Source of the DNA: an uncultured Schlesneria sp.
Lineage (GTDB): Bacteria; Planctomycetota; Planctomycetia; Planctomycetales; Planctomycetaceae
NCBI GenBank assembly: GCA_903904835.1
Contig: CAIVEI010000005.1
Coordinates: forward strand, 1 to 44,827
Direction: 5' to 3'
Length of the DNA: 44,827 nucleotides
Shown: piece after piece, positions 1 to 44,827 of the stretch
How the letters are laid out: every line of letters begins with the position of its first letter
Position numbering within the stretch: the stretch's first letter is position 1
Made by a program: the position numbers and the translations under genes
The notes under the pieces: model-generated
Databases searched by the model: none
What the model was told of the DNA's origin: nothing
The model's input: only the letters and a program-made list of their open reading frames with translations

Positions 1-87
1 GTCTTCAATTCAAAGCGGGATCTTGTCTTCAATTCAAAGCGGGATCTTGTCTTCAATTCAAAGCGGGATCTTGTCTTCAATTCAAAG
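1..87. repeat. 24-bp tandem repeat, 3.6 copies
   Basis: Three identical copies of the 24-base unit GTCTTCAATTCAAAGCGGGA+TCTT start at 1, 25 and 49. A fourth copy starting at 73 stops after 15 bases, where a different 30-bp element begins. The array probably continues to the left of the window. Copies are contiguous with no spacers, so this is not a CRISPR array. The unit ends in GGGATCTT, the same bases that end the adjoining 30-bp element read on the other strand. This suggests that the tandem array grew from the edge of that element (inference). Confidence 0.95.
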
Positions 88-117
88 AAGATCCCTCGCT
101 TGCGCGTCGGGCTAACG
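88..117 (-). repeat. 30-bp dispersed repeat, left copy
   Basis: This 30-bp sequence starts AAGATCCCTCGCTTGCGCGT and ends CGGGCTAACG. It is the exact reverse complement of 44777-44806 at the other end of the window. It lies 12 bp beyond the stop codon of the DUF1559 gene and abuts the 24-bp tandem array. Truncated relatives (CTAACGTT cores) occur at the end of the HNH remnant near 9022, near 15100, and at the stop codon of the PEP-CTERM gene near 43688. It behaves like a dispersed, non-coding intergenic repeat. No function is visible. Confidence 0.85.
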
Positions 118-129
118 AATAATTCGGGT

Positions 130-1140
130 CTAAAAATCGCCGATCACTTGGCCATCCCCACGATTGGCGAGGTTTTGATAGGTGCTACCGGGCTTATTTG
201 GAGGGCCTGAGGCGATGTTTTCACTGATGAATCGGACCGATCCGTCGCCCATCAGAAAATGTGCGCCCCCCGTATGCTGACTTCCAAAGGCGGTATAAGT
301 ACTGGGATTGTTGACGTCTGGCGGCGTCGTGGTTTTGAAGTTAAGAGGATAACGGGGGTCGCACAATCCGAGGTGGATTGCAAACCCCTGCCAGTCGGAA
401 TCGGGACTTACGTCGTCATTCGCACCACACCAGATTGTTTCTCCACCGACATAGTTGCCACTCACTGTGCCTGCTGATCTTCTTTCACCGACAAGAAATG
501 TATTCGACGTCCCATCCGTGAAATCCCGAATTCGTATGCTGCTGCTCTCTCCGAACGCTCCGTCCGGGGCCAGTAACCCTCCTCCAGTAGAGTATGTGGC
601 ACCGATAACGCCCGGATAATTTGAACGACCGTAAATATACGTATTCTGGCGCTTACTTCCATTGAGTCCCCCTACAGGAATGGTGACTGTCGGTATCCCG
701 GGGTCCGACGGACAACGATAGACCGAGAGTTGCGTCTGCAACAGGGGATTCGTCGGATTGAACGATGCCATAACGGCATCAAACCCTTTCGCCGGCAGAT
801 TCAGCAGCGGAGAAGTTCCATTTGGCGAAGAGGCAAGTCCATTGTAAAGAGGCGCCTGATCGAGATACGGAAGAATCATCGTCCCCCAACCCCAAAGCGA
901 TCCGACAAGATCATACGGCCAGCCACACATCCCCATCGGCAACGTATTCATCGTGTCGTGATAGTTGTGTAACGCGATTCCGAATTGCTTCAGATTGTTT
1001 TTGCACTGGGTCCGCCGGGCCGCTTCGCGCGCCTGCTGGACGGCGGGTAATAGCAGTGCGATCAAAACCGCGATAATTGCGATGACAACCAGTAATTCGA
1101 TCAAAGTGAATCCGCGGCGACGATGACGCAGTCTCGACAT
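130..1140 (-). CDS. DUF1559 domain protein with prepilin-type N-terminus
   Basis: This 336-residue protein belongs to the DUF1559 (SBP_bac_10) family, which is greatly expanded in planctomycetes. Residues 1-9 are basic; G10 then F11-T-L-I-E15 is a classic class III (prepilin) cleavage site with the conserved Glu at +5, followed by a hydrophobic helix to about residue 31. The remainder is the DUF1559 globular domain, ending with the family signature GDGSVRF (about 298-304). The start is ATG with GGAGA about 9 nt upstream. Family knowledge suggests export and assembly or anchoring by a type II secretion/pilus-like machinery; the role is unknown. It is monocistronic here, and a second, similar gene lies at 13702-14646. 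The prepilin motif is seen directly; the pseudopilin role is inference. Confidence 0.95.
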   Translation of the reverse strand: MSRLRHRRRGFTLIELLVVIAIIAVLIALLLPAVQQAREAARRTQCKNNLKQFGIALHNYHDTMNTLPMGMCGWPYDLVGSLWGWGTMILPYLDQAPLYNGLASSPNGTSPLLNLPAKGFDAVMASFNPTNPLLQTQLSVYRCPSDPGIPTVTIPVGGLNGSKRQNTYIYGRSNYPGVIGATYSTGGGLLAPDGAFGESSSIRIRDFTDGTSNTFLVGERRSAGTVSGNYVGGETIWCGANDDVSPDSDWQGFAIHLGLCDPRYPLNFKTTTPPDVNNPSTYTAFGSQHTGGAHFLMGDGSVRFISENIASGPPNKPGSTYQNLANRGDGQVIGDF

Positions 1141-1266
1141 AAGCCGTCTCCAGTTGATAACTCAGTCCGCAGGTAGACTTCCCCGAATCTAAACACACTA
1201 ACCCGACTAAAGTCGCGGTGCCAATTCGAAGCCATAAAGAATAGCCTGATTTTTGTGCCGAAACGA

Positions 1267-1282
1267 TTTTGATTAATCAAAA
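1267..1282. promoter_or_regulatory. Perfect 16-bp palindrome, candidate metalloregulator operator
   Basis: TTTTGATTAATCAAAA is a perfect inverted repeat, 77 bp before the ATG of the metal-binding lipoprotein gene and 126 bp before the divergent DUF1559 start. AT-rich palindromes of this size in front of Zn/Mn ABC operons are often operators for Fur/Zur or DtxR/MntR-type repressors. No regulator gene is adjacent, so the assignment is inference. No convincing -35/-10 pair could be fixed around it. Confidence 0.4.
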
Positions 1283-1359
1283 CTTTACTTTCCAGCACTC
1301 TCATTATATGCTGTACAGGTCGAGTTGATCCTGGTTTCAATTAAAAAAAGTTAACTGAC

Positions 1360-2364
1360 ATGATCGTCCGCCTTACGAAGATTGCATTGAGCTGCCTCGT
1401 CCTGGCAACTTTCGTCGGTTGTCATAGCACAGCTCCAGCGGCAGGTTCGTCGCCGAAAAAGTTCCGCATTGTTGCCACCACGGGAATGGTGGCCGATATG
1501 GTGAAGGAAGTTGCGGGAACCCACGCTGATGTGACGTGCTTGATCGGTTCCGGTGTTGACCCGCACTTGTTTAAAGCGACTCGCCACGACGTTAAGCAGT
1601 TGCAAGAGGCAGACGCGGTCTTTTATTCGGGACTGATGCTCGAAGGCCGGATGCAGGATGCGCTTCAACAAGTCAATCGCTCGCAACGGCCGGTTGTCGC
1701 GGTCACATCACAATTAGACAAATCGTACCTTCGATCTCCGCCGGAATTTGAAGGACATTATGATCCGCACGTCTGGATGGACGTCAGCGCATGGAGCAAA
1801 TGTGTCGACTGCGTGGTCGAAACACTCGCAAAAACCGATCCGGTCCATTCTGACGAATACCGTCAGAACGCCAATGGGTATCAGGCCAAGCTTTCCAAGC
1901 TGAACGACTACGTGAAGGAGGTCATTGAATCGATTCCCGCATCTCAACGAGTGCTGGTGACGGCTCACGATGCTTTCGGTTACTTTGGTCGCGCTTATGG
2001 AATCGACGTTCGATCAGTGCAGGGGGTCACGACCGAGTCGGAAGCGGGGGTTCATGACGTGAACCGTCTGGTCGACTTCCTGGTCGACCGAAAACTGCCG
2101 GCAATCTTCGTTGAGAGTAGTGTGAACGAAAAGAACATCCGTGCTGTCATCGAAGGGACCGAGTCACGAAAAGTGAAAGTTCAAATCGGCGGCGAACTCT
2201 TTTCGGATGCGATGGGGGCCGAGGGGACGTACGAAGGAACCTATATTGGCATGCTCGACCATAACGCGACACAGATTGCACGTGCGCTCGGTGGCACAGC
2301 ACCTGAAAAGGGGTTGAATGGTCAACTCGGTGTTAACCCGCATGAATCGAAGCGAGGACAATGA
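1360..2364 (+). CDS. Metal ABC transporter substrate-binding lipoprotein (TroA/ZnuA type)
   Basis: This 334-residue cluster A-I solute-binding protein probably captures Zn2+ or Mn2+ outside the cytoplasmic membrane. A lipoprotein signal peptide ends in the lipobox TFVGC, with C21 as the lipidated cysteine. Expected metal ligands are visible: H69 in DPHLFKA, H137 in DPHVWMD, H203 in [10 protein letters not shown] and D283 in LFSDAMG. His at the third position (Glu in the Mn-specific PsaA/MntC group) points to the TroA/ZnuA side. The His-rich loop of many ZnuA proteins is absent. Its TGA overlaps the ATG of the ATPase gene (ATGA), so the two are translationally coupled. A 16-bp palindrome lies upstream. 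Zn versus Mn is unresolved. Confidence 0.93.
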
Positions 2365-3146
2365 CCGCAATCCATCCGTCAACTTCTCCACTTTCCATTC
2401 ACGACATGACGGTTGCCTACCAGGGTCGACCGGTTTTGTGGGACATCGACTACGACTCGCCTGCCGGTAAACTTGTGGCGATCGTCGGACCGAACGGTGC
2501 CGGAAAAAGCACTTTGATTAAAGCTGTTCTTGAACTCATTCCGCGAACGGATGGTGACATTCGGTTTTTCGGTAAGACCTATCAGCAACAGCGAAGCCGC
2601 ATCGGATATGTCCCTCAACGAACAAGCGTAGACTGGGACTTCCCCGTCAACGCATTAGATGTCGTCGCGATGGGTCTTTATCGACAGATCGGTTGGTTTC
2701 GTCCGGTGTCAAAGCGTTACCGACAGCAGGCATTGGCGGCACTCGAACGAGTCGGCCTGGCAGAATTCGCAGGTCGGCAGATCAGTGAGCTATCAGGTGG
2801 GCAGCAGCAACGAGTGTTTCTCGCTCGAGCTCTGGTTCAGAACGCAGACCTCTACCTGATGGATGAACCTTTCGCCGGTGTTGATGCCGCGACCGAACGA
2901 GCGATCGTGGAATTGCTGCGCGAACTTCGGTCTGCCGGCAAGACTGCGCTGGTCGTCCACCACGACTTACAAACCGTGGCTGAGTACTTTGACGAGGTTC
3001 TGTTGCTCAACATGCGACTTGTTGCCAGCGGCCCCGTCGAGCAAGCCTTTACCACGGAAAACCTGCGAAGAACGTATGGCGGCAAGCTTGCGCTGCTCGA
3101 TCAAGTTGGTCACCGCATGCGTCATCCCAATGTGATTCTGCCGTAA
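2361..3146 (+). CDS. Metal ABC transporter ATP-binding protein
   Basis: This 261-residue nucleotide-binding subunit belongs to the ZnuC/MntB/TroB group and should power uptake of the metal delivered by the preceding lipoprotein. All ABC motifs are present: Walker [10 protein letters not shown] (43-51), Q-loop Q86, signature LSGGQ (144-148), Walker B LYLMDEP (164-170), D-loop GVD and switch His in VVHHD (200-201). It overlaps the upstream gene by 4 nt. The odd point is what follows. Operons of this kind normally continue with one or two ABC-3 permease genes, but here the gene ends and the next gene (BshC-like) lies on the opposite strand. The permease must be encoded elsewhere, or the operon is truncated. 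Confidence 0.94.
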
Positions 3147-3188
3147 TTGCCGCCCATCGAAGGAACGCCTGAGTTCTCTGGATGTCGC

Positions 3189-3284
3189 GAAGGTTTTTCA
3201 TCGGGAGGGCGAGGCTAATTGCTGATGTCCTTCCAGGACGGCAAACAAAGGGCGGAAACCCTGATTTCCCGACGAAAAACCCTT
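3189..3284. repeat. Imperfect inverted repeat between convergent genes
   Basis: The left arm around 3189-3206 (AAGGTTTTTCATCGGGAG) pairs imperfectly with the right arm around 3267-3284 (TCCCGACGAAAAACCCTT), with about 60 bp between. It sits between the 3' ends of the ABC ATPase gene (+) and the BshC-like gene (-), where it could act as a two-way transcription stop. It lacks the short loop and clean T-tract of a standard terminator, so it may simply be a dispersed repeat. Confidence 0.4.
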
Positions 3285-3330
3285 CACGGCGTCGCCTCAC
3301 TTGGCGGCAACATGCACTCAACGCGCCTGG

Positions 3331-4956
3331 TTATTCAGGATGAGATAACGGTGTTAAGAACTGCCGCAACTGGTTTTCTGGATGCAGCGCAAAAGCGTAT
3401 TCACGATCGCGGACAAGGGCGTTTGCCGACAATTGAGCACGGACCTTCGCACGCGTAGCCTCGTAGCCCGATCGAACCACTTCCGTATGCTTTTGCAGAG
3501 CCACACGAATCTCTGTCAGCCTGCGATGTTGATCCGGTGTCAAACGTCCTCGAAGTTTGTTCGATTGGCGCAACGCTGTCGCCGACGCTAGGAGGTTGTT
3601 TTTCTCGGCAATCAATGCCGACGTCTCGGGGACCTGTTCGAGATGACGATCGGGGTTATATTTCAAATCGCGAAGTTTGTGGTTAATCTCTCGAAGCTCG
3701 CGTTCTTTGACGTCAAACGGATCTCCCAAAGGGAGGTACAGCGTGGCCGAGACGGTTAAGAACGACGGAGCCTTCATTCCAAAAAGTCGTTCGCAAATCT
3801 GATCGGTCATTGCATCATATTTGGCTCCGCCAATACCGTGCACAAATAAATCCGCGAGAAAAAGACGCGCAAACAAGGTCGTGGTCAGTGCTCGTGTCCG
3901 AAGCCGAAGTCCGCGTGCTGGGAAATCACTCAGTTGTTTGACGGCCCCTTCTAAGGACCCCTCGCGAGCAAGAGGGATGCGTGCAACCACCTCAGTCTGG
4001 TTCCGCAGTTCGCAGATCGAACCGACTTGCCGAGCGAAAAGCCGTCCGCGTTGAATGTCGCCACGTTGCCAGATCCAGAAAGGGACCTCAAGCCATTCTC
4101 CCTGACGTTCCAGGTCTGGGACTGGCTGCATGCGATTGCGCAGTTGATGTTCGCGACGGTATCCCGCTACAGCATTGTTGTAGGTCTGGTATAATTCAGG
4201 GAGTCGAGATAACAAGTGTGCGACAAACCAGAGAAACGGCTCCATCTCGCACAGTTGCGACATCGGCAGTTCGAGATTGCGAAGTCCCCAGCTTCGTTCC
4301 ACCTGAGCCCGCATCGCGGTCAGGCAGTCACACAACCGCGTCGATATGGACAACTGATTTACGGCGGCCTTCCAGGCGTCACCGATCAGCGGATCGAATC
4401 CCCACGATGCGCTCAACTGGCAACTGATCGTTTCCCCGAACATCCGAAAGAGATCCTGGTCGAGGACTTTTGCCTCTTCCCAGGGAAGTACAGGACGGGG
4501 TGTGTCAAACAGAAGGCGATCAATACGCAACCGTTCTCGCGTCCCAGCCGGTATTCGTATCGTCGTCGTGTTTAACGTGTCGTTGTCGATGACCAGATTA
4601 ATGGGCGTCGACTGGAAGCGGTGTGCAAGGCCGGAAAGAGTAAAATTCTTAGACCAGACGCCAACATGAAAAAGTTCAGGCTGATGTCCACTGACAACGC
4701 AGGACTGTGGATCAACCGCTGGAATGTCCGTTTGCAACAAACCGGATGTATAAGATCTTGCCAGCCTGACAGCGTCACGCCGTACGTCACTTCTCAGACT
4801 GATCAAAGATCGGCCGTGAAGCGCCAACGGAGAGTTTTCGAAGGAAGCTCGATTCTCTTCGACAAGCTCGCTGGCCAGATCCAGTTCGGGGATACTTAGT
4901 AGCGACCGGTCCTCACGCGGTACCCGATAAGTATGAGGATTCAAATTCTCTTGCAT
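3331..4956 (-). CDS. bshC: Putative bacillithiol synthase, BshC family (long form)
   Basis: This 541-residue soluble protein resembles BshC, the proposed cysteine-adding enzyme of bacillithiol synthesis (Cys joined to GlcN-malate). Residues 87-127 carry the recognisable block VVSGHQPELFHVGVWSKNF followed by NLVIDND, comparable with the family's SGQQ-x-LF-gP-Y...K block. The C-terminal 130 residues are charged and helical, consistent with BshC's terminal coiled coil. No bshA or bshB is seen in the window. It converges on the metal ABC genes; bacillithiol can buffer cytosolic zinc, so a functional link is possible but unproven. The family call is made by eye and is moderately certain. The alternative is a planctomycete-specific BshC homologue of unknown substrate. 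Confidence 0.6.
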   Translation of the reverse strand: MQENLNPHTYRVPREDRSLLSIPELDLASELVEENRASFENSPLALHGRSLISLRSDVRRDAVRLARSYTSGLLQTDIPAVDPQSCVVSGHQPELFHVGVWSKNFTLSGLAHRFQSTPINLVIDNDTLNTTTIRIPAGTRERLRIDRLLFDTPRPVLPWEEAKVLDQDLFRMFGETISCQLSASWGFDPLIGDAWKAAVNQLSISTRLCDCLTAMRAQVERSWGLRNLELPMSQLCEMEPFLWFVAHLLSRLPELYQTYNNAVAGYRREHQLRNRMQPVPDLERQGEWLEVPFWIWQRGDIQRGRLFARQVGSICELRNQTEVVARIPLAREGSLEGAVKQLSDFPARGLRLRTRALTTTLFARLFLADLFVHGIGGAKYDAMTDQICERLFGMKAPSFLTVSATLYLPLGDPFDVKERELREINHKLRDLKYNPDRHLEQVPETSALIAEKNNLLASATALRQSNKLRGRLTPDQHRRLTEIRVALQKHTEVVRSGYEATRAKVRAQLSANALVRDREYAFALHPENQLRQFLTPLSHPE

Positions 4957-5017
4957 CCCTCGACATTAACCGAATCTCACCCCATTACTGAAGTGAACAG
5001 AGGCAATGTTCGAGGAT

Positions 5018-5470
5018 TTAGTAAATCGACAACATGATCCCGTACTGTTGTACAATGGCGAACCTGGTGACCAGCCGAACCAGTTCGGTCAGCGACCGGA
5101 CTTCCAGCTTTTTCATCAGCGATGCACGACGCATCTCGACAGCTCGTTCTGTGATCCCCAAACGCATCGCAAGGACTTTGTTTGGAAGACATTCCATCAA
5201 CAGATCGAGAACCTCACGGTCCTTGATCGTTAACTTGGCCACGCGTTGCTCAACAGCGGCCCAGAAGGCCCGTCGTCGATGCAATTCCTGGTCAGACTCG
5301 TGAACCAACAGCGAAGCGGGAGTTGGTGCTTCTTGAGCAGCAAACCCGACGCGGGACAGTTGATTCAGTACATAGCCCCGTGACGTTGCGTCGCCACCGA
5401 TCACATGGAGTGATGGGTGACGGGAAGTCATCGGAACAACATCGGTAGTGTAGTCGTTTAGTGCTATCAT
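5018..5470 (-). CDS. LuxR/FixJ-type regulator with vestigial receiver
   Basis: This 150-residue protein has a typical LuxR/GerE helix-turn-helix in its C-terminal half (about 87-147; LTIKDREVLDLLMECLPNK and LGITERAVEMRRASLMKKLE). The N-terminal part reads like the first 35-40 residues of a FixJ-type receiver (LHVIGGDATSRGYVLNQLSR), then jumps directly to the inter-domain linker (HRRRAFWAAVEQRV). The strand and helices that hold the phospho-acceptor Asp are missing, and one acidic-pocket residue is Gly (IGGD instead of DDD). It should bind DNA, but phosphorylation control looks lost. The start may be ATG at 5470 or, less likely, the in-frame ATG at 5431. No kinase gene is adjacent. Target genes are unknown. 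Confidence 0.85.
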   Translation of the reverse strand: MIALNDYTTDVVPMTSRHPSLHVIGGDATSRGYVLNQLSRVGFAAQEAPTPASLLVHESDQELHRRRAFWAAVEQRVAKLTIKDREVLDLLMECLPNKVLAMRLGITERAVEMRRASLMKKLEVRSLTELVRLVTRFAIVQQYGIMLSIY

Positions 5471-5644
5471 AATGCGAGAGCTATAAGCAACCCGCGTTCC
5501 AATCGCGCCAAGATCAGAAATGATGGATGCAATCCATGCAATTTGATCAGCAATCGCCCCCGTTTTCCCAGTAAAACAGCGGAAAAATAAACATTTCCCA
5601 TCGGACGTATCTCTGCTGAGGATCGTGGCAATGATGCCTACAGA

Positions 5645-5851
5645 TCATCCCTCGCCGACCACAAGTCGCTCCCCAAACAGTTCCACGACATCTCCTGGAG
5701 CGAGTTTTTTTCCGCGTCGAATTTCCACAACACCGTTGAGTAAGACTTCGCCACTTTGAATCAAGATTTTTGCGTGACCGCCGGACTCGACGATCCCGGA
5801 CTGCTTCAAAAATTGATCGAGTGTGATCGGAACAGGATTCAAAGCAGACAC
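5645..5851 (-). CDS. Small S4-domain RNA-binding protein
   Basis: This 68-residue protein consists almost entirely of one S4 fold: ITLDQFLKQSGIVESGGHAK, then GEVLLNGVVEIRRGKKLAPG and DVVELFG. It matches the stand-alone YbcJ/YaaA-like S4 proteins. These bind structured RNA, often rRNA or tRNA, and are cytosolic. The start is GTG at 5851 with no strong Shine-Dalgarno. It is transcribed towards the LuxR-type gene, about 175 bp away, with no obvious partner. Confidence 0.85.
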   Translation of the reverse strand: MSALNPVPITLDQFLKQSGIVESGGHAKILIQSGEVLLNGVVEIRRGKKLAPGDVVELFGERLVVGEG

Positions 5852-6138
5852 GATAAGTTGTTTCTATGAAAGGAAGTAAGCAGTAACCGGAAGGCCTGAG
5901 CGGAGACTGACCCATTCTGGATATCGTTCGCCTGAATGACACAGATCTCGACTTATTACGTCGAAAATCATGGGATCTTCAGATCTTGAACTCTTCAAAC
6001 ATCAAAAATCGATTTCGCCTTAGGCGTCGACGGAGTATTGTGGCATATCGAAAACAAATCACATCATGCGCCATGGCTGAGACTGCGCCAATCCCTTTGA
6101 CTTGCGACAGCTTCTCGCCATTACCAGGAATCCCCAGA

Positions 6139-6999
6139 ATGACAACGACGGACCAGAAGTCACAAGTGGCTTACTTCATTTTTGATACCGAGACGATCGC
6201 CGACGGAGATCTGGTTTCGAAGATCAGATACCCGAAAGAAGGACTCTCTGCACAGGATGCTCTGGCTCGCTATCGAGCTCAATTAATTGAAGAGACGGGC
6301 AAAGACGTTTTACCCGTAACGTTTATGCTGCCGATTTCGGTCGCTGTCGCAAAAGTCGATGCAGAGTACCGACTGCAAGATGTCGCCGTACTCGATTCGC
6401 CCAGGTTTCGCCCCCATGTGATCACACGACACTTCTGGCAAGGCTGGAATGCTTACGGCCGACCGACACTCGTCAGCTTCAATGGTCGGGGTTACGACAT
6501 CCCAGTCCTGGAATTAGCCGCCTATCGATACGGGTATTCGGTTCCGGCCTGGTTCAATGTCGAAGCTCGTCAGTATGAACAAGCTCGCAATCGATACAAT
6601 TCGCATGTGCATCTCGATCTGCTTGACCTGCTGTCGAACTTTGGTGCCTTCCGTATCAGCGGGGGGCTGAACCTGCTGGCGAACCTGATCGGCAAACCGG
6701 GAAAGTCCGGAGTCGACGGTTCACAGGTCCAGGGGATGTATGACGCGGGCCAGGTCGTCGCGATCAATGATTATTGTCGATGTGACGTGCTCGACACCTA
6801 CTTCGTGTTTCTCCGCACGCGAGTTCTGCTCGGCAAACTCACCATGGACGACGAACATCGTATCGTCGCCGAAACAAAAGTCTGGCTGGAACAGATGAGC
6901 GAAACAATCCCCGCCTACAAGCACTACCTCTCACACTGGGGCGACTGGCAGCCACCCATCGACGAACCCACCGCACCCCCTGCTATCGCAACTCCGTAA
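6139..6999 (+). CDS. 3'-5' exonuclease related to PolB exonuclease domain
   Basis: This is a 286-residue DEDDy-type exonuclease. Exo I is [11 protein letters not shown], with Asp and Glu ligands. Exo II is [20 protein letters not shown]. Exo III has the DEDDy hallmark Y-x3-D in [16 protein letters not shown]. It matches the family annotated as predicted 3'-5' exonuclease related to the PolB exonuclease domain, found as a stand-alone protein without a polymerase. The reading frame is open from 5986, but conserved sequence begins just after the ATG at 6139, which has AGGA about 11 nt upstream, so this start is preferred. ATG 6073 is an alternative. It probably acts in DNA repair or end trimming; substrates are unknown. 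Confidence 0.88.
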
Positions 7000-7158
7000 A
7001 TGAATAGTTCGTGATCCTTCAGTCGTGCGCTGTTCTTCGTTACAAACTCTGTCAGGTCCCGTTTCTTGGAAGGTCAGAGGATTCCATCGCCTCACTTCTC
7101 TGATCCACTTGTTGAGACCCCATTGTTAGAAGCTTGCTTTCTCTGAAAAAGGGAGTCC

Positions 7159-8511
7159 GTGACAACTCAATCACCGTCGTCTTCCAGCACCGAATCCCTG
7201 GACCAATCGAATCAGGGACATCCCGTTGCGTTCAAATACTTTTTTTGGGGTGAGTTTGCCGAACGTTGCTCGTTCTATGGAATGCGGGCCATTCTGCCAC
7301 TCTATTTGACGACGGCCTTGCACTTCTCGGACGCGACCGGCGGATCGATCTATTTCTGGTTCAAGATGGCCTGTTACGGACTGCCGCTCTTGGGGGGCTA
7401 CCTGGCAGACCGTTATTTCGGTAAGTATCGAACAATCGTCGGGTTTTCGATTCCGTATGTGCTGGGGCATTTCATCCTTGGTATCGAGAGCACGACGGCT
7501 GCCATTATCGCCCTGGCGTTACTCTCGGGTGGTAGCGGTGTGATCAAACCGAATATCTCGACCCTGATGGGTGAGACCTACGACCAGCAGCGACCCGGGC
7601 AGACACAACTTCGCTCGTCCGCGTTCATGTGGTTCTACTTTGCCATCAATGTCGGTGCGTTAATTTCCACGCTGGCACTTCCCTGGTTAAGGGATCATTA
7701 CGGTTATGCCGCTGCCTTTCAGTTTCCCGCCTGGTTAATGGTCGTTTCACTGGCCGTGTTCGCGTCGGGCAAGCGACATTATGCGGTTGAGAAACTGGCC
7801 TACGAAGCGCCAACCCCCGAACAACAACGAGAGCGACGGGCAACGCTGGGTCGACTGATGGGGATCTTCGGCTTGATGGTTCTGTTCTGGGTCCCTTACG
7901 AGCACAACGACAGTATCTGGGTCTTCTTTGCCCGTGACTACATCGACATGACGGTTCCACTGCTTTCAACGACGATTGCACCCGATCAGTTACAGTTTCT
8001 CAATCCGCTGTGCGTGATGATCTTTGCGCCGCTTTTTGGCTGGCTGTTCCCCAAGATTGATCCTCTGGCACAGGTTTACACCGCCAGAATGAAAATCCTG
8101 CTGGGATTTGGCTGCGGAACATTGGCTTCGGGCATCATGACAATTGCTGGCTTTCTTTCGAATGCCGACACAAAGATCTCGATCATGTGGCTGGTCTTTG
8201 CCTACATCCTGCTGACGATCGGAGAAATTCTTGTTTACGGAACCGGTTTGGAATTGGCGTTTTCCGCAGCTCCGGCAAACATGAAAGGCTTTGTGACAGG
8301 TTGCTTCCTGTTGACCATGACGATTGCCAATTTCTTCAATACGTTCTGGGTGCATTATTACGGAGGTTCATTGACCGCCGAAACGCAGACTGGAACGCTG
8401 TCGCCAGGAATGTTTTTCGGAGTATCTGGTTTATTTGCGCTCGGTGCAGCGATCATCATGTTGACGATGAATCGTGATCCGGAAACAGAAACATCCGCTG
8501 CCGCAGGATGA
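7159..8511 (+). CDS. POT/PTR2 family proton-coupled oligopeptide transporter
   Basis: This 450-residue major-facilitator protein imports di- or tripeptides with protons across the cytoplasmic membrane. The POT signature ExxER is present in GEFAERCSFYGMRAI (E32, E35, R36, Y40). So are GGYLADRYFGKYRT after helix 2 and the second POT motif FYFAINVGALIS. About 12-14 hydrophobic helices span the protein. The start is GTG at 7159 preceded by AAAAAGGGAG. Usual length is 450-500, so it is complete. It is monocistronic, with 158 bp upstream and degraded restriction-modification remnants downstream. Related YdgR/DtpA proteins take peptides; the exact substrate range is not readable. Confidence 0.93.
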   Translation: MTTQSPSSSSTESLDQSNQGHPVAFKYFFWGEFAERCSFYGMRAILPLYLTTALHFSDATGGSIYFWFKMACYGLPLLGGYLADRYFGKYRTIVGFSIPYVLGHFILGIESTTAAIIALALLSGGSGVIKPNISTLMGETYDQQRPGQTQLRSSAFMWFYFAINVGALISTLALPWLRDHYGYAAAFQFPAWLMVVSLAVFASGKRHYAVEKLAYEAPTPEQQRERRATLGRLMGIFGLMVLFWVPYEHNDSIWVFFARDYIDMTVPLLSTTIAPDQLQFLNPLCVMIFAPLFGWLFPKIDPLAQVYTARMKILLGFGCGTLASGIMTIAGFLSNADTKISIMWLVFAYILLTIGEILVYGTGLELAFSAAPANMKGFVTGCFLLTMTIANFFNTFWVHYYGGSLTAETQTGTLSPGMFFGVSGLFALGAAIIMLTMNRDPETETSAAAG

Positions 8512-8581
8512 TGAATACATCGCGAACGCTTGAGTGTATAGTTCCAAGCAATCTGTGAGAATTTACGGCGAGCGATGAAAC

Positions 8582-8773
8582 CGCTTTTACGAATGCTTAG
8601 TCCGGCGAACGGAAAAGTCCCCGAAAATCGGCGAACAGATTTATGACGGCGGTTGTGGTTCGGGTGGGTTCTTGTGCGAAGCGTTTGACTATCTAAAATC
8701 ACAACCCGGTCTGACGGTCAGACGGCTATTTACCGCCGGGCTTCGCCTCAAAATTCGATGCGGTGTCGATTAA
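8582..8773 (+). pseudogene. hsdM (type I N6-adenine methylase) remnant
   Basis: One frame reads PKIGEQIYDGGCGSGGFLCE then AFDYLKSQPGLT, which is the SAM-binding motif I region of type I restriction-modification HsdM proteins (usually DPACGSGGFL). Only about 45 recognisable residues of a protein normally 450-550 long remain. The frame runs into a TAA at 8771. There is no start codon, no NPPF catalytic motif and no specificity or restriction subunit nearby. It is a decayed fragment left by loss of a restriction-modification locus. Confidence 0.75.
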
Positions 8774-9025
8774 GAAAGGGGGTATTCGTGTCAGGTGTGC
8801 GGATTCAAGTTTCAACATCTTTACGGATCGCTGGGGAGAGATTTCGCCGAAGCTCATCATTTGACTCCCCTTGGCGAACTCGACAGTGAGGTTAGGAGCT
8901 GTGTTGAAGATCTGACGACGGTGTGTGCGAATTGCCACCGAATTCTCCACCGGATGAATAGTCATCGCGTTGATGTCGCAAAACTCAGGGCGATCGTCCG
9001 GCGGCGTTTAGACAAGCTCGCCTAA
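8774..9025 (+). pseudogene. HNH endonuclease C-terminal remnant
   Basis: Directly after the TAA that closes the hsdM remnant, and in the same frame, the sequence reads YSCQVCGFKFQHLYGS, then AEAHHLTPLGEL and DLTTVCANCHRILHR. This is an HNH (McrA-like) nuclease core with both zinc-binding CxxC pairs and the catalytic HH. The first CxxC lies before the only possible starts (GTG 8795), so no complete domain can be initiated unless translation reads through or restarts in an odd way. HNH proteins with this core are usually much longer, so this is best read as a truncated restriction nuclease. The stop codon overlaps a CTAACGTTT repeat core. Confidence 0.7.
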
Positions 9026-9069
9026 CGTTTGTGAGTCTCCCATCCATCGTTGATCTTTAGGGCCAGGCG

Positions 9070-10116
9070 ATGAACGACGAAACACCCAAATCCGAGATGA
9101 TTCTGTATCAGACGGAAGACGGTCGTACCCGCATCCAATGCAGGTTCGAAAACGAAACGATTTGGTTGACTCAAGCGGGCATCGCCGAGCTGTTCCAAAC
9201 GACGCCACAAAACATAACCATCCATCTGAAAGCCATTTACGACGAAGGAGAACTCGATCCGGTGGCAACTTGTAAGGATTACTTACAAGTTCGCCTCGAA
9301 GGGGGACGGGAAGTGTCCCGCAATCTGCGGCACTACAACCTGCCCGCCATCCTTGCCGTCGGTTACCGAGTCCGAAGCCAGCGCGGCACTCAATTCCGCC
9401 AATGGGCAACCGCTCGCCTCAGCGAATACCTCGTGAAGGGATTCACGATGGACGATGAACGCCTCAAGAATCCCCCGGGACCTGGCGTCCCCGATTACTT
9501 CGACGAATTGCTGGAGCGTATCCGGGATATCCGCGCCAGCGAAAAGAGAATGTATCTCAGGGTTCGTGAAATTCTGGCACTTGCGGCAGACTATTCACCG
9601 ACAGAACCCGAAACACAACTCGTTTTCAAAACCGTCCAGAACAAATTGCATTTCGCTGTCACCGGAAAAACGGCACCGGAACTGATCGCTCAACGGGCAA
9701 ATTCACTTGAACAAAACATGGGCCTGACCAGTTGGAAAGGGGCTGTCGTCCGCAAAGGTGACGTGACCGTTGCCAAAAATTATCTGCGGGAAAATGAGAT
9801 TTCTGAACTCAACCGAATCGTTGTCATGTTCCTCGACTTTGCAGAAGATCAGGCGATCCGACGCAAACAGGTCTTTCTTCACGACTGGCCGATCAAGTTG
9901 GATGTATTTCTCAAATTTAACGAACGACAAGTCCTTCCTGACGCAGGTAAGGTTTCAAGAGAGGCCGCCGACGAAAAGGCAGAACAAGAATACGAACGAT
10001 TCAGCGAACGCCGTCGCATCGCGACCGAGGAGCAAGCGGAAAATGATGCGATGAAGGAACTGGAAGAAACTGCCAAAAAACTGCCGAAACCAAAGAAGAA
10101 AAAAGACAATGGATAA
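9070..10116 (+). CDS. rhuM: RhuM family protein
   Basis: This 348-residue protein matches the RhuM (virulence RhuM) family: IWLTQAGIAELFQTTPQNIT near residue 35, then HLKAIYDEGEL, ATCKDYLQVRLEGGREV, HYNLPAILAVGYRVRSQRGT and FRQWATARLSEYLVKGF. The family was named from a Salmonella pathogenicity island, has no proven biochemical function, and is common beside type I restriction-modification and other defence genes, as here next to hsdM and HNH debris. The C-terminal 80 residues are very charged and lysine-rich. The ATG start has AGGGCCAGG just upstream. The last codons (DNG-stop) lie inside the left arm of an inverted repeat. The gene looks intact. Confidence 0.85.
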   Translation: MNDETPKSEMILYQTEDGRTRIQCRFENETIWLTQAGIAELFQTTPQNITIHLKAIYDEGELDPVATCKDYLQVRLEGGREVSRNLRHYNLPAILAVGYRVRSQRGTQFRQWATARLSEYLVKGFTMDDERLKNPPGPGVPDYFDELLERIRDIRASEKRMYLRVREILALAADYSPTEPETQLVFKTVQNKLHFAVTGKTAPELIAQRANSLEQNMGLTSWKGAVVRKGDVTVAKNYLRENEISELNRIVVMFLDFAEDQAIRRKQVFLHDWPIKLDVFLKFNERQVLPDAGKVSREAADEKAEQEYERFSERRRIATEEQAENDAMKELEETAKKLPKPKKKKDNG

Positions 10117-10214
10117 TAGAGAATTGATAAAGGACAATTGACAAAGGAGCATGCAGCGATTTTGTTGCGTTCCGTTCTTCGTTATCCGTTCTCAATTCTC
10201 CATTATCCCCTGTC
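10105..10214. repeat. Imperfect inverted repeat around the RhuM gene end
   Basis: The 23-bp left arm at 10105-10127 (starts GACAATGGATAATAGAGAAT) is the reverse complement of 10192-10214 with three mismatches. The arms are 64 bp apart. The left arm overlaps the last three codons and stop of the RhuM gene. The right arm precedes the small HTH gene. Within and beside the arms are short direct words such as GATAAAGGACAATTGACAAAGG. The pattern resembles short intergenic ATTGACAAT/ACAATGG repeats seen in several bacterial groups. It could form a large hairpin in RNA, but no clean terminator is evident. Confidence 0.7.
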
Positions 10215-10232
10215 CATTCTGGGTTGCGACGC

Positions 10233-10445
10233 ATGAAGCAAGCGATCGAGTACAGCGGTTTATCGATCAAAGCGCTGGAACGAGAAACGGGCGTGTCGCG
10301 ACAATCGATGATGCATTTCAAACGAGGAACGCGAACGCTTCAACTCGACATCGCCGACAAGCTGGCGACATTCTTCAATCTGGACATTCGACGAGCAACA
10401 GGCAACGCGACGACATACGCCGCAGCGAATCTCAAGTGGAATTGA
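10233..10445 (+). CDS. Small Cro/CI-type HTH protein
   Basis: This protein of about 70 residues consists essentially of one XRE-type helix-turn-helix: MKQAIEYSGLSIKALERETG, VSRQSMMHFKRGTRTL, DIADKLATFFNLDI. It is likely a DNA-binding regulator, perhaps of the adjacent accessory genes. ATG 10233 is preferred because the domain begins there; an upstream TTG (10224) would add three residues. Proteins of this size are typical beside restriction-modification or toxin-antitoxin genes. The right arm of the upstream inverted repeat ends 18 bp before the start. Function beyond DNA binding is not determinable. Confidence 0.75.
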   Translation: MKQAIEYSGLSIKALERETGVSRQSMMHFKRGTRTLQLDIADKLATFFNLDIRRATGNATTYAAANLKWN

Positions 10446-10611
10446 CATTGACTCAGCAGCAAAAACCAAAAACGAAAGTCCCCTTCCCGTATCCCTTTCA
10501 CTTTGCATTGTGATTGGTGTTTTGATAGTTTGATGGCTGAAATTCCAGTAGTTTTCTTTATCACCTGTGCTGGCTCCCAGCGACGAGTAAACTCCTCAAG
10601 CTGAGGAACCC

Positions 10612-12177
10612 ATGACGCAAGATGAATCGTTCCAGGTGGCCGTTCAACGTCTCAATCAGCAAGGTCAATTGCTGAATGGGCAATTGCTTAAACTGCTGGA
10701 GGGAGACAAAGACGCGTTTCGTGAGATTCGAGCACGTCTGATTGCTGAAGGGTTCGCGGAAGATCGATTTGGGGTCGGGCTTGGACGATTGGAAAATGCT
10801 CGTGCAGCCGACTTCCCACAGACCTCAGATTCACCGGACCAGTCTGATCACGCATCCACTGACGAATCTGAGCGTTCTGCGGAAAACGAGGCAAATGCCT
10901 CTTCCGATGCCGATTGGTATCTGATGGCGTCTGGTCTCATTCAAGGACCAATGACGTTTGAATCACTCTGTGAAAAGCGGATGAGTGGTGAGATCCAACC
11001 GGCTGATGTTGTCAGGAACGGTGCTTATGGTTTCTGGCAGCGCCCGGAGGATGTGCCGGAGCTTGCTGCGATCAAGCCGAACCAGCGTCAACGGTCGCCA
11101 AAGATTGCGGTTCAACAAATTGAACAGGCCGAATTACCTTCACCGTCGAAGGCGATCAGTGGCGTTAGCTCGCGTGGATCAAAACCGATAACGGAAGAAT
11201 CGGGGTACTATTTCTGGGAGTCTGGTCGCAGTGTAGGCCCCGTCGCACGGACCGAACTGCTTGACCGTCTCAAGGCGGGTCGATTGAGTCGGGATGAGTT
11301 TGTTCGGGTTGGAATTGAGGGTGAATGGCAACCGGTTTCGGCAGTGATCGCAGACACGAATTCGGTGACCTCCGTTCCGGCCAACAAATCATTCGAGCCA
11401 TTGAAAGAACATCAACAGCAAAGAAACGAACAAAGCCTGAGTTCCCTCAGCGATGTCGATATTGAATCAGCCGAGACAAGGCCGCGTATCGATGCATCAA
11501 CTCCATTGGCACCGACCCCCACGAAACGTTCGACGCCGCCGCGGCCCGCCACCAGCGTCAACGCCCCGCCTGCTGAACCTTTGACCGAGCAGATCCGACG
11601 TTCAAAATCGACAGTCAAGGACTTGTGGCGACACGCCTCGCGTGTGGTTGGCGGTGAAAAGCGATTGACGGGCATCATGACGGCCGCTGCCGTTGTATTC
11701 GGTGCCTGGTTGTGGATGCGGCAACCACCTTCAGCCAATACGATTTACCAGGAATTCACCCGTTACCACGCACAGATGGCAGAATTGAAGAATCGTGGTG
11801 TCGATCAAGCGCAGTGGAAACGTGACATCGCCAGCGCACATTCACGTGCTCAGTCTTTGGTCACGGGACTCAAAGATCCCCAGACGGGGGCCTCTGCGCA
11901 GAGGCCTGCGAAGCAAGAGCTTTTATGGGCAGGTCAGAATTCGCTCTTGAGACTGTTGGAAGCTCCAAATATCGATTCTCAAAGTGCAAAAGATTTGGAA
12001 GATCAATTTGAGTATCACATGAGCCAGGCCCGACGATTGATCGATGGAGGAACCCGCGCAGTCCCCAGGGAGTTTGACTTACCGTCAAAGCGACCCGATG
12101 CCAGCGGCCCTCCCAAAAGAGGGGCCGGACCGGTTCCTGGACCACCCAACAAGCCAGCAACTCCACCCCGTCCGTGA
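10612..12177 (+). CDS. Twin GYF_2-domain membrane protein
   Basis: This 521-residue protein has two GYF_2-type domains, at about 101-150 (DWYLMASGLIQGPMTFESLC...FWQRPED) and 198-246 (YYFWESGRSVGPVARTELLD...EWQPVSAV). A Ser/Gln/Pro-rich linker follows, then one transmembrane helix at about 353-369 (GIMTAAAVVFGAWLW). A helical segment of about 110 residues and a Pro/Gly-rich tail come last. GYF folds bind proline-rich peptides, so cytosolic adaptor activity is plausible (inference). The topology would place the GYF pair in the cytosol and the tail outside. A HEAT-repeat gene follows 50 bp downstream on the same strand, possibly co-transcribed. The family is a planctomycete speciality with no known role. 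Confidence 0.85.
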   Translation: MTQDESFQVAVQRLNQQGQLLNGQLLKLLEGDKDAFREIRARLIAEGFAEDRFGVGLGRLENARAADFPQTSDSPDQSDHASTDESERSAENEANASSDADWYLMASGLIQGPMTFESLCEKRMSGEIQPADVVRNGAYGFWQRPEDVPELAAIKPNQRQRSPKIAVQQIEQAELPSPSKAISGVSSRGSKPITEESGYYFWESGRSVGPVARTELLDRLKAGRLSRDEFVRVGIEGEWQPVSAVIADTNSVTSVPANKSFEPLKEHQQQRNEQSLSSLSDVDIESAETRPRIDASTPLAPTPTKRSTPPRPATSVNAPPAEPLTEQIRRSKSTVKDLWRHASRVVGGEKRLTGIMTAAAVVFGAWLWMRQPPSANTIYQEFTRYHAQMAELKNRGVDQAQWKRDIASAHSRAQSLVTGLKDPQTGASAQRPAKQELLWAGQNSLLRLLEAPNIDSQSAKDLEDQFEYHMSQARRLIDGGTRAVPREFDLPSKRPDASGPPKRGAGPVPGPPNKPATPPRP

Positions 12178-12227
12178 ATCTCGTCGGTCCGTTGAGCCAA
12201 CGGGCAAATTGATGAAGGGACGAATCG

Positions 12228-13691
12228 TTGATTTTCCGAATTCTGCTAGGAATCAGCATCTTGCCTGCGGTCGTTCGCGTTTTCGCAGCGAAACAACTGG
12301 GCAAACACGCCACGACCGCGAACATTCGGTCGCTGGTGAAATCATTAAGTGACGAAGACGACCTCGTCCGTATTGCGTGCCTGGATTCTCTTATGGCACA
12401 CGGATCAGCAAGTATCCCTGAATTGATCCGAGGGTTGGCTTCGGGAATGAATCCTCGCAGTTCGCTTGAGATTACGTCCGCTTTGGGACAATTTGGTTCT
12501 TCAGCGAATCTTGTGGTTCCGATTCTGACGCAACGACTGGGTGATTCTTCCAGCGCGGTTCGATGTGCTGCCGCCAACTCACTTTGCAAAATAGGGGGAC
12601 CATCCGCTGCAGCGGTTCCAGCCCTGGCTCGGGTCGTACAAGAATCGAATTCGGCGGTATCGGCAGCGGCGTTACGCGCCCTCGGCGCGATCGGTCCTGA
12701 AGCGAGACGTACATTGCCACTGGTCCTGACAAACCTGACTCATGATGACCGTGACGTGCGTCAGGCGGCAAGTGCTGCACTGGCGAATCTCGGTTCGGCA
12801 GGTGCGGAATGCCTGCCTCAATTGACGCAGCTTCTGTTTCATCAGGAAGCAGGAATTCGCGAAGCGGCTGCGCGATCATGCGGAGGGATCGGACCGGAAG
12901 CGAAAGCCGCTGTGCCGGCGCTTATGCAACATTTTCAAGACATCAACGTCGGCGTTCGCCTGGCCGCCGTGAAGGCCATTGCTTCGATCAGACCGGCGGA
13001 CCCGCAGATCCTTTCCCCCTTGATTTCGATGCTACAGGATAAGGAACGAACAATTCGAGAAGCGGCAGTGCGTGCGTTGATTCCGTTCGGGCCGGCCGCC
13101 AAAAACGCTGTGCCAGGATTGCGACCGTTGCTCAGTGATGACCGAGGGCGCGTTCGACTTGCCGCCGTTGAGGCGGTCAGTTCGATCGGGGCTTCGGCGC
13201 GGCATTTGGCACCAGAATTACTGATTTGCTGTTATGACTCACATGAAAGTACGCGGATGGCAGGGCTGCGAGCCTTTCGACAGCTCGCTCCCGGGTTGAC
13301 CGACTTTGTCCCTCAACTTGTCGAGGAATTGTCGAAGGCAACTCCGGAACAACGAATCGTTGTATTGCAGGTTCTGGGATCATTTGGGCCGCATGCGATC
13401 AGTGCAATTCATCCTGTTTTTGAGTCCCTTGATGACGAAGACCCTCTGGTGCGTCAGGCGGCTGGCTCAACGATTGGTCAATTCGGTCCACAAGCGGAAG
13501 AACTGGTTCCCGAATTGATTCGCCGACTTGCTGATTCGAATACGGTCGTCCGGGAAGCCGCCGTTCGAACGCTGGGAGAAATGGGGATCACCGCGCGAGC
13601 GGCGAGACCCGCATTGCTCGCTCAACTGAAGGACAAGGATCAATCCGTTCGAAAACAGGTCGAATCAGCACTCGAAAAAATCCGGGAATAA
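12228..13691 (+). CDS. HEAT-repeat protein
   Basis: This 487-residue protein is built from about a dozen HEAT/PBS-lyase-like repeats of 36-39 residues with the pattern D-x-x-V-R-x-A-A-x-x-A-L-x-x-I-G-P-x-A (for example LVRQAAGSTIGQFGPQAEEL). Such solenoids serve as protein-binding scaffolds; no catalytic residues are seen. The N-terminus (MIFRILLGISILPAVVRVFA) is hydrophobic and may be an anchor or signal. The start is probably TTG at 12228 with GAAGGGACG just upstream; there is no in-frame ATG before the repeats. It lies 50 bp after the GYF protein gene, so the two may act together. A convergent DUF1559 gene begins 10 bp beyond its stop. Confidence 0.88.
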   Translation: MIFRILLGISILPAVVRVFAAKQLGKHATTANIRSLVKSLSDEDDLVRIACLDSLMAHGSASIPELIRGLASGMNPRSSLEITSALGQFGSSANLVVPILTQRLGDSSSAVRCAAANSLCKIGGPSAAAVPALARVVQESNSAVSAAALRALGAIGPEARRTLPLVLTNLTHDDRDVRQAASAALANLGSAGAECLPQLTQLLFHQEAGIREAAARSCGGIGPEAKAAVPALMQHFQDINVGVRLAAVKAIASIRPADPQILSPLISMLQDKERTIREAAVRALIPFGPAAKNAVPGLRPLLSDDRGRVRLAAVEAVSSIGASARHLAPELLICCYDSHESTRMAGLRAFRQLAPGLTDFVPQLVEELSKATPEQRIVVLQVLGSFGPHAISAIHPVFESLDDEDPLVRQAAGSTIGQFGPQAEELVPELIRRLADSNTVVREAAVRTLGEMGITARAARPALLAQLKDKDQSVRKQVESALEKIRE

Positions 13692-13701
13692 CTTCGAAGG
13701 A

Positions 13702-14646
13702 TTAGTATTCACCAATCACGAAGCCATCGCTGATTCCAGCCAGGTGACCATAGGTTTTGATATCGATGTTCTCACTGACGAATCGTACAGAGCCATCACC
13801 TAACAGAAACTGCACGCCGCCCACGTGACGGCTGCTGAATGCGTCGTCGGAAAACTTCCCCGTGGCATTCATCAGACAGACGGATTGGCACGATCCTCCC
13901 ACGTCATTCGGGTCGTTCCCAACACCAACCCACGTGTCATCGCTGCCGATTGAAGCTCCTTGTTGAGTTCCCAGTGATCGCCGCTCACCGATGAAAAACG
14001 TATTGGTCAGCCCGTCCGAGACGTCGCGAAAGGTGTGGCTTGGAATATCTGGCCAGGTCGTAAACCAGGGAAAAGCTCCATTCGAAGGTCGACTCCCATT
14101 TGCGGCGGAATCCGAACCCCACACGGCAATGTAATTAGAGCGGCTGAGAGGCAAGTCGTCTGAGTCATTATCGGGACCAGCCAAATCATCGGGGTCTCCC
14201 GAAGGATCGATCGCAATGGCGGACGACCCGGTATCAGACGCACATCGGAAAATGGGCAAACCTACCGACAATCCATTCGGTGCTTTCAATGTCCAGAAAT
14301 AAGCACCAAACCCGGTTGCTGGTATGCAGCCTGGTGAAGGAGAGTAGTACGAGCAACCGGGTGTGGCGGCAATGTTGTTATAGAGGTTGGCCTGATCCAG
14401 ATATGGCAGCAGCATGACACCCCAACCGTATTGATTACAACCCATGCAGGCCGGGGGAAGACGCAAATGCGTATCGTGATAATTGTGAATCGCCAGCCCG
14501 ATTTGTTTCAACGAATTTTTACACTGAGTTCGCCGCGCGGCCTCGCGTGCTTGCTGCACGGCGGGTAACAACAATGAAATTAATACGGCGATGATCGCGA
14601 TGACCACCAGCAATTCGATCAATGTAAATCCACGACCTGATTTCAT
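13702..14646 (-). CDS. DUF1559 domain protein with prepilin-type N-terminus (second copy)
   Basis: This protein of about 314 residues is homologous to the one at 130-1140. MKSGRGFTLIELLVVIAIIA gives a prepilin cleavage site after the Gly before FTLIE and the same hydrophobic helix. QQAREAARRTQCKNSLKQIG follows. The C-terminal signature is LLGDGSVRFVSENI and the tail is GDGFVIGEY. The frame is open far upstream to 14835, but the leader there is not conserved. ATG 14646 or GTG 14670 (GGA 8 nt upstream) are the credible starts. Like its paralogue it stands alone. Export through a pilus-like system is inferred from the motif. Confidence 0.94.
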   Translation of the reverse strand: MKSGRGFTLIELLVVIAIIAVLISLLLPAVQQAREAARRTQCKNSLKQIGLAIHNYHDTHLRLPPACMGCNQYGWGVMLLPYLDQANLYNNIAATPGCSYYSPSPGCIPATGFGAYFWTLKAPNGLSVGLPIFRCASDTGSSAIAIDPSGDPDDLAGPDNDSDDLPLSRSNYIAVWGSDSAANGSRPSNGAFPWFTTWPDIPSHTFRDVSDGLTNTFFIGERRSLGTQQGASIGSDDTWVGVGNDPNDVGGSCQSVCLMNATGKFSDDAFSSRHVGGVQFLLGDGSVRFVSENIDIKTYGHLAGISDGFVIGEY

Positions 14647-15183
14647 TGAACGCGATTGTTGTTTCCACACGCCGAATTCCTTTACTCGAGATCGGAGAAC
14701 CAATGAATTGCAAGAACGCGATCGAGACGAGTACGACTCGACAATTTGTTTACCGCTAAAATGATACAATCCGACTACTCGGAACCAAAGTCGCTTTCGC
14801 TGACAGATGAGGCCTCGTCCAATTGAGTTGATCACCGCAGATCGCGGATCATCCCCCGAATAAACACCTCAGGGGGATAAATGTTTCGCGATTCTCAAAC
14901 AATATTGGTAAGGATTCGTGAAAGCGGACGAGTTGTTAATGACTTCGTCATTCAGAGGCCGCAAAAGAAAAGTGGAAAAACAGCATTTTCTCTGTATGCG
15001 CCCTGATCGGAGGCTGGAAGCCTCTGCGACTGGGGGGACCATCAAAAGTCTGCAAGCACAAAGCGGAAAAGTCGCTCTCAAGCCGAGCGTGCCACTTCGC
15101 TAACGTTGTGGCGAAGCAGACGAATTCGTGGTACAAGTTTGGTTCCCAAATCGCCTGATGAACTTCTGACTGGAGCCTTCCCT
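14647..15183. other. Intergenic region with small palindromes
   Basis: About 540 bp lie between two divergent genes. No credible gene was found. It contains a perfect hairpin AATGACTTCGTCATT (14938-14952, loop TTC). It also contains GAGGCTGGAAGCCTC (about 15011-15025), a relative of the GGCTTCCAGCC hairpins at 38318 and 41734. A CTAACGTT core lies near 15100. The promoters of both flanking genes must be here, but no confident -35/-10 pair is called. Confidence 0.5.
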
Positions 15184-15552
15184 ATGGGACTGTTCGGCGG
15201 CAAAGACTGGAACGTGATCGCGATCATTTATGAGCGGCGCGAAATGTACCGAGTGAACGGTCAACGGGGCAAAGGTGGAAATGCGGTGAAGTGCCGCGAT
15301 GGCGCCAAGAATCACGAACGGACGATCTATTGGGCCGTGTTCAACCAGAAGCGAGCCTTCGTGGAGGGGGGCGGTGGAAGCGGCGAAAAGATGGTAACGA
15401 ACGAAATTATCGCCCAACTGAAAAAAGAATTCTCGATCAATCCAACCGTCACCAGCATTCTTGGCATGCTCGAACGGGGTGAAGCGCCCATGGCGTCGAA
15501 GCCACTCGCATTTACGGGTTATCCAAAACCGGAACACGGCCCGGAAAACTGA
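15184..15552 (+). CDS. Conserved small protein of unknown function
   Basis: This 122-residue soluble protein is not recognised with confidence. It begins MGLFGGKDWNVIAIIYERRE, is rich in basic residues, has a Gly-rich stretch (EGGGGSGEKM, about 60-69) and has no signal peptide or membrane helix. ATG 15184 with GGAG about 8 nt upstream is chosen over the more upstream in-frame start at 15106, which lies in repeat-like sequence. HemQ starts 70 bp downstream on the same strand, so the two may share a transcript. Whether it has any part in heme metabolism is unknown. Confidence 0.7.
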   Translation: MGLFGGKDWNVIAIIYERREMYRVNGQRGKGGNAVKCRDGAKNHERTIYWAVFNQKRAFVEGGGGSGEKMVTNEIIAQLKKEFSINPTVTSILGMLERGEAPMASKPLAFTGYPKPEHGPEN

Positions 15553-15622
15553 ACTCCGGAATTCGCTCGGTCGACCCGACAATCAAACTTCGTACTCCAA
15601 ATTCCCGACTGAAAGCAATCTT

Positions 15623-16468
15623 GTGAATCGTCCTTCTCCGTCTCAAACGCCTCAGCCAGAACCAACGACGAAACTGAGCGAAGGCTGGCATTGTCTGCAC
15701 CTCTATTACCGCGTTGATCAGAGTGCGCTCAATCGACTTTGTTCCAGTGAACTGGCAGAAGGACGCGAAGCGCTTGTGCACCTGCTTGACCCTGAACGCC
15801 CTGGTGCTCCGGCGCGTCTGCAAACATCGGTCGTCTCGGGACACAAGGCCGACCTGGGTCTCATGATCATGGACCCCGATCCGCTGTTGATTGACGGAGT
15901 TCGTCAGGCTGTTCGCGCATCGAAACTGGGAACGGTCCTGCATCCGACGTACTCGTTCGTTTCCATCACAGAAGTCTCGGAATATGTACCGACTCTTGAG
16001 CAATACGGTGCCAAGTTGCAGCGTGACGAAGGGATGAAGGTTGACGACCCTGCGTACACCGCGAAACTGAATGCGTACGGACAACGTTTGCCGATGATGA
16101 ACAAACAACGGCTTTGTCCAGACTTCCCGAACTGGCCCGTCACTTGCTTCTATCCGATGAACAAGAGTCGACACCCGTCAGCGAACTGGTTTATGGAGCC
16201 ATTCAGCAGCCGTTCGGCCATGATGTCAGAACATGCGACGAGCGGGATTAAATTTGCCGGTCGAGTCAGTCAACTGATCACCGCATCGACAGGATTCGAC
16301 GACTGGGAATGGGGAGTGACACTCTGGGGACGGAATCCCGAATCGATTAAAGACATCGTCTACACGATGCGATTCGACACCGCATCGGCCCGCTACGCCG
16401 AGTTCGGGCCGTTTTATATCAGTTACATCAAGCCTGCGGCAGAGGCGCTGGAACACTTGCAGATTTGA
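15623..16468 (+). CDS. hemQ: Coproheme decarboxylase HemQ/ChdC (chlorite dismutase family)
   Basis: This 281-residue protein belongs to the heme-dependent peroxidase/chlorite dismutase superfamily. HemQ oxidatively decarboxylates coproheme III to heme b, the last step of the coproporphyrin-dependent pathway. The catalytic Tyr and supporting Lys occur in the conserved CFYPMNKSR (Y177, K181), and the likely proximal heme His is H204 in MMSEHATSG. Further landmarks are PTYSFVSITEVSEY and DDWEWGVTLWGRNPE. The upstream frame is open to 15461, but GTG 15623 (GAAAG upstream) fits family length better. It converges on the sulfotransferase gene with 8 bp between stops. The N-terminal 20 residues are Pro/Thr-rich and variable. 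Confidence 0.92.
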   Translation: MNRPSPSQTPQPEPTTKLSEGWHCLHLYYRVDQSALNRLCSSELAEGREALVHLLDPERPGAPARLQTSVVSGHKADLGLMIMDPDPLLIDGVRQAVRASKLGTVLHPTYSFVSITEVSEYVPTLEQYGAKLQRDEGMKVDDPAYTAKLNAYGQRLPMMNKQRLCPDFPNWPVTCFYPMNKSRHPSANWFMEPFSSRSAMMSEHATSGIKFAGRVSQLITASTGFDDWEWGVTLWGRNPESIKDIVYTMRFDTASARYAEFGPFYISYIKPAAEALEHLQI

Positions 16469-16476
16469 CGGGCCGG

Positions 16477-17730
16477 TCAAATGTCAGCGGTCGCGACCTG
16501 CTGTTCAGGCAGGCGGCTGGGGTATCCGTATCGATCAAACCAGGGCTTCCAGCGGTTGTAAACCATCCGCATGACGTTCTCGTCCATTTTGAACGAGTTC
16601 TTACGGTAACACGTGAGATCTGGAAGCATCTTTTGAATCTTTGGTTCCAGTTGATTCCAGCCGTCGAGATTCAGTCCCTGATAAATACGATGCATCTCAC
16701 CGAGCGGGTCAACTTCGAGATCTTCAAAACGAAGTTCGTGTAAGTTGCCTTGTGGAATCAGACCCCGAGTTCGCTCGTACGTTTCCATGCAATGCGAATA
16801 AATTGACAGGGTTTCGTTTTTCATCGTTTCTTCGTTAACGACGTTCCCCAATCCATTTTCGGCAAACATGGTCCGACGCAGATGAAGACTTGAATTATAG
16901 ACAGCATAGGGATCACGATAGATGTAGATGAACTTGGCGTCTGGAAACATTTTGAGCAGCAAGGGTACCCGAAATGTATGAGTCGGCGACTTGAAGACGA
17001 TCGGCTTGTTATGTTTGATCGTCAGTTTCTTGACGAAGTAAAGGAATCTTTCTTTCCAGCGTTCCAGCTCTGTCGGGGTCACATCTGTCAATTCAAAGAA
17101 TCGTTCATACTTCGAAGGATCCTCTGGATGCGCCAGCATCAAATACGGGGATAACCCGGAAAGTAGAACCAGTGCAACTTCGTCTTCCTGCGGTAAGTCA
17201 AAGCCCGCTTCGACATTGTCCATCGGTCGCGTTTTGGGGATCAACCAGCTCGTCAGCGACGTGACAGTACGCTCCGTCAACAAGAAGTTTGCGGGAAACA
17301 TAACTTCGTAAAGATTGGGAAACGTGAACTGGGGATCGAGCGTGACCAGATTGTGTAACAGCGTTGTGCCGCTTCTCCAATGTCCCAGAATAAAGACTGG
17401 CGTATGATCGATCGTCTGCCTGGCGATCTTCCGACCGTAAATGGCGGACTCGCAAGCGTTGCTGAATGAGTTGACCAGACTCAATGCTGTAATTGACGCA
17501 ATCTTGTGCAGCCGGGTCCAGTGCATCTTTGGCCGTGAGGCCAGCAACCTGATCCAGCCTTCAAACGAACACCCGTGCCAAATGCTGAAGAAACCTTGCG
17601 GTTTGAACTTAGCACCGTCACCCCCAATTGCCTTGGGAGCCGGGATTGGCAGTGGATTCGACTGGGTTGTCACTCGATCGCGTTCCGTCATCACACCGAT
17701 TTTGTTCATACAGTCACGATAAGTTACCAC
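16477..17730 (-). CDS. Sulfotransferase family protein
   Basis: This 417-residue protein is a PAPS-dependent sulfotransferase-like enzyme. The 5'-phosphosulfate-binding loop is GHWRSGTTLLHNL (116-128), and the 3'-phosphate site is IYIYRDPYAVYNSS (268-281). LPQEDEVAL and SPTHTFRVPLLL are typical of the group that includes planctomycete and animal-like carbohydrate or protein sulfotransferases. No signal peptide is evident; residues 46-90 may be a membrane-associated helix region. The start is GTG at 17730 with GGAG 5 nt upstream; ATG 17709 and 17691 are alternatives. The acceptor is unknown. Planctomycetes carry many sulfatases and sulfotransferases, so a role in sulfated surface glycans is a guess. 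Confidence 0.9.
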   Translation of the reverse strand: MVTYRDCMNKIGVMTERDRVTTQSNPLPIPAPKAIGGDGAKFKPQGFFSIWHGCSFEGWIRLLASRPKMHWTRLHKIASITALSLVNSFSNACESAIYGRKIARQTIDHTPVFILGHWRSGTTLLHNLVTLDPQFTFPNLYEVMFPANFLLTERTVTSLTSWLIPKTRPMDNVEAGFDLPQEDEVALVLLSGLSPYLMLAHPEDPSKYERFFELTDVTPTELERWKERFLYFVKKLTIKHNKPIVFKSPTHTFRVPLLLKMFPDAKFIYIYRDPYAVYNSSLHLRRTMFAENGLGNVVNEETMKNETLSIYSHCMETYERTRGLIPQGNLHELRFEDLEVDPLGEMHRIYQGLNLDGWNQLEPKIQKMLPDLTCYRKNSFKMDENVMRMVYNRWKPWFDRYGYPSRLPEQQVATADI

Positions 17731-17842
17731 GACGACTCCACTCGTGCGAGACCGAAGTTGTGGTCGTCGAATTCATTCAGGCTGACCAATCTTCCGATCA
17801 CAATTGGCATCAGTCAGGGAATCGACGCTTGAAAAGAGATCC

Positions 17843-17870
17843 TTGACAAACTTATCCTGCGGCGGATTAT
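17843..17870 (+). promoter_or_regulatory. Sigma-70-type promoter of tRNA-Glu
   Basis: A perfect -35 box TTGACA (17843-17848) is followed after 16 bp by GATTAT (17865-17870). The mature tRNA begins 12 nt downstream of the -10. This is the clearest housekeeping promoter in the window. Confidence 0.8.
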
Positions 17871-17881
17871 GGAGCGTAATC

Positions 17882-17954
17882 GCCCCCATCGTCTAGAGGC
17901 CCAGGATGCAGGATTCTCAGTCCTGATAGACGGGTTCGAATCCCGTTGGGGGTA
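17882..17954 (+). tRNA. tRNA-Glu (anticodon CUC)
   Basis: This 73-nt cloverleaf has a 7-bp acceptor stem (GCCCCCA with TGGGGGT, first pair G-U) and discriminator A. The D-arm is typical of Glu tRNA (TCGTCTAGAGGCCCAGGA). The anticodon stem CAGGA/TCCTG encloses loop TTCTCAG, giving CTC. The T-arm is ACGGG-TTCGAAT-CCCGT. The 3' CCA is not encoded (AATTCC follows). It stands alone, behind its own promoter. Confidence 0.95.
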
Positions 17955-18117
17955 ATTCCTTCGGATATCGCTGCATGATTTACGCCCTCTCGTCAAACCA
18001 TCACGATCATCTGAAGTAAAACCTTTCGCCCTGGTATATCCTGCTTCACAGTTACGCCCCACATCAATCAGACGTTCGATTCAATCTGGTGCCTCTCGGT
18101 TCATTGAGGAGACGATC

Positions 18118-19866
18118 ATGCGCTACGTCGCCATTCTGACAATTGCCTGTCTGCATTTCGGCTTCGGAAATTCCCATGCCCAAGACACGAAAAAGCCTTC
18201 TTCCGAAGCTTCGCTTTCAACCCCCCTTCGTCTCGCAGCAGATCAGGAGCAACGAGTACTCCATTCGTTATCTCAACGGATCAAGGTCGAGGCCGAAGAT
18301 GCGCCACTTAGTGAAGTTATCCAGTTCATTTCACAATCGATCGATCGGGAAATCCTGATTGATACTCCGGCCCTCGCCGATGCTGGCATTTCGACCGATC
18401 AAAACACGACATTCAAACTTGGTGAAATGACCGTATGGCAGTCGCTTCACTTTTTGCTGGCACCATTCCAATTGAGCTGGTCTGCTCGCGACGGCGTCCT
18501 GGAAATTACCACGAAAGAAAAGGCCGACGAGCAGATGGTCACACGTGTTTACGACGTTCGCAAACTGTGCGAATTGCTGGAACCAATTTCGAAAGAAGTT
18601 TTATGGCAAAGACCTCGTCAGCAACGGGGTGAAGCCGGATTAGGCGGAGGTGGAGGCGGGGTAGGCGGAGGAATGATGGGAGGAGGAATGGGAGGCGGTG
18701 GCCTCTTCAGCGTGCCGATTCATGCGATTGGCCCTGCTGTGATTGGAATGGGTACCAGTACAGACGTCTTTTATGAAACGCATTCCTCCGAGCCAGTATT
18801 TCTTGACCCGATGTCCATCGAGTCCTTTCTGGCGAACGTGATGAAATCTTTAAATTTGTGGAAATGGCTGGAAACAGATGGAGAAGGGGGAGCCGTTCAG
18901 GCAGGGAAGGGTTGTCTTATCGTCAGGCAAAGCTATCAGGCGCAGTTTCACATTGCCGGCATTCTCGAAGGGTTGGAACGGGTCCTCGAAGCAAAGGGAC
19001 CATCGAAATCAACGCCCCTCCGAAGAATCGGCTATCCTTACGAGGAAGATGCCGCCATTCTTGCATCGCTCGCTAAACTGAAAAGCCTGGAAATAGACGA
19101 TCAAGGTCTGGAGACCGCTCTTCAACAGATCGCGACAGACGCAGGATTTCGATTGCAGATCGATCATCCTTGCCTGGCTGATGAAGGGATCAGCAGCGAC
19201 CAGCCTGTGAATTGTCATTTCCATAAGCTTCCACTCGGAATCTGTTTGAAGAAGCTTTTAGAGCCCTTGCAACTGTCGCATGTGGTTAACGAGGGGGTAC
19301 TTGTCATTACGACGGCAGCAAAGGCTGAAGAGATGTTGTCGATTCGTGTCTACGACGTTGGCAATTGCCATAAGATTTCCAAATCTCTTTCCCGCGCTGC
19401 ACTTCTCTACACACTGGTCGAATTGACCTCTGGAAAATGGGAGGAAACAGAAGGTGAAGGTGGACAAGCGGAGTTACTTTCTTCCCGACATTTGCTCGTC
19501 TTGCAAACACAGCAGGTCCATTCAGAGATCGAATTGCTGATCGAAGAACTCTCAGCGGATAAAGCAGGCTCACCATCCAAGCCCCCGATCGCCCTTCGAG
19601 TCTACACGTTGCCGGATACTGAGACCGCAGCTGATCTCGTCAAGATATTGCCACGAATTCTGGGAAAAACCTGGATCGAAAACGGTTCGACCGATAACGG
19701 TTCGATCGAATGTGCAGGAAAGTCATTGCTGATCAGTCAGACTTGGGAAGTTCATTTGAAAATCGAAAAGATCATCGATGCAATAACGATGTCCCGGCGA
19801 AAACAAAATCCTCAGCAAATCGGGCAAGTCAGCCCACCAGTCACAAATCCACACGGTGGGAATTGA
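18118..19866 (+). CDS. Secreted protein with duplicated STN-like modules and Gly-rich linker
   Basis: This 582-residue protein has a signal peptide (MRYVAILTIACLHFGFGNSH, cleavage near AQ). Two clearly homologous modules of about 85 residues lie at roughly 64-146 and 330-412. They share the order LxxxxxxIxxxxxxxxxID, then ALADAGISTD versus CLADEGISSD, then LxxxLxPxxLS, DGVLEITT versus EGVLVITT, and RVYDV in both. The modules resemble secretin/TonB short N-terminal (STN-like) domains. A Gly/Met-rich tract (about 173-196, GGGGGVGGGMMGGGMGGGG) separates them. A third related segment follows after about 480. No secretin pore domain is present. It is probably periplasmic; function unknown. It converges on hemW. 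Confidence 0.85.
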   Translation: MRYVAILTIACLHFGFGNSHAQDTKKPSSEASLSTPLRLAADQEQRVLHSLSQRIKVEAEDAPLSEVIQFISQSIDREILIDTPALADAGISTDQNTTFKLGEMTVWQSLHFLLAPFQLSWSARDGVLEITTKEKADEQMVTRVYDVRKLCELLEPISKEVLWQRPRQQRGEAGLGGGGGGVGGGMMGGGMGGGGLFSVPIHAIGPAVIGMGTSTDVFYETHSSEPVFLDPMSIESFLANVMKSLNLWKWLETDGEGGAVQAGKGCLIVRQSYQAQFHIAGILEGLERVLEAKGPSKSTPLRRIGYPYEEDAAILASLAKLKSLEIDDQGLETALQQIATDAGFRLQIDHPCLADEGISSDQPVNCHFHKLPLGICLKKLLEPLQLSHVVNEGVLVITTAAKAEEMLSIRVYDVGNCHKISKSLSRAALLYTLVELTSGKWEETEGEGGQAELLSSRHLLVLQTQQVHSEIELLIEELSADKAGSPSKPPIALRVYTLPDTETAADLVKILPRILGKTWIENGSTDNGSIECAGKSLLISQTWEVHLKIEKIIDAITMSRRKQNPQQIGQVSPPVTNPHGGN

Positions 19867-19903
19867 GTCAATGCCACTCTGCCGCAAGGTGCCGGCGCGC
19901 CCA

Positions 19904-21073
19904 TTAAAGGAACTCCATCACAACCCGGTCGGCAACGAATCGGCCTTCCAGTGTCAAACGAACGTAAGAACCGTCATCGTCGAGCAGGCCCAGTTGCACC
20001 TGTTCCCGTAATGACGGTCCGCACAATTCGTCGAGTTCAAAACCCGTTTGCTCGTAAAACGATGCTCGAGAAATCCCCCGAATTCGACGGAGTCCAAGAT
20101 AAATGAGCTCCCTTGCCCGGTGCTCTCGGTCAAGTTCTTCTGAATCAGCGACGGGTGACTCGTTTCGTTCCAGCCGAGCCAGCCAGCCGAGAACGCTGCG
20201 AATATTGGTCTCGCGCCGTCCATTCATGTACCGAGCTGCGCCAGGCCCGAACGCCCAATATTCGTCGCCGTTCCAATAGACATTGTTGTGCCGGCATTCG
20301 AAACCCGGTTTGGCGAAATTCGAGATTTCATACTGTTCATATCCAGCCGCTGGGAGTTGTTCCATGGCGAGAGCATACTGCTCGCGTTCCAATTCTTCGT
20401 CGACTGCGGAAATGTCGCCTCGTTCGCGTCGAGTCCAAAAAGCGGTCCCTTTTTCGAACGTCAGCCCATAGGTGGAAATGTGACTCGGCCCAAGCTCAAT
20501 CGCCCGTTCTAACGTCTCTTTCCAATCTGGCAGTGTCTGGTTGGGAACTCCAAAAATGAGATCCAGCGAGACATTTTCAAATCTCGATTTCAGTCGAGCC
20601 ATGACGTCGCGAACATCGTGAGCGCAATGATCACGTTCGAGCAATTTCAACGCCTGTTGAGAAAACGACTGGACACCCAGGCTGATTCGGTTCACACCCA
20701 TTTCCGTCAGCAGATCGATTTTCTCGTCTGTCAGATCGAGCGGATTCGCCTCGACACTGAATTCGGTTGTGGCAGAGACATGGAAGTAGCGTCGAGTCAT
20801 CTCGAATAGTCGGCGCATTTCGGCCGGTTCGGGGTGCGTCGGAGTTCCACCGCCAAAAAAGAGGGTTGCCAGCGGCGTGCCGAGCGGAATTCGTGATCGT
20901 TGGATCTCAAGATCGAGTGACCGCAGGTAGTCGCCAACAAGATCATCGCGACCGGCGATCAGCGTAAAGTCACAATATCCGCACCGATGAGCACAAAAAG
21001 GGACGTGAAAATACGCGGCAGCGGGTGGCCTGGCTTCATTGGATAAGCCGATTTCGGAAGCCCGCGATGTCAT
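19904..21073 (-). CDS. hemW: Radical SAM heme chaperone HemW
   Basis: This 389-residue radical SAM protein is of the HemN-like HemW type. The cluster motif is HVPFCAHRCGYCDF (C27, C31, C34 bind 4Fe-4S), the SAM-binding GGGTPT is at 74-79, and the HemW landmark CRHNNVYWNGDEYW is present. Length and motifs fit HemW, which binds heme and delivers it to membrane proteins, rather than the coproporphyrinogen oxidase HemN. Together with HemQ it shows heme handling in this region. It overlaps the upstream kinase gene by 4 nt (ATGA), so the two are translationally coupled. Confidence 0.92.
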   Translation of the reverse strand: MTSRASEIGLSNEARPPAAAYFHVPFCAHRCGYCDFTLIAGRDDLVGDYLRSLDLEIQRSRIPLGTPLATLFFGGGTPTHPEPAEMRRLFEMTRRYFHVSATTEFSVEANPLDLTDEKIDLLTEMGVNRISLGVQSFSQQALKLLERDHCAHDVRDVMARLKSRFENVSLDLIFGVPNQTLPDWKETLERAIELGPSHISTYGLTFEKGTAFWTRRERGDISAVDEELEREQYALAMEQLPAAGYEQYEISNFAKPGFECRHNNVYWNGDEYWAFGPGAARYMNGRRETNIRSVLGWLARLERNESPVADSEELDREHRARELIYLGLRRIRGISRASFYEQTGFELDELCGPSLREQVQLGLLDDDGSYVRLTLEGRFVADRVVMEFL

Positions 21074-21954
21074 GGCAACCTCGATAAATTTCTTGCAGGC
21101 AGAAGTACGCTGGCGTTTTCTGCAGCCGCTCGGATACCGAGTTTGAATGATTCATACATCGTCAAATTTCGGTCGATTCCCGCAGCAATCCCGGCAGCCA
21201 GGCAGTCACCACATCCGATCGGATTACAGAGATTGATTTTCGGAATTTCGATTTGAATCAGCCCATCAGGTCCGAGGGCCAAGAGTGGTGCCGCACCTTG
21301 GCTGACAACGACCCATTCGGCTCCTCGATCACGCAACTCGGACATCGCCTCGGCCAGATCCTGCTCGGAAGCGAAATCACGTCCGACTGTTTTGGCAAGT
21401 TCCTCACGGTTGGGCTTAACCACGAACGGACGCATGGGAAGTGCCGCGTCGAGTTCCAGCCCTCGAATATCAAGCACCGCTTTTGCCGATGTCTTTTCGA
21501 GCAGACGACGATAAAAGTCGGGCGAAGCGCCGGCCGGAAGCGAGCCGCTCAAAACCACAACCTGAGCGGACGCAGATTCTTCTACGAACGCGTCAAGGAA
21601 TAAATCCAATTCTTCCGATGGTATCGAATTTGAGTTTTCGACGAGTTCTGTCGTTGTTTTCGTCGTTTCATCCAGAATGGTCGTGCAGACACGAGTCGGA
21701 ATCCGAGATTTCACCCATCGGACCGGAATGTTCATTGATTGGAAGTCGGCGCAAATCTGTTCGCCAGAGTTCCCGCCGACAAGGCATAACGTTTTCGATT
21801 GAACCCCGAGATGGTGCAATGCGCAACCGACATTCAATACCTTGCCTGATCCACACCAGACAGCCTGTTGTGCGCGGTTCACCTCACCGGGAATGAATCG
21901 GCGGAAGGAAAGTATTTGCTGCCATGCGGGGGTCAAACCGGCGGCAAGAATCAC
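21070..21954 (-). CDS. PfkB-family sugar kinase (1-phosphofructokinase/LacC-like)
   Basis: This 294-residue ribokinase-fold kinase is closest in motif to 1-phosphofructokinase and tagatose-6-phosphate kinase. It opens with AAGLTPAWQQ; GSGKVLNVG (35-43) replaces the usual GGKGINVA; LSGSLPAG lies at 135-142 and KPNREE at 180-185. The catalytic anion hole/base is NPIGCGDC with D250. It should phosphorylate a sugar phosphate with ATP in the cytosol; the substrate is uncertain. The start is GTG 21954 with AAAGGA about 9 nt upstream. It is the first gene of a two-gene operon with hemW, a pairing with no obvious metabolic logic. Confidence 0.88.
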   Translation of the reverse strand: MILAAGLTPAWQQILSFRRFIPGEVNRAQQAVWCGSGKVLNVGCALHHLGVQSKTLCLVGGNSGEQICADFQSMNIPVRWVKSRIPTRVCTTILDETTKTTTELVENSNSIPSEELDLFLDAFVEESASAQVVVLSGSLPAGASPDFYRRLLEKTSAKAVLDIRGLELDAALPMRPFVVKPNREELAKTVGRDFASEQDLAEAMSELRDRGAEWVVVSQGAAPLLALGPDGLIQIEIPKINLCNPIGCGDCLAAGIAAGIDRNLTMYESFKLGIRAAAENASVLLPARNLSRLP

Positions 21955-22505
21955 GGGGATTGGTCCTTTTATGAGCCGGGAAGTACTTTTTTGGAAACTT
22001 TTGAAAGTTCCGTCTTTTTCGCCTGGATGAGTATTTCAGGCCCGATGAGAACAATCCGCTGATGTCCTGAAACGAGAAACAAGGATCTTCTTGACTCTGC
22101 GGACCATTCACTGTTAGGTTATTGTAAGTGGCGGAATCTCTCCAGCCCGCTCCCCTCCGTATCCCACGTATCCGTGGACTTTTCGTGATTGCCTGGTTTC
22201 AATTGTATTTTTGTTTTGTTTCGTTTTAGGTCCAACTTTTCTGTTGAGGATGCCCTGATTCGCGGCAATGATTAACCCGTCTTTCGAAGATTCGTTTCCG
22301 CCGTGTGGAGTATTGACCCCTCAATGGACCCGTCCGTGATTGAACTTTCCGCGAAAACACCAACCTCGATCGGGTGGTAAAACACATGCGATCTGGTTAA
22401 TTTGTCGCGACCCACAGATCCGGGCCAGGTGCTGAGACCCTCATGTCCATGAACCGCTTTTGCCAACAATTGAACAGACACCATTCTGAACTGAAGGATG
22501 GACGA
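21955..22505. other. Intergenic region between divergent genes
   Basis: About 550 bp without a convincing gene. A weak promoter-like pair for the right-hand gene is TTGACT (22091-22096) with TAGGTT (22115-22120), 18-bp spacer. A T-rich stretch (TTTTTGTTTTGTTTCGTTTT) lies around 22208-22227. A short hairpin CCACG-TATC-CGTGG lies near 22163. None is strong enough to name. Confidence 0.35.
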
Positions 22506-24047
22506 ATGCACGACTTTCATCGGGCAAAATTTCCATCACACTTGTACTCGATGTACAGGCAATTGACGTGCAGTCTTCATCTCAGGAAGAAGACGTGCGT
22601 CGTATTGGCTTTCGTATTCGCCGTTTGGCTCGGTGAAGTCTCCGGCTGGGCACAGCAAAGACCCGTTGCTGGCACCAAGGATAAAAAAGCTGCGGACAAC
22701 AAACCAGCAACACCTGCGGCAGGTGACAAGTTTCAACAGCCTTCGCCCGACTGGTTGCCACCCTCTTTTCAGCCGTTGCCAGAATCCCTGGCAATCATGA
22801 ACCTGGAACAGCCAATTGTCACGAAAGAAGAACTTGCCAAATTGAAAAAGGATTTCTCGGGCAAGTTCACGAAAGCGCTTCGCGACTGTGATTTGAGTGC
22901 CAGCGGCAAGCAAATTATCGAGGGTGGGATTCGCTTCAAACTGGCGGAAATGACCCTGCAAGAGAAAAAGAAGGATCTGCCTGATTTTCATAAGCTTCCA
23001 GAACTTCATAAAACGCTGATGCGGGAAATCACACCAGGGTCGGGGATCGGGACTCCTAATACCAAACCGGCTGATGTTGCGCTGGCGGTTCAGTTCGTAA
23101 ACCAGGAGATTGTCAGACAGATTCCGGAACTGCTGGTCAACAACTTCTATGTTCGATTGCATGCGGTTTTGATTCTCAGCGAAATGGATTATGCCCCTGC
23201 ACACGCACTGTTGCTGCAGGTCATTCAAGCAAAAGACATCCACGAAGACCCCGTCAAAGGTCAGCCAGAGGCGATCAAGATCGCTGCGATGCAGGGTCTT
23301 GTTCGAATCCTTCGTTTCACGGCTCCGCCTGTGAAGGATCGAAGCGTGATCGCGGCCGCCATTGTTGACGAACTCAAGAAAACCGAAACACATTGGTGGT
23401 ACCAGCTTCGACTGATCGAAGGCCTGCGTCACATGACGGTTGCAATTGATGCGGGAAATAACAAACCGTTCGTCATCGAGGCATTGCTGGCTGTCATCAA
23501 AGATCCGAAACGATCCTGGCCCGTTCGAGCAAAGGCTTGCTATGCTCTTGGCCGGGTTCCCATTCCGTCGGCCGTGAATCCTGCCGATGTTGTGACCGGA
23601 ATTTCTGACTGCGCATTGCAACTTTCGAATGCGGCTCAGGCGCGACCGAATAATCCCATCTGGAAGAATTGTTTCTGGGACCTCTACCTGGCGTTCAGAC
23701 CCGACGGAACCAAAGAGAAAGACGGTAAGGACAAAGACCTGGATGCCGAGAAAAAGATTGCCGGTGGTCTGTTGGCTCGCTTCAAACCGGTCGCTCAGCC
23801 CGCCTATGACGTCATTGTCCCGATCTGTTCAGGGGTGATCCAGGGCAAAGCCCCAGATCCCGGTGACGTGATGAAGTTGAGTGCATTTGTGAAAGGCCGA
23901 CTCGGGCAAGCTGGTGCTGGTGCGGTACCTAAAGAGGAAGAACCAAAAACCGGAGAAGCTCCGAAAAACAACACGGTCAACAAAGTTCCGAATCCACAGC
24001 TTAACGGAAATGGCTCAAGCCAGCCTGTATCGCTTCCACGCCCCTGA
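22506..24047 (+). CDS. Secreted helical-repeat protein of unknown function
   Basis: This protein of about 513 residues has a signal sequence whose hydrophobic core is CVVLAFVFAVWLGEVSGWAQ (about 31-50). A Pro/Lys/Ala-rich segment follows, then a long alpha-helical body in which segments such as VRLHAVLILSEMDYAPAHAL and WPVRAKACYALGRVP look like irregular HEAT-type repeats. The tail is disordered (Pro/Gly/Asn). ATG 22506 is preferred because AAGGA lies 10-15 nt upstream; 22443 and 22551 are alternatives. It is probably periplasmic. No enzyme motif is seen. It converges on the FG-GAP protein gene 110 bp away. Confidence 0.8.
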   Translation: MHDFHRAKFPSHLYSMYRQLTCSLHLRKKTCVVLAFVFAVWLGEVSGWAQQRPVAGTKDKKAADNKPATPAAGDKFQQPSPDWLPPSFQPLPESLAIMNLEQPIVTKEELAKLKKDFSGKFTKALRDCDLSASGKQIIEGGIRFKLAEMTLQEKKKDLPDFHKLPELHKTLMREITPGSGIGTPNTKPADVALAVQFVNQEIVRQIPELLVNNFYVRLHAVLILSEMDYAPAHALLLQVIQAKDIHEDPVKGQPEAIKIAAMQGLVRILRFTAPPVKDRSVIAAAIVDELKKTETHWWYQLRLIEGLRHMTVAIDAGNNKPFVIEALLAVIKDPKRSWPVRAKACYALGRVPIPSAVNPADVVTGISDCALQLSNAAQARPNNPIWKNCFWDLYLAFRPDGTKEKDGKDKDLDAEKKIAGGLLARFKPVAQPAYDVIVPICSGVIQGKAPDPGDVMKLSAFVKGRLGQAGAGAVPKEEEPKTGEAPKNNTVNKVPNPQLNGNGSSQPVSLPRP

Positions 24048-24158
24048 GCGTGAATGACCGTCAAACAGTGGCACAGCTTTCAGTGGACCCGGTGTTTTCT
24101 TGCAGAAAAATCCTTTACGGCATTGCCCGGAAGGTCTGGCGATTAACGGCCCGCGATG

Positions 24159-27100
24159 TCACTTCCACTGCTTGATCCGTTTCAAGAAACCTACGGGGTT
24201 GCGTTGTCGGGTCTGGTAGTCTTTCAAGTACTGAGCGTATCCAGGATCTACTGGACGGGGCTCACCATCGAGATTGGCATAAACCGTCATCGCTTCAAAG
24301 GGCAACGGCTCGACCGTATCCCCATAAACCGTATTCATATCGGCGTCTTTGTCCCAGCCGACGCTATACAGGACAAAATCGCGAACCCAACCTTCCCGGA
24401 TGGGGGTCGGCGGCTCGGCAAATGTCAGGCGGATCTCGTCGCCCGATCCTGTGACAACCAGGTGATCATCTCGCGCTGTCAGCAACGGCAAGATGTCACC
24501 ATATCGGGTGAAGTTTCCTGACATCGCAGGCCACGCGTCGCCGGGAACGAGATTCGTATAGTCAAACTGATCGGGTCCATTTCCAGAAGAGGGCCACGAG
24601 CGCTGCGACACACCGCCGCGATCGACCAACTCGGCCCGAACGAGCATCAATTCCGTTTGCAGGAAGTCGACCGGTGGTTCGTCCACCGTGAAGAAGGCCG
24701 AATCCCAGAAGAGTTCCATCGTTGAAACGATTCTCAAGCGGTGGTCGTCGCCCGAAAACAGGTCCGAGATATCGACCGCAATTGTCTTTGTTTTACCACC
24801 GGGGAAGCCCATGAATGGGCGGACCTCGCGCCATTCACCAGTGGCGTCGGGAGCATACAGTGCCGGTGGTCGTGGAGTCGGCATATCGGGGTTCTGCGAA
24901 TGCTGAACACTGAGTGATGTGCTTCCAGGGTACATCCAACCGGACAGAAATAACGTTACATTTTTTGCTTCTGGAAAATCGCCAAGATCAAGCTCCAGGA
25001 AATGTTCTTCCGTCAAACCCTGAGCAAGTCGCCGTTCGAACGTTTTCGTGTAAATATTGTCTCTCGTCGCCACGTGGTCCAGCACGTCCCGGCCATAAGT
25101 ATCTCGCGCGGCGACCGGTTTTCGGGGATTCTGCACCGTATGAATCCTGGGTGCGGCGAGCGTCGCGGGACCCACCTTCTCGTTCGTAAAAATCTCGGTC
25201 CCGGCAGGGTGGTCGATTGCAAAGAGTTTGAACTGATCAAAATATTCTGCCTCCCAAAGTTCGGCCGTCACTCGGAGCGCATATTCGTTGTCTAAGGCCT
25301 TTAATTTGTTTCCATCGATCTTGATGTACTCCCATTCCCTCCAAGGCGCAATGACATTTTCAGCGAATTTCAGGCCCAGAGGTGCGTTCCACAACAGATC
25401 GGTCACAAACTCAAATCGTTCCCCATTCCACGTGTAAAGATAAGGGCATGAACCAACTAACTTCTGCTCGATACAAACGGGCTCATCCAGCCTGGGGTTG
25501 ATCAGGTTCATCGGAATCCCATTCGTCCACAAGACTCGCACAATTTCGGCACGTTGATTCGGGCCAAGGCCGAAGTGTGAAACAGGGTCGGTGACCATCT
25601 TCGCTTGATATTTTTGTTTGGCTTTTAATTCGACCTTCCCACCAATATTCATATGGTTGGTACGCTTATCCGAGTTCTGTTCACCCGGTCGAACCTGGTC
25701 GCCAACCAGTTTCACCTCGATCCATCCATGATCAGGGTTGTCGGACTCACAACACTGGCTCGATAAGACCGTGATGCCGTTCTGGTCAATTGTCACGAGA
25801 TCCAGATCACCGTCACGATCAACGTCGCTCACAAACAGGGACGATACACCTTTCAACCATGCTGAATCGGCACCTGGCACGGGAGCAAACCCGCAATTTC
25901 CGTCGTTACGAGCGATTGTCGCCCCGTTGGTGTCTAATACGATCACATCCGTGGTGCCGTCATTGTCGAAATCGCCGATGTTTATTGATCGTGCGGCAGT
26001 TGCTGGGAGCTTGCTCACGTGTCGAGGTGAGACCAACCCGCCTGGTGTCCGATTCGTGGAAATGATGTTAACACCCTTTGGCCCGGCGGCGGCGATATCC
26101 CACGACAAATCTCCATCGAAATCGCTGATTCGCAGCGATGTCGCTCCTTGAACCGCATTGAACTCGTCAAGGCTCCGATAACGCAGACGGCCATGCCTCA
26201 TATTTTCCAGCCAGCCAGCACCAGTTGTCGTCGCAACAAACAGATCGACATCGGCGTCCTGATCCCAATCCACAATCGCCAATGCCGTAATCGCGACGTC
26301 AGCAGGTGGCAAGATCGACCGTGACGAGGTGTCATCAAATGTCAGGTTCCCTCGGTTCGAGAATATCCGCAGGCCACCAGTCGTCGATACGGCGAGGTCC
26401 AGGTCACCGTCGTTATCAATGTCTGCAACCGCAACACCGACCACATTACGAACCTCATCAAATGCCGCCCCGCCCGACCGGGTAACGATCGATCTCGCTT
26501 GGGAAGATTTATTCTCTTTCATGTTTTCAAACAGTTTCAGACCTGACGGCCCAAAAAGAATGACGTCTGTGTCAGCCGTATGGCAAAGACCACGAATATA
26601 ATTTTCGTGTTTCAGCGCATCGGCTGGCTGTGTCTCCGTAGGAATTTTTTTCAGTTCCTGGTCGACATCGTCATCAAAGTCGAAGGCCAAAAGGCCCGAA
26701 TAGTCCCCTCCAGTGGGGATTTGAGCCAGGATTCTCCAAGGCTCTGCATCCCGTCCCCGTTCCCAGGCGATCAATTGATCGTCCAGCAGAACAAGCAGGT
26801 CGGAATGTCCATTCAAATCGAAATCAACCACAGAAACGTCACGACATCCAACCGCACGAGGAAAGGCTGCTGCCTCCGAGGGTGGAAGAAAATGGACGGG
26901 GTTTGATGGGCTGGACTCCGCCTTCGGCAAGTCAGCTCGCGCCAGAAATTCTTCGCCAAAATCTGGCAGCACATACTCCAGCGAATCGAGTAAGACAAAT
27001 CGCTTGTCCCGTGCTGCATCAGAGACGATCAGGTTCCGGGTGGTCATCATCATCCGTTGAGCGACAGGCCAGTTTCCATCCTTCGCTGCATCAAGCGCTT

Positions 27101-27908
27101 TCTGAATGATCTCATTGAGATCGACACGAGTATTCGTCTTGATCGTTTCGAAAAAGGGTGAAATGGTTTCTCTGACACTGGTCAGCGTTTCAATAAACCT
27201 GGGGTCACGACGTTGAGCTAATGATAAAAGCCAATCCTTGATAACAAACAGATTGTTACTTTCCTTTTGAAAAACGGTGCGAAGCGCATTGAATCCTTCG
27301 TCACTTGTTTGATCGGTCGAGGTCGCTTGTAACAAGGCATAAAGGTCATACGCAGCACCAACGGAATCGGGATCGAGCTTGATCGCCTCACGCAGATCTT
27401 TCAGCGCTTCTTCCGTCCGCTCATTCTTCGAAGCAACGCGTGAAGCAATGATCCAGGGGACGAACGACGATGGTTCCGCCCCCTTGGCGAGATCAATCGC
27501 TTCGTTGACCTTGACTGACGCCTTGGCAAAACGGTCCTGATCACGATTCTTGTCGATACTCTCGAAATCCAGTTGTCGACAGATTGCCAGATTTCGAGGG
27601 CCGAACGGGTCAGTCGGAACCAGTCGAACGACTTCACTCAGCGCCGCATCCGCCGCAGCGAAGTCGTGGTTTTCCAGATGGCCAATCGCCTGGTTCCGCA
27701 ACTCAATCAGTTTCAGCGAATCGGCCCGCGACAATTTGGTCGTCGTCGGTTGTGGAGGGGGCGGATTTGCCCCCGGCCCTTTGTCGATCATCGGCGTAAT
27801 GGCGAACCAGAATGCCGCCAGCAACGAGACGCCTACGCCCAGTAAAAGTAATGGCAATAACCACAGATTATTGACGTTATTTTCAGGCTCAGTGGGGGGT
27901 GTGTCCAT
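24159..27908 (-). CDS. TPR/FG-GAP/ASPIC-UnbV membrane-anchored protein
   Basis: This is a 1249-residue protein. After a short cytosolic leader (MDTPPTEPENN) there is one transmembrane helix at about 15-37. TPR-like helices follow, for example LENHDFAAADAALSEVVRLV. Then come at least six FG-GAP/VCBS-type calcium-loop repeats (DIDNDGDLDLAV, DWDQDADVDLFV, DFDNDGTTDVIV, DVDRDGDLDLVT and others). An ASPIC/UnbV-like block (FGLGPNQRAEIVRVLWTNG) follows, and then a region of about 450 residues with a conserved CPYLYTWNGERFEFVTD segment. The architecture resembles CRTAC1-like proteins; the large domain would face outside the membrane. ATG 27908 is chosen because the more upstream frame (to 28010) starts only with TTG and lacks conservation. 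Function unknown. Confidence 0.85.
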   Translation of the reverse strand: MDTPPTEPENNVNNLWLLPLLLLGVGVSLLAAFWFAITPMIDKGPGANPPPPQPTTTKLSRADSLKLIELRNQAIGHLENHDFAAADAALSEVVRLVPTDPFGPRNLAICRQLDFESIDKNRDQDRFAKASVKVNEAIDLAKGAEPSSFVPWIIASRVASKNERTEEALKDLREAIKLDPDSVGAAYDLYALLQATSTDQTSDEGFNALRTVFQKESNNLFVIKDWLLSLAQRRDPRFIETLTSVRETISPFFETIKTNTRVDLNEIIQKALDAAKDGNWPVAQRMMMTTRNLIVSDAARDKRFVLLDSLEYVLPDFGEEFLARADLPKAESSPSNPVHFLPPSEAAAFPRAVGCRDVSVVDFDLNGHSDLLVLLDDQLIAWERGRDAEPWRILAQIPTGGDYSGLLAFDFDDDVDQELKKIPTETQPADALKHENYIRGLCHTADTDVILFGPSGLKLFENMKENKSSQARSIVTRSGGAAFDEVRNVVGVAVADIDNDGDLDLAVSTTGGLRIFSNRGNLTFDDTSSRSILPPADVAITALAIVDWDQDADVDLFVATTTGAGWLENMRHGRLRYRSLDEFNAVQGATSLRISDFDGDLSWDIAAAGPKGVNIISTNRTPGGLVSPRHVSKLPATAARSINIGDFDNDGTTDVIVLDTNGATIARNDGNCGFAPVPGADSAWLKGVSSLFVSDVDRDGDLDLVTIDQNGITVLSSQCCESDNPDHGWIEVKLVGDQVRPGEQNSDKRTNHMNIGGKVELKAKQKYQAKMVTDPVSHFGLGPNQRAEIVRVLWTNGIPMNLINPRLDEPVCIEQKLVGSCPYLYTWNGERFEFVTDLLWNAPLGLKFAENVIAPWREWEYIKIDGNKLKALDNEYALRVTAELWEAEYFDQFKLFAIDHPAGTEIFTNEKVGPATLAAPRIHTVQNPRKPVAARDTYGRDVLDHVATRDNIYTKTFERRLAQGLTEEHFLELDLGDFPEAKNVTLFLSGWMYPGSTSLSVQHSQNPDMPTPRPPALYAPDATGEWREVRPFMGFPGGKTKTIAVDISDLFSGDDHRLRIVSTMELFWDSAFFTVDEPPVDFLQTELMLVRAELVDRGGVSQRSWPSSGNGPDQFDYTNLVPGDAWPAMSGNFTRYGDILPLLTARDDHLVVTGSGDEIRLTFAEPPTPIREGWVRDFVLYSVGWDKDADMNTVYGDTVEPLPFEAMTVYANLDGEPRPVDPGYAQYLKDYQTRQRNPVGFLKRIKQWK

Positions 27909-28064
27909 GACGCTATCGCTTGATACAAGAGACAGAAGAAAAGATTGGGTTTCCGCACAGAGTAAGAAGTCCTCTGTCAGTATACCACCATTCCCTCGCC
28001 CCCTTGTCAAAGCGTCTGAAACAGCGATGCGTCACACATGAGTAAATTTAACGGGAAAATGAAA

Positions 28065-28105
28065 ATTGCGATCGCACGGTGAATCACTCGCCGTGCGATC
28101 GCAAT
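28065..28105 (-). terminator. Rho-independent terminator of the outer-membrane protein gene
   Basis: There is a perfect 15-bp stem (ATTGCGATCGCACGG at 28065-28079 with CCGTGCGATCGCAAT at 28091-28105) and an 11-nt loop. On the minus strand it lies 80 nt after the stop codon of the barrel protein gene and is followed by TTTCATTTT. Each arm contains the self-complementary octamer GCGATCGC. Confidence 0.8.
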
Positions 28106-28185
28106 GGGATGTTCGTCGGGTTCAGTGTCACATCAAGAACATCCTGTGATGCTCTTCACGGGAACACGGTGAGACGATGCCAAGC

Positions 28186-29163
28186 TTAGTACCGAATGAT
28201 CATGTCAACCGTGAGTCGGTTCTGAATAATGTCTTTGCGTTCCGTATAGGGGATTTCGTAAGCCACACCGAGTTCCAGGCGATCGTGTGGTTTATATTTC
28301 ACACCGTAGGCACCCGTCACGATGTTGTTTCCGCTCACACTCGTTGAACCCAGGTTGAACAGATCCAGTCCTTCGACATTCGCATTGAACTGGGTGCCGT
28401 TCGACATCCAGTGATACCAGTTTGCTTCCGTGAACAGATAGAAGCCCGTGTTTCCAAGCTTTCGGTCCAGGTGATTCGACCAGTATGTACTTTGTGTATA
28501 GGCCGTCGTGTTGGCGGGAATTCTCGCTCCGAAAGCGGACAGAACGTGCCAGTTCTCACCGATTTGTTGACCTGCGGTTGCGAAGAAGTTGAGTTCGCCG
28601 TTCCCTTTTCCCTGAAGGGCTTGATGGCTTCCCAGAGGAATTCCGTACGTGAAACCGGTACTGACGATCGTTTGAGTTTCGTAGTTTTTGTAGAGGTTAT
28701 ATTTCAAACCGGCGTTGACGTCGGCAAATCCATCACTCAAAAGCGGGTTTTGTGAAAAGAAGAATCCGTCCTTTGTCGCGATAATCGACAGGTTTTCGGT
28801 CAGAGCCGCACGTGCCTGCATGGCGAAAAGCTGAACCTGCCCACCGCCGAGCGACGTTGGTACGGTATGGTTTGCAAAAATAAATCGGGCTTCGGTCAAT
28901 GTTCGTGGGTCTTCAAAATAGACCGGATTCGACATGGGACTGATGAAATTGGAAAAACCGTGATCACTTGGCGCGATCAGGCCAAACAACTTTGCCTGGC
29001 CCCCTTCCGTCGAAGCGCAATTCAAACCCGTTGAAGAACAGTTTGAAGAGCCAAACGGATTCAACGAAGGGACGGAAATCAGAGGTTCATCCGCCAAGCC
29101 AACCCTCGTCGACACAACCAATAACACAAAACTGAGCAGTATTTGCCGATGCTTCATCTTCAT
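28186..29163 (-). CDS. Outer-membrane beta-barrel protein
   Basis: This protein of about 325 residues has a Sec signal peptide (MKMKHRQILLSFVLLVVSTR...GLA-DE). Its body is made of alternating hydrophobic/polar strands with many Gly, Asn, Tyr and Phe, such as YETQTIVSTGFTYGIPLGS and LELGVAYEIPYTER. The last residue is an aromatic Tyr preceded by MIIR, as in barrels assembled by BAM. It may be a porin or a transporter-like barrel; the substrate is unknown. Four cysteines near the mature N-terminus (NCSSTGLNCAS) are unusual for such a protein. ATG 29163 is preferred because GGAAGG lies 7 nt upstream; the ATG at 29178 carries the Shine-Dalgarno inside its own first codons. A strong terminator follows. 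Confidence 0.83.
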   Translation of the reverse strand: MKMKHRQILLSFVLLVVSTRVGLADEPLISVPSLNPFGSSNCSSTGLNCASTEGGQAKLFGLIAPSDHGFSNFISPMSNPVYFEDPRTLTEARFIFANHTVPTSLGGGQVQLFAMQARAALTENLSIIATKDGFFFSQNPLLSDGFADVNAGLKYNLYKNYETQTIVSTGFTYGIPLGSHQALQGKGNGELNFFATAGQQIGENWHVLSAFGARIPANTTAYTQSTYWSNHLDRKLGNTGFYLFTEANWYHWMSNGTQFNANVEGLDLFNLGSTSVSGNNIVTGAYGVKYKPHDRLELGVAYEIPYTERKDIIQNRLTVDMIIRY

Positions 29164-29524
29164 TGTGAAACCTTCCATGAGCTGCTTGTGATCGGGACTT
29201 GAATTCCAGACAAACTGGTCCGTTTATCCGCAATTCCGTACGCAACCTATCGGCGTTAGTTCGCCATCCTTTTGATTTGTCTGAGCTCAGAACCGCTGCA
29301 AGCTCGACAATCGCGATGAACAGGCCGATCAACAAAACTTTTCCGGTTGCGTAAAACGGGAAGTGCATTCAGGAAATGCTTCTGCGAGAAAACACGCGAG
29401 AATTGTCGTAACCACACGACAAAACAGGACTAATGGACATTTTAATCTAATATCCCCGCCTCGACGGCACCGCTACAATCCTTTTTGAGGTTTGCTCTTA
29501 ACTTTTTTGGGGACTTGTTTCGCT

Positions 29525-29995
29525 GTGTTTTCTCGAGCCGTTGAGTATTCCTTACGTGCGATGGTCATGCTGACGGAAGTCAAAGAACAGCCTTTGACCG
29601 TACAAGCAATGGCCGAGCGAGGTCAAATTCCGGCCCCGTATTTGTCAAAGCTATTACAGGGTCTAACGAAAGCTGGCCTCATCACATCACAACGCGGGAT
29701 CGGGGGAGGATACTTTCTGGCTCGCAGTTCGGCAGACATTTCCCTTGCCGACATCGTAAAGGTGATTGAACCGCTACATCGCCCACCAAGACCACTTGCG
29801 CGAACGTCTGTTGCTAAAAACCCACGGCTGATCGATCAAAAGCTGGATCAGGCCATTTCGCAGGTCGAAATGGCCTTTGAAAAGACGACCCTCGAAGACC
29901 TTTGGAAAGAAAACGACGGCTCAATTCCACTCTGCTCCCCTCAACCACTCGTCAATCTCGAGTTTTCAGACAACAAGCGCCAACAGAGCTCGTAG
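29525..29995 (+). CDS. Rrf2-family transcriptional regulator lacking Fe-S cysteines
   Basis: This protein of about 156 residues begins VFSRAVEYSLRAMVMLTEV, the standard Rrf2 opening. The winged helix is LTVQAMAERGQIPAPYLSKL...RGIGGGYFLAR, followed by the dimerisation helix region. IscR, NsrR and RsrR hold an Fe-S cluster with three cysteines in the loop after the wing. Here that loop (EPLHRPPRPLARTS) has none, and the only Cys is near the C-terminus. It therefore probably senses something else or acts as an apo-repressor. GTG 29525 with GGGGAC upstream is preferred over the earlier in-frame start at 29492. The ispA-type gene starts 138 bp downstream, so it may regulate it. Confidence 0.88.
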   Translation: MFSRAVEYSLRAMVMLTEVKEQPLTVQAMAERGQIPAPYLSKLLQGLTKAGLITSQRGIGGGYFLARSSADISLADIVKVIEPLHRPPRPLARTSVAKNPRLIDQKLDQAISQVEMAFEKTTLEDLWKENDGSIPLCSPQPLVNLEFSDNKRQQSS

Positions 29996-30132
29996 TTCGA
30001 AAATTATCCAACTTTTATTCGGTCCGACTTTGCTCTGCCAAGCATTGTTGATTAGCATATTGCGGCGATGGAACGCGGCTTGGGTACTGGGCCGAGGGGG
30101 TGGCTTGAGCAATCTCTTGATTTCTGGCAGGG

Positions 30133-31098
30133 ATGCGGGTGGACTTGATGTCTGTGGTTGGTCAACAGTTTGAGACCGAATTGTCCGAGTTACGTAACCG
30201 CATCAATGCGCGGTTGGCGGACTACATGGAAATTCTGGAAGACTGCCCATCCCCGTTGCGCGAGTCGATGGCTTATAGCCTTCTCGCCGGTGGCAAGCGA
30301 CTCAGGCCAATCCTGGTACTGCTGGCCTGTGAAGCATGTGGTGGCTCAATCGAAGCCGCTCTTCCCGCCGCCTGTGCCATCGAAATGATCCATACCTATT
30401 CGTTAATTCATGATGATTTGCCAGCCATGGATAATGACGACTATCGTCGCGGCCGACTGACAAATCACAAGGTTTTTGGAGATGGGCTCGCAATCCTTGC
30501 CGGGGACGCACTTCTGACACTGGCCTTCGAAGTGATCGCGCGTGATACCCAACCAGGATCAGTCGCCGCAGCATGCTGCATCGATCTTGCCAGTGCTTCG
30601 GGATGGTGCGGCATGGTGGGTGGCCAGGTTGCCGATCTGCAAGCCGAACAACGACTCGAAAAACAGAATTCGTCCGAACAATCGATACAAAAAGAGTTTG
30701 CGGCAGAGACTGCTCAAAACCTCTACACGCTGGAAGCCATCCATCGGCGTAAGACGGGCAGGTTGTTATGCTCGGCAGTCACCTTGGGTGCCAGGGTCGC
30801 TCAAGCAGACGCAGATTCGATCAATCGGTTGCAAGAATACGGAAAACGAGTTGGCTTAGCCTTCCAAATTGCGGATGATTTATTAGATGTGACAGGTGAT
30901 GCCGCAAAACTGGGAAAGAAAGTTGGCAAGGATGCGTCACTCGGCAAAATGACGTATCCCGGCCTGTTGGGAATCGAAGCCAGTCGCCAGAAGGCCGATC
31001 ACCTGATCCATGAGGCGTGCGATTTGCTTGAACCCTTTGGAAAACGCGCTGATTCACTCATCGCATTGGCGAAATTTGTGACAAAACGAGATCATTAA
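30133..31098 (+). CDS. ispA: Polyprenyl synthetase, farnesyl/geranylgeranyl diphosphate synthase (IspA type)
   Basis: This 321-residue cytosolic prenyltransferase condenses IPP with allylic diphosphates. The first Asp-rich motif is HDDLPAMDNDDYRRG (93-106) and the second is FQIADDLLDVTGD. LLAGGKRLRPIL forms the substrate-binding basic patch. The HTYSLIHDDLPAMD context matches bacterial type II FPP synthases, so FPP is the likely product; GGPP cannot be excluded. ATG 30133 or ATG 30148 (GGTGGA 4 nt upstream) may be the start. dxs follows 81 bp downstream on the same strand, giving an isoprenoid supply operon with a possible Rrf2 regulator ahead. Confidence 0.92.
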   Translation: MRVDLMSVVGQQFETELSELRNRINARLADYMEILEDCPSPLRESMAYSLLAGGKRLRPILVLLACEACGGSIEAALPAACAIEMIHTYSLIHDDLPAMDNDDYRRGRLTNHKVFGDGLAILAGDALLTLAFEVIARDTQPGSVAAACCIDLASASGWCGMVGGQVADLQAEQRLEKQNSSEQSIQKEFAAETAQNLYTLEAIHRRKTGRLLCSAVTLGARVAQADADSINRLQEYGKRVGLAFQIADDLLDVTGDAAKLGKKVGKDASLGKMTYPGLLGIEASRQKADHLIHEACDLLEPFGKRADSLIALAKFVTKRDH

Positions 31099-31179
31099 GA
31101 AGCAAACCAAAAATTACGAATTCAGGCGGGCACCTGCTTTCGCAGCAACAACGGACGAGCATCGTAATTGGAGTCGATA

Positions 31180-33093
31180 ATGAAGTTTGAACTGCTACCT
31201 GGAATTCACTCACCGCTCGATCTCCGCGGCTTGACCGATCAACAATTGGTTCAGTTGTCCGAAGAGATTCGTGAGGCGCTGTGCAATCTGGTGCAGGAAC
31301 GATCTGCTCATTTTGCCAGCAACCTCGGTGTGGTTGAACTCTGCCTGGCGCTGCATCTTGTCTACGATTTCTCGAAAGACCGCCTGATCTGGGACACAGG
31401 CCATCAAATTTATCCCCACAAACTGATCACGGGCCGATTCTCGCAATTCTCTTCGATTCGAACCAAAGGGGGCCTGATGGGTTTCCCGAATCCGAACGAA
31501 AGTCCCTACGACTTGTTCATGACCGGTCATGCCGGGGCAAGCGTGTCGACTGTCCTGGGGATGAAAGCGGCAGACGATTTATTGGGCGAATCCTACCGAA
31601 AATCCGTGGCGGTCATCGGTGACGGGGCACTCCCTTCCGGCGTTGTCTTCGAAGCCATGAATAACGCCGCAGAATTGAAAAGCGACTTGCTGGTCATCCT
31701 GAACGACAACGAAATGGGAATTTGCCCTCGCGTCGGCGGATTGGCGCAATATCTCGACAAAGCTCGAACGGCTGACTTCTACAACGGGCTGAAACGGGAC
31801 GTCAGTTGGCTGCTCAATAAAGTCCCCGTGGTGGGCAAGCAATCGGCTGAGGCGATCGCTCAATTCAAAACCGCGCTCAAAGGCTTCCTGCACGGCGGAA
31901 TGTTGTTCGAAGAGATGGGCTTCCGCTACATCGGACCAGTCGACGGTCACGATCTGATCGGTCTGCGAAACGCCCTGGAGATGGTCAAAGAAGTCAGCGG
32001 CCCCGTCCTGCTGCATGTCTTCACACAAAAGGGGCATGGTTTCGAACCGGCATGTGAAGACCCCGTCACCTACCACGCGCCACCTCCGTTCGCACGCAAT
32101 AAAAAGAACGAAGTCGTCTCGATTAAGAAATCCTCCGCGCGAGCCTATACCAACACCATGAGCGACGCGATTTTCGACGCCATGCAGCGCGACTCCAAAG
32201 TCTGCGTGCTGACCGCTGCGATGTGCGAAGGGAATAAGCTCGGACGTGTCCGTAATGAATTTCCTGACCGATTCTTCGACACAGGCATCTGTGAAGCACA
32301 CACCGTCGCTTTCGCAGGGGGAATGGCGAAAAGTGGCATGCGTCCCATTGTCAACATTTACAGCACATTCCTGCAGCGAAGCTTCGACCATATCTTCCAG
32401 GAAGTCGCACTTCAGAACCTGCCGGTCACATTCTGTCTTGATCGCGGTGGTCTCGCAGGGCCGGATGGTCCGACTCACCACGGTGTCTTCGACAACACGT
32501 ACATGCGGGTCTTCCCGAACATGACCGTCATGGCCCCCGGCGACGAACTCGACATTGCTCCGATGCTCGATTTCGCTCTGACCCATAACGGCCCGACATC
32601 AATTCGCTATCCGAAAGCCAATGTCGAACACATCACGCGGCCCGAATGTCCTGTCGAACTCGGCAAGGCGGAAGTCTGGCGCTGGGGTGAAGATGGGATG
32701 TTTGTCGCGTTCGGTTCGCTTTTCACCGACTGTGTCGCCGCCTCGGAACGATTGAAAGAAGACGGTCTGGACGTGGGTGTGATCAATGCCCGGTTTGCGA
32801 AACCGATCGACCGCGCCACGATTTTCCGGGCTCTCGAAGAAACCGGATTTGTGATTACTGCAGAAGAAAACACGATCTGCGGGGGATTCGGCGCCGCCGT
32901 TCTCGAAGCGGCCAATGAAGCGGGAATATCGACGACGAACCTCAAGTGTCTCGGAATTCCCGATCGATTCATCGAACACGGCGAACGTGACGAGTTGCTC
33001 GCCGATATCGGACTGAATGTCGATGGCTTCGTGGCGACGGCACTCGCCATGGCTGACCGTGGGACGCTTGTCGAATGTGATAACGACGACTGA
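31180..33093 (+). CDS. dxs: 1-deoxy-D-xylulose-5-phosphate synthase
   Basis: This 637-residue thiamin-diphosphate enzyme joins pyruvate and glyceraldehyde-3-phosphate in the first step of the MEP pathway. Visible are SNLGVVELCLALH, IWDTGHQIYPHKLITGRF, and the ThDP/Mg site GDGALPSGVVFEAMNNAAEL...NDNEM. The transketolase C-terminal half contains FDTGICEAHTVAFAGGMA and FCLDRGGLAGPDGPTHHG. Length is normal. ATG 31180 with GGAG 8 nt upstream is preferred to the TTG four codons earlier. It sits directly behind the prenyl synthase gene, linking precursor synthesis to chain elongation (carotenoids, quinones or hopanoids). Confidence 0.95.
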   Translation: MKFELLPGIHSPLDLRGLTDQQLVQLSEEIREALCNLVQERSAHFASNLGVVELCLALHLVYDFSKDRLIWDTGHQIYPHKLITGRFSQFSSIRTKGGLMGFPNPNESPYDLFMTGHAGASVSTVLGMKAADDLLGESYRKSVAVIGDGALPSGVVFEAMNNAAELKSDLLVILNDNEMGICPRVGGLAQYLDKARTADFYNGLKRDVSWLLNKVPVVGKQSAEAIAQFKTALKGFLHGGMLFEEMGFRYIGPVDGHDLIGLRNALEMVKEVSGPVLLHVFTQKGHGFEPACEDPVTYHAPPPFARNKKNEVVSIKKSSARAYTNTMSDAIFDAMQRDSKVCVLTAAMCEGNKLGRVRNEFPDRFFDTGICEAHTVAFAGGMAKSGMRPIVNIYSTFLQRSFDHIFQEVALQNLPVTFCLDRGGLAGPDGPTHHGVFDNTYMRVFPNMTVMAPGDELDIAPMLDFALTHNGPTSIRYPKANVEHITRPECPVELGKAEVWRWGEDGMFVAFGSLFTDCVAASERLKEDGLDVGVINARFAKPIDRATIFRALEETGFVITAEENTICGGFGAAVLEAANEAGISTTNLKCLGIPDRFIEHGERDELLADIGLNVDGFVATALAMADRGTLVECDNDD

Positions 33094-33180
33094 AATCAAA
33101 CGTCGTCAGTTTGACGAATATGGTCAAGGAATTCGGATCAGACCAGAACTATCAAGACTCGGAAACAAGGATGTATCCCC

Positions 33181-34530
33181 ATGATCCCAACACGTCGCTG
33201 GCCTTGCATCGTTGTGTCTGGCTTCTTGATACTTGTTCCAGCCGCGATTTTCGCGGCCGAGAAATATAAGCTGGAAGAACCTGTCGACGACGTCCGTGTT
33301 TTCGGAGTAGGAACTCGAGTCGAAATCACAGGGAAACTGCAGCCGACTCCGAAAGTCGCTGCGCTGTCCCAAACGGCATCCGCTGCGATCTCGTACCGCG
33401 AACGGCGATTGCTGGGACCCGGCGAGGGTGCGGAATCGTTTCGAGCTGTTCGCGAGTACGAAACAGCCGTCGCTGAAATCGACGTCGGTGGAAACAAGTC
33501 CTCGATTCGGCTTCCTGATCCGCTGAAACTGGTCGTGGCTCAAGGCCAGACGGAAGGAGTGGAACTTTATGCACCGGCAGGATTATTAACTGCGGATGAA
33601 CTCGATTTAATTCGCACGCCTGCCGACAGCTTGGCTTTGATTGCACTCCTTCCGAATAAGGAAGTCGAAGTCGGCGAACAGTGGACGGTCAATGAATGGT
33701 CCTTTCAGATGCTCACGGCACTCGACGCTGTCGTGAAAGGGAAACTCGACTGCACGCTCGAATCCGTGGAAAAGGGAATCGCTCGAATCAAACTCGATGG
33801 CAAGCTGGAAGGTGCCGCCGTCGGTTCAACCACTGAAGTCACCATCTCCGGCTTCTTCTCCTATCATCTCGACGGAAAATACATCGCTGATACCGACTTC
33901 GTCCAAACGGAAACGCGTGCTCTTGGACCAGTCAGTCCCGCTTTGGATATCAAGGCCCGGGTTCGCTTGCTCCGCTCACCCGCGAAAACGTCGGGGCGCC
34001 TCAGCGACCAGAAGATTATCGATCTGGCTGCCAATGAACCCGCCGAGACCGCAAAGTTTCTGAGATTCGAATCACCCTGGAATATCGGGATTCAACACGG
34101 TCGTCACTGGCATCTCTATAAAGTCTATGAGACCTTCGCCGTCTTTCGATTGCTCGACGAAGGAAATTTCATCGCCCAATGTGATATGGCATCGATCGCA
34201 CCGGCCAAACCGGGCGAGCATCTGGCCGAACAGACTTTTCTCAGCGATATCCGTCGATCACTGGGCGAACGATTGCGATCGATGAGCAAAGGTGATGTCG
34301 TCACGTCGTCAGATCGAAAATTCGTGTTTAAAGTCATGGCAGAAGGTGTTGTCGGCGAGCGGCAGATGACCTGGGTCTTTTATCTTGTCGCCGATCCGTC
34401 GGGCCGACAGGCGTCGCTGATGTTCGCTGTCGACACGGATTTGGCCGAAACTTTGGCCAAGTTTGATCGCGAACTTGTCGACAATTTGAAGTTTGGTCCG
34501 GCACCCGCACCCCGAGCGGCGAACAAGTGA
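33181..34530 (+). CDS. Secreted protein of unknown function
   Basis: This 449-residue protein starts with a basic leader and hydrophobic core (PCIVVSGFLILVPAAIFA) and probably has a signal peptidase site after AIFA-AE. The body is rich in beta structure and charged residues (KLEEPVDDVRVFGVGTRVEI, PNKEVEVGEQWTVNEW, LDCTLESVEKGIARIKLDGK). These segments recall planctomycete periplasmic proteins that share a DUF-type beta domain, but no family is named with confidence. ATG has AAGGATG upstream. It lies 87 bp after dxs and 37 bp before the alpha/beta hydrolase gene, all on the same strand, so it may be part of a longer transcript. Confidence 0.8.
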   Translation: MIPTRRWPCIVVSGFLILVPAAIFAAEKYKLEEPVDDVRVFGVGTRVEITGKLQPTPKVAALSQTASAAISYRERRLLGPGEGAESFRAVREYETAVAEIDVGGNKSSIRLPDPLKLVVAQGQTEGVELYAPAGLLTADELDLIRTPADSLALIALLPNKEVEVGEQWTVNEWSFQMLTALDAVVKGKLDCTLESVEKGIARIKLDGKLEGAAVGSTTEVTISGFFSYHLDGKYIADTDFVQTETRALGPVSPALDIKARVRLLRSPAKTSGRLSDQKIIDLAANEPAETAKFLRFESPWNIGIQHGRHWHLYKVYETFAVFRLLDEGNFIAQCDMASIAPAKPGEHLAEQTFLSDIRRSLGERLRSMSKGDVVTSSDRKFVFKVMAEGVVGERQMTWVFYLVADPSGRQASLMFAVDTDLAETLAKFDRELVDNLKFGPAPAPRAANK

Positions 34531-34567
34531 TTTCCACTTGGCGTTGCCCAATGGACAGAGGTGAACG

Positions 34568-35305
34568 GTGAGTACCGATCCGCCAGACATGAATGACGAA
34601 TCGAGTAATCCGCCGCAAGCGACACAATCCCCACTCATCTTGCTGCCCGGACTCGGCGGCGATTCGCGCCTGTTCCGACCGCAACGAGCCGTCTTTCCGC
34701 AACTGGTTTTGCCGGATTGGATTGAGCCGCAGCCCGATGAGCCTCTCGTAGACTACGCTGCCAGGTTCGCCAAAATCATCGAACCTGGCCAGCCCTGCTT
34801 TATCGGTGGAGTCTCGTTCGGCGGCGTCGTCGCTCTGGAACTGGCCACTCATCTGAAAGCTCGCGAATGCTACTTGATGGGAAGCATTCGATCGCCCGGG
34901 GAAATCCCCCCTCGTCTGAAGTTCTTTCGACCCATTTCGAATCTGGTCATGATTCCCAAATGGCTGTCACCCTGGGTCCTGACCTTTGGCGGTCGCTGGT
35001 TAAACCCGAAGGTGAGAGGCTCGTTACATCAATTGAACGATGCCGACGATCACTTCTTACGCTGGGCCGCCAAAGCGATCTTGAAATGGACCCCGTCCGC
35101 AGGAGTCGCAAACGTACGAGTCGTCCAGATCCACGGCGACCGTGATCGAGTCTTTCCTTACAGCCACAATTTCGCTGACAAGACGATCGCGGGTGCCGGG
35201 CACCTGGTCTCGCTGACCCACGCCGACGAAGTCAATCAGTACCTTCGCGAACGAATGTCCGCCGCCCCGACCTATGATGAATTACATCCGTCCGGATCGC
35301 ATTGA
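34568..35305 (+). CDS. Alpha/beta hydrolase
   Basis: This 245-residue alpha/beta-hydrolase fold protein has an oxyanion-hole LLPGLGGDSR, nucleophile elbow GGVSFGGVV (S83), acid HGDRDRVFP (D191 or D193) and His in GAGHLVSLTHADE (H212). It has no signal peptide. It is probably an esterase or lipase-like hydrolase of unknown substrate. The start is GTG 34568 behind AGAGGTG; ATG 34589 is possible. The 3' end overlaps the end of the convergent small lipoprotein gene by 24 bp. Confidence 0.85.
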   Translation: MSTDPPDMNDESSNPPQATQSPLILLPGLGGDSRLFRPQRAVFPQLVLPDWIEPQPDEPLVDYAARFAKIIEPGQPCFIGGVSFGGVVALELATHLKARECYLMGSIRSPGEIPPRLKFFRPISNLVMIPKWLSPWVLTFGGRWLNPKVRGSLHQLNDADDHFLRWAAKAILKWTPSAGVANVRVVQIHGDRDRVFPYSHNFADKTIAGAGHLVSLTHADEVNQYLRERMSAAPTYDELHPSGSH

Positions 35306-35497
35306 CGACGGGCTGCTTAACGTCGACGGGCCGCCATGAGAATAATCCATTCCGGCCGACCTCATCCAATCGTATCTCTCGTCGTATAGCTCCTTTCGCC
35401 GCTGGATGGACGAGGTCGTCATCCCCCCGCTTGTTGACACACATCCCAAGGTGGATGGCAGAGAGACTAGCATGAGTAAAAGCAGAAAGAGTCTCAT
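35282..35497 (-). CDS. Small putative lipoprotein
   Basis: This 71-residue protein has a signal peptide MRLFLLLLMLVSLPSTLGC, whose end LGC is a good lipobox (Cys19 lipidated). The rest is short, Ser/Arg/Met-rich and probably unstructured. It is not assignable to a family. ATG 35497 has GGTGAT about 6 nt upstream. The convergent overlap with the hydrolase gene and the small size lower confidence, but the lipobox argues for a real gene. Confidence 0.6.
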   Translation of the reverse strand: MRLFLLLLMLVSLPSTLGCVSTSGGMTTSSIQRRKELYDERYDWMRSAGMDYSHGGPSTLSSPSSMRSGRM

Positions 35498-35818
35498 CAG
35501 ATCACCACGAACTGACTCCCTAATTTTTGTTCCGACAATTGAAATATCGACTTCGGAATTCCGCTACGATATCGAATCGGCTTAAGATCTGTTCAGGCTG
35601 TTAAGAAATCGCCGACGATATGACCTTTGGTCTACCGCTTGCTTAATATTCGCCTTCCCGAATGACTTACCTGAACCCTCGACAGCAAATACCCGTTTCG
35701 AGACGATTTTGAACTCGACCTGTTTACGAGTTTGTGGCACAGTCGTGAATTCAGAAGGAATGTGCCGTTGTGGCTAATGAAAAAATTCTGATTCGACCGC
35801 GCGGAGAATGACGTCAGG
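35498..35818. other. Intergenic region upstream of glgX
   Basis: There are about 320 bp between divergent genes with no credible ORF. The sequence is AT-rich around 35520-35600. No promoter or operator is called with confidence. Confidence 0.4.
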
Positions 35819-38014
35819 ATGGCAATTCAACGAGTCTGGCCCGGCCGCTCGGCTCCTCTTGGAGCGACCTGGGATGGCAAGGGAGTCAATTTCGCCGTGT
35901 TCTCTGAACACGCCACGCAGGTTGACCTTTGTCTGTTCGATTCTCCGCTTGCCACAAAAGAGACCGACCGCATCCCGCTGCCCGATCTGACGGACCATGT
36001 CTGGAATGGTTATCTTCCCGATGTGAAACCGGGTCAGCTTTATGGGTTCAGGGCACATGGTCCGTATGAGCCTCAACGAGGACTACGGTTTAATGCCAAC
36101 AAAGTTCTGCTCGATCCGTACGCCAAAGGGATCGGACGCGATCTGACCTGGACCGATGCCGCATTCGGCTATTGCGTCGGTGACCCGTCTGGCGATCTCA
36201 GTTTTGACGAACGAGACAACGCCGCCACCGCCCCCCTGGCCGCCGTCATCAATCCCGCATTTCCCTGGATGGGAGATAAGCCACTCCGCACCCCTTGGCA
36301 TAAAACGTTGATCTACGAAATGCACGTCAAAGGCTTTTCGTACAAAAGCCCCTGGGTGCCGCGAGAAAGCCGGGGAAAGTATGCCGGAGTTTCCTGCGAA
36401 GGTTCTCTGCGGCATTTGCGTGCACTCGGGGTGACCGCCGTCGAATTGATGCCAGTGCATCATCACGTCGATGAACGATCGCTCGTCGAACGAGGGCTAT
36501 CGAACTATTGGGGCTACAACACGCTCGCTTTTCTCGCCCCCGATCTTCGGTTTGGCTCGTCCCGTGATCCTCAGCGAACGGTCAACGAATTCAAACGGAT
36601 GGTTCGACGATTACACCGTAATGGCTTCGAAGTGATCCTTGATGTTGTCTACAACCATACCTGCGAAGGAAACCAGTATGGGCCAACGATCTCACTGAAG
36701 GGTCTGGATAATACGTCGTATTATCGAGTCGCCGATCAACCCCGTTATTACAAGGACTACACGGGATGCGGTAATACCCTGAATATGCAATCTCCCCGGG
36801 TATTACAGTTGATCATGGACAGCCTGCGCTATTGGGTTCAGGAGATGCACGTTGACGGGTTTCGCTTCGACCTGGCTGCGGCTCTAGCTCGCGAACTGCA
36901 CGATGTCGATAAGCTCGGTGCCTTCTTCGACATCATTCATCAAGATCCGATTCTGTCACAGGTCAAGCTGATCGCCGAACCCTGGGACGTCGGCCCTGGC
37001 GGTTATCAGGTCGGCAACTTCCCCGTCTTGTGGACCGAATGGAATGGAAAGTATCGCGATTGCGTCCGCAAGTTCTGGCGTGGTGACGGCCACACCGCCA
37101 GCGAATTCGCAACCAGGTTGTGCGGGAGCAGCGACCTTTACGAAGGGACAGGTCGACGCCCTTATGCCAGCATCAACTTCGTCACCTCGCACGACGGATT
37201 CTCGCTGAACGATCTCGTCAGCTACAACCATAAGCACAACGAAGCGAACGGTGAAAACAACGGCGACGGAGACAATCACAACATCAGTTGGAACTGCGGT
37301 GCCGAAGGGAAAACCGACGACTTGTCAGTACTCGAAAAACGAAAACGCCAGAAGCAGAATTTCATTGCGACGCTGATGATCTCACAAGGAGTCGCAATGC
37401 TCCGTAGCGGCGACGAATTCAGTCAGTCGCAAGAGGGGAACAACAACGCCTATTGCCAGGACAATCCGATCAGTTGGCTGCGCTGGAAACTGACCGACGA
37501 AGAACAGGGGATTTTCGAGTTCACCAGAAAAGCGATCGAGCTCTGGAAAAGCCAACCGGTCCTTCAACGTCGAAAGTTTTTCCAGGGCCGGATGATTCGC
37601 GGTGAACTGGTTCGTGACGTCCTGTGGCTAACGCCCGAGGGCGAACAGATGACCGACTCTGACTGGAACAAACACTACACCCGCTGTCTCGGAATGCGGT
37701 TAGAAGGGCAGATGGACGACGAGATCGACGACAAGGGCCGCCACATCGTGGGTGATACGCTGTTAATTCTGTTCAATTCGCACAACGGCCCGATTCCCTT
37801 CCTGATGCCCCCGCACGCCGAATCCGAATTCTGGCAACCAGTCCTCGACACCGCGACGGATCGACCATTGAAACGACTGCTGGAACAGCAGCCCTATCCA
37901 CTACAGGCTCATTCGCTCGCCGTCTTAAAACTAAACCGCCCGAAACCAAAATTGCTGGCACGAGCCAGATCGGTAATCCATCGAGTTCTGGAAAAGAGCC
38001 GACGTTCACAATAA
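35819..38014 (+). CDS. glgX: Glycogen debranching enzyme GlgX
   Basis: This 731-residue GH13 enzyme hydrolyses alpha-1,6 branches of limit dextrins in glycogen breakdown. The N-terminal CBM48 begins [22 protein letters not shown]13 motifs are [11 protein letters not shown] (region I), VDGFRFDLA with nucleophile D351 (region II), LIAEPWDVG with acid/base E387 (region III) and VTSHDGF with D459 (region IV). [12 protein letters not shown] is typical of GlgX. Length is near the family norm of 660-730. ATG 35819 has AGG close and GGAG 13 nt upstream. No other glycogen gene is seen nearby. Confidence 0.95.
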
Positions 38015-38504
38015 ATCCGGCACAGCCGGTTCGTGCGCGTCGGGAGATGGGTTGAGAAAAGGAAGATTGTTCGCGCGTTGAGAAGTTGGCTCTTCGCGTG
38101 TGACCGCAGAAGCTCTCGGAAAAAAGGGGGGGCGGGCGTTCATTTTTCGAAAGAGGCCTGAAGGGCCGTCACAAACCAGCCAAGGGCAGAGCGACGCGGC
38201 GACAGCCGCAAAGCGCCGCCCTGGGTCCTCATGCGTTGATATTTCCAGCCCTGTTAAGGGCGACACAAACGGTCTCATCAACAGAAAAGCTGGAATAACC
38301 GACTTGCATCACAGAGCGGCGGCTTCCAGCCGCAGAGGCAATTGCAGAATCGAGAGACGGTGGCTGGAAGCCGCCTCGCTTTCATTGACACAGAAAGTGG
38401 GTACCACGGTTTTACCGTCTTCGGTAAGGCCGTGCTCTTCCGACACCTTATCGCACAATGAAGACACGGCCTTGTCGAAGTCTCCAGAGAGGCTTCGCAT
38501 TAGA
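38015..38504. other. Repeat-rich intergenic region with hairpins
   Basis: No credible gene is present; open frames here read through palindromes. The region contains a poly-A/G tract (AAAAAAGGGGGGGCGGG near 38120). It contains a perfect 14-bp inverted repeat GGCGGCTTCCAGCC at 38318-38331 with 38362-38375. It also contains a strong hairpin at 38405-38434 (CACGG-TT-TTACCG, loop TCTT). The final 45 bp resemble the left flank of the second nested element near 41490-41535, so the duplicated unit extends beyond the palindrome itself. Confidence 0.6.
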
Positions 38505-38799
38505 CCAAAGTAGCCATCATCGCTCCGAGGCTGTCAGTTTTTGTAAGTTGAGAATGGTCAGCCACAACTCGTAGCATGGGCTTCAGCCCGTGCGACACAA
38601 CATCTTGTGCGGGCTAAAGCCCACATTACAAAAACTGACAGCCTTTCCGCGTGATGAGCATTGTTCGAGAACCTGCCAAATGACAATCCGCACGTTCTCA
38701 AATCAGAAATTCAAACGGAATATCTGCCAAGATGCTGAGGCAACGCCTGAATCGTTTTCGACGCATGCTCATCACGCGGAGCTATGATGGCTACTTTGG
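38505..38799. repeat. Long-armed inverted-repeat element E, copy 1 (interrupted)
   Basis: The ends are CCAAAGTAGCCATCATCGCT (left) and its near-perfect complement ending CTACTTTGG (right). Removing the 118-bp insert at 38528-38645 plus one 4-bp duplication gives an element of about 173 bp. Its arms of about 35 bp then match almost perfectly: 38505-38527 continuing into CGTGATGAGCA at the left, and TGCTCATCACGCGGAGC to 38799 at the right. The central loop of about 105 bp aligns in the same orientation with copy 2. Flanks are also similar in both copies (left AGAGAGGCTT.GC..TTAGA; right GA.GAA.TCC). No transposase is encoded. Confidence 0.85.
38528..38645. mobile_element. Palindromic insert A, copy 1, with 4-bp duplication TCCG
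   Basis: This 118-bp non-coding unit has perfect 19-bp terminal inverted repeats (AGGCTGTCAGTTTTTGTAA at 38528-38546 and its complement at 38626-38644). It is flanked by TCCG at 38524-38527 and 38646-38649. The interior holds a second hairpin built on GGGCTTCAGCCCG. The empty site TCCG can be read in copy 2 of element E (41555-41558). These are the marks of a MITE-like insertion; the mobilising enzyme is not in the window. Confidence 0.8.
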
Positions 38800-38806
38800 A
38801 TGAAAT

Positions 38807-38839
38807 CCTGAAACTTGACTCGTTGAGTCAAGTTTCAGG
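38807..38839. repeat. Perfect 15-bp stem hairpin beside element E copy 1
   Basis: CCTGAAACTTGACTC, loop GTT, then its exact complement. It begins 8 bp after the end of element E copy 1. No T-tract follows, so it is not a standard terminator. The core CTTGAC/GTCAAG recurs in the hairpin at 43501-43530. A different hairpin occupies the equivalent place beside E copy 2. Confidence 0.85.
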
Positions 38840-39115
38840 CCCGAAGAAGTCCAAAGCCGTGGCACTCCAAGTTTCAAACGTTAATCTGTTCATAGCGCGC
38901 AACAGTATTAAGTTACGCCGGTGTGGTCGTCTCTTCAGGCAGTCTCGTCACTCCCAACCAACGCGTAAACGGTCGACCTATTCTCAACCCGTCGTCGAAC
39001 GCACACAAACCGGCTGTGCCAGGCCAGTGGCATCTCATGATCAATTCCCGTATTTTCTCATCGGGCAAATTCTTCACGCGGTGACTCACCAGATACAACC
39101 GCAGGAGTTATCGAA

Positions 39116-41302
39116 ATGGATTTCGAGTCATTGTTAGTCGAGCCAACGCTTGAAGCGGTCGGTGCGTGGAATCGCATGTCTGTTGACGCTCTGGTCTGGA
39201 TGGCCGGTTCGTTTTCCAAGGCCTTGCCGTTATTCGGGCTGGTCTTGATTGTCACATCGATCTTTCGGCGCTGGCTTGCGCCGTCGGCCCGGCATGCGCT
39301 GTGGTCACTGGTCCTGATTCGTTTGATGCTGCCTGCGAGCGTCGCAAGCCCCGTCAGCCTGCAGCACGTCTTCTCGCTGGCGAATGTCGCAAGACTGACA
39401 AACCAGAAATCGTTGCCCGACTGGCTGATGTTTGTCAGCGGTCAGCGGGAATCAACAAACGCCAGCCCGTTGATATCCGAGAACGATACTGCTGGTTCGC
39501 TGAAGCCATCGTTGCTTCGACGACTTAGCCCAGGCCTTAAGGTCTCGATGAAGATCCTGCTTATGACGGGATCAACGCTGATGGCCATCGCGACGGCCTT
39601 TGCGTTCTGGCAAGCGGTCGGCTGGGCCAGATACAGTCGTCCGTGTACCGACCAGGAGAGTTGTGATTTGTTGAGCGAAGCACAACGTCACTTCGGAATT
39701 GGAACGACCATCCGATTGAGATCGGCCCTGCAAATCAGATCGGCAGCAACGTTCGACTGGCTATGGCCGATAATCCTTGTTCCGGAAAACGTTGATGCAT
39801 TTCCTCAGACGCAGCGCACACATCTGATCTGGCATGAAATGGCACGGATCAAACGATATGACTCTGCTAAGAGTCTCTTATTGAGCGTCGTTCGGATTCT
39901 TCACTGGTGGAACCCGATCTACTGGTGGACTCAGTGGCAATGGAAGCTGGAACGAGAACTCGCCTGTGACCGGCTGGCGGTTCAGCGACTGGGGGAACAG
40001 CAGGTCGCGGATTATCAGCAAACATTGACGCATTACATAGAAAATCCCTCGAAGCAGCCGAAGCCGATCGTCGACCCGCCCGGCTTCGTGTCATTCTGCG
40101 GTTCCGGCAAGACTCTTGGTCGAAGGATTCAGGGCCTCTCGCACGATGCGGGGCCTGAAAACCGTTTCAAATCCTGTTTTGCCTGGTGCACGGTGCTGAT
40201 TCTCGGTGTCACCGGTTTGACCGACGCTGCACGAGTCCCGCTACAGGACAGCCCGATCGAATTGCCACCGGGAACGACGTGGCATGATTCGCAGGTTGAC
40301 GAAATATCATCGAAGGAGCTGGATACTCGCACTTACGATATCAGTCAGTGTCTCAATCGGTTGCGAGAAACAGAGTGGGGTTCTGTCTCGGAGTGTCATT
40401 ATCCCTTGGAATGGATGATGAGCCAATTATCGAGTGAATTGCAATTAGCGGTCGATGGACTGCTACATCCTGTCGACTGGGTCAGATCGTCGGGATCAAC
40501 AAATCCACCGCCAATGGGTTCGAATGGATCGAGTTGCACGTTCGTCGACCAGCAAATGATTGTTCGAGCGACCGCCAGTCAACTTGATCAAATTACGCGT
40601 CTTATCTCACAATGGACTGCTAATGGTCGACCTCAAATCACGGTCGAAGTTCGTACCATCGTGACTGCCGTAGAACTCGGTCAATTGTTTCCACAAACGG
40701 GTGGTCAGATTTATAACTCAACATCGATTTCGGATGAGATGAATCCGCGTATCTCAAAACAATTTAATGCCCCATTCACGAAAACATCGAATCAGTTACT
40801 TCAGTCCCCTTTGCCCGTTTTTGTCGCGGCCCTTTTACCCGATGCTGCGAAATACTGTTGTAGTCAAGTCCAGGGAGATCAGCGTTCCAACATCCTTTTT
40901 GCTCCCAAGGTAACGATGTTCGACGCTTCAACGGCATCGGTGGGCGTTGTAAAAAAAAGTCGACCGTTCGTAACCGGTTTTCTAACCACTCATTCCGGTT
41001 TGGAACCGAAGATCGTGACCTGTCAGGATGGGATCCAATTCCAGGCAATGGCGCAGGCGGTTTCGGATACTGTCCACCTGAATGTCGCCTGCAAAATCTC
41101 GAGCATTCTCGACGTGCGAACCCGAAAATATCGGTCCGAATCCGGCGAGTTTCAAATTCAAATTCCGGAACAACAAGAATCGGTGTTCCAGTCAAACGTC
41201 GTTCTGGATGACGGTCATACACTGGTGCTGGTCCCGCTTGAACGCAACAGCCAAGGGCTATTGACGTTGTTACTGATCACTCCAAGAATCATCCACCAAT
41301 AA
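39116..41302 (+). CDS. M56 (BlaR1-like) membrane protein with degenerate HExxH, fused to secretin-like domain
   Basis: This 728-residue protein has several N-terminal membrane helices (for example ALPLFGLVLIVTSIF, LWSLVLIRLMLPA, ILLMTGSTLMAIATAFAFW) and the BlaR1/MecR1 peptidase region. The zinc motif normally HExxH reads H240-E-M-A-R244, so the second His ligand is lost. The downstream WKLERELACDR (E281, D285) and the LHWWNPIYWW context are kept. One more helix (FAWCTVLILGVTGL, about 355-370) leads to a C-terminal domain of about 340 residues. This domain resembles secretin modules: ASQLDQITRLISQW, TVEVRTIVT, LFAPKVTMFDASTASVGV and a terminal VLVPLERN...LLLITPRI. AGGAG stands 8 nt before ATG. 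No BlaI-type repressor is adjacent. Proteolysis looks unlikely; a sensing or scaffolding role is inference. Confidence 0.88.
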   Translation: MDFESLLVEPTLEAVGAWNRMSVDALVWMAGSFSKALPLFGLVLIVTSIFRRWLAPSARHALWSLVLIRLMLPASVASPVSLQHVFSLANVARLTNQKSLPDWLMFVSGQRESTNASPLISENDTAGSLKPSLLRRLSPGLKVSMKILLMTGSTLMAIATAFAFWQAVGWARYSRPCTDQESCDLLSEAQRHFGIGTTIRLRSALQIRSAATFDWLWPIILVPENVDAFPQTQRTHLIWHEMARIKRYDSAKSLLLSVVRILHWWNPIYWWTQWQWKLERELACDRLAVQRLGEQQVADYQQTLTHYIENPSKQPKPIVDPPGFVSFCGSGKTLGRRIQGLSHDAGPENRFKSCFAWCTVLILGVTGLTDAARVPLQDSPIELPPGTTWHDSQVDEISSKELDTRTYDISQCLNRLRETEWGSVSECHYPLEWMMSQLSSELQLAVDGLLHPVDWVRSSGSTNPPPMGSNGSSCTFVDQQMIVRATASQLDQITRLISQWTANGRPQITVEVRTIVTAVELGQLFPQTGGQIYNSTSISDEMNPRISKQFNAPFTKTSNQLLQSPLPVFVAALLPDAAKYCCSQVQGDQRSNILFAPKVTMFDASTASVGVVKKSRPFVTGFLTTHSGLEPKIVTCQDGIQFQAMAQAVSDTVHLNVACKISSILDVRTRKYRSESGEFQIQIPEQQESVFQSNVVLDDGHTLVLVPLERNSQGLLTLLLITPRIIHQ

Positions 41303-41411
41303 CCGACAAAATCGTTTTCGATTGTTTTCAAATCGTCTGGGTTCGATTCGTATTCCTTTCATCACAACAAATATTCAGGCAGGCGCCGCATTGTGAATTG
41401 CAATCAACATT

Positions 41412-41447
41412 GTTATCTGTAATAACATCAATGTTATCCGTAATAAC
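41412..41447. promoter_or_regulatory. Tandem pair of GTTAT-N5-ATAAC palindromes
   Basis: Two 15-bp sites, GTTATCTGTAATAAC (41412-41426) and GTTATCCGTAATAAC (41433-41447), are 21 bp apart start to start, two turns of the helix. This is the form of a double operator for a dimeric repressor. They lie 110 bp after the M56-like gene and 505 bp before the polytopic GYF gene. The regulator is unknown. An alternative is that they are simply part of the repeat cluster. Confidence 0.45.
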
Positions 41448-41535
41448 GCGAAGGCGATCAAGGAGAATCTCGTGAATAATTTTTGAAGACCGCGTCGACG
41501 CTTCCCCGAAATCGCCAGAGAGGCTTTGCCTTAGA

Positions 41536-41827
41536 CCAAAGTAGCCATCATCGCTCCGCGTGATGAGCATCGTTCGAAAACCTGACAAAATCCGATCCGC
41601 ATATTTTTCAATAAAAGTATTCAAACAAAGTCTTTGCTCCGATGCGTCAGCAACGCTTGAACCGTTTCCGACGCATGCTCATCACGCGGAGAGTTTGTCA
41701 TTTTTTGTAAGTCGAAAACGGCGTAGCACAAGCCGTAGCTGCGGCTTCCAGCCGCAGAGCAAAATGTACGGAGTGGAAGCCTCCGCTACAAAAAATGACA
41801 GCCTCGGAGCGATGATGGCTACTTTGG
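41536..41827. repeat. Long-armed inverted-repeat element E, copy 2 (interrupted)
   Basis: The outer 23-bp arms 41536-41558 and 41805-41827 are perfectly complementary. Taking out the insert at 41691-41804 restores continuous arms of about 35 bp (41536-41570 with 41676-41690 plus 41809-41827). The central loop (41570-41675) aligns with that of copy 1 in the same orientation. The left flank (CCAGAGAGGCTTTGCCTTAG) also matches copy 1. The two copies lie about 3 kb apart on either side of the M56-like gene, as direct repeats. Confidence 0.85.
41691..41804. mobile_element. Palindromic insert A, copy 2, with 4-bp duplication CGGA
   Basis: This 114-bp homologue of the insert at 38528-38645 is in the same orientation. 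Its inner inverted repeats TGTCATTTTTTGTA (41696-41709) and complement (41787-41800) are perfect; the extreme left end has drifted. It is flanked by CGGA at 41687-41690 and 41805-41808. The interior hairpin is TGCGGCTTCCAGCCGCAG, different in sequence from copy 1 but equivalent in place. It sits in the right arm of E, whereas copy 1 sits in the left arm. Confidence 0.78.
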
Positions 41828-41836
41828 AAGAAGTCC

Positions 41837-41852
41837 GATGCGCTGTCGCATC
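41837..41852. repeat. Short hairpin beside element E copy 2
   Basis: GATGCG, loop CTGT, CGCATC: a perfect 6-bp stem starting 10 bp after the end of element E copy 2. It lies in the same relative place as the unrelated 15-bp hairpin beside copy 1. Confidence 0.6.
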
Positions 41853-41951
41853 ATTAACTCACCTCATTCCAACCGCAGTAAAAACGCATCAACTCGACCA
41901 ATCGAACCGGGTCACTAACGAAAGTTACTCAACGAAACACAGGAATCAGAA

Positions 41952-43370
41952 ATGGCCAATTCTGACGGTAATGTGCGTTTTTTCGTTCGAATTCGTGGAA
42001 AAGTTCACGGACCTTTTTCGGTCAAACAACTGAGCGCGCTGCGCAGTCAAGGTCGGTTCAGTGAGACAGACGAAGTCTCGCTGGATGGAAACACCTGGGA
42101 ACCCGCCTCAACGCTCGAACAACTCTTCGCATCGTTGCAAAAGCCTTCCCAGACGAAGTCCAGGGAAATGAATGCGGAACCAATCCCGGTATCTGCGTCC
42201 AGCACATCGAAATCTCCCACGCCAGCTCGGGATGCGAGCGCAGTCTGGCATTACAGCGTCAACGACGAACAACTCGGCCCGGTCTCGTTAAGCGAGCTCC
42301 GGCAAATGCTTGACCTCGGTCGATTAACGCTTCGCGATCTGGTGTGGCGACAAGGGATGTCGGAATGGTGTACCGCATCCGAAGTCAAGGAACTTAATCC
42401 CATTCCGGCAGAACTCGCGGATCTGGCGGAGATCGTCGACAATGACGAACCAAAACGCCGAACAAAATCCAAGTCGATCAAGAACGTTTCTGACAACGAC
42501 GTGGCCGAGACGAACGAACCCTTAGCGCCTCACTTTTTCGATCAATTGCTGAGTCTTCTCCGGGAAAGCATTAGCGAAAACTACGTTTCCCCAGAAGGAA
42601 AAGGTTCCATCGAAATCGGGCGGTGGGCCATTTATCTGTCGATCCTGGTCAACATCGCAATCGCGCTTTACGCGGGGTTTGTGTTAAAAACACCAGAAAT
42701 CGCTCTGGGGGGAATCGGATTCGTCGCCATCGCACTGATGCTGCAATATAGCGCCATCAAATCATGTGGAGCGATCGGCCAATTGTTGCGGGCCAAAACA
42801 TTGCGGATGTCTTCGACAGCGTTTTTCGATTCGATAGTGATCATGCTGTTTATTGGAGGGATCGTCGCACTCGTCGGGTTTTCGATCTATGCGTATCGGT
42901 TCAAGGAAATCCCGATGTATTTCGTTGGATTCGGCATTTTCATCCTTTGCGAACATCTTGCCATGACGCTGCTTCATCCTCACGCCATCGGTATTACGAT
43001 TTCACCCAGGGCAAGTACCGGAGAAGAGGCGATCGCGATTCTGACATTTGTCATGATGTTGCCACTCCGTTTCGTCGCGGCAGTGTTCGCTCTCGGTTCG
43101 GTCGTCTCGACCATCGGCAGCATCGTAGCGTTGGTGATGTTGCTTTTCGCAAACACAAAAAGCGAGGACGACATTGTCGGTTCCGCTGGCATCGCCGCCG
43201 GGTCAATGGCCTCGCAGCTAATCTGTGCCGCGTTTCCGTTCGGCATGTATGTCTATTTCGTCTTTGCCTACCTGATCATCGACGTCGTTCGTTCGATCCT
43301 CGTGATACCCGACAAACTCGACCAGTTGTCGCGATCAAGTCTCAGTAGCCAGAATCGAGCGGTCGAGTAA
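41952..43370 (+). CDS. Twin GYF_2-domain polytopic membrane protein
   Basis: This 472-residue protein has two N-terminal GYF_2-type domains, at about 9-60 (RFFVRIRGKVHGPFSVKQLS...TWEPAS) and 98-147 (VWHYSVNDEQLGPVSLSELR...EWCTAS). A charged linker follows, then six or seven membrane helices from about residue 227 (WAIYLSILVNIAIALYAGFV, FFDSIVIMLFIGGIVALVGF, FVFAYLIIDVVRSILVI). The GYF pair should be cytosolic. Compared with the protein at 10612-12177, the GYF pair is retained but the rest is replaced by a multi-helix membrane domain. ATG is preceded by AGGAATCAGAA. Function is unknown; the upstream region carries element E and the tandem operator-like sites. Confidence 0.85.
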   Translation: MANSDGNVRFFVRIRGKVHGPFSVKQLSALRSQGRFSETDEVSLDGNTWEPASTLEQLFASLQKPSQTKSREMNAEPIPVSASSTSKSPTPARDASAVWHYSVNDEQLGPVSLSELRQMLDLGRLTLRDLVWRQGMSEWCTASEVKELNPIPAELADLAEIVDNDEPKRRTKSKSIKNVSDNDVAETNEPLAPHFFDQLLSLLRESISENYVSPEGKGSIEIGRWAIYLSILVNIAIALYAGFVLKTPEIALGGIGFVAIALMLQYSAIKSCGAIGQLLRAKTLRMSSTAFFDSIVIMLFIGGIVALVGFSIYAYRFKEIPMYFVGFGIFILCEHLAMTLLHPHAIGITISPRASTGEEAIAILTFVMMLPLRFVAAVFALGSVVSTIGSIVALVMLLFANTKSEDDIVGSAGIAAGSMASQLICAAFPFGMYVYFVFAYLIIDVVRSILVIPDKLDQLSRSSLSSQNRAVE

Positions 43371-43684
43371 CAAGATCATGTGCAGTGAGTCGAGTTCCGA
43401 GGCAATCTCTGGTTGAGAGTCTGTTGCAAACGGCTTTACGTCGGCGTTCGCCCCGTAGGTTTTTTCTTCCAGAATTCATGGGTTCCACTGAAAACCGTGC
43501 CACTGCTTGACGGGCTTCCGTCAAGCAGTGCCGAAGTACAAAACGGGTATTCGGCAGCAGAGATTTGCAGAGAGTCACCACGAAGGACACAATGAACACA
43601 AAGATGGAATTCGATGACCTTTCCAATTTAGCAACCTAACAACACCAGGTTGAAAGATGGTATTACGAATCAGCAGGTATCATC
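43371..43684. other. Intergenic region with dispersed repeat words
   Basis: There are about 310 bp between convergent genes and no credible ORF. It contains the hairpin at 43501-43530 and the phrase AGAGTCACCACGAAGGACAC (about 43573-43592), a word that recurs in non-coding DNA of many bacteria. No standard terminator with a T-tract is seen. Confidence 0.45.
43501..43530. repeat. Perfect 13-bp stem hairpin
   Basis: CACTGCTTGACGG, loop GCTT, CCGTCAAGCAGTG. It lies 130 bp past the stop of the GYF gene. It shares the CTTGAC...GTCAAG core with the hairpin at 38807-38839. It lacks a T-tract on either strand, so it looks like a dispersed palindromic repeat rather than a terminator. Confidence 0.85.
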
Positions 43685-44341
43685 TCAAACGTTAGCCCGT
43701 TGACGGCGGCAGGCTCGGGCCACCAGTGCGAGGCTACCGAGACCCAGCAGGGCCAGCGTCGAAGGCTCAGGTACGGGCGAGCTGATGACGACATTAGTAC
43801 CCTGAACATTGAGAGTCGAGTCAGAATAATTGCTGGTGGTAATCGGAGTGTTGAAATAGAAATTCAATTTTCCAATGTACTCGACCCCCGAAAACGTCAG
43901 TGTGGAGGGAAAAGTAGTGAAATCGCTCGCCTGGAAGACCTGGCCCATATGGTTCGCACCTTCCGTGTCGGTTCTCATGTTCGATGTGAGGATCGGCGTT
44001 CCGGTCGCATCCAGGAACTTGAAAGATCCGGTGCTGTTAACGTAACCGGGTGGGTTGGAGAGGGAAGAGGCCTGGATCTCCGAAAAGTTCGTCACCGTGA
44101 TCGTCTGTCCGGGGAGAAATTGAATCTTAAAATCGAATGTATCCCCAGCCGCAATCGCAACATCATAGCCACCACTAAAAGGTGGCGAGCCTGAAAAGTA
44201 GAGATCGTTCGACTGTTTCTCCTTGGAAGTTGAAAGGTCCAGTGTTTGACTAACGTCAATCGTCCCTGCCGTCGCGGATTCGCAAACCATCACAACGGTC
44301 ATCACTGCCAACGCCAAACAAACAACGAACTTCTTCATCAT
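43685..44341 (-). CDS. PEP-CTERM sorting-domain protein
   Basis: This protein of about 218 residues is exported. The signal peptide is MMKKFVVCLALAVMTVVMVC...ATAG. The middle is beta-rich (DTFDFKIQFLPGQTITVTNF, FSGVEYIGKLNFYFNTPI). A C-terminal PEP-CTERM tail reads VPEPSTLALLGLGSLALVAR-ACRRQRANV, that is VPEP, hydrophobic helix, basic end, recognised by an exosortase-type system. ATG 44341 (GGAG 5 nt upstream) is preferred to 44359. The last codons and stop fall in a CTAACGTT repeat core, so the very end may have been altered by a repeat. Function unknown; surface or extracellular matrix proteins carry such tails. Confidence 0.88.
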   Translation of the reverse strand: MMKKFVVCLALAVMTVVMVCESATAGTIDVSQTLDLSTSKEKQSNDLYFSGSPPFSGGYDVAIAAGDTFDFKIQFLPGQTITVTNFSEIQASSLSNPPGYVNSTGSFKFLDATGTPILTSNMRTDTEGANHMGQVFQASDFTTFPSTLTFSGVEYIGKLNFYFNTPITTSNYSDSTLNVQGTNVVISSPVPEPSTLALLGLGSLALVARACRRQRANV

Positions 44342-44776
44342 TCCAACTCCATTTGTCATGATTTCAATCGTGATCCTGAAGCATCCTTCAAAGTCCCATC
44401 ACACACGCAGACTCAGACAGGGAATCGAACGTTCGGTGTAAGAACGCTCGTCCACGTGTCAAACTGAAGTGCAGGGTGACAGAAGATTTTGGGGATGTCT
44501 GACGAATATATCGGCAATGAGGGTTGTGACGGCGGAGAGGATGACAAGAAAACCGCGTGAATTTGTCCTGAATTCTTCTCGAATGATAATTCGACTTTCG
44601 TTCGATCGCCGTCAGAAGAAAACAAGCTGGCAACGCCGCCTCATCCCCTTGGCGGGGGTGGTTAACGGGCGTTTGCACCAGGATCGTTGGCGCCTAAGAA
44701 ATCTGTTATGAGCCGGGCGAGAACAATCGTTTTACTGTTCAAGAGTTAAACCATCGTCACAAAAATCACTCTGAAA
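44342..44776. other. Intergenic region upstream of the PEP-CTERM gene
   Basis: About 435 bp with no credible gene; the open frames present are short and lack Shine-Dalgarno sequences or family resemblance. It should contain the PEP-CTERM gene promoter, but no pair of boxes is called. Confidence 0.4.
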
Positions 44777-44806
44777 CGTTAGCCCGACGCGCAAGCGAGG
44801 GATCTT
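44777..44806 (+). repeat. 30-bp dispersed repeat, right copy
   Basis: CGTTAGCCCGACGCGCAAGC followed by GAGGGATCTT, identical to the complement of 88-117. The two copies face each other across the whole window. Preceded by GAAA as in other CTAACGTTT cores in the window. Confidence 0.85.
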
Positions 44807-44827
44807 ATTCCTGTCAAAGCAAAGAGA

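Follow-up and report, generated by a model that had tools for sequence, protein, structure and literature searches.

Among the described systems closest to the locus analyzed here, IS1272 of Staphylococcus, a member of the IS1182 family, is reported to replace its stem-loop target without target duplication; duplication of the loop with the stem retained is drawn, in the accessible portion of that paper, only as a hypothetical 'pathway c' (PMC5678879). The insertion sequences (ISs) ISPsy8, ISPa11, ISPpu9, and ISRm22 are reported to insert specifically into repetitive extragenic palindromes (REPs), in a source whose accessible text makes no mention of IS1182 (PMC1525189). ISPse1, an IS1182-family element of Paracoccus with a length of 1,653 bp and short perfect ends, is listed with a 4-bp duplication, and the terms hairpin, stem-loop, and palindrome do not appear in the accessible part of its description (PMC3281130). 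GTAG repeats have been reported from Planctomycetes (PMC3733652). Targeting of inverted repeats by IS1182-type elements, and the occurrence of ISs in REPs, are already known; an IS/MITE pair that duplicates a hairpin loop seems to be new, and the literature searched, with subscription papers outside the search, yielded no report of loop-duplicating or MITE-forming IS1182 elements.

The window, a stretch of 44,827 nucleotides from an uncultured Schlesneria sp. (contig CAIVEI010000005.1), contains two copies of a repeat E (173–174 bp), each carrying one copy of an insert A (113–117 bp), at the places where a sequence-only reading had located them; once A is removed, E1 and E2 are identical at 142 of 173 aligned bases. 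E copy 1 (38505–38799, plus strand, as are all features below unless stated otherwise; arms 38505–38527/38777–38799 and 38646–38672/38754–38780) is split by A1 (38528–38644), and E copy 2 (41536–41827; arms 41536–41558/41805–41827 and 41554–41581/41664–41691) holds A2 (41692–41804) in its right arm. The inverted ends of A resemble AGGCTGTCA. A1 has 19-bp perfect terminal inverted repeats and a length of 117 bp, followed by a subfamily-specific T at 38645, and A2 is 113 bp long, which refines the sizes of 118 and 114 bp given earlier; the two inserts belong to different subfamilies and are oppositely oriented relative to the arm. E loops and A interiors run in the same direction in both copies, as had been stated, with A1 and A2 identical at 79 of 112 aligned bases in this orientation vs. 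71 of 110 in the opposite one. Each insert encloses a REP-like doublet, GTAG...TTAC of the GGGCTTCAGCCC type in A1 (38571–38629) and GTAG...CTAC of the GCGGCTTCCAGCCGC type in A2 (41735–41789). The target duplication of copy 2 is perfect and 5 bp long (CGGAG, 41687–41691 and 41805–41809), and that of copy 1 pairs CTCCG (38523–38527) with TTCCG (38645–38649), the same at four of five bases. The four-base duplication originally proposed agrees with the matching bases of copy 1 (TCCG, 38646–38649), but it does not extend to copy 2 or to the complete IS described below, where the duplicated unit is the 5-bp CTCCG. Copy 1 reads as 4 bp because a T stands beside the right end in 19 of the 32 A copies with both ends recovered from this genome, seven of them outside a complete E site; within this T-bearing subfamily, A can just as well be taken as 118 bp long, with 4 bp (TCCG) duplicated.

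E is built of two GTAG-headed hairpins in inverted orientation and occurs in many copies, and in this REPIN-like architecture it resembles the GTAG-tagged REPs and REPINs, whose hairpins also come in inverted pairs (PMC3733652). In each window copy one hairpin is intact: in the right arm of E copy 1 (38767–38794, minus strand, one base different, CTATGATGG), as read from its sequence and from the fold of the orthologue's uninterrupted left hairpin, and in the left arm of E copy 2 (41541–41568, loop C(TCC)G), where an identical sequence was folded in the orthologue of copy 1. The DNA fold of the E arm gives a C(TCC)G hairpin at −6.8 kcal/mol, equaled by one of 200 shuffled sequences; the right-arm hairpin of one copy 2 orthologue (L315) folds more weakly, with 15 of 200 shuffles equally good. 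The variable stem pair of the arm is A-T in 63, T-A in six, G-C in one, and C-T in one of 71 distinct contexts. GTAGCC precedes the stem in the copies examined from most relatives, and GTGGCC or GTTGCC in some. In the 8.18-Mb genome of the window, a 16-base E arm motif (up to two mismatches) occurs 107 times vs. five times for its reversed control, and a 17-base A end motif (up to three mismatches) occurs 107 times vs. 24 times for a control, so that neither repeat can be attributed to chance. The E repeat was found in eight of 15 genomes of the genus. A family-wide search (101 genomes, seven candidates scored in each) placed E or A only in the window's genome (G000), in G146, and weakly in G059, and it understates the spread, since G142 and G144 were unlisted despite their many copies. 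An Rfam scan of positions 36000–44000 for known RNA families returned only two weak matches far below gathering scores, so neither E nor A belongs to a known RNA family.

The GTAG doublets inside A raise the alternative that a REP-associated Y1 (HUH) transposase moves A, and such a transposase had been suggested as an example of a possible partner. The genome has 15 Y1_Tnp matches, and both internal doublet types adjoin two of these loci: the A1 type lies near L274, and the A2 type flanks L281 on both sides. This alternative is nevertheless very improbable, as A is bounded by inverted repeats and a target duplication and shares its ends with an IS1182 element, and two 145-bp MITEs of G141/G142 that share these ends show no GTAG doublet in their sequence. 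The E hairpin itself (up to eight of 27 mismatches) was not found in the 15 Y1_Tnp loci (2.0–3.4 kb), none of which shows a cognate Y1 transposase flanked by the REP of E, and in this E differs from the GTAG-tagged REPs and REPINs; a Y1 transposase as the mover of A is not supported by the loci examined in this genome.

Orthologous loci of both window copies contain E and lack A. At copy 1, G146 (L228) has an uninterrupted E with a single CTCCG, and its two flanks match the window at 91.6 and 91.8% identity with a 4-bp overlap; at copy 2, G144 and G142 (L314, L315) have the uninterrupted E with one CGGAG, and G146 is unusable for this comparison, as 41307–43670 is absent there. The 32 two-ended A elements of the genome fall into 20 within E hairpins, two with E on one side only, and 10 elsewhere (one of these, L191, probably reflects ends paired by chance); among 29 two-armed E loci examined, 14 lack A, 14 have one A, and one (L010) has A in both arms. 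A strong preference of A for the E arm, as first proposed, is supported by the empty orthologues, by the doubly filled L010, and by the A and E histories and the full IS described below. The outcomes that would have spoken against the first reading did not materialize: the two repeats occur apart, and the position of A is not fixed; by loop orientation, the 14 single inserts sit nine times in the left and five times in the right arm, the side being less certain for L014 and L016 with their divergent loops.

A single insertion of A into E, followed by spread of the composite through the mobility of E, could account for the like orientation of 19 of 20 inserts relative to the arm and for the right-end T that many of them share. 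The histories of the two repeats contradict such a scenario, which is most improbable: A and E distances are uncorrelated (Mantel r = −0.085, p = 0.46, n = 14; without the A2 copy, r = 0.013, p = 0.38), A is three times less diverged than E (mean distances 0.078 vs. 0.257), and for 11 of the 14 filled E copies the nearest neighbor is empty, so that A has entered E copies repeatedly. The T is also found beside A copies that lie outside complete E sites, both window copies have empty orthologues, and both arms of L010 are filled. The distance and nearest-neighbor analysis refutes composite spread as a general explanation; a few copies could still fit it. A shift of A from arm to arm, by recombination or gene conversion between the inverted arms, is likewise hard to credit. 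At L013, L016, L017, and L018 the arm together with A mirrors the left-arm form, as inner-arm recombination would produce; the window inserts, in contrast, represent different subfamilies (79 of 112 bases), face opposite ways with respect to the arm, and are both absent from the orthologous E.

A complete IS in the same site is the candidate source of the mobilizing enzyme. In a Schlesneria metagenome-assembled contig (L207, the same place as G146/L210), an IS of 1,657 bp lies in an E arm between two CTCCG, with a single transposase gene (ORF 627–2027) between terminal inverted repeats. Its ends, AGGCTGTCAGTGTTTGCG and AGGCTGTCATTTTTTGCA, agree with those of A1 and A2 at 15 to 17 of 18 bases when best paired; the likeness is confined to the tips, and internal sequence is not shared. 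With 360.9 bits, the transposase clears the 270-bit cut-off set for the NCBIfam IS1182 model (NF033551), with Pfam DUF772, DDE_Tnp_1, and DDE_Tnp_1_6 also above cut-off; this score, the single gene, the terminal inverted repeats, and the length of about 1.6 kb place the element in the IS1182 family, so that the partner of A appears to be a DDE rather than a Y1 transposase. Similar size, short perfect ends, and a short duplication also link it to ISPse1, which differs in its 4-bp duplication (PMC3281130). The full transposase gene was not found in the window's own assembly, where seven contig ends carry an IS boundary at the E site (left end in C10, C130, C153, C184, and C203; right end in C59 and C72) and another IS copy, outside E, is flanked on both sides by CTCAG (C77/C170). 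The MITE-like nature of A, as initially suggested, is supported by its short length without a transposase gene, its target duplication, its empty orthologous sites, its history independent of E, its presence in both arms of one E, and the complete IS that occupies this site with matching ends in a relative.

It is quite probable that A is a MITE of this IS1182-family element, whose transposase targets the IS and its MITEs to the tips of small hairpins and duplicates the loop. A would be a non-autonomous miniature of the IS, moved by the IS transposase, as the shared ends suggest; the transposase would place both at the hairpin tip, joining the element ends to the two sides of a C(NNN)G loop, whose 5 bp (triloop and closing C-G pair) would become the target duplication. 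CTCCG is exactly the closing C-G pair and triloop of the E arm hairpin. As a doublet of opposite hairpins, each E would offer two mirror-image landing sites, both of them filled in L010. The earlier view of one site on opposite strands is thereby refined: the two A sites are mirror images because the preference is for the loop of the hairpin within each E arm.

Insertions defined by the transposase alone were found at 18 places in 16 of 170 genomes, 12 of them with both ends resolved (L217, L218, L221, L225, L226, and L227 are without usable ends or flanks; the ends of L219, L222, and L224 were set by hand at the family AGG...CCT, replacing the top automatic match). A duplication of at least four of five bases is present in nine of the 12, and a stem at the insertion point is significant (p < 0.05) in 10 of the 12, tested with a loop of 5 where at least three of five bases matched and of 0 otherwise. 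The insertion point is the top-scoring palindrome center in eight of the 12, one of them tied, and five of these eight sites (L212, L214, L215, L222, L224) bear no relation to the E hairpin. The transposase could alternatively read a short sequence around CGCTCCGCG, with the hairpin incidental, since REPs happen to carry that sequence; we regard this as unlikely, yet to be taken seriously. It would accommodate the common site of 20 of 32 own-genome A insertions, the fit to CNNNG on at least one side in all 10 duplications of the transposase-defined set, and the constant orientation of the IS in E, seen in 10 of 10 ends or copies from at least eight insertions (five left and two right own-genome ends, G146, L211, and L213) and in five of five inspected G144 loci. 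Several A sites outside E also lack a stem: only two of nine tested in the window's genome (L191 dropped) are top palindrome centers, and L171, L180, L177, and L170 rank from 21 to 70. Among the IS copies, a stem is missing at the insertion points of L216 and L220 (p 0.58 and 0.75), and those of L219, L223, and the own-genome copy at C77/C170 (p 0.14, rank 4 for the last) are outscored by other palindrome centers. Against the short-sequence alternative, the IS sits at the center of long stems of quite different sequence in L212, L222, and L224, and L215 retains the loop with the entire stem changed. These sites point to recognition of the hairpin or cruciform itself rather than of sequence alone; as the IS keeps a fixed orientation toward the loop in E, some asymmetry, most simply that of the loop sequence, must be read by the transposase as well.

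Loop duplication at hairpin tips, the reading we favor, resembles the behavior of IS1272 in that the transposases belong to the same NCBIfam family and both elements target inverted repeats of unrelated sequence; it differs in that the stem of E is kept and the loop duplicated, and replacement of the stem-loop, with the target deleted and no duplication, is not seen in E (PMC5678879). L222 and L224, in perfect inverted repeats without any duplication, come closer to IS1272. Unlike the REP-targeting ISs in the accessible account of PMC1525189, the IS shares its site with its MITE, both using a loop that is present in each half of a doublet. On a broader scale, evenly poised between acceptance and doubt, a branch of the IS1182 family may practice structure-directed transposition into extruded hairpin tips, with cuts flanking the C(NNN)G triloop, and REP/REPIN hairpins, which a different transposition system has multiplied, may serve as dispersed landing pads for ISs and MITEs in several planctomycete genera. 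The insertions described here seem to include examples of the loop-duplicating route that the IS1272 paper, in its accessible portion, offers as a hypothetical alternative (PMC5678879). The genomes amount to a natural experiment, in which one transposase-end system meets different hairpins, empty orthologues, and covarying stems, so that hairpin-directed target choice by DDE transposases becomes directly testable. Insertion at hairpin tips would explain why elements accumulate at two points of a REP doublet that mirror each other, and how repeats come to be nested between genes.

The two nested structures proposed in the sequence-only reading are present as described in the window, which is contig C5 of an 8.18-Mb assembly of 211 contigs: element A occupies the left arm of repeat E in copy 1 (E at 38505-38799, A1 at 38528-38644) and the right arm in copy 2 (E at 41536-41827, A2, of a second subfamily, at 41692-41804). 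That A had inserted into E, as this reading held, is borne out by empty orthologous sites in relatives, which are direct proof of insertion. The copy 1 orthologue in genome G146 (locus L228) has an uninterrupted E and aligns with 38145-38527 at 91.6% and with 38646-40305 at 91.8%; the copy 2 orthologues in G144 (L314; sides at 75.7% and 86.0%) and G142 (L315; 83.7% and 82.6%) have an uninterrupted E with a single CGGAG. G146 is without window 41307-43670 (E copy 2 and a gene at 41952-43370) and carries another, partly repeated stretch of ~510 bp in its place (L312, 3172-3682). At the contig end, 1-87 consists of 3.6 perfect tandem copies of a 24-bp unit, followed by GATCCCTCGCTTGCGCGTCGGGCTAACG, which recurs close to where contigs C113 and C191 begin.

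E is a REPIN-like repeat of 173-174 bp. Its arm reads GTAGCC followed by the hairpin ATCATCG-CTCCG-CGTGATG; since this hairpin is present twice, inverted, each E has two mirror sites. In a DNA fold of the arm, which has -6.8 kcal/mol and is equalled or bettered by 1 of 200 shuffles, the closing pair and triloop are C(TCC)G; the right arm of another E copy folds, less convincingly, with C(GGA)G (15 of 200). Across 71 distinct contexts, which are sequences and not independent events, the variable stem pair is A-T in 63, T-A in 6, and G-C and C-T in one each, so that pairing is preserved by most changes. A search of 15 genomes of the genus with a 20-base arm motif (at most one mismatch) found it in eight, at 78 places in the window’s own genome, 203 in G144, 193 in G142, 67 in G136, 38 in G146, and 3 to 7 in G137, G139 and G147; the reversed motif, used as control, had zero matches in all 15. 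At ~28 bases each, the 78 arms make up roughly 0.03% of the own genome. Short hairpins frame many E copies, GAGGCTTCGCCTC on one side and TTGACTCATTGAGTCAA on the other (for example 38476-38504 and 38800-38840), which suggests a larger mosaic repeat. A further inverted pair, of GCGGCTTCCAGCCGC type and without GTAG, occupies 38308-38385, immediately upstream of E copy 1; pairs of this type are also found within A2 and to either side of a Y1 transposase locus (L281).

A is a mobile MITE. The own genome holds 32 copies with both ends, 20 in E hairpins, 2 with E on one side and 10 elsewhere; for every one of them, an A-end search that was blind to E had listed one end or both. Their 5-base flanks match fully in 6 copies, at four of five bases in 18, and less well in 8. 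The first base to the right of A is T in 19 of the 32; since 7 of these 19 lie outside complete E sites, the T seems to belong to the subfamily. The proposed 4-bp target duplication stands in part: it fails for copy 2, where the duplicated CGGAG is 5 bp long and single in the empty orthologues, whereas in the T-bearing subfamily a 118-bp A with 4 bp fits as well as 5 bp. The two A subfamilies share ends of identical type and differ in an internal GTAG REP-like doublet (38571-38629, 41735-41789); the REP cargo of the MITE therefore seems to be exchangeable, with a REP doublet in a MITE in a REP doublet.

A entered E repeatedly. Of the 29 two-armed E copies in the loci analysed at this step, 14 were empty, 14 carried one A, and one (L010) carried A in both arms. 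For the 14 with one A (L010 and E copies cut by contig ends were left out), pairwise distances among the A copies did not correlate with those among the host E copies (r = -0.085, p = 0.46; r = 0.013, p = 0.38 without the A2 copy), and mean divergence was 0.078 for A vs. 0.257 for E without A2, and 0.115 vs. 0.253 with it. The closest relative of a filled E was an empty one in 11 of 14 cases; mean E distances (filled-filled 0.250, filled-empty 0.233, empty-empty 0.226) reveal no clade made up of filled E.

The proposed partner of A is an insertion sequence (IS) with A-like ends. Five own-genome contigs end inside a longer insert whose first bases at the E site are AGGCTGTCAGTGTTTGCG; another two end within the opposite end of this insert, which reads AGGCTGTCATTTTTTGCA on the other strand and lies at the same site. 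Contigs C77 and C170 flank one further copy, which lies outside E and has CTCAG on either flank; C170 bears the first codons of the transposase. The gene body is absent from the own assembly, where only relatives of 25-26% were found, as expected of a collapsed multi-copy repeat. A complete copy, the sole match of one search of genome contigs, lies in L207, a contig of a Schlesneria MAG: 1,657 bp with one transposase gene, of the IS1182 family, an E arm on either side, and CTCCG twice.

A search for IS copies by transposase alone, ignoring the target, covered 170 genomes of the family and found 18 places in 16 of them; at 12 places both ends were resolved. The target duplication matched at four or more of five bases in 9 of the 12, the stem around the insertion point was better than shuffles (p < 0.05) in 10, and the insertion point was the top-scoring palindrome centre in 8 (one a tie), and not in L216, L219, L220 and L223. 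Three copies (L210, L211 and, in another genus, L213) occupy the same E-type hairpin; top-ranked sites in non-E hairpins are CTGGCCGGTC-CAATG-GACCGGCC (L212), AACC-CTTCG-GGTT (L214), GTTTCG-CGGAG-CGAAAC (L215), and perfect inverted repeats without duplication (L222, L224). A 145-bp MITE with IS-type ends sits in G141 at CTTCTCG-CTCCG-CGAGAAG, and in G142 MITEs of 117 and 145 bp lie within E; the 145-bp elements (L301, L309, L310) form a second MITE family with the same ends and site. Counts of junctions between an E-type hairpin and the end of an A or IS (at most three mismatches, with controls) were 36 for the own genome, 26 for G142, 21 for G144, 7 for G141 and 2 for G146, and 0 to 2, the control level, for the other 10 genomes. 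Locus L226 of G067, a genome from a different genus, has AGTAGTCATCACGCTCC and GGAGCGTGATGGCTACT as an inverted pair ~1 kb apart around a degenerate IS1182 transposase piece; E-type hairpins and this IS group thus meet in another genus too.

REP-specific IS elements are already known (PMC1525189). IS1272, of the IS1182 family, is reported to replace stem-loops without duplication, and the same source sketches an alternative in which joining takes place on the loop’s 5’ side and the loop alone is duplicated (PMC5678879). In a limited literature search, neither IS1182 elements that duplicate the loop nor MITEs of such elements within REPs were found to be reported; the present IS and MITE therefore seem to be an additional variant within a known kind of system. 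We infer that the transposase recognises the hairpin itself. Against this, at 7 of 9 own-genome A sites outside E the insertion point is not the top palindrome centre, clearly so at 4 of them, and the IS in E always has one orientation where readable, so that an asymmetric sequence, probably the loop, must also be read. A combined reading, in which the loop sequence is presented by the stem, fits best.
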